A stretch of DNA of 46,013 bases from an uncultured Lachnospiraceae bacterium (GTDB lineage: Bacteria; Bacillota; Clostridia; Lachnospirales; Lachnospiraceae). The stretch's first letter is position 1. The number at the start of each line of letters is the position of its first letter. The position numbers and the translations under genes were made by a program. Under the pieces are notes generated by a model, which ran no database searches, was not told the origin of the DNA, and saw only the letters and a program-made list of their open reading frames with translations. Positions 1 to 46,013 of this stretch are shown in pieces. The stretch spans positions 1-46,013 of the forward strand of contig CANRMF010000011.1 of the NCBI GenBank assembly GCA_947631665.1, given 5' to 3'.

Positions 1-28
1 CTGCCTCCGTTTTTGCGACAGCCTGTTT

Positions 29-57
29 AATATAGCACACCTGCTCCCTCCTGTCAA
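29..57 (-). promoter_or_regulatory. Strong promoter reading out of the left edge
   Basis: On the minus strand there is a perfect -35 TTGACA (52-57), a 17-nt spacer and -10 TATATT (29-34) preceded by TG, an extended -10. Upstream (58-93) is A-tract rich on the sense strand, like an UP element. The product lies outside the window. Such promoters commonly drive stable RNA operons, which fits the tRNA genes next door, but this is inference. Confidence 0.7.
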
Positions 58-93
58 CTACTTTTTTTATCTTTTTTGGATTTTTCAACCAAA

Positions 94-182
94 CGGAGAA
101 GGAGGGATTTGAACCCTCGCGCCGCTATTAACGACCTACTCCCTTTCCAGGGGAGCCCCTTCAGCCACTTGGGTACTTCTCC
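94..182 (-). tRNA. tRNA-Ser (anticodon GGA)
   Basis: The reverse complement folds as a class II (long variable arm) tRNA of 89 nt. Acceptor GGAGAAG pairs with CTTCTCC, discriminator is G, and the T-arm contains GGTTCAAATCC. The anticodon stem CTCCC/GGGAG encloses CTGGAAA, giving anticodon GGA for UCC/UCU serine codons. CCA is not encoded. It is the second gene of a tandem pair of serine tRNAs. Confidence 0.95.
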
Positions 183-216
183 AAGCAGTTGACGAAATGT
201 TGCTTTGTACTATAAA

Positions 217-301
217 CGGAGAAGGTGGGATTCGAACCCACGGTGGTATTACCCACACTGGTTTTCAAGACCAGCACCATCAACCACTCGGACACCTCTC
301 C
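217..301 (-). tRNA. tRNA-Ser (anticodon TGA)
   Basis: The reverse complement gives a class II tRNA of 85 nt. Acceptor GGAGAGG pairs with CTTCTCC including one G-U, and the T-arm has GGTTCGAATCC. The anticodon stem CTGGT/ACCAG encloses CTTGAAA, giving anticodon TGA for UCA-type serine codons. It is the first of two serine tRNAs, separated by 34 nt, probably cotranscribed from the promoter at 332-360. Confidence 0.95.
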
Positions 302-331
302 GTAGCACCGCTGTTCACAGCGTGCTTGAAT

Positions 332-360
332 ATATTAGCACTAATTTATTTTAGTGTCAA
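332..360 (-). promoter_or_regulatory. Promoter for the tRNA-Ser pair
   Basis: A perfect -35 TTGACA (355-360) and -10 TAATAT (332-337) are 17 nt apart on the minus strand, about 30 nt upstream of the tRNA-Ser(TGA) 5' end. The spacer carries the inverted repeat CACTAA...TTAGTG. The 302-378 gap otherwise holds only a weak AT-rich hairpin after ispD. Confidence 0.65.
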
Positions 361-378
361 TAACAAAAACAGAGTTTT

Positions 379-1065
379 TCAAAAAAGTTTTTTCAGGAGT
401 ATTTCCGCCGTCAAAATGTCCTCCGGAGTCGTAATCTTTATATTCGTATACTTCCCTTCCACAAAGTAAACCGGATACTCCGTATACTGTTCTACCACCA
501 TTGCATCATCGGTAACCGAAGCATTTGAGGACTGCATCATTTTGCGGTATGCCTCGCGGATTAAACCGGTGTGAAAAGTCTGCGGCGTCTGCGTAATCCA
601 AAGTTCATTGCGCGGCGGCGTTTCTACTGCTTTACCGTCCCTTACAATTTTGATGGTATCTTTGACCGGCACTCCGACGACACAGGCTTTATTTTTCTCA
701 ACACACGCAATGCTGTCTGCAATCATCTGCCGGTTGATCAACGGTCTTGCGCCATCATGAATCAGTACATAATCCCCGTCTGTTTTTTCCAATCCATTCA
801 TAACTGAATGATACCGTTCTTTTCCGCCTGAAACAATGTGCTGCACTTTTGTAAAACCGTACTTTTCTACAATCTCTGTTTTACAATATTCAATATCTTC
901 CTGCGCTGTGACTAAAATAATCTGTTCTACCGGACTTTTTTCAAACTGAAAGAGGGAATACCACAGAACGGGTTTTCCCGAAAGCTCCATAAATTGTTTT
1001 TTTGTTTTACTGTTCATACGGCTGCCGCTGCCTGCCGCGAGAATAATCGCCGAAATTTTACTCAT
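379..1065 (-). CDS. ispD: 2-C-methyl-D-erythritol 4-phosphate cytidylyltransferase
   Basis: IspD transfers CMP from CTP to MEP in the non-mevalonate isoprenoid pathway, in the cytoplasm. The 228-residue protein has the nucleotide-binding loop AAGSGSRM (about 10-17) with KKQF following, the HDGARP motif near 100, and a TPQTF segment, all family hallmarks, at normal length. I chose the ATG at 1065, which overlaps the tsaD stop by 8 nt. A GTG at 1074 would add three residues. It is the last gene of the tsaE-tsaB-rimI-rnz-tsaD-ispD operon. Only a weak AT-rich hairpin follows it. Confidence 0.95.
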
Positions 1066-2083
1066 AACGCTCACCCAGTTTCAGGTTCGGTATGGCGTTC
1101 AAATCCCAGCCATGCCGGATTCCCCGTATAAATTCAAAATATGCCGCGGAACCAATCATCACCGCATTATCCGTACACAAAACCGGCGACGGATAGTAAA
1201 AGTCGATTCCTCTTTTTTCACATTCCTGCTTTAAAGCTGCCCGAAGCGCTGTATTGGAAGCAACGCCGCCTGCAATGGCAAGTTTATTCATGCCGGTTTC
1301 TTTTAATGCCGCCATCGCTCTGGTGACTAACGTATCTACGACCGCCTGTTGGAAAGAGGCGGCCACGTCTGCCTGACAGATTTCCTCCTGTTTCATTTTT
1401 GCCAGATTTAACTGATTTAATACAGCCGACTTCATTCCGCTGAAACTGAAGTCATAAACGCTGTCTGTAATTTTCGCTCTCGGAAACTCATATGCGTGTG
1501 GATTTCCATTTTTAGCGGCGCGGTCTATTTTCGGCCCGCCCGGATAACCGAGTCCTATGGCTCTCGCCACTTTGTCAAAGGCTTCGCCCGCAGCATCGTC
1601 CCTTGTTTTTCCAAGAATCTGATATTCGCCGTAATCTTTGACAACGACCAGATGCGTATGTCCTCCGGAAACAACAAGACAGACAAACGGCGGTTCCAGA
1701 TTTTTGTGTTCCACATAGTTTGCGCAGATATGTCCCTCGATATGATGAACGCCGATGAGCGGTAAATCTTTTGCAAACGCAATCGCTTTTGCTTCCGCCA
1801 CGCCTACCAGCAACGCGCCTACCAGTCCCGGGCCGTAAGTAACGCCTACCGCATCAATGTCATCGAGCGTACACTGCGCCTGTTCCAGCGCTTCACGAAT
1901 AACATAGTTAATTTTTTCGATATGTTTTCTGGAAGCGATTTCCGGCACTACGCCGCCGTAGAGCGTGTGCAAATCAATCTGTGATGAAATAATGTTAGAC
2001 AGATCCTCCCTGCCGTTTTCCACGACTGCCGCCGCAGTTTCATCACAGGAGCTTTCAATCGCCAATATCCTGATATTCTTCAA
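1058..2083 (-). CDS. tsaD: tRNA N6-adenosine threonylcarbamoyltransferase TsaD
   Basis: TsaD is the ASKHA-fold subunit that moves the threonylcarbamoyl group to A37 of ANN-decoding tRNAs, working with TsaB and TsaE, both encoded upstream in this operon. The metal-binding HxxxH is H114/H118 in VHHIEGH. The N terminus ([11 protein letters not shown]) and the SGGHT and GGVASN segments are canonical. The start is non-AUG. I prefer TTG at 2083 (341 aa) because GAGGT sits seven bases upstream and the protein then begins [12 protein letters not shown] like its relatives. A TTG at 2116 inside rnz would add 11 unusual residues. Confidence 0.95.
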
Positions 2084-2102
2084 TGCCTGTACCTCGTTTT
2101 TC

Positions 2103-3014
2103 TCATTCCCTATCAAAAATTAAATCCACACTCATGCCGTCCTTTCCGGCTTTTGCGTTTGGAAACAGTTCTGTGACCTGCTCCATGTATTCCCATGGTT
2201 TTGTAAGCGACGGGCTGTAATGCGTCAGCCACAGTTCCTTCGGCTGCGCTTTTGCCGCCAGAGTTCCCGCCTCGCGGAATGTCATATGCTTGTACTCGAT
2301 GGCCTTTTCTTCTTTTCCTTCTTCCCCGTACATACCTTCACAGATAAATAAATCGGCGTCTTTTGCCGCTTTGACAATACTTTCCGCCGGTCTGGTATCG
2401 GTCGTATAAGTAACCTTCAGTCCTTTTCTCGACGCTCCCATCACCATATCCGGCGTATAGATGTTTCCATCAATTTCCACCGTTTCTCCATGCTGCAGTT
2501 TATTCCAGTTGCAGACAGGAATATCGAGCGCTTTTGCGCGTTCAAGGTCAAATTTTCCGCTGCGCTTAATTTCTATGGAATAACCGTAACACGTCACGTT
2601 ATGTTTTACCCGAAACGCATGAATCTGATAGTCTTTTACCTGAAAGTCCTGTTCCGGCTCTGTGATTTCCAAAAAACGGATTGGAAACGGCAGCTCCGGC
2701 GCAATCGTTCTGAGCGCATGAACAACACGCTCCAGTCCTTTCGGCCCAATCATTGTAAGCGGCTGTGTCCGTTCCGCATTTCCCATAGTAAGCAGAAGTC
2801 CCGGCAGTCCGCTGATATGGTCGGCATGGTAATGCGTAATACAGATAACGTCAATCGGTTTAAAACTCCAGCCTTTCTGCTTTACTGCAACCTGCGTTCC
2901 TTCTCCGCAGTCTATGAGAAGACTGCTTCCATTGTATCGGCACATCAGCGATGTGAGCCATCTCTTGGGAAGCGGCATCATTCCACCGGTTCCAAGCAAA
3001 CATACATCTAACAT
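2103..3014 (-). CDS. rnz: Ribonuclease Z (tRNA 3' endonuclease)
   Basis: RNase Z removes 3' trailers from tRNA precursors lacking encoded CCA, a metallo-beta-lactamase fold enzyme. The zinc motif HxHxDH is H61, H63, D65, H66. A further metal histidine lies in the C-terminal LTHYSPS segment, and length (303 aa) is typical. GGAGG lies four bases before the ATG. The two tRNA-Ser genes in this window lack encoded CCA, so they are plausible substrates. It sits inside the t6A operon, 45 nt after rimI. Confidence 0.93.
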
Positions 3015-3059
3015 CTTTCCTCCCCGCTATGGACTGTCCATAACTTTTATTTTCTCTGA

Positions 3060-3509
3060 TTATTCTGTAATTGATATGCCCCGTTTCCATAAAATCAGGG
3101 CGTTTTCCTGCGGCTTTTCATAATAATTTCTGCGTATCCCTTCTTTAGAAAAGCCCAGTTTTTGATAAAGGCTGATTGCCGCAAGGTTGGACTCGCGCAC
3201 CTCCAGCATGATATCGGACACGCCTTTTTTCGCTGCTTCTGCAATCATTTTTTTTAACAGACAGCCTGCAATTCCCTGATTGCGTTTTTCTGCTTTGACC
3301 GCCACATTGGATATTTCTCCGACCTCGTACAAAAGATAAATTCCGCAATATCCGCAAATTTTTTCCTCCTCCTGCGCGACAAGATAGATGGTATCCGGAT
3401 TATTGAGGGAATCCAAAAAGGCCTGCTTTGTCCATGGGACTGAAAAAATTTCCTGCTCCAGTGCCGCAACTTGAGAGATATCTTCCGGTTTCATGAACCT
3501 GTAATCCAT
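3060..3509 (-). CDS. rimI: Ribosomal protein bS18 alanine N-acetyltransferase (GNAT)
   Basis: A 149-residue GNAT acetyltransferase. The acetyl-CoA loop is in RNQGIAGCLLK (about 76-86), followed by the LEVRESNLAAISLYQKLGF segment typical of RimI. The known role is acetylation of the N-terminal alanine of ribosomal protein bS18, though Gram-positive homologues have broader targets. RimI is very often encoded between tsaB and tsaD, as here, which supports the assignment. A GGAG lies upstream of the ATG. Confidence 0.88.
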   Translation of the reverse strand: MDYRFMKPEDISQVAALEQEIFSVPWTKQAFLDSLNNPDTIYLVAQEEEKICGYCGIYLLYEVGEISNVAVKAEKRNQGIAGCLLKKMIAEAAKKGVSDIMLEVRESNLAAISLYQKLGFSKEGIRRNYYEKPQENALILWKRGISITE

Positions 3510-3540
3510 TCTTGTACTCCTGACATTTCAACTTTTTTTG

Positions 3541-4254
3541 TTATGAGTGCGTTTCCTCTTTCTTTTTTTGCAATTCCCGCTCTGCCTGTGAAGCGCGCAG
3601 ATAATCCGGCTGATGCTGCTCGGCCGTTTCTGTTTTTCCCTGCCGGTAATATTGTATCGCCAGCGCCGCAAGTGCAGACGCTTTATGGCGGTTCATGGAT
3701 AACGGCGCGTAATGATGTTCTGACGCCATTGTGGTATCAATCAGATTTTGGTGTACCGGTACGCCGTCCCCCAAAAACATGACCGGCATTCCTATTTTAT
3801 CCAGCTCGTAAATCAAATCCTCAATCATCATAATACATTGCGAATGAAGGATTTCCATTTGAGTGCCCCGAAACCGGTAAATTCCCGTATAGACCTGTCC
3901 CCTGCGCGCGTCCATAATCGGGCAGATGATATATTGAGACGAATAAAGGTTATACGCCAGAGCGTCTACGGTCGGCACATTGATAATTGGTATGTTTAAG
4001 GCAAGTCCCATTCCTTTCGCGGTTGCGCTTCCTATCCGCAGCCCCGTATAAGAACCCGGCCCTCCGGTCACTGCAATGGCAGAAATACTATCGCGTTCGG
4101 TTTCCGTCATCTTCATGATTTCATCAATCATCGGGAGCAACGTCTGGGAATGTGTTTTTTTATAATTGACAGTGTACTCCGCTATCAGCATTTCCTCTGT
4201 GGCAATCGCCACTGTCGCCACCATTGATGAACTGTCTATTGCTAATATTTTCAT
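3541..4254 (-). CDS. tsaB: tRNA threonylcarbamoyladenosine biosynthesis protein TsaB
   Basis: TsaB is the non-catalytic ASKHA-fold partner that scaffolds TsaD during t6A synthesis. The 237-residue sequence opens with MKILAIDSSS and carries ITGGPGSYTGLRIG (written AVTGGPGSYTGLRIG here), the conserved TsaB signature. It lacks the HxxxH metal motif that marks TsaD. The ATG overlaps the tsaE stop by 4 nt (ATGA), so translation is coupled. Confidence 0.95.
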   Translation of the reverse strand: MKILAIDSSSMVATVAIATEEMLIAEYTVNYKKTHSQTLLPMIDEIMKMTETERDSISAIAVTGGPGSYTGLRIGSATAKGMGLALNIPIINVPTVDALAYNLYSSQYIICPIMDARRGQVYTGIYRFRGTQMEILHSQCIMMIEDLIYELDKIGMPVMFLGDGVPVHQNLIDTTMASEHHYAPLSMNRHKASALAALAIQYYRQGKTETAEQHQPDYLRASQAERELQKKKEETHS

Positions 4255-4676
4255 ATGCCCTCCACAATAATTTTCCGATAGTCTGTTCCATGTTCCAAAT
4301 CTTTTTTGATATCAATCCAAAGAGCCTCCTTTGGAATCAGTTCTTCAATCAACGATGCCCATTCAATCAGGCTGACTCCTTCGCCGTAGAAATAGTCTTC
4401 AAAACCGATTTCGTACATTTCCTCCGGATCGCCGATCCGGTATACATCGAAATGATACAGCGGAAGCCTGCCCTCATCATACACCTGCAGTATGGTAAAT
4501 GTCGGGCTGTTTACTTCCTCCGTAATCCCCAGACCTGCTGCAAAACCTTTGGTAAATACGGTTTTGCCCACGCCCAAATCGCCGTTTAAACATATAATCC
4601 GGCCGGCTTCTGCCTGTTTACCCAATTTCTTTCCCACTGCAAAGGTTTCCTGTTCGCTGTATGTTTCAAATACCAT
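4251..4676 (-). CDS. tsaE: tRNA threonylcarbamoyladenosine biosynthesis ATPase TsaE
   Basis: A 141-residue P-loop ATPase with Walker A GDLGVGKT at 32-39 and the SPTF and HFDVYR segments of the family. ATP turnover by TsaE resets the TsaBD complex. GGAGG precedes the ATG by four bases. It heads the operon. No convincing promoter could be picked out of the 33-bp repeat tract just upstream (4699-4806), so the operon promoter is unresolved. Confidence 0.95.
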   Translation of the reverse strand: MVFETYSEQETFAVGKKLGKQAEAGRIICLNGDLGVGKTVFTKGFAAGLGITEEVNSPTFTILQVYDEGRLPLYHFDVYRIGDPEEMYEIGFEDYFYGEGVSLIEWASLIEELIPKEALWIDIKKDLEHGTDYRKIIVEGI

Positions 4677-4698
4677 AATTCCTCCGGTTCTGCCTGTA

Positions 4699-4806
4699 TT
4701 TCATGCGCAGATATCAGATTTCTTTTTCTAACTTCCTGTATTTCCTGCGTTGATATCGGATTTCTTTTTCTAATTTCCTGCGTTGATATCAGATTTCTCT
4801 TTCTAA
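4699..4806 (-). repeat. 33-bp tandem repeat upstream of tsaE
   Basis: Three copies of a 33-nt unit (4699-4731, 4741-4773, 4774-4806) differ at only a few positions. The first two copies are separated by a 9-nt insert. On the minus strand one frame stays open through all copies and would encode an 11-residue unit of the type RKRNLISTQEI. That frame lacks an SD, starts inside the ribU terminator and runs out of frame into tsaE, so I do not call it a gene. Confidence 0.8.
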
Positions 4807-4811
4807 TCTGC

Positions 4812-4858
4812 AAAAAAGGATTTGCTTATAATCATTCCTAATTATAAACAAATCCTTT
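4812..4858 (-). terminator. Terminator of ribU
   Basis: Arms AAAGGATTTG (4815-4824) and CAAATCCTTT (4849-4858) plus an inner TTATAAT/ATTATAA give about 17 base pairs with one mismatch and an 8-nt loop. On the minus strand the stem is followed by six T. It lies 43 nt past the ribU stop. Confidence 0.85.
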
Positions 4859-4900
4859 CTTTGTTACAAGTTCTTTTGTAATTCCACAAGTCCTGCGCTC

Positions 4901-5509
4901 TTATTTGTTTCCAATTCCTTTTATAAAGGTACTGATTTTTTTATAGATGACAGCAGTCACCAGACTGTCGATCACGCCTTTTGCCACATTAAACGGCGCT
5001 ACGCAAAAGACGACAAACTTGAATTTGGAGTCGACTACCGGCCAGATTTTCGCGCCGGCTGCAATAATATCGTCGATGCTCATAAACTGCTCGTAAAATG
5101 GAAGCATAATATAATAATTGAGCGCCGCTCCCGCAACCGCCATAAATACGGTTCCGACGAGCATACCAATAAAGGCGTTCTTCCGCGTCTTTTTCAGTTT
5201 GTAAATAAAACCTGCCGGAACGACCAGACAGCAGCCCACGCAGAAATTTGCCAGTTCTCCGACGTACCCTGTGCTGGTCGGCTTAATGACAATTTTAATC
5301 AGGATTTTCACCGCCTCCATAATAACTGCCGAAAGCGGCCCCATAATATAAGAACCGATTAGAATAGGAATTTCGCTTAAATCCAGTTCATAAAATTGCG
5401 GCGCCAGAAAGGTCAATGGAAACTCAATCCACATCAGAAGCGCGCCCAGAGCGGAAAATACCGCCATCAATACAAGATTTTTTGTCGTAAATAATTTGCT
5501 GTTGTTCAT
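4901..5509 (-). CDS. ribU: Riboflavin ECF transporter substrate-binding protein RibU
   Basis: A 202-residue hydrophobic S component of an energy-coupling factor transporter, predicted to have about six membrane segments. The N-terminal stretch LVLMAVFSALGALLMWIEFPL and the LDLSEIPILIGSYIMGP motif are typical of RibU. It would import riboflavin with a shared EcfA/A'/T module encoded elsewhere. The substrate call is strengthened by the FMN riboswitch directly upstream. I chose ATG 5509, preceded by AGGAG. The frame stays open farther upstream, but only through the riboswitch. Confidence 0.9.
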   Translation of the reverse strand: MNNSKLFTTKNLVLMAVFSALGALLMWIEFPLTFLAPQFYELDLSEIPILIGSYIMGPLSAVIMEAVKILIKIVIKPTSTGYVGELANFCVGCCLVVPAGFIYKLKKTRKNAFIGMLVGTVFMAVAGAALNYYIMLPFYEQFMSIDDIIAAGAKIWPVVDSKFKFVVFCVAPFNVAKGVIDSLVTAVIYKKISTFIKGIGNK

Positions 5510-5575
5510 CTTTTTTCTCTCCTTTTCTTTTTCAGGAAAAATTCTTCCGTCAGCAAAATCTGCTTTCTTTCCAAA

Positions 5576-5602
5576 GAAAAAAGCCCCGAAAGAATTCGGG
5601 GT
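5576..5602 (-). terminator. Riboswitch-controlled intrinsic terminator
   Basis: On the minus strand CCCCGAA (5601-5595) pairs with TTCGGGG (5590-5584) across a 4-nt loop, then C and six T. It lies between the FMN aptamer and ribU, so it is the likely expression platform. Its 3' arm is identical to a stretch of the aptamer 5' strand, suggesting how the antiterminator forms. Confidence 0.85.
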
Positions 5603-5677
5603 TTCACATCTTTTGTCGTCGCTGCACAATCTAAATCACGTAATGCGGTAAACAAAACGCTTATGATTGCGCAGTAA

Positions 5678-5800
5678 TATCTTCTCTCATCCAGACTATA
5701 CTGTCGGTTATGGAATCTCACCATATCATGCCCTGCGGCTCGCTGACTTATGCTCTCGCAAATACAGCCGGTGGGGAATTGCGCCCCGCCCCGAAGAATT
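5678..5800 (-). promoter_or_regulatory. FMN riboswitch (RFN element)
   Basis: The minus strand shows the conserved order of RFN blocks: CTTCGGGGCGGGG, AATTCCCCACCGGC, GAGAGC, GGTGAGATTCCATA, CCGACAGT, and AGTCTGGATGAGAGAAG. P1 is TCTTC with GAAGA. In this family FMN binding stabilises the aptamer and lets a downstream terminator form, turning off riboflavin uptake. The terminator at 5576-5602 and the ribU gene follow directly. Confidence 0.96.
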
Positions 5801-5824
5801 TTTCAATTTTTATTTACATACCAT

Positions 5825-5853
5825 AGTATATGCTTCTATCTGATACTTGTCAA
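5825..5853 (-). promoter_or_regulatory. ribU promoter
   Basis: Perfect -35 TTGACA (5848-5853), 17-nt spacer, -10 TATACT (5825-5830), on the minus strand about 25 nt before the riboswitch. It makes ribU an independent unit rather than a tail of the aspartate kinase transcript. Confidence 0.75.
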
Positions 5854-5914
5854 TATCTTGACCTTCTGCGTCATCGGTTTGAACGTTTTCTCAGGCAGAA
5901 AAGCCGGCATATAT

Positions 5915-7243
5915 TTATTTTTTCACTTTAATAAATGCGTTGTAAATGGCTCTCATTGCCACTTCAAAATCTTCTTCCGCCACACCGATGATGATGTTGA
6001 GCTCTGAGGAGCCCTGATCAATCATTTTGATATTGACTCTGGCGTCTGCCAACGCTGTAAACAAAATCGCAGCAGTACCTCTGGCGCTTTTCATTCCACG
6101 ACCGACCACTGCTATCAGAGCCAAATCGCTCTCGATGTATAACTGATCCGGGTGAACCCTGCTTCTGATTTCATCTAAAATCACCGTTTCTTTTCCGGTA
6201 AGATTTTCGGTCTGAATGACAACGCTCATGGTATCGACGCCGGAAGGAATATGTTCAAAACTGACATCGCTTTTTTCTAATGCACGCAGAACATTTCGTC
6301 CAAATCCAACTTCGCTGTTCATTTTATCTTTTTCGATATTGATAACAGACATGCCCTTCTTTCCGGCAATTCCTGTAATAATATGCTCGCATGGTTCTGC
6401 CGTCTCGGATACAATCATTGTTCCGCGATCCTTCGGGCAGTTTGTATTTTTAATATTGACCGGAATTCCTGCGGCGCGAACCGGAAAGATTGCATCTTCA
6501 TGAAGAACCGTTGCGCCCATGTAGGCAAGCTCCCGCAGTTCCGCATAGGTAATCGTATTGATTGGCGCCGGATTATTTACAATTCTCGGATCGCAGATTA
6601 AAAATCCGCTGACGTCCGTCCAGTTTTCATATATTTTTGCATTGCACGCTCTGGCAACAATAGAGCCGGTGATATCCGAGCCTCCCCGCGAGAATGTCTT
6701 GATAGTTCCATTCGGAACAGAACCGTAAAATCCCGGAATAACTGCTTTTTGCGTCTTGGCAAGTTTCGGCGCTAACTTCTTTGATGTTGTTTCCCAGTCA
6801 AATTTTCCGGCGTCATCAAAGAATATATATTTTGCGGCGTCAATAAAATCAAAGCCTAAATATTTTGCCAAAACCTTGCTGTTTAAATATTCTCCACGAC
6901 TTGCGGCATAATCCCGCCCTGCCATATGGGAAAAAGCGCCCCGAATCATCTCAAACTCGTCATCAAGTGTAAAGTCTTCTATTTCAAGTTCTTTTATAAT
7001 TCCATTATACCGGTCTTTGATTGCCTGAAATTCCGTATCAAAGTTTTCGCCTTCCGTCGCTTTTTCATAACAGTCGTACAGCATATCTGTTACTTTGATA
7101 TCGTCGACAAATCTTTTTCCCGGCGCTGATGCAACAACAAATCTTCTGCTGTCATCTGATAAAATAATATCTGCAACCTTCTGAAACTGTCTGGCATCTG
7201 CCAGTGAACTGCCGCCAAACTTTACAACCTTCGTCTCTCCCAT
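5915..7243 (-). CDS. lysC: Aspartate kinase
   Basis: Phosphorylates L-aspartate, the first step to lysine, threonine and methionine. The 442-residue protein starts with VVKFGGSSLA (KFGGSS at 8-13) and has the SRGGSDITGS substrate/nucleotide segment. Two ACT-type regulatory domains occupy the last 140 residues, so feedback inhibition by an end product is expected. AAGGAG precedes the ATG. It follows homoserine dehydrogenase by 75 nt, probably in the same transcript. The gene symbol is by function; paralogue identity cannot be fixed. Confidence 0.93.
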   Translation of the reverse strand: MGETKVVKFGGSSLADARQFQKVADIILSDDSRRFVVASAPGKRFVDDIKVTDMLYDCYEKATEGENFDTEFQAIKDRYNGIIKELEIEDFTLDDEFEMIRGAFSHMAGRDYAASRGEYLNSKVLAKYLGFDFIDAAKYIFFDDAGKFDWETTSKKLAPKLAKTQKAVIPGFYGSVPNGTIKTFSRGGSDITGSIVARACNAKIYENWTDVSGFLICDPRIVNNPAPINTITYAELRELAYMGATVLHEDAIFPVRAAGIPVNIKNTNCPKDRGTMIVSETAEPCEHIITGIAGKKGMSVINIEKDKMNSEVGFGRNVLRALEKSDVSFEHIPSGVDTMSVVIQTENLTGKETVILDEIRSRVHPDQLYIESDLALIAVVGRGMKSARGTAAILFTALADARVNIKMIDQGSSELNIIIGVAEEDFEVAMRAIYNAFIKVKK

Positions 7244-7318
7244 GATTTCTCCTTTTATCCTTTATTATTAGCATTATGTTTCTTTGTACGGTTTCGTGAA
7301 TTGTCATTCCCCGCCATG

Positions 7319-8521
7319 TCAGCTTTCAATACGGATTCTGGAAATGACGTCTCCAAGCATTTCCGCTTTCTTTGCGAATTCTTCTTCGCTCATCTTGTCC
7401 GTAATAAATCCGATTTCTCCCGAAATGCCGGCGTCAACAAATTCCACGCTGCCAAAGGCCGTTTCGATTTTCTCCGTATCTGCGCCTGTCCGCACAAAAA
7501 ATTTCTTTTTGGACTTTGCAAAATTTTCCAGTTCCAGTTTTTCTTCAGACCACATAACCGTAGTTGATACATTCAGATGTCTGACGCAATCCACAACGTC
7601 TGAAACCACTGCGCTGGCCGTCGGAAGACTTCCCGCACCGCTGCCGATAAATACCAAATCGCCCACCATGTTTCCACGTACTAAAATCCCGTTAATGACA
7701 TCATTGACATTATAAAGCGGGTGTTCCGGAGAAAGTAGTCTCGGTGATACGGAAGCAACAATGGCATTTTCCTCATTTTTACACTTGCCGAGAAGTTTAA
7801 TGGATTTGTTCATCTTTTTTGCATATTTGAAATCCTGCGCTGTGATTTTTGAAATTCCTTCTGTATAGATTTCTTCAAAATCAACCGTCTTTCCGTTTGC
7901 AAGAGACGCCAGAATAGCAATCTTGCGGACGGCGTCGAACCCTTCAATGTCTGCTTCCGGATTTCTCTCTGCATAACCCAAATCCTGCGCCTGCTTTAAA
8001 GTGCTGTCAAAATCAGCGCCTTCCCTGTCCATTTTGGTCAATATATAGTTTGTCGTTCCGTTAAGGATTCCTGTAATTTCCTGAATTTTGTCAGCGGTAA
8101 TGTGCATATTTAACGGACGGATAATCGGGATACCACCGCCGACTGCCGCCTCAAATAAGAAGTTTCTGTTTTTTTCCTGAGCAATCCGAATTAACTGCGC
8201 GCCGTATTTTGCCACAAGTTCCTTGTTGGAGGTGCAGACACTCTTTCCTGCCTCCAGAGCTGCCCTGACAAAATCATAAGCAGGCTTGAGACCACCCATC
8301 ACTTCAATAATAACCTCCACTTCCGGGTCATTTAAAATGATATCATAGTCATGCACCAGTACCGGTTCGCAAGGATCTCCCGGAAAATCCCTCAGATCCA
8401 AGACATACTTAACGTCCACTTCCTGACCGGCTTTTGCAGTAATAATATTACTGTTTTCTTTCAAAATTTTAAAAACGCCGGAACCAACCGTTCCATATCC
8501 TAAGATTGCTACTTTAATCAT
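7319..8521 (-). CDS. hom: Homoserine dehydrogenase
   Basis: Reduces aspartate semialdehyde to homoserine using NAD(P)H. The Rossmann motif GYGTVG is at 8-13, and the catalytic region contains VGGGIPIIRP, LNGTTNYIL and GFDAVRKIAILA. At 400 residues it carries a shortened C-terminal ACT-like tail. AGGAGG lies upstream of the ATG. A promoter is visible at 8633-8661, and structured element A lies just beyond. The downstream neighbour is aspartate kinase, supplying the same pathway. Confidence 0.94.
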   Translation of the reverse strand: MIKVAILGYGTVGSGVFKILKENSNIITAKAGQEVDVKYVLDLRDFPGDPCEPVLVHDYDIILNDPEVEVIIEVMGGLKPAYDFVRAALEAGKSVCTSNKELVAKYGAQLIRIAQEKNRNFLFEAAVGGGIPIIRPLNMHITADKIQEITGILNGTTNYILTKMDREGADFDSTLKQAQDLGYAERNPEADIEGFDAVRKIAILASLANGKTVDFEEIYTEGISKITAQDFKYAKKMNKSIKLLGKCKNEENAIVASVSPRLLSPEHPLYNVNDVINGILVRGNMVGDLVFIGSGAGSLPTASAVVSDVVDCVRHLNVSTTVMWSEEKLELENFAKSKKKFFVRTGADTEKIETAFGSVEFVDAGISGEIGFITDKMSEEEFAKKAEMLGDVISRIRIES

Positions 8522-8632
8522 AATGCCTCCTAATATTCAAAACAAAGACAGAACTTTATCTCTTTCCTTTTGAAACGTTTTCTTTTGATGCCGCCACTCA
8601 CCAAAACAACGGCAAAAAAGACTGTAATCCTT

Positions 8633-8661
8633 AGTTTAGCACGCTTTATAATAATAATCAA
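8633..8661 (-). promoter_or_regulatory. Probable hom promoter
   Basis: On the minus strand, -35 TTGATT (8656-8661), 17-nt spacer and extended -10 TGC-TAAACT (8633-8638). The leader to hom is about 100 nt and holds a small TGCCG/CGGCA hairpin. It sits 13 nt from the left end of element A. Confidence 0.5.
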
Positions 8662-8686
8662 CAAATTTTGACTCCCAGTTTTGCCG

Positions 8687-8750
8687 ATATAAAAACAAAC
8701 CCCTGTAATGGGGTGCTTGCACACCAATAATCTGGGGTTTGTTTTTATAT
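8687..8750. terminator. Long hairpin of element A, bidirectional terminator-like
   Basis: Arms 8687-8703 and 8734-8750 pair perfectly over 17 bp around a 30-nt loop. The arms carry an A-tract on the left and a T-tract on the right, so either strand would look like an intrinsic terminator. It could end prfB transcription. The loop contains GGTGCTTGCACACC. Confidence 0.75.
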
Positions 8751-8761
8751 TTGGCGGAACC

Positions 8762-8930
8762 GCCTCAGCGAGAAGCAGCGAAGCGGATTCGAGCTGGCGG
8801 CAAAACTGGTGAAGAATTGCCTCAGCGAGAAGTAGCGAAGCGGATTCGAGCTGACGGCAAAACTGGGAAAGGATTGCCTCAGCTAGAAGCAGCGAAGCGG
8901 ATTCGAGCTGACGGCAAAACTGGGAAAAAG
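8762..8930 (+). repeat. 57-bp tandem units of element A
   Basis: Three consecutive units begin at 8762, 8819 and 8876, exactly 57 nt apart. Cores vary at one site (C, T, C) plus a G-to-T in unit 3. Because 57 is a multiple of three, frames stay open on both strands, creating spurious ORFs with repeated KRIRADGK-like or LESASLLLAE-like peptides. Confidence 0.9.
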
Positions 8931-8938
8931 GAAAATTG

Positions 8939-10048
8939 CTATTTTCCGGAATTGATCCAGCGGAGATAAGCGTTGGTGAACGGCTCAAGGTATCCGTCGA
9001 GTACTTTTCCCACATCTCCCACTTCTTCGTTGGTACGATGGTCTTTTACCATTGTATATGGCTGCATCACATAAGAACGGATTTGATTTCCCCAGCCAAT
9101 CTCCTTGACTTCGCCGCGAATTCCTGAACGCTTTTCTTCTTCTTCCTGCCTTTTTAACACATACAATTTTGATTTCAACATCTTCATGGCGCGGTCTTTG
9201 TTCTGCAACTGGGAGCGCTCATTCTGACATTGCACTACAATTCCCGTAGGAATATGAGTAATCCGAATGGCGGAAGATGTTTTATTGACATGCTGCCCGC
9301 CGGCGCCACTGGAACGGTATGTATCCACGCGAATTTCATCATCTTTGACTTCAATTTCTATATTGTCGTCAATATCCGGCATAACATCGCAGGATACAAA
9401 TGAAGTCTGACGTTTTCCGGCGGCGTTAAACGGCGAAATTCTCACCAGACGGTGCACGCCCTTTTCGGACTTCAGATAGCCGTAAGCATTTTCTCCGGAA
9501 ACCTGAAATGTAATCGACTTAATTCCCGCCTCGTCTCCGTCCAGAAAATCAAGCACTTCCGTTTTATATCCTTTGGACTCTGCCCATCTGGAATACATTC
9601 GGAACAACATCTGCGCCCAGTCACAGGACTCTGTTCCACCGGCGCCCGCATTGAGTTTGACGACTGCATTACATTTATCATATTCTCCGGAAAGAAGTGT
9701 CTGGATTTTTACCTGTTCAAAATGCTCTATAAAAGCTTGAAGCTCTGTCTCCACCTCAACGACAATCGAACTGTCTCCTTCTTCATCGCCCATTTCAATC
9801 AGCACGCCCAAATCTTCATATTGATTTTCCAGAGTTTCTATAATTTCCAGATTGCTTTTCACATTTTTTAATTCCTGCATTTTTTTCTTGGAACCTTCGA
9901 TATCCTCCCAAAAGCCCTCTGCTTCCATTGCTGTCTCAATTTCTTTAATCTGCTCTTTTTTCTTTTCTACCTCAAAGGTTTCTTTCAGTTCAGCCAACTG
10001 TTCCTGATAGCCTGACCACTGATATTTATATTGCTCTAATTCAACCAA
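8939..10048 (-). CDS. prfB: Peptide chain release factor 2
   Basis: RF2 terminates translation at UGA and UAA. The 369-residue protein has the GGQ peptidyl-hydrolysis motif in SGAGGQHVNKT and the SPF stop-codon recognition tripeptide in RISPFN. The start is probably TTG at 10048 (MVELEQYKYQW), with AGAGGT upstream. No ATG in this frame is credible. There is no programmed frameshift: the frame is continuous. A CTTTGA hexamer remains at the usual site, read in frame as ACC-TTT-GAG. It follows secA by 73 nt. Confidence 0.93.
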   Translation of the reverse strand: MVELEQYKYQWSGYQEQLAELKETFEVEKKKEQIKEIETAMEAEGFWEDIEGSKKKMQELKNVKSNLEIIETLENQYEDLGVLIEMGDEEGDSSIVVEVETELQAFIEHFEQVKIQTLLSGEYDKCNAVVKLNAGAGGTESCDWAQMLFRMYSRWAESKGYKTEVLDFLDGDEAGIKSITFQVSGENAYGYLKSEKGVHRLVRISPFNAAGKRQTSFVSCDVMPDIDDNIEIEVKDDEIRVDTYRSSGAGGQHVNKTSSAIRITHIPTGIVVQCQNERSQLQNKDRAMKMLKSKLYVLKRQEEEEKRSGIRGEVKEIGWGNQIRSYVMQPYTMVKDHRTNEEVGDVGKVLDGYLEPFTNAYLRWINSGK

Positions 10049-10121
10049 AACAATACCTCTTTCTTTATTTTTATAACGGAAAGAACAGGGGCGGATAAAC
10101 CCAACCCCTGCTTTTTTCTTT

Positions 10122-12692
10122 TTATGCTTTTCTTCCACAGCAATTCTTATACTTTTTACCACTTCCACAAGGGCATGGATCATTTGGATATACCTTTTGT
10201 GAAGCACGCTGCTTTGGTTTTTTCACACCGTCATCATCTTTGTTGGTACCGGTTACCTGAGCGACTTCTTCTCTTTCCACTTTCTGCTCAACCTGTACAT
10301 GATATAAGGTCTTCACCGTATCCAGCCGGATATTGTAAATCATGTTGTCAAACATTTCAAAGCCCTGAATTTTGTACTCAACAGCCGGATCCCGCTGGCC
10401 ATAAGCGAGAAGGCCGATGCCCTGTTTCAACTGTTCCAAATCGTCAAGATGATCCATCCATTTCCGGTCAATGACCTTCAACAATACAATCCGCTCTAAT
10501 TCACGAATCTGTTCCGGCTCGGCAAACTCGCTCTCCTTATCTTCATAGAGCTGCACTGCCTTTTCCTTTAAGAGCTGGACAAATTCCGCCTTGCTCATGT
10601 TGCGGATTTCACTTTCTTTAACGCCCAGCTTCATCGGGATAATCTCAAACAGAGATTGATTCAGTCCTGCCAGATCCCAGTCTTCCGCACGCTGGTCGTC
10701 GCGAAGGAACTGGTTTACCTGAGTCTCGATGATTTCATTGACCATTTTCATAATGGCGTCGCGCATATTCTCACCGTTTAAGACTCTGGCTCTTTCTGCG
10801 TAAATAATTTCCCTCTGGTCGTTGTTGACCTTATCATATTCCATCAGGTTCTTTCTGATACCGAAGTTATTTCCCTCAATCTTCTTCTGCGCTCTCTCGA
10901 TTGTTTTTGTCAGCATCTTGTGATGAATTTCCTCATCTTCCGGTACGCGGAGCGCATTGAACACAGACATCATCTTTTCAGAGGCAAACAGCCTCATGAT
11001 GTCGTCCTCTAAAGAAATATAAAATTTAGATTCACCGATATCTCCCTGTCGTCCGGAACGTCCGCGTAACTGATTGTCAATACGTCTGGATTCATGCCGT
11101 TCTGTACCGATAATCTTTAATCCGCCCGCTGCCTTTGCTTCGTCGTCCAGTTTAATATCCGTACCACGTCCTGCCATGTTGGTTGCAATCGTAACAGCGC
11201 CATGCTGTCCTGCCTGAGCGACAATCTCGGCTTCCATTTCATGGAACTTGGCGTTTAACACTTTATGAGGAACACCCTGTTTTCTGAGCAGAGCACTGAT
11301 TTCCTCAGAAGAATCAATATTGATGGTGCCAACCAGAACCGGCTGGCCTTTCTTGTAAGAAGTCACAATATCGTTAATGACCGCCTGCAGTTTTCCCCTG
11401 CGCGTCTTGTACATTGCATCTTCGTGGTCAATTCTGGCAATCGGTTTGTTGGTCGGGATTTCCACAACGTCCATGCTGTAAATGTCCCGAAATTCCTTTT
11501 CTTCCGTCAGCGCAGTACCGGTCATGCCCGCTTTCTTTTCATATTTGTTAAAAAAGTTCTGGAAGGTAATTGTGGCTAACGTTTTGCTTTCCCTGTTGAC
11601 TTTGACATGCTCTTTTGCCTCAATCGCCTGATGAAGGCCGTCAGAGTAGCGGCGTCCCGGCATGATACGCCCGGTAAATTCGTCTACAATCAGAACTTCT
11701 TCGTCTTTTACCACATAATCCTGATCACGATGCATCAGATTGTGGGCGCGGAGAGCCAAAATCACGTTGTGCTGCAATTCCAGATTTTCAGCGTCCGCAT
11801 AGTTATCAATATGGAAGAATTTTTCTACTTTTTCAATTCCCTGCGCTGTCAACGTCACAATCTTATCCTTTTCATTGACAAGGAAATCTCCATCTTCTTC
11901 AATATCCACGCCCATAATCGCGTCCATCTTACTGAGTTCCGGTTTTGCCGTACCCCGTTCCAACTGTCTGGCAAGAATATCGCACATCTCATAGAGTTTT
12001 GTCGATTTTCCACTCTGACCGGAAATAATCAGCGGCGTTCTCGCCTCGTCAATCAGAACGGAATCGACCTCGTCGATAATACAGTAATGCAGACCTCTCT
12101 GCACCAACTGCTCTTTATAAACCACCATGTTGTCTCTCAGATAGTCAAATCCAAGTTCGTTATTGGTAATATAAGTAATGTCGCAGTCATATGCCTGCTT
12201 CTTTTCTTCCTGCTCCATATCTGCCAGCACACAACCGACCGTAAGTCCGAGCGCTCTGTGTACCTGTCCCATCCACTCCGCATCACGCGTGGCAAGGTAT
12301 TCATTGACCGTTACAATATGCACGCCTTTTCCTTCCAAAGCATTTAAGTATGCAGGCAGAAGACAGGTCTGCGTTTTACCTTCACCGGTCTTCATCTCAG
12401 CGATACGTCCTTCGTGAAGAATAATACCGCCCTGAATCTGACATGGATAATGCTCTGTTCCGAGAATCCTGCGGGTTGCCTCACGCACAAGCGCGTAAGC
12501 CTCCGGAAGGAGATCTTCAAGCGTTTCTCCCTCTGCCAGCCGGCTTTTAAATTCCTGCGTTTTCGCTTTCATTTCCTCATCACTGAGTTTTTCCATTTCC
12601 GGCTTCAGACTTAATACTTTTTCTACTGTTTTCTGATGTCGTTTTAATTCCCGTTCACTGTGTGAACCTGCTATTTTACTAATTACGCTCAT
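10122..12692 (-). CDS. secA: Protein translocase ATPase SecA
   Basis: SecA drives preproteins through SecYEG, which the many exported proteins in this window need. The 856-residue protein has Walker A KTGEGKT (101-107), the [14 protein letters not shown] helicase segment and the [12 protein letters not shown] motif. It ends with the zinc-binding [13 protein letters not shown] tail that contacts SecB or phospholipid. AGGAGA precedes the ATG. Length and tail indicate the housekeeping SecA1. Confidence 0.97.
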
Positions 12693-12805
12693 GGTAATCT
12701 CCTAAATAATCGTATTTGTGTAAATCTACACTGTGTTTTATAATAACATTTTCATTGACAATGTTCAACAACATGGTTATCAATTTATTGTAAACGATTT
12801 GTAAA

Positions 12806-12842
12806 CAAAAAGCTCCGGAAGCTTTCGCCTCCGGAGTTTTTA
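12806..12842 (-). terminator. Terminator of hpf
   Basis: CTCCGGAGGC pairs with GCTTCCGGAG (one G-U) around a GAAA tetraloop. It is flanked by A-tracts and T-tracts so that it could work in both directions. It lies 15 nt past the hpf stop and before secA. Confidence 0.88.
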
Positions 12843-12856
12843 TGACCAATCAAATC

Positions 12857-13399
12857 CTAATCAAATTCCGGTTCAATTAAACCGTATGTGCCATTTTTTC
12901 TCTTATATACGACATTGACCTCGTCGGTTTCCGCATTTAAAAATACAAAGAAGCTGTGTCCTATCAAATCCATCTGGATACATGCCTCCTCCGGATCCAT
13001 CGGTTTAATCCCAAAATGCTTTATCTTTACAATCCTAACCCCTTCATCTTCGTCGTCATAGTCATAATCGGCGTCAAAGAAATCAGATTTAAAACTATCC
13101 CTTGCTGCCTTTTTCTTGTCAATAATTTTCTTTTTGAACTTTACAAGCTGCCGCTCAATCGTCTCCTCCACCAGATCAATCGTAGCGTACATATCTGTGC
13201 TGGTTTCTTCTGCTCTGATGATGTTTCCTTTTACAGGAATTGTTACCTCTACCTTCTGACTGTCCTTATCCACACTAAGAGTTACATCAACCTCCGCATC
13301 TTCTGCAAGATATTTATCGAGTTTTCCGAGTTTTTTCTCAATATCTGTTCTGATGCCATCGGTTACCTTAATGTTTTTCCCGAAAATGTTAATTCTCAT
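12857..13399 (-). CDS. hpf: Long-form ribosome hibernation promoting factor
   Basis: A 180-residue protein of the long HPF type. The N-terminal domain (about 1-100) would sit in the 30S channel, and the C-terminal domain (about 120-178, VKIKHFGIKPMDPEEACIQMDLIGHSFFVF) mediates 100S dimer formation. A charged linker rich in Asp/Glu and Tyr separates them. I chose the ATG at 13399 because AGGAAGTG precedes it. The frame is open farther upstream but without signals. It has its own promoter (13431-13459) and terminator. Confidence 0.94.
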   Translation of the reverse strand: MRINIFGKNIKVTDGIRTDIEKKLGKLDKYLAEDAEVDVTLSVDKDSQKVEVTIPVKGNIIRAEETSTDMYATIDLVEETIERQLVKFKKKIIDKKKAARDSFKSDFFDADYDYDDEDEGVRIVKIKHFGIKPMDPEEACIQMDLIGHSFFVFLNAETDEVNVVYKRKNGTYGLIEPEFD

Positions 13400-13430
13400 G
13401 AGCCCACTTCCTTTCCTATCTCGTATGTTT

Positions 13431-13459
13431 ATTATATCATATCGTATATTGGTTTCCAA
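13431..13459 (-). promoter_or_regulatory. hpf promoter
   Basis: Extended -10 TGA-TATAAT (13431-13436), 17-nt spacer and -35 TTGGAA (13454-13459) on the minus strand. The TSS would be about 25 nt before the hpf ATG. A second TATAAT lies farther upstream near 13475. Confidence 0.6.
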
Positions 13460-13560
13460 GAAATATTTTCCATTATACGGCTTTTTTGTGTCCTTTTTTT
13501 GTGCATTTTTTACAATTTCGCCCTTTTTTTATTTTTTTGACATCATTCCTCTTTATCTAA

Positions 13561-13633
13561 GTTATTAACATCAATTTTTCTACTGAAACTTCCCAAAAAA
13601 TGGGTTATTAACCAAGTTGTTAACATTATTAAC
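13561..13633. repeat. Cluster of GTTATTAAC-like 9-mers
   Basis: The 495-nt gap between hpf and the next gene is AT-rich. It contains GTTATTAAC at 13561 and 13604, GTTGTTAAC at 13616 and ATTATTAAC at 13625. The second is the centre of the palindrome GGTTATTAACC. Apart from these, the hpf promoter and the terminator at 13837-13874, I see no gene or RNA here. Confidence 0.5.
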
Positions 13634-13836
13634 GCATTTTTTATAAATATTATGTAAATTATTGTCGATTTATGGAAAGAACAGGCGTTTTGTTCACATC
13701 TAATAAAATTGTGCATTTCTCATAATTTTACTTGACAAATTTTAAAGCCGTTTTTCGTGTAAATCTTTATATAAAATGGGCAAATCACTCTGTAAAAAAG
13801 CAAAGTAAATACTGACCGATGCGGAGAATTTATAAC

Positions 13837-13874
13837 AAAAAAACTCTCATATCCAAATGATACAAGAGTTTTTC
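13837..13874 (-). terminator. Terminator of the NlpC/P60 gene
   Basis: On the minus strand AAAAACTCT pairs with AGAGTTTTT, with an inner TATC/GATA pairing and a short loop, ending in a T-tract. It lies 21 nt after the stop codon at 13895. Confidence 0.8.
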
Positions 13875-13894
13875 TGTTATTTTATGATAATCAT

Positions 13895-15217
13895 TTATCC
13901 GATAATTCTTCTTGCCGCGCATGGAGAACCCATACCGCTGATAATAATACCGGTAGATTCCGTTGACGCGTGTATAATCTGACCTCCGCCTATGTACATT
14001 GCCACATGGCTGATTCTGGAGCCGCTGTAATTATAGAACAGCAAATCGCCCGGCTGCAGGCTTCCCATAGAAACAGCCCTTCCGTTTTTGGACTGTTCTG
14101 CGGATACCCTGTTTAAAGAATATCCGAAATGCGCATAAACGGACATTGTAAATCCGGAACAGTCTGTGCCGTTTGTCAGGCTCGAACCGCCATATACATA
14201 CGGATTTCCCAAGAACTGTTTTGCGTATGCCACGACATCAGATGCTCCACCGGAGCCGTTATCACCATATGATGGCGAGCTGTCCGGCTCTGAGTCATGC
14301 GATGTGTTGGTATTTGTATTAGTATTAGTATTCGTATCAGTGTCGTTACTGTAATCGTCGCCACCGTCATTATCAACTGCATTATTTGAAATGGTATCCT
14401 GCGTCACCGTATTGTTTCTTGCGGCTTCCTCTGCTGCTCTCCTTGCAGCTTCCTCCGCCTCCCTAATCCGGCGCTGCTCCTCGCGGATCTCTTTATTTGT
14501 CTTTGCGTGCTCCATACCAATGGATATGCTGGCGTAATCTGCGGAAATCCAGCCGCCGACGCCGTCTTCAATCTTAACCTTAATCCACTGACCGGTATGG
14601 TCAAACTTTTTAATCGTTACATTTTCATTTTTGTATACGTTTGTCAGCACTTCGGATTCTGTGCTCGTCTTTTCCCTGACATGTACCGCCTCTTTGACGT
14701 GCGCGCTGACATAACCTTTATTAAGCGCTATTTCTTTTGCCTCACTGCCCGTTACAAAAAATTCCGCTTTAATGTAACCGGTACAGTTTCCTGATACAAT
14801 TTTGTACCAGCCGTTATTTGTCGTTTCCAAAATTGTCGCGCCGCAGTTGTTGTAAATCTTGCCGACACGCTTTGAATTGACATCTGGTCTTTTACGGACA
14901 TTTACATAATCTTCTTTTCCACCGGAAACCTTTGTAATCGCAATATTGTCAAAAAGCTTATCTTCCGCAGATTTTTTTGTTTCATCTACATTTTTTTCTT
15001 CTTTTTGAACAACTGCCGGTTTGTCCGGAAGCAGGGAAAGAATTTCCTTGTCTGTACCTACTGTTTCAATATATTCGTCTACAACAGCAACCGCCCCTAC
15101 ACTGGGGATTTCTGTATCTAATTCGCTTGTCTGCGCATATGTAGCAGTATTACCGCTCATCACTAAACTGGCGACCAGAACACCACTCATTAAAATACGT
15201 GCGTAATTGTGTCTCAT
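13895..15217 (-). CDS. Secreted SH3b-SH3b-NlpC/P60 cell-wall hydrolase
   Basis: A 440-residue exported protein with a signal peptide (about 1-29, ending ATYAQ). Two bacterial SH3 domains follow (about 90-150 and 160-225), then a charged helix rich in Glu/Arg/Ala and an Asn-Thr-Asp linker with a (TN)n run. The C-terminal NlpC/P60 endopeptidase spans about 327-440. Catalytic residues are Cys353 in TDCSGF, His404 in ISHVA and probably His416. Such proteins cut stem peptides during wall remodelling. ATG 15217 has GGAGGT six bases upstream and a consensus promoter at 15268-15295. It is a single-gene unit. Confidence 0.92.
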   Translation of the reverse strand: MRHNYARILMSGVLVASLVMSGNTATYAQTSELDTEIPSVGAVAVVDEYIETVGTDKEILSLLPDKPAVVQKEEKNVDETKKSAEDKLFDNIAITKVSGGKEDYVNVRKRPDVNSKRVGKIYNNCGATILETTNNGWYKIVSGNCTGYIKAEFFVTGSEAKEIALNKGYVSAHVKEAVHVREKTSTESEVLTNVYKNENVTIKKFDHTGQWIKVKIEDGVGGWISADYASISIGMEHAKTNKEIREEQRRIREAEEAARRAAEEAARNNTVTQDTISNNAVDNDGGDDYSNDTDTNTNTNTNTNTSHDSEPDSSPSYGDNGSGGASDVVAYAKQFLGNPYVYGGSSLTNGTDCSGFTMSVYAHFGYSLNRVSAEQSKNGRAVSMGSLQPGDLLFYNYSGSRISHVAMYIGGGQIIHASTESTGIIISGMGSPCAARRIIG

Positions 15218-15267
15218 CTTTAAACCTCCCACAATACTCCACTTTAAAATATTACAATTGTATTACA

Positions 15268-15295
15268 ATTATATCAGTTTTACGCATTATGTCAA
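15268..15295 (-). promoter_or_regulatory. Promoter of the NlpC/P60 gene
   Basis: Perfect TTGACA (15290-15295) and perfect TATAAT (15268-15273) with a 16-nt spacer on the minus strand. Immediately downstream, overlapping the start site, is TACAATTGTA followed by TTACAATT, a palindromic stretch that could be an operator. Confidence 0.8.
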
Positions 15296-15303
15296 CAACT
15301 TAG

Positions 15304-15332
15304 TTGAAATTCTTCTTATTTTATTTTATCTT
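15304..15332 (+). promoter_or_regulatory. Possible SDR promoter
   Basis: Plus strand -35 TTGAAA (15304-15309), 17-nt spacer and -10 TATCTT (15327-15332). It is divergent from, and 8 nt from, the NlpC/P60 promoter. It would give an 80-nt leader to the SDR gene. Confidence 0.4.
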
Positions 15333-15417
15333 TATAGGTAGATACACTGAAAAATTTTTTGAAAAGAACGGTTTTATTACTGTTGATGCTGCCCTTTGGC
15401 GGCGGAATGGAGTTTCA

Positions 15418-16140
15418 ATGAAAAAAAATGTCTTAATTACCGGCGTCTCTGGCGGAATCGGCAGCGCCCTTGCCAGAAAATATATGGAAAACGGTTATCA
15501 GGTAACCGGCGTTTATCGTTCTAATGAGAATGAAATCAAAAAATTACGGCAGGAGTTTCAGGACTGCTTTTTGCCGGTTCAATGCGATTTGTCCCGATTT
15601 GAAAATGCGGCCCTGCTGATGAAGGCGCTGCACCAAAAAGGGCTGACTGTTGATATTCTGATAAATAATGCGGGGCTATCCGTTGTCGGACTGCTTCAGG
15701 ACTTGACCGCAGATGAATGGGAGAAACTCTGGAATACAAACGTCACTTCTGCCGTATCGCTTTGCCGCGCCGTCATCGGAGACTTTTTGTCCAAAGGAGC
15801 CGGCGAGATTATCAACATTTCTTCCATCTGGGGAAAAACAGGCGCCTCCTGTGAAGTGGCATATTCCACTACAAAAGGCGCCTTAAATACTTTTACAAAA
15901 GCTCTTGCCTTAGAGCTTGCTCCGTCCGGTATCCGCGTCAATGCGCTTGCCTGCGGTCTGATTGACACAAAAATGAACGCGCATCTTTCTGCCGGCGAAA
16001 TTGCCGAATTTGTCAGCAAAATTCCGGCAGGGCGTATCGGCACGCCGGAAGATGTCGCAAACGCGGCATATATGCTTTCTACTGCCGGCGGTTACATCAC
16101 CGGACAGATTCTTTCTTTAGACGGTGGATTTACGATGTAA
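15418..16140 (+). CDS. Short-chain dehydrogenase/reductase, FabG-like
   Basis: A 240-residue classical SDR. The dinucleotide motif TGVSGGIG is at 8-15, NNAG follows in the middle, the catalytic Ser lies in NISSIWG, YSTTK carries the catalytic Tyr and Lys, and the C terminus is the usual LSLDGGFTM. It resembles 3-oxoacyl-ACP reductases but is not in a fatty-acid cluster, so the substrate is unknown. ATG 15418 has GGAG close upstream; the frame is open 114 nt farther but without signals. It is one of few plus-strand genes. Its last 47 bp are repeated twice after the stop. Confidence 0.88.
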   Translation: MKKNVLITGVSGGIGSALARKYMENGYQVTGVYRSNENEIKKLRQEFQDCFLPVQCDLSRFENAALLMKALHQKGLTVDILINNAGLSVVGLLQDLTADEWEKLWNTNVTSAVSLCRAVIGDFLSKGAGEIINISSIWGKTGASCEVAYSTTKGALNTFTKALALELAPSGIRVNALACGLIDTKMNAHLSAGEIAEFVSKIPAGRIGTPEDVANAAYMLSTAGGYITGQILSLDGGFTM

Positions 16141-16236
16141 TCCGCACCGGACAGATGCTTTCTTTGAACGGGACTTTACGATGTAATCCGCACCGGACAA
16201 ATTCTTTCTTTGAATGGGACATTACAATGTAATCCC
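16099..16236 (+). repeat. Tandem triplication of the SDR gene 3' end
   Basis: Copy 1 (16099-16145) is the real gene end including the TAA stop. Copies 2 (16146-16191) and 3 (16192-16236) each begin ACCGGACA, contain TTCTTTCTTTGAA or a close form, and end ACGATGTAATCC or ACAATGTAATCC. Copies 2 and 3 share changes absent from copy 1 (GAACGGG or GAATGGG in place of GACGGTGG), suggesting that a decayed copy was itself duplicated. Confidence 0.9.
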
Positions 16237-16242
16237 TAATAT

Positions 16243-17046
16243 TTATTTTTTGTCCAGATATGCCATATCCCCGTCGCTGAGTTCAAAATCAACCTGCGCA
16301 TTTGCAATAATGCGTTCTTCTTTCGTTGATTTCGGAATCACGACCGTTCCTTTCTGAAGGCAGTACCGGATACAAACCTGCGGCACTGTCGCCTGATATT
16401 TTTCTGCAATTTTTTTAATGTATGTATCGTCTACAATTCCGCCGGAAGCGAGTGGCGAATATGCGATAATCTGAATTTTTTCCTGTTTGCAGAAATCCAC
16501 TGTTTCTTCCTGCCGCAGCCCGATATGGAAGTTAATCTGATTGCACATCGGCACAACACTGCACTCGTCTAAAATCGGCTGAAGGTGTTTCGGCTCAAAG
16601 TTTGACACACCGATTGCCCGGACTTTTTTGCTCTGATAGATTTCCTCCATCGCTTTGTAACTGGCAATATTTCCCTCCGTACAATCCATGCCCCACTTAT
16701 CCCATGGCCATGGCGCATGAATTAAATATAAATCAATATATTCCAATCCCAAATCGGAGAGGGATTTTTCAAAACATTCTTTTGCAATATCATAACCCTT
16801 GCACTCCGCCGGAAGTTTTGTCGTGACAAAAATTTCCTCTCGTGGAATACCTGAATCTTTGATGGCCTTCCCGATACTCTGCTCATTTCCGTAAGCGGCG
16901 GCGGTATCAATATGGCGGTATCCGTTGCGCAGCGCATAAGTAACGGCGCGATATGCGTCTTCCCCTTCCGGCACCTGCCACGTGCCGAGTCCGATTTTTG
17001 GAATTTCGACTCCGTTTGATAATGTATACGTTTCCTGTAAAATCAT
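16243..17046 (-). CDS. Aldo/keto reductase
   Basis: A 267-residue NADPH-dependent AKR with the catalytic tetrad Asp47, Tyr52, Lys77 and His110 (HIDTAAAYGNE, TTKLP, LIHAPWPW). The C-terminal cofactor segment VIPKSTKEERI is present. It is close to the 2,5-diketo-gluconate or methylglyoxal reductase branch. AAAGGAG precedes the ATG. It is the last gene of the cupin/beta-helix operon, 19 nt after the lipoprotein gene, so its substrate may be a sugar-derived carbonyl. That is inference. Confidence 0.92.
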   Translation of the reverse strand: MILQETYTLSNGVEIPKIGLGTWQVPEGEDAYRAVTYALRNGYRHIDTAAAYGNEQSIGKAIKDSGIPREEIFVTTKLPAECKGYDIAKECFEKSLSDLGLEYIDLYLIHAPWPWDKWGMDCTEGNIASYKAMEEIYQSKKVRAIGVSNFEPKHLQPILDECSVVPMCNQINFHIGLRQEETVDFCKQEKIQIIAYSPLASGGIVDDTYIKKIAEKYQATVPQVCIRYCLQKGTVVIPKSTKEERIIANAQVDFELSDGDMAYLDKK

Positions 17047-17065
17047 TGCTTTTCTCCTTTATCCT

Positions 17066-18895
17066 CTAATTTGACTGCTTGATTCCGTTTTCATACTCCA
17101 TAATTCTCATAGCGTTGCCGCCGCGTTCGGTCGCATCGCCCTCATCGTTGACGATATGTTGAATCTGTCCCCGTCCATTCAGTTTCACAGTACAGATATT
17201 GTGCAGTTTCACGCCTTTTACTTTTGGCACTTCTGCCGCGCTGTGAATTTCAATCTCTGCATCTCTGTTGTAACAGTAAATGCCAAGACCGTACCCCTCA
17301 AAGTCTTTCACATTGTCAGAAACTTTAAAGGAAGCATATCCGTTCACTGTCCCGTCATGGCTTTGATAAGATTTCTGATCCGGCGCGTCATATGGCATTT
17401 CACTCTGATAAAAATAGAGTTTTCCGCCGTTGCCGTTCCAGATGGTCTGATACTCCTGAAAATGCTCTACAAACAGTCCATACATTGTAATGTCGTCCCC
17501 GTTAATGATAATTCCGTTTGGCGCCGTATTGACGTCCCAGCCGACATTCGTGCTGTGGTCTGCCCTCCAAACCCAGAAGTTATCGCCGATTACATTATTG
17601 CTGTGAATGACAACACAGCTTTTTACTTTTCCGGCGTATTTTCCACCGCCGACTCTGAAATATACATCACTGAAACAACTCGGATTTTCAGAATGGTCTT
17701 TATGGGATTTTTCCGTACCGACCTGAAGCAGCGTTGAAGACTCTTTTTCTCCCGCGTCAAACAACAGTCCGCAGACCTTAATTCCGTCCACATCTGCGAG
17801 TTTCATACATTCATTTCCATCTGCCGCTTCCAATGTTGCCAGTCCCATTCCGTAGATAATCGTATTCGGATTGTTTACCTCAATCGGCTTGTCCAACGAA
17901 TAAATGCCCGGCGTCAGCAACAGATGTTTTCCATCTTCCAACGCCTGATTGAGCGTATCCGCAGTATCTTTTGGCGTTGCAATATAGAACTGATTTAAAC
18001 TGTAAAATGTACCCGTCACACCTTCGTTCCATGAAATTCCCTGACAGTCCGTTCTCCGTTTTGGAACGACAACACCGTATCCATGCTCCCCGTCATAGCA
18101 TAAGTATGGTTTTTCCTGTACATTCGGAGTTTTTTCCACGCGGGTATATGGCACATAAGGCCAGCCGCCCATCGGAATTTTATTGATATTCACTCCGGTA
18201 AACACCATATTCCACACGCCGTTTTCATAATAATTCCAGTCGTCATTACGGAACAGATACTGCTGCTGGGAACCGGAAGAAACGACGCCGTTAAATTTTG
18301 AATCGGCAATAAAGCCACCGGACGACCAGCCCTCTCCGTCACTTAAGACAATTCCGTCGTCCGAATTGACCCGGCGCATGGAAACCGCCTGCGAATTTGC
18401 CCACATACAGTAATCGTCAATCGAAAAGTTTTCCGCGCTGCGCCAGAAATTGCAGGTAGCGTTGTGGTACATCCAGTCCGCATTCACCCAGAGTTTATGG
18501 ATATTTGTCTGCGTCGGCATTACGCCCAGACCGGAAACCTGCGTGTAATATCCGACATTCACAGTCAGCGACGAATCATAAGTTCCCGGAAGAAACAACA
18601 GCGCATATCTCTCGTCGCCAAACTGGTTGCTCTCCTGCTTTTTATAAATCTCATCTGCTTTTTTCTGCACGTCCTCCACTGCATCGTCCGGAGAAAAAAC
18701 AAAGACGTTTTCTCCAAAAACTCCTGCGTCGGTCACTGCGTCTCCATCTTCTTCGTAGGTCAGATGATTTTCAACTGTTTCCGTTTCGCTTTCCTGTTTT
18801 GTATCGTCCTTTGTCTGCGTATCTTCTTTGGAAGCGGCGCACCCGCAAAGGATAAGCGTGAAAATACAAACCAGTGTCAACAATATTTTTTTCAT
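17066..18895 (-). CDS. Right-handed beta-helix lipoprotein, GH55-like
   Basis: A 609-residue protein with lipobox LCGC (lipidated Cys19), so it is anchored outside the cytoplasmic membrane. After an acidic linker it shows two tandem stretches of beta-helix character. The second starts near 310 (LNQALEDGKHLLLTPGIYSLDKPIEV) and is rich in Asn-flanked strands and aromatic residues. The layout resembles GH55-type or pectate-lyase-3-type twin beta-helices, but I cannot point to a catalytic residue. AGGAG precedes the ATG. It is encoded 14 nt after a cytoplasmic beta-helix paralogue. Exact activity is unknown. Confidence 0.7.
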   Translation of the reverse strand: MKKILLTLVCIFTLILCGCAASKEDTQTKDDTKQESETETVENHLTYEEDGDAVTDAGVFGENVFVFSPDDAVEDVQKKADEIYKKQESNQFGDERYALLFLPGTYDSSLTVNVGYYTQVSGLGVMPTQTNIHKLWVNADWMYHNATCNFWRSAENFSIDDYCMWANSQAVSMRRVNSDDGIVLSDGEGWSSGGFIADSKFNGVVSSGSQQQYLFRNDDWNYYENGVWNMVFTGVNINKIPMGGWPYVPYTRVEKTPNVQEKPYLCYDGEHGYGVVVPKRRTDCQGISWNEGVTGTFYSLNQFYIATPKDTADTLNQALEDGKHLLLTPGIYSLDKPIEVNNPNTIIYGMGLATLEAADGNECMKLADVDGIKVCGLLFDAGEKESSTLLQVGTEKSHKDHSENPSCFSDVYFRVGGGKYAGKVKSCVVIHSNNVIGDNFWVWRADHSTNVGWDVNTAPNGIIINGDDITMYGLFVEHFQEYQTIWNGNGGKLYFYQSEMPYDAPDQKSYQSHDGTVNGYASFKVSDNVKDFEGYGLGIYCYNRDAEIEIHSAAEVPKVKGVKLHNICTVKLNGRGQIQHIVNDEGDATERGGNAMRIMEYENGIKQSN

Positions 18896-18909
18896 AAAAA
18901 ACTCCTCTC

Positions 18910-21804
18910 TTATTGTTCTATCACATAAACAGAATAGGCTGTCGTAACAAATAATCTGCTTCTTTTTGTTCCGCCAAAATCAAACGTGGTCGGGCGTTCC
19001 GGAAGCATAATGCTGTCCAGATATTTACTGCCCTCATACACTTTAATCCGGTCGTCGCCCACATAAATTTTGTCGTTATATTTTTTTACCCGATAATCTC
19101 CTTCATTGATAATGACCGTCGGGCAGTCTAACAGTCCGTCCTGCGTCACGTCGCACATATAAACTCTTTTGTACATCTCGTCGACGGAATAAAGTTTTCT
19201 TCCGGGCTTGGAACGCGCCAGATTGTTTGCGCGGATTAAATCATAAAAACATGGTATGAGCGTCGCCTGATCCGGCGCCAGATACGCCTCTTTCGGATTA
19301 TATTTTACCACCTGCGCAAAGTCGCTTCCGTCTCTCCACCGGTTGCCCGGCATCAGCACGCGTTCCGGTTTTATGCTTCCAATCGGGATTTTTTCCAGAG
19401 GCTCAATTTCTCCCTTCGGCGTAACCGTAAAAACAACCGTCTGCGCCTGATTGTTGTACCAATACCCATAGGACGTCCCATAGGAATCCGGCGGGAGTTC
19501 ATTGAGATGTAACGCGCCGTCCTTTGTCGCGCCCTGCGGAATCGCATATTCTCCGACGACAACGATATTGTCTTTGGTGTCAAATCCCAGAGAGTTAATC
19601 TTGTACGGGGATTCAAAGAACAACGTCATCTGAAGCGTCTTTCCGTCAATCCGGTAGATTTTTTTGTCCATGCTGTCCAGAAAATAAAAATTGCCCTTTC
19701 CGTCGCAGTTTCCGCCATCTGCAAACCGGAACCGCAGAAAATGCTTTTTGGTTTTTCTGTTGACGCGCTTTCCGGTGACTTCCTCAAATCCGTTTTCAGA
19801 CGCCCCGTTTCCGTTTACTTCCACCACAGCAGCCTGCCATGGCCGGATTTCAATCCCTGTGTTGACGTCCAGAAGAAAATTGTTAATCGTATATTTCATC
19901 TGGGAATAATTATGTACATTATAAAATTTAATCTTTTCACAATTCCAGAGTTTTACGCAGTAATCATACGGCTTCTGCACAAAAACAGTCCGGAAACAAT
20001 AGGTCGTGGCAAACGTAATGTTTTTACAGTCAATCAGTTCAATCGGCTGCGCAAATTCTCCCTCCGCCTTTTCCTCCTCGCTCTGAAATCCGTAAATCGT
20101 CACATTCTGCGCGCGGATCATGCGGAGTTCACAGCGGACATGATGTTCTAAGGACAGGCAGTAAATTTTTGTCTGCGCCGCCGTATCCTGAATCTGCAGT
20201 CCCGCACTTACATACGGAGATGCAGACCAGATATCCTTGAAAACGCCGCCTCCTCCATTGCGGATCAGAAGGCTCGGATACTGGTAATCCCAAACCCTGT
20301 CCACGTCGATATCGCGGCATCTGCCTTCATCATAAGGCATTGCAAATTCTCCCGTCATCGGAACCAGATTTCCATGACCGCCAAAGAATTTTACATCATT
20401 CATGTACGACTTTTCGGCAGCCTCCCACGCAATCCCGCATACTCTTGGATTTCTCGCTCCGGTGTCAATGCCGAGTCCCATCATGACAGTCATGCCCGCA
20501 GAGGTTTGTATCAGCGGTTTTGCCGCCCCAAATCCCGCAAAATTTTCCGTATTATCTTTCAGCAGAAATCTCGTCGAAACCGGATTCATTCCAATCAGCG
20601 CAGTATTTTCCCGCAATGTAACCGTATCGGAAAGCAGATAAATCCCCTGCGGAAAATAGAGCGTTTCATAGGTATCAATCAGTTTTTGAAGCGCCGCCGT
20701 ATCGTCCGTAACGCCGTCGCCGCTCAATCCCTGTTCTTTGACATTTACCCAGTTTTTCATCTCCGGAAGTTGTGGTATATCCGATATTAAAACGCGCTCG
20801 TCCAGTTCTCTGGCGTAGCGGTAAATCTGGTCATGCACCTGCTTTTCCGGATAGATGTCTGAAGCTGTAATCCCATGCACATATTTTTTTACCATGCACT
20901 GAAAATCTTCGCTGGCAACATTACGTCCGGTGTCCCGGTACTCCGCCACATTTTCTACGGAGCGGAGCTGACAGTTGACTAAATTTACCTGCGTCAGGGA
21001 GTTTTGGTCAAGCGCCATATTCAATATGCTGTTCATATCCTCAAAAATAGAATCTTCTATATATACTTTCTCAAAATACCCCTCGTCGACGTCAATAAAA
21101 TTGGAAGTATGCCGGCAATACGCCCGAATAATGTTCCAGCCGACTTCCCTTGAACGGATTGCAGAACGTTTCTGGTTTGTAAACCGGCAATCCACCATGA
21201 CAAACGGCCAGCCCGGAGAACACTTCGTGGAAATAATTCCATATTCGCCTCCGATAAATGAAACGTCTTCGATTTCATTTCCCACATCATAAATGCCCGC
21301 CATGCCGGAGCCTATCTGAATATCAATATGATTCAGAAAAGAATGCTGCGCGTAATGGGTACGAAATGCGACCGCATAAGGATTTCCCTCACCGATACGG
21401 ACATTTACATTGGACATTGCGCTGTAAAAGGTTCCCGGATTGGCGTCATGCGTTTCGTCCATCTCCTGTACGACATCATTGACAAACCAGAAAAGATACC
21501 GGTATCCTCCCTTTGCAGTTTGATCCGGCTTGTCAAAATCCGGCGCGCTGTCTTTTAAGACAAACTCCGGTCTGGTTGCTCCATAACCAATCACACGCAC
21601 TGCTTTTGGAATGTAAATGGTGCGTGAGAGCAGATAGCTGCCGGAAGGTACAAAAAGGACGCCATACCCTGCTTTCTTTACTACGGCATTGATGGCGGCC
21701 TGCAATTTTTCTGACACATCACGACTCCCGTCTGTATATGGCGTTTCAAAATAAACCGCGCCGGAATCATTCGGTCTTTCTGTATAATAAGATTTTTTAT
21801 TCAT
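18910..21804 (-). CDS. Large cytoplasmic twin beta-helix protein with propeller-like tail
   Basis: A 964-residue protein without a signal peptide. Two pectate-lyase-3-like beta-helix starts are visible. The first is near residue 30 (KLQAAINAVVKKAGYGVLFVPSG), the second near 355-385 (GDGVTDDTAALQKLI followed by LYFPQGIYLLSD). The GDGVTDDTAALQ motif is typical of GH55, phage tail-spike and polygalacturonase-like helices. The last 270 residues carry repeated short strands such as GNFYFLDSMDKKIYRIDG, suggesting an NHL or SMP-30-like propeller. Cytoplasmic location is unusual for such folds. The next gene encodes an exported relative. The substrate is unknown. Confidence 0.7.
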   Translation of the reverse strand: MNKKSYYTERPNDSGAVYFETPYTDGSRDVSEKLQAAINAVVKKAGYGVLFVPSGSYLLSRTIYIPKAVRVIGYGATRPEFVLKDSAPDFDKPDQTAKGGYRYLFWFVNDVVQEMDETHDANPGTFYSAMSNVNVRIGEGNPYAVAFRTHYAQHSFLNHIDIQIGSGMAGIYDVGNEIEDVSFIGGEYGIISTKCSPGWPFVMVDCRFTNQKRSAIRSREVGWNIIRAYCRHTSNFIDVDEGYFEKVYIEDSIFEDMNSILNMALDQNSLTQVNLVNCQLRSVENVAEYRDTGRNVASEDFQCMVKKYVHGITASDIYPEKQVHDQIYRYARELDERVLISDIPQLPEMKNWVNVKEQGLSGDGVTDDTAALQKLIDTYETLYFPQGIYLLSDTVTLRENTALIGMNPVSTRFLLKDNTENFAGFGAAKPLIQTSAGMTVMMGLGIDTGARNPRVCGIAWEAAEKSYMNDVKFFGGHGNLVPMTGEFAMPYDEGRCRDIDVDRVWDYQYPSLLIRNGGGGVFKDIWSASPYVSAGLQIQDTAAQTKIYCLSLEHHVRCELRMIRAQNVTIYGFQSEEEKAEGEFAQPIELIDCKNITFATTYCFRTVFVQKPYDYCVKLWNCEKIKFYNVHNYSQMKYTINNFLLDVNTGIEIRPWQAAVVEVNGNGASENGFEEVTGKRVNRKTKKHFLRFRFADGGNCDGKGNFYFLDSMDKKIYRIDGKTLQMTLFFESPYKINSLGFDTKDNIVVVGEYAIPQGATKDGALHLNELPPDSYGTSYGYWYNNQAQTVVFTVTPKGEIEPLEKIPIGSIKPERVLMPGNRWRDGSDFAQVVKYNPKEAYLAPDQATLIPCFYDLIRANNLARSKPGRKLYSVDEMYKRVYMCDVTQDGLLDCPTVIINEGDYRVKKYNDKIYVGDDRIKVYEGSKYLDSIMLPERPTTFDFGGTKRSRLFVTTAYSVYVIEQ

Positions 21805-21836
21805 AATGCTGTCCTCAAATCTTTTATTTCAAACCC

Positions 21837-22199
21837 TCAATGCCGGTGCTGTGGTACGACTGCCAGCATTTCAAAATTTTCATCGCTGATATTTTTCATT
21901 CCATGCGTATGCCCCTGCGGACAGTAATGCACCATTCCTGCGGACAGTTTTTCTTCTTTTCCATCATAAGTTACCACGACTTCCCCCTTCGTCGCAAAGA
22001 CAATTTCCGAACTTCCTTCATGCGTGTGTATTCCAATCGAACAATTTGGCTCTAAAATACCATGCATAATCCGATTATCCCCGTCTACTTTCATGCGGGC
22101 CCTGATTCGTCCCTCGCCGCCTTTAAAATTCGGAATCACTGTTTCCTCGATATCGTCTAAATTAAAATTAAATTTTTTGTTGTTCTGACTGTTATCCAT
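21837..22199 (-). CDS. Small single-domain cupin
   Basis: A 120-residue beta-barrel protein with both cupin motifs. Motif 1 has His58, His60, Glu65 and Gly72; motif 2 has Gly88, Pro94, Gly96 and His97/His99, followed by Asn103. The metal-binding set is therefore complete. AGGAGGT precedes the ATG. It heads the operon that continues into the two beta-helix genes and the reductase, with a promoter at 22223-22251. Role in sugar isomerisation or sensing is possible but unproven. Confidence 0.85.
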   Translation of the reverse strand: MDNSQNNKKFNFNLDDIEETVIPNFKGGEGRIRARMKVDGDNRIMHGILEPNCSIGIHTHEGSSEIVFATKGEVVVTYDGKEEKLSAGMVHYCPQGHTHGMKNISDENFEMLAVVPQHRH

Positions 22200-22222
22200 A
22201 ACCGACCTCCTGCTTATTGATT

Positions 22223-22251
22223 AGTGTAACATTTTTTATCTGTACTTTCAA
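22223..22251 (-). promoter_or_regulatory. Promoter of the cupin/beta-helix operon
   Basis: -35 TTGAAA (22246-22251), 17-nt spacer and extended -10 TGT-TACACT (22223-22228), on the minus strand just left of element B and 24 nt before the cupin ATG. Confidence 0.6.
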
Positions 22252-22279
22252 TTAAAGAAAGAAAACTGACAAATAAAAT

Positions 22280-22421
22280 AATTCAGCCATGACAGCTCGA
22301 ATCCGCTTCGCTTCTTCTCGCTGATTTGGGGTTTTCCTTCTCTCAAATATAATTCAGCCATGACAGCTCGAATCCGCTTCGCTTCTTCTCGCTGATTTGG
22401 GTTCCCCAAATACATAAAAAA
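22280..22421 (-). repeat. 71-bp tandem units of element B
   Basis: Two units, 22351-22421 and 22280-22350, are 71 nt apart. The 32-nt cores are identical to each other. The linker between them on the minus strand contains ATTTG...CAAAT, a loose version of the short hairpin. Since 71 is not a multiple of three, the two cores fall in different frames. Confidence 0.85.
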
Positions 22422-22477
22422 CGTAACGATGGGGAAATCCTGCAAGCAGTCTTTCCCCATCGTTACGTTTTTTATGT
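22412..22477. terminator. Long hairpin of element B, bidirectional terminator-like
   Basis: Arms 22412-22437 and 22452-22477 are perfect reverse complements over 26 nt. The loop is 14 nt and includes CTGCTTGCAG on the minus strand. Six A in one arm and six T in the other make it a credible terminator in both directions. It probably ends the nrdD-TSCPD transcript. Confidence 0.8.
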
Positions 22478-22502
22478 GCATGGCTGAATTACATAATGCA
22501 CA

Positions 22503-22760
22503 TTATGCCTGCGTTTTTTCGTATGCCTGCCGTACTGCCTTTGCAAGCTGGTCTGCACACGATGTTGATTTTACTCCGCAGAGATTTCCGCTTAGTTTTT
22601 CTTCAATCTGGTCGACGGTCATACCATCTACCAGTTTGCCAATCGCTTTCAGGTTTCCATTGCAGCCTCCCTGAAACTGAACATTGGATATAACATCATG
22701 ATCAATGTCAAATGTAATTGTGGTCGCGCAGACCTGTGATGTTTTATAAGTATACTTCAT
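22503..22760 (-). CDS. TSCPD domain protein
   Basis: An 85-residue protein of the TSCPD family (TIGR03905-like), a domain also found at the C terminus of some ribonucleotide reductases. The name motif is present as TSCAD (66-70). Other cysteines (11, 33, 61) suggest metal or redox chemistry. I chose ATG 22760 with AGAGGG upstream; the frame is open 33 nt farther. It lies 45 nt after nrdD in the same direction, consistent with an accessory role in deoxynucleotide synthesis, but the function is not known. Confidence 0.85.
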   Translation of the reverse strand: MKYTYKTSQVCATTITFDIDHDVISNVQFQGGCNGNLKAIGKLVDGMTVDQIEEKLSGNLCGVKSTSCADQLAKAVRQAYEKTQA

Positions 22761-22805
22761 TTGAACCCTCTTTTCCTTTTTTATCGTTTGCACCTGCGCC
22801 GGTAA

Positions 22806-24998
22806 TTATAAATGCAGTACGCGGTCTTTGATTTCCTGCGTTCTGCCCTGATTCCAGAACTGCGTGCCGATATAACCGCAGGTTCTTCTTGCAACACTCA
22901 TCTTATCCTGATTTCTGTTGCCGCAGCTTGGACATTCCCAAATCAGTTTTCCGGATTTTTCATCTTCAATAATCTGGATTTCTCCATTGTAACCACAACA
23001 CTCGCAGTAATCTGATTTTGTGTTCAGTTCGGCATACATGATATTGTCGTAAATAAACTTCATTACCTCAATGACCGCTTCGATATTGTCCTGAAGATTT
23101 GGTACTTCCACATAACTGATTGCGCCTCCCGGAGAAAGTTTCTGGAAGTCAGATTCAAATTTCAGTTTGCTGAAAGCGTCAATTTCTTCTGTTACATGGA
23201 CATGGTAACTGTTTGTAATGTAGTTTTTGTCCGTAACGCCCTTGATGACGCCAAATCTCTTTTGCAGACATTTTGCAAATTTGTAAGTCGTAGATTCCAT
23301 CGGTGTGCCGTAAACAGAATAACTGATGTTTTCCGCCTCTTTCCATTCCTGACACTTATCGTTTAACCGCTGCATTACTTTGAGCGCAAACGGCTTTGCT
23401 TCCGGATCGGTATGGGATTTTCCGGTCATGCGGACGCACATTTCATAAAGTCCTGCATAGCCGAGAGAAATCGTGGAATAACCGTTGAATAACAGTTTGT
23501 CAATCGTTTCTCCTTTTTTCAGACGCGCCAGAGCACCATTCTGCCAAAGAATCGGCGCAACATCGGACGGTGTGCCGAGCAGTCTTTCATGTCTGCAGCG
23601 CAGAGCCCTGTGACACAGTTCGAGCCTTTCGTCAAGAATTTTCCAGAATAAATCCATATCCCCATTGGAAGAACAGGCCACATCAACCAGATTGATGGTA
23701 ACAACACCCTGATTAAATCTTCCGTAAAATTTATAACTTCCATCAGGATTTCTCTGGCTGTCCTCAACCGTCAGGAAAGAACGGCAGCCCATACAGGTAT
23801 AGACATTTCCGTTTTTCATTTCTTTCATCACTTTTGCGGATATGTAATCCGGAACCATACGCTTTGCAGTGCACTTTGCAGCCAACTGCGTCAGATACCA
23901 GTATTTGGAATCCGGTGTCACATTGTCCTCGTCCAAAACATATATAATCTTTGGAAATGCCGGCGTAATCCAAACGCCTTTTTCATTTTTGACGCCCTGC
24001 ATACGCTGTTTTAAGGTCTCCTCAATAATGGCGGCAAGGTCGTCCCTCGTCTGACCTTCCGGCACTTCATCTAAATACATAAACATTGTGACAAACGGCG
24101 CCTGTCCATTACAGGTCATCAGGGTAATCAACTGGTACTGTATCGTCTGAATTCCACGATTAATCTCATCTTTCAGGCGGCGCTCAACAATCTTTTTCAC
24201 CTGTTCCTCAGAATAATCCATGCCGATTTCTTCACTCTCTGCCAACACTTCTTTCGTAATTTTCTCTCTGGAAACCTGAACAAACGGTGCCAGATGAGAT
24301 AAAGAGAAAGACTGTCCGCCGTACTGGTTGCTGGCAACCTGCGCCACAATCTGCGTCGTTACATTGCACGCCGTATAAAAACTGTGAGGCGTGTCAATCT
24401 TTGTCTCTGAAATACAGGTTCCGTTCTGAAGCATATCCTCCAAATCAATCAAATCGCAGTTGTGCTCTTTCTGCGCAAAATAGTCGGAATCATGGAAATG
24501 AATAATGCCCTGCTCATGCGCGCGCACAATATCAGCCGGAAGCAGGATTCGTTTTGTTAAATCCTTGCTGACCTCTCCTGCCATATAATCCCTCTGGGTA
24601 GAATTGATTGTCGGATTTTTATTGGAATTTTCCTGTTTTACTTCTTCGTTATTCTGGTTAATCAGTGAAAAAATGCTGTCGTCTGTCGTGTTCGCTTTAC
24701 GGGCAAGTTCACGAGTATAGCGGTAACGGACATATTTCTGCGCTACCTCATAGCCGCGCATCTCCATAATTCCGCGCTCAACCATATCCTGAATATCCTC
24801 GACTGCCACCGCATGATTTGCATTCATAATCTGGGTTTCCATATTTTTTCCAATCGCGGCAATCTGATATTCATTTAATTTGTAAATCGGCTCAATCTCG
24901 TTGTTTGCCTTCCGAATTGCGTTCAAAATCTTGTTCACGTCAAAGGTTACTTCCTGACCGTTTCGTTTAATTACCTTTTGCACTCTTGCTGCTTCCAT
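22806..24998 (-). CDS. nrdD: Anaerobic ribonucleoside-triphosphate reductase (class III)
   Basis: Makes dNTPs under anoxia with a glycyl radical. The 730-residue protein starts with an ATP-cone (about 5-95) for allosteric control, then the ten-stranded barrel. Its C terminus has a four-cysteine zinc site (CECCGYNG and CPSCGNRN). The radical glycine is in RRTCGYIG, about residue 708. I prefer ATG 24998, preceded by GGAGGG; an ATG pair at 25013/25010 is possible. The activase NrdG is not adjacent. Two NrdR-like boxes flank the -10. Confidence 0.96.
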   Translation of the reverse strand: MEAARVQKVIKRNGQEVTFDVNKILNAIRKANNEIEPIYKLNEYQIAAIGKNMETQIMNANHAVAVEDIQDMVERGIMEMRGYEVAQKYVRYRYTRELARKANTTDDSIFSLINQNNEEVKQENSNKNPTINSTQRDYMAGEVSKDLTKRILLPADIVRAHEQGIIHFHDSDYFAQKEHNCDLIDLEDMLQNGTCISETKIDTPHSFYTACNVTTQIVAQVASNQYGGQSFSLSHLAPFVQVSREKITKEVLAESEEIGMDYSEEQVKKIVERRLKDEINRGIQTIQYQLITLMTCNGQAPFVTMFMYLDEVPEGQTRDDLAAIIEETLKQRMQGVKNEKGVWITPAFPKIIYVLDEDNVTPDSKYWYLTQLAAKCTAKRMVPDYISAKVMKEMKNGNVYTCMGCRSFLTVEDSQRNPDGSYKFYGRFNQGVVTINLVDVACSSNGDMDLFWKILDERLELCHRALRCRHERLLGTPSDVAPILWQNGALARLKKGETIDKLLFNGYSTISLGYAGLYEMCVRMTGKSHTDPEAKPFALKVMQRLNDKCQEWKEAENISYSVYGTPMESTTYKFAKCLQKRFGVIKGVTDKNYITNSYHVHVTEEIDAFSKLKFESDFQKLSPGGAISYVEVPNLQDNIEAVIEVMKFIYDNIMYAELNTKSDYCECCGYNGEIQIIEDEKSGKLIWECPSCGNRNQDKMSVARRTCGYIGTQFWNQGRTQEIKDRVLHL

Positions 24999-25112
24999 TT
25001 TTCCCTCCATCATATCCTCTGTTTTTCCATTGGAGCCTTTGTTTTCGCTCTGCTCCCTTTTTAAATCACTGCGTTTCCTTTTTACTCTATATTGTTTGAT
25101 GTCAACTTTAAA

Positions 25113-25161
25113 CCACTACATCTTGTGTTTTTCAAACGTATTATAGCACAACATATTCCAT
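25113..25161 (-). promoter_or_regulatory. nrdD promoter with two NrdR-like boxes
   Basis: The minus strand has an extended -10 TGC-TATAAT (25140-25145). Box 1 upstream (25146-25161) reads ATGGAATATGTTGTGC. Box 2 downstream (25113-25128) reads ACACAAGATGTAGTGG, close to the NrdR consensus ACACWATATWTAGTGT. Centres are about 33 nt apart, near three helical turns, as in known NrdR sites. A TGTACA is the likely weak -35. Confidence 0.6.
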
Positions 25162-25249
25162 TTTGTACAGTAATAATTGTAATAAAAATGAAAAAAGTTG
25201 TGCTATTTTTTAAATAAAAACGTTTTCTATTTGATGAAATCTGAGAAAA

Positions 25250-26674
25250 TTAAATTTCAGTCTGAAGCCCTGTTTTTTCTATTCTATCAAATTTCCGAAA
25301 GACATAGCGCACCATAATCAGGGAAACGATTGCTGCGAGGGTGTCTGAAATCGGAGCGGTATACATAATTCCGTCAATTCCCTGTCTGCCAAAATGCGTA
25401 AAAATGACCGGCATCGCCAGAACCAGCGGAAGGAAAAAGATAATCTGTCTGGTCAGCGACAGAAACGCGCCTTTGTTCGGCTCGCTGACCGCAGTACAGA
25501 ACGTTGATGTAATCGGCTGAATTCCATTTAAGAAAGTCATAAATAAAAACGTGCGCAGGAATTTTTCACCGAAAATAAAATAATTTCCGTTTCCTTTTCC
25601 AAACAATCCGATAATATCTCCCGGAAACAGCTGGAAAATGCCAAATGCAATCAAAGAAACCACCGTCGTTGTCAACACAGCGATTTTATACGACTGCTTC
25701 ACCCGTTTAAATTTACCGGCGCCGCGATTAAACGACGCAATCGGCTGCATTCCCTGAGATGTACCGATACAGAATGAAAAATAAATCTGATTGACCTTCA
25801 TGACGATGCCTACGCATGCAAGCGGAATTTCCGCGCCATAAGAAGACAACGCTCCATAATAAGTCAGCGAACGGTTCATCACAATCTGGACAATCATAAT
25901 CGCAAGCTGATTCAGACATTGCGCCATGCCAAGATGAAGGGTGCGGAAAACAATTCTCCGGTACGGCGTCAAATGCCTGATTTCAAGTTTTGCCGCCTTA
26001 TAATGCTTCATATAATAAAATACAAGCCCAAAGGAGAAAATCTGTCCGATAACAGTAGCCGCTGCCGCTCCGGTCATGCCCCACCGCAGCACCATGACAA
26101 AAAGATAATCGAGCACTACATTGATCAGCGCGCCGCTCAAATTACAAATCATGGAAAAACGCGGGCTGCCGTCAGCGCGGACTAAATGCGCGCCGCCCGA
26201 AGACACAATAACAAACGGAAATCCGATGACAAGCACGCGGACATATTCCACAGCATAATTTAAGACGGAATCGGCCCCTCCGTCCGCCGGAGCGCCAAAG
26301 AAAATCAGCATCGGCTTTAAAAAGATAAAGGATATAAGGGCAATCACCAGACCAATGGAAAACATCATGGTCAGCGCATTGCCGACAAAGTACATTGCTT
26401 TGCGTTTGTTTCCGGCGCCCATGTTTAAATTAAACCCTGAAGCGCCACCGATACCGAATGCCAGAGAAGTGGCAATACACAGCGTCGTCATCGGGAACGC
26501 CACATTTGTCGCGGCATTTCCCACTGTTCCCACGACACGTCCGATAAAAAACTGGTCTACTATATTATAAAGAGAAATTACCAGCATGGAAATAATGCTG
26601 GGAACGGCAAATTTACGAAGCAGTCTTCCGACCGGTTCCGTCCCCAACGGATTATTTGCTGTATCCTGTTTCAT
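25250..26674 (-). CDS. MATE family multidrug efflux transporter
   Basis: A 474-residue integral membrane protein with about twelve hydrophobic segments arranged as two similar halves. The opening LLRKFAVPSIISMLVISLYNIVDQFFIG is the MATE signature. Members export drugs or metabolites by Na+ or H+ antiport; the substrate here is not predictable. ATG 26674 has GGAGG at proper spacing, so I rejected upstream starts. It is divergent from the hydrogenase gene. An extended -10 (TGC-TATGAT, 26719-26724) lies 45 nt upstream. No clear terminator follows it. Confidence 0.92.
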   Translation of the reverse strand: MKQDTANNPLGTEPVGRLLRKFAVPSIISMLVISLYNIVDQFFIGRVVGTVGNAATNVAFPMTTLCIATSLAFGIGGASGFNLNMGAGNKRKAMYFVGNALTMMFSIGLVIALISFIFLKPMLIFFGAPADGGADSVLNYAVEYVRVLVIGFPFVIVSSGGAHLVRADGSPRFSMICNLSGALINVVLDYLFVMVLRWGMTGAAAATVIGQIFSFGLVFYYMKHYKAAKLEIRHLTPYRRIVFRTLHLGMAQCLNQLAIMIVQIVMNRSLTYYGALSSYGAEIPLACVGIVMKVNQIYFSFCIGTSQGMQPIASFNRGAGKFKRVKQSYKIAVLTTTVVSLIAFGIFQLFPGDIIGLFGKGNGNYFIFGEKFLRTFLFMTFLNGIQPITSTFCTAVSEPNKGAFLSLTRQIIFFLPLVLAMPVIFTHFGRQGIDGIMYTAPISDTLAAIVSLIMVRYVFRKFDRIEKTGLQTEI

Positions 26675-26812
26675 AAGATTTTCCTCCATTCCTGTCGAAT
26701 TTTCGCATAGCAATATTTATCATAGCACTTTTTTACAATCATTGGCTAGTCCCTTTTTCAGATTCTCCAAACTTTTTAAATCCCCGTCTTGTATATCGTT
26801 CCCCTGCTATGT

Positions 26813-26818
26813 TATAAT
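26813..26818 (+). promoter_or_regulatory. -10 element of the hydrogenase gene
   Basis: A perfect TATAAT lies 46 nt before the ATG at 26864. A weak TTGTAT at 26789-26794 could be the -35 with an 18-nt spacer. Confidence 0.45.
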
Positions 26819-26863
26819 TTATTCCGAAAAAATGATTACAAATGGATAATTAAGGAGTTTACG

Positions 26864-28378
26864 ATGAGAGGACTTTACTCCAGTAAAACGGAAATACGCC
26901 TGAAAGTGTTCACCGAAATTGCAAAAATGGCTTTTGAGAGCGCTCCGCTTTCTAAAATAGAAGATTTGCCCTACGAAATTGTTCCGGGAGAAATCGGAAA
27001 GTACTACGATAATATCTTCCTGGAGCGGGCGATTGTCGGAGAACGTCTCCGCGCGGCTATGGGACTGCCGATTCGCAAGATGTCCGAACATGCGCCGCTT
27101 TCCGAAGGCATTGACGCGAGCGCGATTGATGAAAAATACTATGATCCCCCGTTGATTAACATTATCAAATTTGCCTGTCACGCATGTCCGCACAACCGCA
27201 TCTTTATTACGGACGCCTGTCAGGGCTGTCTGGAGCACCCCTGCATTGAGGTCTGTCCGAAAGGTGCGATTCACATGGAACAGGGACGTTCAATCATTGA
27301 CGAAGAAAAATGTATCAAATGCGGGAAGTGTCTTTCTGCCTGCCCTTACAATGCGATTGTAAAACAGGAACGCCCCTGCGCTAAAGCGTGCGGTATGCAC
27401 GCGATTGGCAATGACGCGTATGGCAGGGCTGAGATTGACTATGATAAATGCGTTTCCTGCGGTATGTGCCTTGTCAGTTGTCCTTTCAGCGCAATCGTGG
27501 ACAAGAGCCAGATTTATCAGACCGTACTCGCCTTAAAGAGCAGCACTCCTGTTTATGCGGCGATTGCGCCGTCGTTTATTCATCAGTTCGGCAGCCATGC
27601 GACGCCTGAGCTAGTCCGCGCGGCGCTCAAAAAAATCGGATTTGAGGATATGGTCGAGGTCGCTGTCGGTGCTGACCTGTGCGCAATTCAGGAAGCCATC
27701 GACTTTATTAAAAATGTACCGGAAAATCAAAAATGGCTGGGTACGTCCTGCTGTCCAGCATGGTCTGTCATGGCAAAGAAAACACTGCCGGAATATGCGG
27801 ACTACATTTCCATGTCGCTGACACCAATGGTACTGACTGCGCGAATGATTAAAAAAGAACACCCGGACTGTAAGGTTGTCTTTATCGGCCCCTGCGCCGC
27901 AAAAAAACTTGAGGCAAGCCGCCGTTCTGTGCGGAGTGAAGTGGAATTTGTCCTGACATTCGAGGAAACGATGGGATTATTTAAGGCGAAGAACATTGAT
28001 GTGGAATCCTTAGAACCCGACGCGCCGGTGCAGGATTCCAGTTCTCTGGGAAAAGGCTTTGCCAAAAGCGGCGGCGTTGCGCAGGCAGTGGTAAAAGTCA
28101 TCAATAAAATCAAACCGGAGCTTGAAGTCAACACCGTAAACGCCGAAGGACTCGACGAATGTCGGAAGATGCTTATGATGGCAAAAGCCGGAAAATACGA
28201 CGGTTATCTGTTGGAGGGAATGGCGTGTCCGGGCGGCTGTATCGGCGGCGCCGGCGTACTGAAAGATATCCGGAAGGCAAAAGTACATTTAGAGCATGAT
28301 ATGCAGCGTTCTGAATTGAAATCTCCTACGGAGACTGAATATTTCAGATATCTGCACCTGATTACTTCAGAGGAATAA
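26864..28378 (+). CDS. Monomeric [FeFe]-hydrogenase, group B type
   Basis: A 504-residue iron-only hydrogenase that reduces protons or oxidises H2. The H-cluster motifs are L1 TSCCPAW (294-300), L2 GPCAAKK (342-348) and L3 EGMACPGGCIGGAG (451-464). Ala in L1 and GPC in L2, rather than PGW and MPC, indicate group B. Before them lie two ferredoxin-type 4Fe-4S motifs (CIKCGKCLSACP at 150-161, CVSCGMCLVSCP at 196-207) and additional cysteines (105, 108, 119, 122, 127, 131, 172, 176). AAGGAG precedes the ATG. It probably shares a transcript with the next gene. Confidence 0.93.
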   Translation: MRGLYSSKTEIRLKVFTEIAKMAFESAPLSKIEDLPYEIVPGEIGKYYDNIFLERAIVGERLRAAMGLPIRKMSEHAPLSEGIDASAIDEKYYDPPLINIIKFACHACPHNRIFITDACQGCLEHPCIEVCPKGAIHMEQGRSIIDEEKCIKCGKCLSACPYNAIVKQERPCAKACGMHAIGNDAYGRAEIDYDKCVSCGMCLVSCPFSAIVDKSQIYQTVLALKSSTPVYAAIAPSFIHQFGSHATPELVRAALKKIGFEDMVEVAVGADLCAIQEAIDFIKNVPENQKWLGTSCCPAWSVMAKKTLPEYADYISMSLTPMVLTARMIKKEHPDCKVVFIGPCAAKKLEASRRSVRSEVEFVLTFEETMGLFKAKNIDVESLEPDAPVQDSSSLGKGFAKSGGVAQAVVKVINKIKPELEVNTVNAEGLDECRKMLMMAKAGKYDGYLLEGMACPGGCIGGAGVLKDIRKAKVHLEHDMQRSELKSPTETEYFRYLHLITSEE

Positions 28379-28452
28379 AAACGACGATATCATCTTAGTT
28401 CTATGCGGACTGTGATTTACAATGAATATGACATTTTTTATGGGAGGAATTC

Positions 28453-29016
28453 ATGAAACTCAATACAAAACAAATTATTGTAACTGTTTTACTAATTCTA
28501 TTAAGTTTTCTGATTATCAGATTTTTAAATGTTCCAAATCTTCGGGTAATTGATTACGGTATTTCCGTTACTGACATTTTAATCAATTTAATTCTTATTA
28601 TCGGAACGCTCTACTGTGGGATTTTGAGCGGGATTATTCTATCCGTCATCGCACCGATTATTTCTTTTGTCGTTTCCGGCGGCGGATTTATCGCTTCCGT
28701 TCCGGCAATTCTTCCATGTATTATGCTCGGAAACGTAATTCTCATTCTTTCCGCATGGTTTATCTCCGGAAAGAAAAACGAACTGAATTTGTTCCCGCTT
28801 GTTTTGGTCGGCGGAGCAGTCCTGAAATATCTGGTGATGCGGCTTCTCGTTTTCAGTTGGGTAATTCCGACATGGAAAAGTTCGCTCAGCGCCATACAAC
28901 TCAATAGCGTGCGCAATATGTTTTATATCGCCCCGCTCTTTACCACGTTGTTCGGCGTATTTCTCGCCTGCGTAATCTGGCCTCCGCTGAAACTTTTATT
29001 GAAAAAATACAGATAA
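28453..29016 (+). CDS. ECF transporter S component-like membrane protein
   Basis: A 187-residue hydrophobic protein with five to six predicted helices and the small-residue-rich, glycine-containing pattern of ECF substrate-binding subunits (for example IGTLYCGILSGIILSVIAPIISF). GGGAGG precedes the ATG. It sits 74 nt after the hydrogenase gene and is followed by a terminator. No riboswitch was seen in front, so the ligand is unknown. A vitamin or cofactor is the family default. Confidence 0.7.
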   Translation: MKLNTKQIIVTVLLILLSFLIIRFLNVPNLRVIDYGISVTDILINLILIIGTLYCGILSGIILSVIAPIISFVVSGGGFIASVPAILPCIMLGNVILILSAWFISGKKNELNLFPLVLVGGAVLKYLVMRLLVFSWVIPTWKSSLSAIQLNSVRNMFYIAPLFTTLFGVFLACVIWPPLKLLLKKYR

Positions 29017-29045
29017 GGAAACCCGTTGCAGTTTCCTTTTTTAAT
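29015..29045 (+). terminator. Terminator of the hydrogenase/ECF S unit
   Basis: GGAAAC and GTTTCC form a 6-bp stem, extended by AA/TT, around an 8-nt loop, followed by six T. It starts at the stop codon of the S component gene. Confidence 0.8.
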
Positions 29046-29047
29046 TT

Positions 29048-29084
29048 TTCGGCTAATTTAATATTGAATATTAAATTAGCCGAA
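29048..29084. repeat. 18-bp perfect palindrome
   Basis: TTCGGCTAATTTAATATT (29048-29065), one G, then its exact reverse complement (29067-29084). There is almost no loop, so it is better read as a dimer-binding site or cruciform than a terminator. It directly follows the terminator and precedes a small ORF. Confidence 0.85.
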
Positions 29085-29098
29085 CGGAGTGTGTGACG

Positions 29099-29266
29099 TT
29101 GTATATCAAGAAACATACAGATCCGCAAAAGCGAGATATCCGCGCTTTTTCCCTTCTTGATAGAATACCGGAAGTCCAGCGCGGTTCGGGTGGCGTAGTC
29201 TGCCTGTACGATAAACTCGTGACACTTTGTGGAAATGATAAAGTAATTCCTATTCGTTACCTTTAG
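29099..29266 (+). CDS. Possible 55-residue small protein, unknown
   Basis: A TTG-initiated frame with CGGAG nine bases upstream. It encodes a charged, soluble protein starting MYIKKHTDPQKRDIR and ending NDKVIPIRYL. I recognise no family. The local base composition is markedly richer in GC than the flanks, which supports coding. It could equally be the remnant 3' end of a larger gene. The 18-bp palindrome lies 14 nt upstream of the start. Confidence 0.35.
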   Translation: MYIKKHTDPQKRDIRAFSLLDRIPEVQRGSGGVVCLYDKLVTLCGNDKVIPIRYL

Positions 29267-29590
29267 CAAAATCTACCCTGACTGCGTGATTTGGAATTTT
29301 TTCTTATTTATTTTAATTTTGTCACATTTTTACTGGATTTTAATTTTAATTGTTTTACCATTATTTAAAATTGTTTTTCACTTTTTTATACAGATTCTTT
29401 AACTGTTTGGAATTCTGTCCTTATTGATTGCTCTACTAAACTTATATCGTTTTCAACAAATGAAGATTCCAAGATTTCTATTTTTTTCTATACATCACCT
29501 CATTTTTTCCACTTTCATATGTTATTGTTAATATACCATTAATGCATACTCAATGAACTTCTTTTTTATAACATTGATTTCCCTCAATTT
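29267..29590. other. AT-rich intergenic region, no gene seen
   Basis: This 324-nt stretch has long T- and A-runs and no ORF with credible signals. On the minus strand a 27-residue frame ends at 29386 and would extend to an ATG at 29495 if one A were added to a run of seven, a possible remnant. No terminator hairpin for the gene ending at 29591 is obvious. Confidence 0.6.
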
Positions 29591-31105
29591 TTACCTCGGC
29601 TTTACTTTCTTTACATCGCTCCATGAAGAATATACCTTTGTACGCACACCGTTTATATTGTATATCTTATATGTCCTGATTCGCACAAAATATATGTTTC
29701 CTTTTTTTAATTTAGTAATGTTTACTCGAGTCTTTGTTTTGGAAATGCTCTTTTTTTTGCCTCTTTTAAAATCAGATCTTAATGAATATTGAACTTGATA
29801 CCCGCTGACTTTATTTTTTAATTTTTTCCACCTGATAGTAAATCCTTTTCTGTTTGCCCGAACTTTTCCTTTGATTTTTGTAGCACTCGGGCGAATTGCA
29901 CCATATCGATAAACGCGGATTGCATATTTTGCTATTGATGAAGCCTCACTCCAGCCTGCACTGGTAATTTTTATATAATAAGTTCCTTTTTTCAATTTCC
30001 CTTTTAGGAAATGATATCTCAAATTTCCACTGATATCTGCTTTTGCAATTTCATTGTATGCCGCATCATATAGATATGCCGTCCAGTAAATTTCGCTGTT
30101 TTTTAAGTTTGGCGTTGTGACGGCCGCCACCCAGTTTCCTCTCGCATTTGTATTGAACCGAAAGAAATCTGATTCATATTCGTACCCCGTTCTTGCCGTT
30201 CCATAATAAGTCGTATTTAAATTAATTTTTGTAGCCGAAACAAAATCGTCATTAAATTCTTTCTCCCAATATTTTGACTGGGAATATTTTGCTTTGACTG
30301 TGTATTGATCCAAAGATGCCGGCTCATTCCAACCTGTGCTTTCGACTTTAATATAATATTTCCCCTTCGTTACTCCTATCTGTGGCAAATCCGTCCTTTT
30401 GATATTTCCATGGATTTCTGCACTCGCCAATTCCTTGTATTCTTTATCGTACAAAAATACATTCCAATATCCCTCACTATTTTTTTGAGATGGATTTGCA
30501 AAATTCACTGTCAATACACCGTCAGAAGGGATATTGACCACGTAATAATCTCTTTCATATTCGTACCCTTTTCTGGTTGTTCCGTAATAGGATTGATTTG
30601 CAACGACAGGCGTAGCTGAAACAAATTCCTCATTAAATTCTTTTTCCCAATACTCAGAAGCTGTGTAATTTACCGTTAAGGTGTAAGTATCTCTTGACGA
30701 TGCTTCATTCCAGCCCGTACTTGCTATTTTTACATAATAAACGCCTGCCGGAACTCCTGTCGTAACCATATTTGTACTTGTCCTGCTTCCCTGTATTTGC
30801 ATATAAGCAATTTCTTCATAATTTGAATTGTATAACCACACATCCCAATATCCTTCGCTATCTTTCTGAAGTGGATTTTTGAAATTCACTGTCACATATC
30901 CGTTTCCCGCAACAAGAAACCTATAATAATCTGTTTCATACTCATATCCTAACGCTGTGTTTCCCATAGTTCTCTGATTGACTCCAATTGTTTTAGCGCT
31001 GGAAAAATTATCCTCTGCATATACTGCTTCCCTTTGAAAAAGCAGCAAAGAAATTGCCACTGTGACTACTGTTAACCATAAACCTGTTAATAATTTTTTT
31101 GTCAT
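29591..31105 (-). CDS. Secreted triple PPC-like repeat protein with Fn3 tail
   Basis: A 504-residue exported protein with signal peptide ending near AVYAED. Three repeats of about 125 residues follow, each with a G-YEYE-DYYRF-like strand, a YW-V-LY block and GTYYIKI/YYVKI followed by STGWNEASS. This is the pattern of bacterial pre-peptidase C-terminal (PPC) jelly-roll domains. The last 90 residues are a Lys/Arg-rich fibronectin III domain similar to that of the preceding gene. No enzyme domain is present. GGAGG lies upstream of ATG 31105. It ends the cohesin/dockerin operon, with 55 nt separating it from the upstream stop. Confidence 0.8.
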   Translation of the reverse strand: MTKKLLTGLWLTVVTVAISLLLFQREAVYAEDNFSSAKTIGVNQRTMGNTALGYEYETDYYRFLVAGNGYVTVNFKNPLQKDSEGYWDVWLYNSNYEEIAYMQIQGSRTSTNMVTTGVPAGVYYVKIASTGWNEASSRDTYTLTVNYTASEYWEKEFNEEFVSATPVVANQSYYGTTRKGYEYERDYYVVNIPSDGVLTVNFANPSQKNSEGYWNVFLYDKEYKELASAEIHGNIKRTDLPQIGVTKGKYYIKVESTGWNEPASLDQYTVKAKYSQSKYWEKEFNDDFVSATKINLNTTYYGTARTGYEYESDFFRFNTNARGNWVAAVTTPNLKNSEIYWTAYLYDAAYNEIAKADISGNLRYHFLKGKLKKGTYYIKITSAGWSEASSIAKYAIRVYRYGAIRPSATKIKGKVRANRKGFTIRWKKLKNKVSGYQVQYSLRSDFKRGKKKSISKTKTRVNITKLKKGNIYFVRIRTYKIYNINGVRTKVYSSWSDVKKVKPR

Positions 31106-31160
31106 GAACTCTGCCTCCATTATATAAATCCGTTTTATCAGAATTAATTCTATCTGTAAT

Positions 31161-33086
31161 CTATCTAACTTTCGCACTCTTTGCTTTTGACCAGTCCGAA
31201 TATTTTTTCTCTCCATTAATCAAAACATAAGTCCGAATACGTACATAGTATTTCTTTTTTGATTTCAGTCTTTTAATGGTTTTTGATGTTGTTTTTACCT
31301 TTTTTACGGTTATCTTCTTTGCCTTCTTAAATTTTTTGGAAGTAGAATACTGAATTTGGTAACCAGTGATTTCGTTTACTTTTTTCCAAGTAATCTTTAA
31401 TGACCTTTTATTTTTTTTAATTTTTTTGATTTTAGAGGTCTTTATAGTGCCAGATATAGTACTTGATTCCTGATTAGATGGATTTACAAATCTATCTGTT
31501 GTAGGTCTTTCTTTTGTAACATTTACAGTGCTGTCCATTGTCAAGTTGTCCTTTGACTTATCCCCTGTTGAAGAAGTAATTAACGGAATTTCTGTTGTAT
31601 ACGTATCTCCACAATTTCTACACTGATGAGTTTCAACTCCCGGCTCCTTATCTGTTGCAGGCTTTGTAACAAAGGAAATGTAATCATGTCCCAAAGCCTC
31701 TACAATATCCTCTTTATATGTATCCTGACAATATTTACAGGTATATTCTGTATAACCATCTTCAGTACATGATGCTTTCACTATTTCTTTCTCATATACA
31801 TGATGTAACATTGGGATTTCCTGCTGCTTTGCTATAACCGTTTCGCACACAGAACAATGACTTCCTTGTGTCAATCCGGCTTGCGTACAAGTAGGGCTCT
31901 TGTACTCATCTATTACAATTTGGTGACCTAATGCCTCGGTATAATTGTCTGTATAAGTATTTGCACATTTTGAACATCTATATGTCGTATATCCCTGTGC
32001 AGTACAGGTTGGTTTCGTAATAGTCTGCTCATATGTATGTCCTGATGCAGCAACGATTTCCGTATAACTATAATTGCAGTCTTTGCATGTGTACACTTTT
32101 TCTCCGTCTTTTGTACAGGTTACTTCTGTAGTTTCTACTTTGTAATCATGTTCTTTTTTATCAATCTTTTCTTCATAACTTCTTCCACACTCTATGCAGG
32201 TATAAGTTTCAATTCCTTCAGCAGTACAAGTGGCAGGCTTCGTTATCTGAGATGTATATTGATGTGCAATCATATCTTGATAGTCAGATACATAACTATG
32301 CTGACAAACCCTGCATGTATATGTCGTATATCCCTTTGATGTGCAAGTTGGCTCCGTCACTACATTTTCATAACTATGACCTTTTGCCTCTAAAATTTCA
32401 GAATAATGATAACTGCAATCATTACATTGATATTCCTTTACTCCACTTTTTGTACAGGTCGCTTCTGTAGTTGTAATGTTATAATTATGCTCCGTCCGTT
32501 CCATGTATTCTTCGTAAGTATCCCCACAAATGGAGCAGGTGTATTTTTTCATGCCTTCTTTTGTACATGTTGGCATTTTTTCAATCTGCTCTTGGTATTG
32601 ATGCGAACAGACAATATTAATCTTTATATTTAGGCTATCTATAGCTATTTTGTTATATTGCCCATCATAAGTATCATTTTTCATTGCATTAATTTGTATT
32701 TCGGTCATACCACTTTTCTTTGAGGTGAATTTTAGAGTGAACAGTTTTCCAGTTGAGTATATCTCATTTGTCCCAGCCCATACGACCCTAAATGGATTTG
32801 TATATTTTGTTCCAATACTATCATCAAATGTTCCTTCATTGATTATATTTTCATTTTCAACACTTAACGGTTCCAGATATTCACTATCATATGATATCTC
32901 AAATCCAAATCCCATCATCCCTGTATTATTTTGAATACTAATCGGGACTTCAACAGTGGAAAGATACTGTGCCTCTATATTGTCAGAGTAAATAGTTACA
33001 TTTGTCGCTGCATTAAGTCTGATAATCATTCCTGTCAAACAACAAATTATTAAAATAGGTAAAATCCAAATTCTACTTTTTTTCAT
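31161..33086 (-). CDS. Secreted cohesin protein with zinc-ribbon-like repeats and Fn3
   Basis: A 641-residue exported protein. After a signal peptide (about 1-27) comes a cohesin-type domain (about 28-160; VEVPISIQNNTGMMGFGFEISYD and GKLFTLKFTS). Nine repeats of about 37 residues follow, pattern C-T-x2-G-x3-Y-x-C-x2-C-x(about 15)-H. The ninth lacks the first Cys. A Lys-rich Fn3 domain ends the protein. Cohesins bind dockerins, and two dockerin proteins are encoded just upstream. There is no membrane anchor. The ATG overlaps the previous gene by 14 nt with AGAGGT upstream. Confidence 0.82.
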   Translation of the reverse strand: MKKSRIWILPILIICCLTGMIIRLNAATNVTIYSDNIEAQYLSTVEVPISIQNNTGMMGFGFEISYDSEYLEPLSVENENIINEGTFDDSIGTKYTNPFRVVWAGTNEIYSTGKLFTLKFTSKKSGMTEIQINAMKNDTYDGQYNKIAIDSLNIKINIVCSHQYQEQIEKMPTCTKEGMKKYTCSICGDTYEEYMERTEHNYNITTTEATCTKSGVKEYQCNDCSYHYSEILEAKGHSYENVVTEPTCTSKGYTTYTCRVCQHSYVSDYQDMIAHQYTSQITKPATCTAEGIETYTCIECGRSYEEKIDKKEHDYKVETTEVTCTKDGEKVYTCKDCNYSYTEIVAASGHTYEQTITKPTCTAQGYTTYRCSKCANTYTDNYTEALGHQIVIDEYKSPTCTQAGLTQGSHCSVCETVIAKQQEIPMLHHVYEKEIVKASCTEDGYTEYTCKYCQDTYKEDIVEALGHDYISFVTKPATDKEPGVETHQCRNCGDTYTTEIPLITSSTGDKSKDNLTMDSTVNVTKERPTTDRFVNPSNQESSTISGTIKTSKIKKIKKNKRSLKITWKKVNEITGYQIQYSTSKKFKKAKKITVKKVKTTSKTIKRLKSKKKYYVRIRTYVLINGEKKYSDWSKAKSAKVR

Positions 33087-34029
33087 AATGTTTGTACCTC
33101 TCTCTCTTTACTATGAAAATTATAATGACAATAATAAATCCAACCAGTATCATCATTACTATTTCTTTTAGTTTTAACCCTGTAAAAAAATTATTATTCT
33201 TGCTTTGACCAACAATATCATTTTTGTCTTCTTCCGCATCTGTCTCTTTTACGGTTTCAATTTGAACTTTATAAGCCTGCTTAATTATTTGAAAAACTTT
33301 ATCTGTTCCTAAATCATTTAATATATTTATATCCCTATTCTGCTTTTCTTTATTGTTAAAAAATTTTTTAATAATTTTTTCCTTATCAGATTCTGATATT
33401 CTCTCTATATTCTTATCTTTTATAAAGTCATTTACAATTGAAACAACATTTTTCTTTTCAATCTCATTTTTTATAATCCCTATGTCATTTTCCCTTTTTG
33501 CAGTTTTAAAATATACATCCTCTTTTTTCGGAACAATATTTGTTGGTTGTTTTTCATTGATAACAAAATCTTCGCATTCTAAAATAACCTCTTCATAATT
33601 TTCATTAAATGTATCTGGTCTGCTATAAGAAATATCAAGCTTTATTTCCTGTTCTTTTTTTTCATTTATTGAAATCCCAATAATGAAAATTTTTCCATCA
33701 TCTTTTATTTCTTTAGAATAATTCCAGAGAACATCAAAAAAATTATCCTTACGATGAATTTCATGATTATCTGAAAAAGTACCTTTTCCAGTGATTTCTC
33801 CTCGGGAGATGGAGTTTATTTCTACTCCATCTCCATAAGAAATACTCATTTTGAATCCCATTAATCCGGGATTATTTTTTATATCGACAACCATCAAATA
33901 AGAATCTGTATCTGTTTTTATAAACTCAGAAATTTCTACCTTAGGCATCTCAGATGCTCTTGTTATTACGACACTGCAATGGGTTATCAATAATACTGCT
34001 GTTATAAAAGATATTAATTTTTTCATCAT
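33073..34029 (-). CDS. Membrane-anchored cohesin protein
   Basis: A 318-residue protein with signal peptide (about 1-25). Its cohesin-type domain (about 28-160; MVVDIKNNPGLMGFKMSISYG, GTFSD, GKIFIIGIS) parallels that of the next gene. A Lys/Glu/Asn-rich linker (about 165-280) leads to a single transmembrane helix (about 285-307) and a basic tail (KRERYKHYEKK). It would hold a dockerin partner at the outer face of the membrane. The start overlaps the upstream dockerin gene by 4 nt. An ATG three bases later is equally possible. Confidence 0.82.
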   Translation of the reverse strand: MMKKLISFITAVLLITHCSVVITRASEMPKVEISEFIKTDTDSYLMVVDIKNNPGLMGFKMSISYGDGVEINSISRGEITGKGTFSDNHEIHRKDNFFDVLWNYSKEIKDDGKIFIIGISINEKKEQEIKLDISYSRPDTFNENYEEVILECEDFVINEKQPTNIVPKKEDVYFKTAKRENDIGIIKNEIEKKNVVSIVNDFIKDKNIERISESDKEKIIKKFFNNKEKQNRDINILNDLGTDKVFQIIKQAYKVQIETVKETDAEEDKNDIVGQSKNNNFFTGLKLKEIVMMILVGFIIVIIIFIVKRERYKHYEKK

Positions 34030-37000
34030 AAACTTTCTTTTCCCACCAAGTATCTGGACACCATTGATGCATCTTTATTATCCACATTTCCGTCGCCATT
34101 TACGTCAGATGCCAACTGTGACTCATACGAAAGTTCTTCCTTTTGAATGAGCCAATTGCTGATTTTACTTACATCAATATTTCCAAGATGCCCGTCTCCA
34201 TCCACATCACCTGTCATCACAATGGTCATTGTGTCTAAGACTTCATCACCAGACATCAGTTTTACCACAGTTCCAGTTCCAACAAGTTCATCACTCATGA
34301 GTTCCTGTCCACCTCCATTATATACTTTCATAACTTCCGGCTCATTGTTGAACTCTGTCAGCACTTCTTCTACTGTATTATGTCCCGGCTTTATCTCTCT
34401 CAGATATCCTTCTGAATCAATTCCTAACCCAGATTTTTCATTGAGTACAATGGATGTCTGATAATCTCCAACAACCTTAACAGTACATTGTGCACTTTCC
34501 CCGGTGCTATCCACAGTTATACTGATAACAGCCATTCCAACTGACTGTGCATAAATCACGCCATCCGAATCGACTTCAGCAACTTCAGGATTATTGCTCG
34601 ACCATGTGATATCCGTATCTGAAAGATTTTCCGGTGAAACCGTTGCTGTCAATTTACTGTATTCTGTCCCTTCAATAATAGTAATCGAGTTTCTGTTTAA
34701 TGAAACCGTTGCATATTCGTTTTCAGGTAGATACTTTGCTGTTATGTTCAGATTTTCCGTAACAGCTAAATAATCACTGCTGTCCCATCCGGTAAATACA
34801 TATCCATCCTTTGGCGTAACTTCAGGTTCCTCCGCACTTGCTCCATATGTTACTGTCTGTTGACTTATAACACTACCCGAATCATCCAAAAATTTTACAA
34901 GATATTCTTTTGGATTATAATGCGCATATAAATTCATACTTTCTGTAATTGGTTCTGATGCATACTCAAACTCATCTGTCAGCTCTTCATTCAAAAATAA
35001 TCCTACAAAGTTGTAACCCTCTGTTGTTTCAAATTCAGATATTTGTAATAATGTTGAATCTTTAATTAAAGTTTGATAGAAATCCCCTTCCTGTTCAGCA
35101 ACATCATTATAAATTGTTACCACATGATATGGAGCTCCTGATGTTTCTGTATTAATTGCATATAATTCCACAATTTGCTCACTATCATTTCTTCCCATAG
35201 AACATGCATATGCTTTCAATGTACAGGACTTTGATAATGTTATCGGCTGTGTATATTCAATTGCAGAAGCCGATGTCTTTGGATTTGTTCCATCAATTGT
35301 ATAATAAATAACTGCATTTTCCGTTTCAGAAGATAGCATAACTGTCTGATTGCTGTCATATTCACCTGTTGCAATATCTGCAGTTGGAATATCAGTCGTC
35401 TCGTTATATTCATACACTGGATAAATAGTCATGTCATTTGCAATTTCGTTTCCGGAAATATATTCCCCTGTAGACGCATTCTTCCATCCATAAAAGATAA
35501 TATTGTCATCTTTATTTAGTTCTTCTTCATATTGATCCAACGGCAGTAAATCACCATATTCATATACTTCGGATTTAACTGAATAATCATCCACCAGTTC
35601 TTCAACATCTTGACTCTCTTCAAGTTTTTCTTCTATCTCATCCGGATGATCATCTGTCAGAACATTTAATACATATTTTTCATATTCATATTTTGCAGAA
35701 ACAACCATGTCCGAAGTTACTTTATTTCCTGCTTCCACATATTCTTCTAATGTCTGAGCATTTTCTTCATTTCCATTCCCGATGACCCATGATACTGTCA
35801 CTCCTTCTTCTGTTTCTGGGATATCAGGTATTTCAATGTCACTTCCGTATTCTTCTTTTTTAATTTCTACAATTCTGTTCTCCCAGTCTACATATACAAC
35901 AGAATATTCATTTTCTTCATACATAGCTGTGACTGTCAGATTATCATGCACACCTACTGTCGACTGGCTCCAACCCACAAAATGATATCCTTCCTTTTTT
36001 GGAATTTGCGATTCATCAGGAAGAACTGCACTTTCTCCCTCAGCAACTGTCTGCGTACTAATAATCTGCTTTTCAATAGTACCATCCAAATCTACAGATT
36101 TTTCAATATCAAAAACTACACTATATTGTCTCTTAGGAGCCTCAATCGTTCCAATAACAACTGCATTGGTTTCACCCTCAAATGCTATCGCGACCGTAAA
36201 ATCCCCTGTCTTTTCATTGCATTCCTCTCTCAGCTGAATGTTAGAAAGATCAATTTCACCACTCTGACTTACAATTGAGCTTCCCATATACTCTGCATTT
36301 GAATCTGACATTTCATCGTTTTTATAAATATATACTGTTGCCTTCTTTCCAGAATATTTTGGTGCTGAATCTATATGAATTCTTTCCTTATCAATATCCG
36401 ACACCTTATTTTTATCCTCATGTGATACGACTGTTTTTGTCTTGTATGCATACCATTGAACTACATTGCTGATTGTTTTATCTGTAGTCTGATAGAGGCT
36501 TAGCTTTCCTTTATAAGGTTCTTCTATTTTCTGAGCTCCAGTGCTACTGTTCTGTGGTACAGTCGCCACCGAATCTGCTCTTAACCCAGTCTGTACTGTA
36601 CTATTACTGTACGTATAAACTTTTCTTTTTATAGTCCAGTCTCTCTGGTATGCTGTAATTTTTCCAATCCAGAATTTTGAATCCGTACACTTATCTCTAT
36701 AGTTTGCTGCTGTCCTATTTGTATTATATTCATACACATTTTTCTTGAGATTTGACAAGCTGCAATAATACTGATTTAATGCATTAGCTGGGGACAAACT
36801 GTGACAATGAAAAGTATCATATTTATTTCCACTATCAGCGGAGTGCCATCTTGAGCCAACCACATTATGGTCTATCTTCCCATTATTCCTGTTGCAGCAC
36901 CAATGATAATAGATATAATCACAAGGGGTATCCTTAATCTCTGTCTTTTGAATACTATCCTCTGATGCCTTTACCCACTGTGATTCCGGTAAATAATACC

Positions 37001-39338
37001 GACTATAAATATACTTTCCTGCACCACTGTTTTTGTTATATTTACTGCCCATTGCCGTTCCAATTGTCGGCCAGCTTTTTACAAACTTCTGTGTCCCGCT
37101 CTCAACGACTCCAGACCATTTTGATGAAATAAGACTGAAGCCCGGCATAGTTGTACTTAACGATTCTTTTGTAATCGTTGTCGTTAAATCATATGTTACA
37201 TAATTATCTTTATCTGTTCCTTTAATTACGTCACTTCTATCCAATATACTTTTATCTGTAGTGTATTTCCACTCATCCGCATTTGCATCCACTATTTGTT
37301 CTGTATCGGTCTCCACATCTGATATTGTTCCGGAAGATTTATAATTATTTACTACATAAACTTCAATTTTAGATGCCAATGCTTCTGATGTTGTTACCTC
37401 ATATGGGACAAAAACATTAATATCTTTACTGGTCTCCACATTCTCCTGTGTATATAATACAAATGCGGCAGATTCCGTTTCAATCAGCATTCTTCCAGCC
37501 TCTGTCTTTAATGCAGCAACAACCCTTCCTCTGATAATTGGATTTTTTGAGCCTGATTTTAGGGCAGGTGCTGTTACCGTTACATCAATACTGTACCCGT
37601 CTGTTCCATCTGTGGATTTTCCAGTACTTGATGCTCTCTTGACGGACTTTATTTTTGTCACAACCTGATTGTCACTATCCCATTCATATCTCGCATAAAT
37701 AGCATGATTGTTCGTATTATTTAGTGTATATTCCTCTTCGCTCCACCCGACAAACTTATAATTTTTGTGAACCGGCAGTTCCTGTGTATAATATTCAGAC
37801 ATTCTAATTACTGAATCATAAGGTTCCTTTGATTCTTTCAACACAGTGTTATCAATTCCGTCGATTACTTTTATTGTATACTTATTTGCTGTCCAAACTG
37901 CTGTATAATTCTCACTAGATAATATATTTTTTATATCTGTTGAAGCAGCAATCACTTTTCCTGTAGTTTGATTTTTCCATCCATTAAAAGTATATCCCTC
38001 TCGCTTTGGTGCCGCAGGAGTCTTTGTCGAGGAATGATATATTACTGTTTTTATTTCCGGTTCTGAGCCTACTATCCCACTGTCAAATGTAATTCTTAAA
38101 TCGCTCATAACTGTAAACTTTACTGTTTTTTCGCTTGAGCTTCCTGAAGAATTGACAGCGGTTATGCTCACGGTATACTCACCCGGTTCAGTAATTGCAT
38201 TTGTGGTATATGAAATATTAGTCAATCCCTTATTTGTTGCAGTTGGGTATACTAATGCCCCTGAACTGTTTTTTACAGAGATTTTATATGAATCTGCCGA
38301 TGATGATTGTTTCCAACTAATAGTTGCCTTTCCACCTCTACCTATTTTACTTTCTTTTACACTAATGCCTGATACTGCTGAAGGAGGATTATTTTTTGTT
38401 GTGAAGCTAGATGGCGTAGAATCCGAAGATATCATCCAACTTTCATCAACTAATGCAACCATTTTATAGTAGTATGTAGTACCAGCTTTCAAACTGATTT
38501 TATAACCATTCTGCGTTTTCTTCTTTGTATCAAAAGAAAAATTTTCTATCTTTGTCTTTTTGGCATTATAATTCAACAGATAATACTTGTATCCACCTTT
38601 ATTTTCGTGCTTCGTACTCTTTGTAATCTTCTTTATTTCACTTTGTGATGTTCCGTAAAATACTCCTACTTTTTCTACAGGTGCTTTTGGGCTCATCTTT
38701 AAGTTGAATGTAACGCTGTCCCTTGTAACATTAGATGTGGAGACTTGCTTGATTTTATAATAAACCTCTTCATTATAATAATGGTATTTAATCATTGATG
38801 AAAGAGGATTAATTGCCATATTTCGTCCAACCTGATCACAATCCGGAGTTGTTGCCTTACCTTTCATGACTCCAAAATGTAAATGCGGACCTGTTCCTAC
38901 TCCTGTCTTACCAGATAACGCAATCTTTTCTCCGCTCTTCACTGACTGTTTTTTCGCCACACTATATTTTTTTAAGTGTTGATATAAAGTAGATAAATTC
39001 AACTCTTTGTGATAAATGACAACAAAGTTTCCTCTTGCTGAAGAGTATCCTACTTTTGTCACTACTCCTTTTGCGGCGGCATAAACTTGTGTCCCTTCTT
39101 TGACACCAATATCAATCCCTCTATGATTGGTTGAAGCTCCTGAAGTAGGTTGTGCTCTATACCCAAAAGATGATGTTATTTTTCCTATTGCTCTAGCACT
39201 TTTTGCAACTGGCCAACATAATTGATAATTAGATATCGCACCTTCTACTATTTTTATTGCATTTAAGTTGATGGAGCATAGCATTACTGTAAAAGATAAA
39301 ATAAATGCTCCCGTTTTCTTAATTAGTTTCTTCTTCAT
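34026..39338 (-). CDS. Giant secreted M23 peptidase with dockerin
   Basis: A 1770-residue exported protein. After the signal peptide (about 1-33) comes a LytM/M23 zinc endopeptidase (about 40-190) with His72/Asp76 (HRGID), His121 and His152/His154 (HLH). Two Fn3-like domains (about 200-410) and InlB-type repeats follow. Next is an unusual Trp/His/Cys-rich region around 808 (YIYYHWC), a CHB_HEX-type segment (about 1345-1415), a Big_2 Ig-like domain (about 1540-1625), a pre-dockerin module and a type I dockerin (about 1708-1770). The dockerin has two calcium loops, DVDGDGHLGNID and DVNGDGNVDNKD. It overlaps the upstream gene by ATGA. Confidence 0.9.
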   Translation of the reverse strand: MKKKLIKKTGAFILSFTVMLCSINLNAIKIVEGAISNYQLCWPVAKSARAIGKITSSFGYRAQPTSGASTNHRGIDIGVKEGTQVYAAAKGVVTKVGYSSARGNFVVIYHKELNLSTLYQHLKKYSVAKKQSVKSGEKIALSGKTGVGTGPHLHFGVMKGKATTPDCDQVGRNMAINPLSSMIKYHYYNEEVYYKIKQVSTSNVTRDSVTFNLKMSPKAPVEKVGVFYGTSQSEIKKITKSTKHENKGGYKYYLLNYNAKKTKIENFSFDTKKKTQNGYKISLKAGTTYYYKMVALVDESWMISSDSTPSSFTTKNNPPSAVSGISVKESKIGRGGKATISWKQSSSADSYKISVKNSSGALVYPTATNKGLTNISYTTNAITEPGEYTVSITAVNSSGSSSEKTVKFTVMSDLRITFDSGIVGSEPEIKTVIYHSSTKTPAAPKREGYTFNGWKNQTTGKVIAASTDIKNILSSENYTAVWTANKYTIKVIDGIDNTVLKESKEPYDSVIRMSEYYTQELPVHKNYKFVGWSEEEYTLNNTNNHAIYARYEWDSDNQVVTKIKSVKRASSTGKSTDGTDGYSIDVTVTAPALKSGSKNPIIRGRVVAALKTEAGRMLIETESAAFVLYTQENVETSKDINVFVPYEVTTSEALASKIEVYVVNNYKSSGTISDVETDTEQIVDANADEWKYTTDKSILDRSDVIKGTDKDNYVTYDLTTTITKESLSTTMPGFSLISSKWSGVVESGTQKFVKSWPTIGTAMGSKYNKNSGAGKYIYSRYYLPESQWVKASEDSIQKTEIKDTPCDYIYYHWCCNRNNGKIDHNVVGSRWHSADSGNKYDTFHCHSLSPANALNQYYCSLSNLKKNVYEYNTNRTAANYRDKCTDSKFWIGKITAYQRDWTIKRKVYTYSNSTVQTGLRADSVATVPQNSSTGAQKIEEPYKGKLSLYQTTDKTISNVVQWYAYKTKTVVSHEDKNKVSDIDKERIHIDSAPKYSGKKATVYIYKNDEMSDSNAEYMGSSIVSQSGEIDLSNIQLREECNEKTGDFTVAIAFEGETNAVVIGTIEAPKRQYSVVFDIEKSVDLDGTIEKQIISTQTVAEGESAVLPDESQIPKKEGYHFVGWSQSTVGVHDNLTVTAMYEENEYSVVYVDWENRIVEIKKEEYGSDIEIPDIPETEEGVTVSWVIGNGNEENAQTLEEYVEAGNKVTSDMVVSAKYEYEKYVLNVLTDDHPDEIEEKLEESQDVEELVDDYSVKSEVYEYGDLLPLDQYEEELNKDDNIIFYGWKNASTGEYISGNEIANDMTIYPVYEYNETTDIPTADIATGEYDSNQTVMLSSETENAVIYYTIDGTNPKTSASAIEYTQPITLSKSCTLKAYACSMGRNDSEQIVELYAINTETSGAPYHVVTIYNDVAEQEGDFYQTLIKDSTLLQISEFETTEGYNFVGLFLNEELTDEFEYASEPITESMNLYAHYNPKEYLVKFLDDSGSVISQQTVTYGASAEEPEVTPKDGYVFTGWDSSDYLAVTENLNITAKYLPENEYATVSLNRNSITIIEGTEYSKLTATVSPENLSDTDITWSSNNPEVAEVDSDGVIYAQSVGMAVISITVDSTGESAQCTVKVVGDYQTSIVLNEKSGLGIDSEGYLREIKPGHNTVEEVLTEFNNEPEVMKVYNGGGQELMSDELVGTGTVVKLMSGDEVLDTMTIVMTGDVDGDGHLGNIDVSKISNWLIQKEELSYESQLASDVNGDGNVDNKDASMVSRYLVGKESL

Positions 39339-42300
39339 ATCTGCTCCTTTCCTACCAAGTATCTGGATACCATTGATGCATCCTTATTATCCACATTTCC
39401 GTCGCCATTTACGTCAGATGCCAACTGTGACTCATACGAAAGTTCTTCCTTTTGAATGAGCCAATTGCTGATTTTACTTACATCAACATTTCCAAGATGC
39501 CCGTCACCATCCACATCGCCTGTCATCACAATGGTCATTGTGTCTAAGACTTCATCACCAGACATCAGTTTTATCACAGTTCCGGTTCCAACAAGTTCAT
39601 CATCCCTTAGTTCCTGCCCTGTCGAATCATATACTTTCAAGTTTTCCAAATCGTTATTGAATTCTGCAAGTATATTTGCCACCGTGTTATGTTCTGGTTT
39701 TACTTCTCTCAGATATCCTTCTGAATCAATTCCTAACCCAGATTTTTCATTGAGTACAATGGATGTCTGATAATTCCCAACTACTTTAACAGTACATTCT
39801 GCATTTTCTCCTGTGCTGACAACAGTTGCAGTAATGACTGTCGTACCTGCAGCTTTTCCTTCTACAACTCCGTTTACATCAACTGTAGCTATATCCGGAT
39901 TCTCGCTATCCCAATCAATTTCAGTATTTGATAACTCTTCCGGAGAGATGGTTGCCGTCAATTTGCTATACTCCGTCCCTTCCATAATAGTTACCGTCGA
40001 TTTATTTAACGCAACTGTTGCATATTCATTTTCCGGCACATACTGCGCAGTAAATGTTCCATCTTTCATCATACACAAATATTCATCAGAATCCCAACCG
40101 ACGAAGACCTCTCCGTCCTTTTTTACTATTTCCGGCTCTTTTGCCGGTTCTCCAAAATCAACCGTCTGCCGTTCAATCTCTTTTCCATCTGAATCATTAA
40201 AAATTGCTGTGTATTGTTTTGGTGTATATTTTGCATACAAATTCAGAGATTCTGTAATCACTTCTGTATCTGTATCCAGTTCGTTTTCAAAGGTTTCATC
40301 GTAAAATATTCCGTCATATGTATATCCTGTTATATTTTCTAATCCAGACATATTGAACTTGGTTCCACTCTTAACCAATGCCTGATAGTAGTTTCCTTCC
40401 AATTCAGGTAAATTAGCATTGACTGATACTAAACAATACTCTGCCCCTGACGTATCTGTGTTGATTGCATATAATTCAGTACCTACTGAACTATTGTTCA
40501 TTCCCATTGCCATCGCACAAAAACTCAATGTTGCAGACTTTTCTAAAACAATCGGTTCTGTATATTCCCTTGCTGTCAGAGAATTTTCAGGATTTGTTCC
40601 GTCTGTTGTATAATAAATAACTGCATCTGTTGTTTCACAAGTTAGTTCAATTGTTTGTTTTGTCTGATATTCTCCTGTTTCGACGCTTGCTATTGGCATT
40701 TCTGCACTGTTTGCAAATTCATAAACCGGATAATAGACTCCGCTCTCATCTACCTGTGTGTCTTCTAAGTATTCCCCTGTTTCCAGATTTCTCCAACCAT
40801 AAAACAGATAATCCGGCGATTCTTCCAGTCCATTATCCGGAAGATCTACTCTATCTCCATCTGTTACCGTATCAGTCACGATATCTGAATCAACGAAATT
40901 ATTCTTCGCTTCATCCTGACTTTCTCCTTGATTTTCCTCGTAATAATCAACACATGGTTCATTCACGTTTTCTTCCACAAATGACACATCATATGTTCTT
41001 TCTTCATATTGAGTCGTAATTACAGTGTTTTTTGTTACAATGTATTTCTCGGAACTACTTCCATCGTCCGCTGTTTCTTCTATTTTTTCCGCATCACTCA
41101 TATCCCACGAAGTCACATATCCCTCTTTTTCTTGCGGTGTTGGTGGATTTATTTCCTCTCCATACTCCATTTCTTCGAGTTGGACATCCTGTTTTGCCCA
41201 ATCTACATAAACCACTACAAACTTCTTGATTTTTATCAGTGGGCGGACTACTATATCTCCCGTCACATTTACAGTTGATTCACTCCATGTTGTAAATTCA
41301 TACCCTTCAGGTATTCCCATTTCTTTTTCTGAATATGTAGGGGCAGTAACCGTGTCTCCTTCCGTTACATTTTTTATTTCCTGTAAAATATTACCGTTAT
41401 AATCCATATAAGTAACTGTATAAACCGGCTTCGGTGCCTCAATCGTTCCAATCTCTATTGCCTCTGTATTTCCCTCTATTGATGCAAGTATTTTAAAATT
41501 ACCAGTTTCGATACTTGTTGCTTCTCTCAGTTTTGCATTCGGAATTGATATTTCCCCATTGCTTCCAACTGTTGTCTTGCCGATAAATTCTGTTGTATAA
41601 TCTGATGTTTGACCATATTTATGCACATATACTGTAGCTTCTTTTCCCGCAAACTGAGAACTTACCTTTCCAGAAATATCGACCAATTGCTTATTGTTTT
41701 CCAATATCGGTTCTTCTACTTTTCCATTTGTCTTATATCGATAATATGTTGTTGTCTTGCCTGATACAGTCTGAGTTGCTACCTCTTTATCTGCTGAAGC
41801 CGTTACAGGCGTTTCGCTCCATGCTGACCAATCAGACCATTTATAATAATTAAAAAGTTTTTTATACGTAGTATACTTTTGTGTTTTTATCGTTACAAGC
41901 CCATTTGTTTTTGATTTTAGTCCATTCCACCAATAAGTATCATTACAGACATCTGTTTTCTTCCACTTATATGCATTTGCAGAATCTGTATATGATTTTT
42001 TCGTACTGCTCTCAAACGCATGGAACTTTTTATATGTTGAACTCTTTTTCCATTCTATTGCACGGTTTATTGCTCCAACACTGGCGCCCCTGCACCAATG
42101 CCAGTAAATATATGATTTTACTGTATCTGAATTAATTGTCACTTTTGTTGTGTTTGTTTCAGATGCACTTTTCTTTGTATTATGATATTTTTTATATAAT
42201 GAATTCCCTGTATCGAATCCACTTGGCCAACTTACACCATAATTAAGCGTAGATTGTCCCTGACTCACCCAAGAACCTCCGCTCTGCGTCCATCCGCTCA

Positions 42301-44356
42301 TTGATGTTGAATATGAAGTTGTCGTAGATTTCGTTCTGTATCTGTACTGTTTAATCTGTGGTGTATCACTCTTTGTTTCAACTTCGCTGACACCATTAAC
42401 ACCCTTTTCGACCGGAATTGTTCCAGTATATTCTTTCCATGCACTCCATGCAGAACTGTTATCAATTTCCTGCGTTAGTGGTTGTGCCAATGTTGATACA
42501 TTTTCATAATTATTTATTGTATATACAGAAACTTTATATCCCAAATCTTTAAAAGGTACAAATACCTTTATTGTCTTTTTTTCATCTAAAGAATCTTTCT
42601 CGGAAAGACTAAATGCAGATGATTCTGCTGTTGTATACATTAGTCCGTCCTTTGACTGAAGTGCAACTACAAGTCTTCCCTGCACTATCTCATTTTTTCC
42701 ATTTTGTACAGTTACAGTTATATCATATCCATCCTTGTTTTGATTTCTTAATACAGAATCAATCTTTGAATAAACCTGATAATTTTCGTTGTACCACTTA
42801 TAATTTGAAGTTACGATTGTATTCGTTTCTATTTTACTGAAATCTACATCCCAGCCAACAAATGTATATCCATCATGTATCAATTCACCTGTAGATGGTT
42901 CTGTCGCAGAATTTCCATATCTTACTTTCTGTACTTTCCCAATTTGTTTTCCGGTTAGACCATCTACAAATGTAACCGAATATTCATTTGCTTCATATAC
43001 AGTATTTACTGTGATGTCAGCGGTAACTTTAGAAAAATCTCGATCCCATTTAATAAATGTATATCCCGTTTGTGTTGGATTTTTTGGCGCAACGGCAGCA
43101 TGTCCATACGGTTTGTTCTGCACACTGATATTCTTTTTACTGATAGTATCGTAAAAAGTTATATTGACATTTTTATGTATTGTAAACGATTTGCTATTTC
43201 CTGCTTTTGTATCCGTGTATGAATTACTTGCATATAAATTAATTGTATATGTTCCTGTTTTTGAAGTACATGTTGCAGGTATTGTACAACTGGTACCGGT
43301 TATCTTTTCTTTGGAATATATTTGTGCATTACTACTATCGTATACTTTTATTTTATAATTGTTCGCATTTGCTACTTTATTCCACGTTACAGTCACCGTA
43401 TCACCCAACCCAATATTTGAATAGGCAGAAGACATATTCAAAGTCGGTTTTGCCGGAGCATCTTTTCGTGTAGTAAATTTTCCATCAGCCTTATAAGTTT
43501 TTCCTGAAATTTTCACCCATATTCTATATGAATAAGTGGTTCCCGGTTTTAAATCCTTTCCCTTATACTTTGATATTGTTGCCTTAAATGATTTCTGTGT
43601 TACAGAAGTTCCACATGTTTTCACTTCATCCCTTGAGGATGTTCCCAAATCGTATCCCCATGAAGTAACTTTTGCTGATTTGTTAAGACTTGCACTAATG
43701 GTTGCTGTCGTGTTTGTGGTAGTTGGAGAATTTAAAGTCAATGCGTATGACTGACTATTTGATAAATGAATTGCATATACTTCTTTTATGGAATATGGTG
43801 CCTGCGAAGGTGCATAACTTTGTTCCATTTTTCTACTATTATGAGCATAAAAAAGAAGATTCCCATTCTTATCCTTTTTCCCTGAATATATAACCGCATG
43901 ACCTGAGGCAATAGTTGTATTTTTTGAAACTGCAATCACTACATCTCCTTTTTTTAAATTGTTCTTAAAATATGAATCTTTTAATGAAGTCCATTTTGAT
44001 GCAGAATCTTTTTCTCCATAATCCTGTAAAATAATGCCCAATTCCTTAGCAATTGCTACATTATATTTTGTGCCATTAGTTTTTTTCTTAGATACAGTCA
44101 AACCACCCTTTTTTAAACAATTATATACAAATTCGGCACATAACCATTTATCATTACAAGCGCCTATACCTTTTTTAGTATTCGGATGGCTTTTCTTATC
44201 GCTATTACAGTGTTCTTTTGCAAAATTAATTGCTTTATCCACATCATATGTAAACGTCTTGGCCTCTACCTTTCTTACCTTCATCTCTGGCATAACTGTA
44301 CAGATTAATGCTATCGATAAAATAACAGACAAACATTTTTTAATGATTACTTTCAT
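39335..44356 (-). CDS. Giant secreted papain-fold amidase/peptidase with dockerin
   Basis: A 1673-residue exported protein. The N-terminal catalytic domain (about 35-197) has Cys73 (WLCAEF), His153 (SGHAV) and a GNLLFYAHN segment. This fits an NlpC/P60-CHAP-Amidase_6-like cysteine hydrolase. Fn3-like domains (about 205-390), InlB repeats (about 395-520), a Trp/Cys-rich region (about 632-875 with YIYWHWC at 748-754), further beta-repeats, a Big_2 domain and a C-terminal dockerin follow, collinear with the next gene. I chose ATG 44356 with AGAGGAG. It is a paralogue sharing the chassis but not the enzyme. Confidence 0.88.
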   Translation of the reverse strand: MKVIIKKCLSVILSIALICTVMPEMKVRKVEAKTFTYDVDKAINFAKEHCNSDKKSHPNTKKGIGACNDKWLCAEFVYNCLKKGGLTVSKKKTNGTKYNVAIAKELGIILQDYGEKDSASKWTSLKDSYFKNNLKKGDVVIAVSKNTTIASGHAVIYSGKKDKNGNLLFYAHNSRKMEQSYAPSQAPYSIKEVYAIHLSNSQSYALTLNSPTTTNTTATISASLNKSAKVTSWGYDLGTSSRDEVKTCGTSVTQKSFKATISKYKGKDLKPGTTYSYRIWVKISGKTYKADGKFTTRKDAPAKPTLNMSSAYSNIGLGDTVTVTWNKVANANNYKIKVYDSSNAQIYSKEKITGTSCTIPATCTSKTGTYTINLYASNSYTDTKAGNSKSFTIHKNVNITFYDTISKKNISVQNKPYGHAAVAPKNPTQTGYTFIKWDRDFSKVTADITVNTVYEANEYSVTFVDGLTGKQIGKVQKVRYGNSATEPSTGELIHDGYTFVGWDVDFSKIETNTIVTSNYKWYNENYQVYSKIDSVLRNQNKDGYDITVTVQNGKNEIVQGRLVVALQSKDGLMYTTAESSAFSLSEKDSLDEKKTIKVFVPFKDLGYKVSVYTINNYENVSTLAQPLTQEIDNSSAWSAWKEYTGTIPVEKGVNGVSEVETKSDTPQIKQYRYRTKSTTTSYSTSMSGWTQSGGSWVSQGQSTLNYGVSWPSGFDTGNSLYKKYHNTKKSASETNTTKVTINSDTVKSYIYWHWCRGASVGAINRAIEWKKSSTYKKFHAFESSTKKSYTDSANAYKWKKTDVCNDTYWWNGLKSKTNGLVTIKTQKYTTYKKLFNYYKWSDWSAWSETPVTASADKEVATQTVSGKTTTYYRYKTNGKVEEPILENNKQLVDISGKVSSQFAGKEATVYVHKYGQTSDYTTEFIGKTTVGSNGEISIPNAKLREATSIETGNFKILASIEGNTEAIEIGTIEAPKPVYTVTYMDYNGNILQEIKNVTEGDTVTAPTYSEKEMGIPEGYEFTTWSESTVNVTGDIVVRPLIKIKKFVVVYVDWAKQDVQLEEMEYGEEINPPTPQEKEGYVTSWDMSDAEKIEETADDGSSSEKYIVTKNTVITTQYEERTYDVSFVEENVNEPCVDYYEENQGESQDEAKNNFVDSDIVTDTVTDGDRVDLPDNGLEESPDYLFYGWRNLETGEYLEDTQVDESGVYYPVYEFANSAEMPIASVETGEYQTKQTIELTCETTDAVIYYTTDGTNPENSLTAREYTEPIVLEKSATLSFCAMAMGMNNSSVGTELYAINTDTSGAEYCLVSVNANLPELEGNYYQALVKSGTKFNMSGLENITGYTYDGIFYDETFENELDTDTEVITESLNLYAKYTPKQYTAIFNDSDGKEIERQTVDFGEPAKEPEIVKKDGEVFVGWDSDEYLCMMKDGTFTAQYVPENEYATVALNKSTVTIMEGTEYSKLTATISPEELSNTEIDWDSENPDIATVDVNGVVEGKAAGTTVITATVVSTGENAECTVKVVGNYQTSIVLNEKSGLGIDSEGYLREVKPEHNTVANILAEFNNDLENLKVYDSTGQELRDDELVGTGTVIKLMSGDEVLDTMTIVMTGDVDGDGHLGNVDVSKISNWLIQKEELSYESQLASDVNGDGNVDNKDASMVSRYLVGKEQI

Positions 44357-44597
44357 ATTATATACTCCTCTCAAACCATTCAATTTACCACTTATCACGC
44401 TATTACCCTAAACCATGCTTTACAGTCTTAGCAAAAAAGTTATTATGCAAAAAGCTAAAATTTAAATTTGATAAGTATTAAGATATACCTTAGTTTTCAT
44501 CTCGCACCAGATAAAGAAAATGATTTTTGTACCTTTTTCTCTCACATATCTTTTAAGTCTCACTGCACATTTCTATTTATCATAAAAAATGTGTTTT

Positions 44598-45128
44598 CTA
44601 TTTTAATACATTTACTTGTTTTGAATTCTGCCCATCTAAAGATAAAACTCCCTTTCCATTTTTAGGATTTACCAGTATATTACCTACTAGTATATTTGCC
44701 TGAGTTCCACCAGTACTTCTTACCCAATAACGATAGTTCCCGTCTACTTTTTCGGGTGAATCAAAATCGGATGCAACAAAAAAGTATTTATAATGATTCT
44801 TCAAATATCTATTCACTCTCTTTTCCATTGCTTTCAATGTATATTTCTTTACTATTACATTGCATTTATATATCTTCCCTTTTTTAATAGCCTTGATAAT
44901 AACCTTACCAACTTTTTTTCCTTTCACTAAACCAGATTTGCTGACTGTTGCTATTCTTTTATTAGTACTCTTGTACTTTATCCCATTGGATGTTCCTTTC
45001 AGTTTTAGTTTAAAACTCTGATTTACATATAGTTTCTTTTCTGTGCAATTAAGTTCATTTGCTTTTACATTTAATGAACTTACAGATAGGCAAATTATTA
45101 AACAAATTATGATTTTTGCAATTCTCAT
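44598..45128 (-). CDS. Secreted Big_2-like Ig-domain protein
   Basis: A 176-residue exported protein with signal peptide ending near VKANE. A bacterial Ig-like domain follows (about 25-90; KLYVNQSFKLKLKGTS, KRIATVSKSGLVKGKKVGKVIIKA). The last 80 residues (YWVRSTGG, GVLSLDGQ) I do not recognise. GGAGG precedes ATG 45128. It reads toward the dockerin operon, with a 241-nt gap that has no clear promoter or terminator, so cotranscription is open. Confidence 0.75.
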   Translation of the reverse strand: MRIAKIIICLIICLSVSSLNVKANELNCTEKKLYVNQSFKLKLKGTSNGIKYKSTNKRIATVSKSGLVKGKKVGKVIIKAIKKGKIYKCNVIVKKYTLKAMEKRVNRYLKNHYKYFFVASDFDSPEKVDGNYRYWVRSTGGTQANILVGNILVNPKNGKGVLSLDGQNSKQVNVLK

Positions 45129-45158
45129 ATTAAATCCTCCCAATTATCCTTCTAGTTT

Positions 45159-45959
45159 TTATTGGTCAAACCACTTCCTAACTAACTTCTTGTGTTTGCC
45201 ATTATTTTTCACAATATAAGTTTTCATATTATACTTTTGACTATAATTTTTCATCGAACAATGTACAATCAAATAATTCCCTGCACATTCAAAACGAACT
45301 CCATTAATGCTTTTCTCCGCATTAAAAATCACTTTTTTATTCTTAAAGATTTCATTGTTTTTGATTGAATACCAACTATTATTGATTTTTACCTTATCCC
45401 AATTACCAGATAACTTTTTCACTTTAAATTTGGGCTTTTTAATTGTTTTTACCTTTCCGGATTTTATTAAATATACATACCATTTTCCTGTTCCTTCCAT
45501 AGTTTTTCCAAATTCTTGACTTTTTACTATTTTGAACTTTTCGTAGTATATTTTATTTCCTTTTAAATAATAATCATATGTATAATCAATATTTTTTACT
45601 TGTTTTGTTTTTAAATCTATTTTAATAAGTGCACACATTGCATTTGCAGTACCACCATCAAATAACACTATTGCATAAAGATTTTTTCCTTTTACCTTTA
45701 ATGATGAATATGATTTATGGTAATTATCACTCTTTTTTAACATTTCATTCTTTTTTGTCTTAATATTATATCTGAAAATATCCGGTTCTACGGCAAATAT
45801 ACTCCCTGGTGGAGTATAATAGATATACTTTCCCTTTTTGCAACTATTTGTCGTTTCTTTCACTTTTATAGTTTTTGCGTCTACTCTTACAGCAATACTA
45901 AAAACAGAAACAAATGATAAAGACACCATTAATAAGGACATGAATATTTTCTTCCACAT
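45159..45959 (-). CDS. Secreted basic protein of unknown function
   Basis: A 266-residue exported protein with signal peptide ending near VRVDAK. It is rich in Lys and Tyr with repeated short strands (GKYIYYTPPG, IFRYNIKTKKN, ALIKIDLKTKQ, YYLKGNKIYYEKFKIV). These suggest a beta-propeller such as the DUF5050-type. I see no catalytic motif. GAGGT precedes the ATG. Thirty nt separate its stop from the next start, so the two form a pair. Confidence 0.7.
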   Translation of the reverse strand: MWKKIFMSLLMVSLSFVSVFSIAVRVDAKTIKVKETTNSCKKGKYIYYTPPGSIFAVEPDIFRYNIKTKKNEMLKKSDNYHKSYSSLKVKGKNLYAIVLFDGGTANAMCALIKIDLKTKQVKNIDYTYDYYLKGNKIYYEKFKIVKSQEFGKTMEGTGKWYVYLIKSGKVKTIKKPKFKVKKLSGNWDKVKINNSWYSIKNNEIFKNKKVIFNAEKSINGVRFECAGNYLIVHCSMKNYSQKYNMKTYIVKNNGKHKKLVRKWFDQ

Positions 45960-46013
45960 ATTAAATTACCTCGTATCATTAATTAATCAAATCCACTCAC
46001 TCTAATCATCCCA

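Follow-up and report, generated by a model that had tools for sequence, protein, structure and literature searches.

Elements A and B, two hairpin-rich elements in the window (the whole 46,013-nucleotide stretch of DNA analyzed, contig 11 of a 2.0-Mb genome that is 94% complete), belong to a real, mobile family whose structure is under selection, a miniature transposon that is probably a relative of the Rfam family Clostridiales-1. A and B are probably copies of a non-autonomous mobile element of ~137 bp that is sometimes kept as a structure at the 3′ end of an mRNA. As far as sequence can tell, such a 3′-end role is the best-supported function, and A itself does not lie in the favored orientation. 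The parts of the two elements are the following, with P1 to P4 denoting the helices of the fold.

8675..8686, plus strand: A, 5′ strand of P1, the left terminal inverted repeat CCAGTTTTGCCG, homologous to the terminal inverted repeat ACAGTTCAGCCAT
8687..8750, plus strand: A, P2, the long hairpin, with arms 8687-8703 and 8734-8750 and loop TGCTTGCA at 8714-8721
8753..8764, plus strand: A, P3, the short hairpin GGCGGAACCGCC
8766..8796, plus strand: A, P4, the conserved core hairpin, with tandem G.A and a GNA triloop
8798..8809, plus strand: A, 3′ strand of P1, the right terminal inverted repeat CGGCAAAACTGG
8814..8870, plus strand: A, second tandem unit (half of P3, P4, and right arm)
8871..8927, plus strand: A, third tandem unit
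22479..22490, minus strand: B, 5′ strand of P1, AATTCAGCCATG, with the TSCPD stop codon (22503-22505) 12 nt upstream
22412..22477, minus strand: B, P2, with 26-bp arms 22452-22477 and 22412-22437 and loop 22441-22448
22395..22411, minus strand: B, P3, ATTTGGGGAACCCAAAT
22364..22394, minus strand: B, P4, the core
22351..22362, minus strand: B, 3′ strand of P1, CATGGCTGAATT
22280..22350, minus strand: B, second tandem unit, which holds core 22293-22323 and another right arm

Element A holds one full unit of ~137 nt (8673-8810, plus strand). The original prediction had extended it over 8674..8930, but only 8673-8810 is a complete unit, and the remainder (8814-8927) consists of two truncated tandem units of 57 bp each (8814-8870 and 8871-8927). 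Tandem units, which also occur in B and in several copies of genome G176, appear to start at the apex of a hairpin, P3 or P2, and to end at the right arm. The outer arm of A pairs exactly over 12 bp with unit 1 and over 14 bp with units 2 and 3; the right arm first quoted for A, GGCAAAACTGGG, does occur, in units 2 and 3, while unit 1 carries GGCAAAACTGGT. The features described as common to A and B were confirmed, namely the 31- to 32-nt core, the TGCTTGCA loop (8714-8721 in A; 22441-22448, minus strand, in B), and the GGAACC apex, and the exact P2 arms of 17 bp in A and 26 bp in B can be read directly. The outer arms of A and B are not unrelated: CAGTTTTGCC of A and TTCAGCCATG of B are each a variant of the inverted repeat ACAGTTCAGCCAT of recent copies. 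In A, the repeat has undergone two changes that compensate each other, CA having become TT in one arm and TG having become AA in the other. An empty site in genome G011 keeps a GC-rich string resembling the left arm of A; this string could be a deletion remnant, or host sequence may have supplied the arm. Element A lies on the plus strand between prfB (8939-10207, minus) and the homoserine dehydrogenase gene (7319-8521, minus) and is antisense to both. Element B, on the minus strand, is flanked by a cupin-like open reading frame and by a TSCPD-domain gene that neighbors nrdD, all on the minus strand; it is in sense orientation and starts 12 nt past the stop codon of the TSCPD gene.

Compared with shuffled sequences, both elements fold strongly as RNA, with -65.5 kcal/mol for A (z -7.4) and -75.5 kcal/mol for B (z -12.6), values reached by 0 of 200 shuffles in each case. 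The folding energy alone cannot assign the strand, because folds of similar strength are obtained for the complementary strands (z -8.3 for A and -13.0 for B). The first loci searched contained 124 distinct copies of the core, of which 56 carry an exact arm of at least 7 nt at a distance of 80-108 nt upstream and share a common fold; as these were selected by the arm, their P1 pairing is by selection, and that of P2, P3, and P4 is not. The unsorted remainder of 68 includes tandem units lying downstream, copies at the ends of contigs, and copies with no such arm. Thus, the expectation that additional core copies would keep complementary arms was borne out in many more copies, but core copies without arms do exist.

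The 56 copies were reduced to 51 non-redundant ones, and 40 were aligned with MAFFT without the use of structure, 11 of odd length or arms being excluded. The 40 share one fold made of the closing stem P1, the long hairpin P2 with a CUUG-type loop, the short P3, and the core hairpin P4, with 72.5% of cells in the alignment paired. Changes on both sides were found in 49 of the 54 pairs (0/500 shuffles as high), and the covariation score was 0.292, compared with 0.132 in shuffles (0/500 reaching 0.292) and 0.09-0.16 when partners were slid, in agreement with the selected structure proposed at the outset. The core itself is helical, consisting of CAGC/GCTG, tandem G.A, GAA/TTC, a 3x3 purine loop, and then GC-GNA-GC, and its variants CACC..GGTG, CAGT..ACTG, and GAT..ATC retain the pairing. 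Diverged copies with the arms AATGAGTCACAT, TAATTACGAGCAA, and GTCCGGGC likewise kept P1 paired.

The mismatches bear on which strand is folded. Among 97 non-redundant copies (from 103 full-length ones among 128 model matches), isolated single mismatches in P2 were G.T 42 times and A.C 10 times (p 9e-6), with the reservation that the model search may slightly favor G-U; in the smaller set of 51 copies, G.T outnumbered A.C by 18 to 3 in P2 and by 5 to 1 in P1. This excess suggests that the plus strand is the folded strand, with wobble tolerated as in RNA. It does not exclude single-stranded DNA, because G.T is the milder mismatch in DNA too. The first 12 bases of the P2 arms are rich in A (A 630, T 204, G 194, C 136; 97 copies), so that the 3′ side of P2 is T-rich, as in bidirectional terminators.

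Several observations show that P1 corresponds to the terminal inverted repeats of a miniature transposon. GTAACAGTTCAGCCAT stands at the start of recent copies and its complement at their end, and genomes G176 and G060 contain near-identical copies with different flanks whose ends read GTTACAG or GTAACAG and CTGTAAC or CTGTTAC. The 13-nt end repeat occurs 81 times in G060, 55 times in G176, 27 times in G013, once in G068, and not at all in three other genomes or in the reversed control. Besides the terminal inverted repeats expected of a miniature inverted-repeat element, recent copies have decayed 8-bp target duplications, seen at the level of the family only. The flanks match in a single register, the 8 nt directly outside the ends, with a mean of 3.78/8 compared with 2.97 in permutations (p 5e-5, n=32, uncorrected for the 70 registers scanned). 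When the eight positions were scored separately (n=35), six were clearly raised and two barely, and neighboring positions were near background. The best repeats match at 8/8 (L234/L304) and 7/8 (L237/L307 and L275), and many copies at 2-5/8. Internally deleted copies (L271-L275) retained both ends, and a 196-bp variant of the element recurs.

Insertion sites differ in their occupancy. The infA-rpmJ locus was recovered in 19 of the 23 genomes of the genus and was readable in 17, of which nine contain the element and eight lack it; P4 is decayed in two of the nine copies (L143 and L144). The prfB-hom site, where A lies, is occupied in 1 of 21 loci, that of its own genome (the model search covered 14). 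No parent insertion sequence with the same ends was found at IS66 loci or at exact 13-mer positions in seven genomes, no facing pair of exact 13-mers 1-4 kb apart was present among the matches listed (which for G060 are a minimum), and the contig ends and clusters read showed no autonomous parent with exact ends. IS66 elements have an 8-bp duplication and GTAA ends. An IS66 transposase is present in 4 of the 10 genomes searched and absent from G000, the window's own genome, and from G013, and at the IS66 loci read the matches to the inverted repeat were chance-like only; IS66 is at best a candidate mover of the family.

The family is widespread. In named genomes the exact core was found in 28 stretches, 16 of them titled Lachnospiraceae and 12 titled Eubacterium, Eubacteriaceae, Eisenbergiella, Lachnoclostridium, Faecalicatena, Darwinimomas, Clostridia, or just bacterium. 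A 31-nt core pattern with up to three mismatches was present in 20 of 144 relatives (reversed control 0). The family model, which had no match at E <=1 in a control of 30 loci (99.7 kb), matched 151 of 250 genomes of the window's bacterial family at E 1e-3 or better; copy numbers from this search are lower bounds, as up to 13 candidates were scored per genome, and its weakest matches could be copies of Clostridiales-1. Rfam at its cut-offs named none of 20 family elements scanned, a literature search with the exact core gave no match, and the literature matches listed for MITEs contained nothing on the family. A curious pair of hairpin elements has thus become a family in more than half of the sampled genomes that the Rfam cut-offs missed in the loci scanned.

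The original prediction knew of no matching family, and this needs revision: the family is probably a distant relative of Clostridiales-1 RNA (Rfam RF01699; Weinberg et al. 2010, PMC2864571), judging from scores below the cut-off and reciprocal model matches. The Clostridiales-1 model scored 27.2 bits on A (gathering cut-off 48), 32.5 bits on L008 (one of 17 sources, at E 0.05), and 44.2 and 41.9 bits on L145 and L059 (two of 10 sources); none of the 20 elements scanned at the cut-off reached it, and 5/20 wider loci scored 31-39 bits. The best score in all the searches made was 44.2, so that the gathering score was reached in none. Rfam miRNA models scored 26-41 bits on the same hairpins and were taken as chance matches to the long hairpin. 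Homology to Clostridiales-1 is therefore no more than likely, because the long hairpin earns bits by itself. In the reverse direction, 11 of 30 Clostridiales-1 loci were matched by the family model at E <=1, with 12 matches in total (best 2e-4; control 0/30), one of them (L119, E 0.28) on the opposite strand; the model aligned the core with the Clostridiales-1 hairpin GA-GNAAGNAGC...GCGGATT-GA. A copy at the infA site (L146) has a longer inner stem, GTGC-GAA-GCAC, as in Clostridiales-1. Clostridiales-1 matched 136 of the 250 genomes, 109 over the cut-off, and the two families occur together in 99 (p 1.6e-5, relatedness uncontrolled).

Clostridiales-1 is itself a miniature transposon. The Rfam match is contained in an inverted-repeat element of 183-210 bp, GATRCCAGGGTCAAAAG...CTTTTGACCCCWACATC (L108-L137 and L242-L257), whose right end lies ~30 nt beyond it. 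In the 32 copies with both ends found among 46 loci, the 7-bp duplications are perfect in 18 and match at 6/7 or better in 21; none of 20,000 permutations was as high, and positions outside the seven were at background. An Rfam "sRNA" of unknown function thus lies inside a transposable element, and no paper placing it in one was found in the literature on its name or RF01699. A strongly covarying structure can thus turn out to be a mobile element. The two families appear to resemble each other in the closing stem, in P2 with its GCUUGC loop, and in further hairpins with GNA-type loops, and both are inverted-repeat elements. They differ in their ends (GTAACAGTTCAGCC in the new family, GATRCCAGGGTCAAAAG in Clostridiales-1) and in the length of the duplication (8 bp and 7 bp, respectively), and the new family lacks the last hairpin of Clostridiales-1 and has the extra short P3. 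By eye, P2 of one copy of the new family (L276, G060:C7:30680-31100) seems to contain a nested insertion, a short hairpin that resembles Clostridiales-1 and has ends of its own. Elsewhere, a Clostridiales-1 copy directly adjoins a Y1 transposase match with an internal stop codon (G049:C29:36699-37232).

The infA site shows how copies change in place. Among six distinct copies (15 pairs), identity is 0.80 in P4 (shuffled 0.52) and 0.54 in the P2 arms (shuffled 0.47), and 27-34 Watson-Crick pairs are kept in each P2. Of the six, the copy in G007 differs in its arms and could be an independent insertion. Wholesale replacement of P2 was considered because the family copies L022, L025, and L026 have P1, P3, and P4 in common and P2 hardly, and was rejected: at infA the identity of P2 is near that of the most variable infA codon position (range 0.50-0.85), so that drift with compensation suffices. 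In several species the right arm at this site also pairs, by eye, with the stop-codon region of the host gene.

Gene context was scored by a simple script for 100 of 118 copies (open reading frames of at least 80 codons on both sides), of which 69 have diverged ends and 31 have consensus ends. Within 15 nt of the modeled P1, a sense stop codon is present in 27/69 diverged compared with 3/31 consensus copies (Fisher p 0.004), a contrast of old and recent copies that is confounded with genome, the consensus class coming mostly from G176, G060, and G013. Antisense stops within this distance number 3/69 and 2/31. The stop codon overlaps P1 (-3) in five diverged copies, and none of the 100 has a sense stop 16-47 nt from P1. 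As one and the same gene may carry a copy in more than one species, such copies do not count independently, and homologous genes were merged into clusters, which left 21 sense and 5 antisense clusters within 15 nt (p 0.0025). The other 70 copies are not stop-adjacent in sense.

These data can be read in several ways. A purely selfish miniature transposon would use its hairpins for transposition or to limit the harm of insertion, and the pairing in old copies would be kept by correction of palindromes during replication and not by host selection. The inverted ends with flank repeats, the ends retained in internally deleted copies, and the low stop adjacency of consensus-end copies (3/31) agree with such an element. 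However, P4 offers no palindrome to correct and is conserved at infA while P2 drifts, and the excess of G.T over A.C (42:10) and the sense bias at stop codons also speak against it; we regard this explanation as rather unlikely. An independent gene for a trans-acting small RNA, as Rfam types Clostridiales-1, is improbable. It would account for the strong conserved fold, and PMC2864571 lists Clostridiales-1 as probably RNA and not cis-regulatory, but a simple scan found no promoter-like site around A, the neighboring genes are not fixed, and 30 of the 100 copies start at the stop codons of sense genes.

The suggestion of a REP-like transposase substrate was correct as to kind, given the inverted repeats and flanking duplications, and failed as to the REP-like part. 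REP/BIME sequences, which are associated with RAYT, are dispersed intergenic palindromes near gene ends, as in this family, and GNA triloops and YTTR loops also form stable structures in DNA; together with the favored strand, this would suit single-stranded DNA used by a HUH (Y1) transposase. Such a substrate is nevertheless very improbable, and REP/RAYT was rejected: a Y1 match is absent from the element's own genome, Y1 occurs in 83/151 genomes with the family compared with 60/99 without it (p 0.43), and to our knowledge flanking duplications are not expected of HUH elements. Unlike REP/BIME, the family has no Y1 partner, has inverted ends with duplications, and folds into a four-way structure. 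A template for a retron-like reverse transcriptase is scarcely credible; the closing arms and long variable hairpin recall the msr-msd outline of retrons, but the present elements occur in many scattered copies that have inverted ends and flank repeats.

The preferred reading is thus an element that is mobile and is sometimes retained at mRNA 3′ ends. The inverted-repeat ends form the closing stem P1 around an interior of three hairpins whose pairing is kept by compensatory change, and a putative DDE-type transposase may move the family in trans. Strand and position bias suggest that copies landing in sense just behind a stop codon are preferentially retained. We propose that they are kept because the plus strand, once transcribed, would form a four-way junction where the mRNA ends, serving there as a termination or 3′-end stabilizing device, with P2 terminator-like and P4 a conserved motif that something may bind. 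If P2 does terminate transcription, P3, P4, and the second strand of P1 would be made by read-through only. Points against this role are the antisense position of A relative to both neighbors, the 70 of 100 copies that do not adjoin a sense stop, the decayed P4 of two of the nine infA-site copies, and a pattern scan around A that found one terminator-like site compared with 0.6 expected, a chance level. Should some copies indeed have such a function, the family would present in nature the successive stages between a new insertion and a recruited RNA. A broader reading is possible and offered tentatively: a single structured RNA module (CUUG-capped P2 and tandem-G.A/GNA hairpin) may be carried by two or more families of miniature transposon that differ in their ends and target duplications, may have spread through many Lachnospiraceae, and may have been repeatedly domesticated as a sense mRNA 3′-end device with P1 at or overlapping the stop codon and its stems rewritten by compensatory change.

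Among known systems, BOX elements of Streptococcus pneumoniae, as described in PMC3049150, are likewise small, modular, interspersed mobile repeats with a tandem internal unit; their inverted ends pair in the RNA fold, and they may affect co-transcribed genes. The host differs, and the likeness is one of description. In the present family, unlike BOX as described there, the 3′ part with the right inverted repeat is what occurs in tandem, and the ends diverge and yet stay paired.

Other features of the window include an FMN riboswitch (5675-5802, minus strand, 107 bits), an adjoining pair of tRNA-Ser genes (93-302, minus strand) with anticodons GGA and TGA, and two very long adjoining open reading frames of 1770 and 1687 codons (34026-44398, minus strand).
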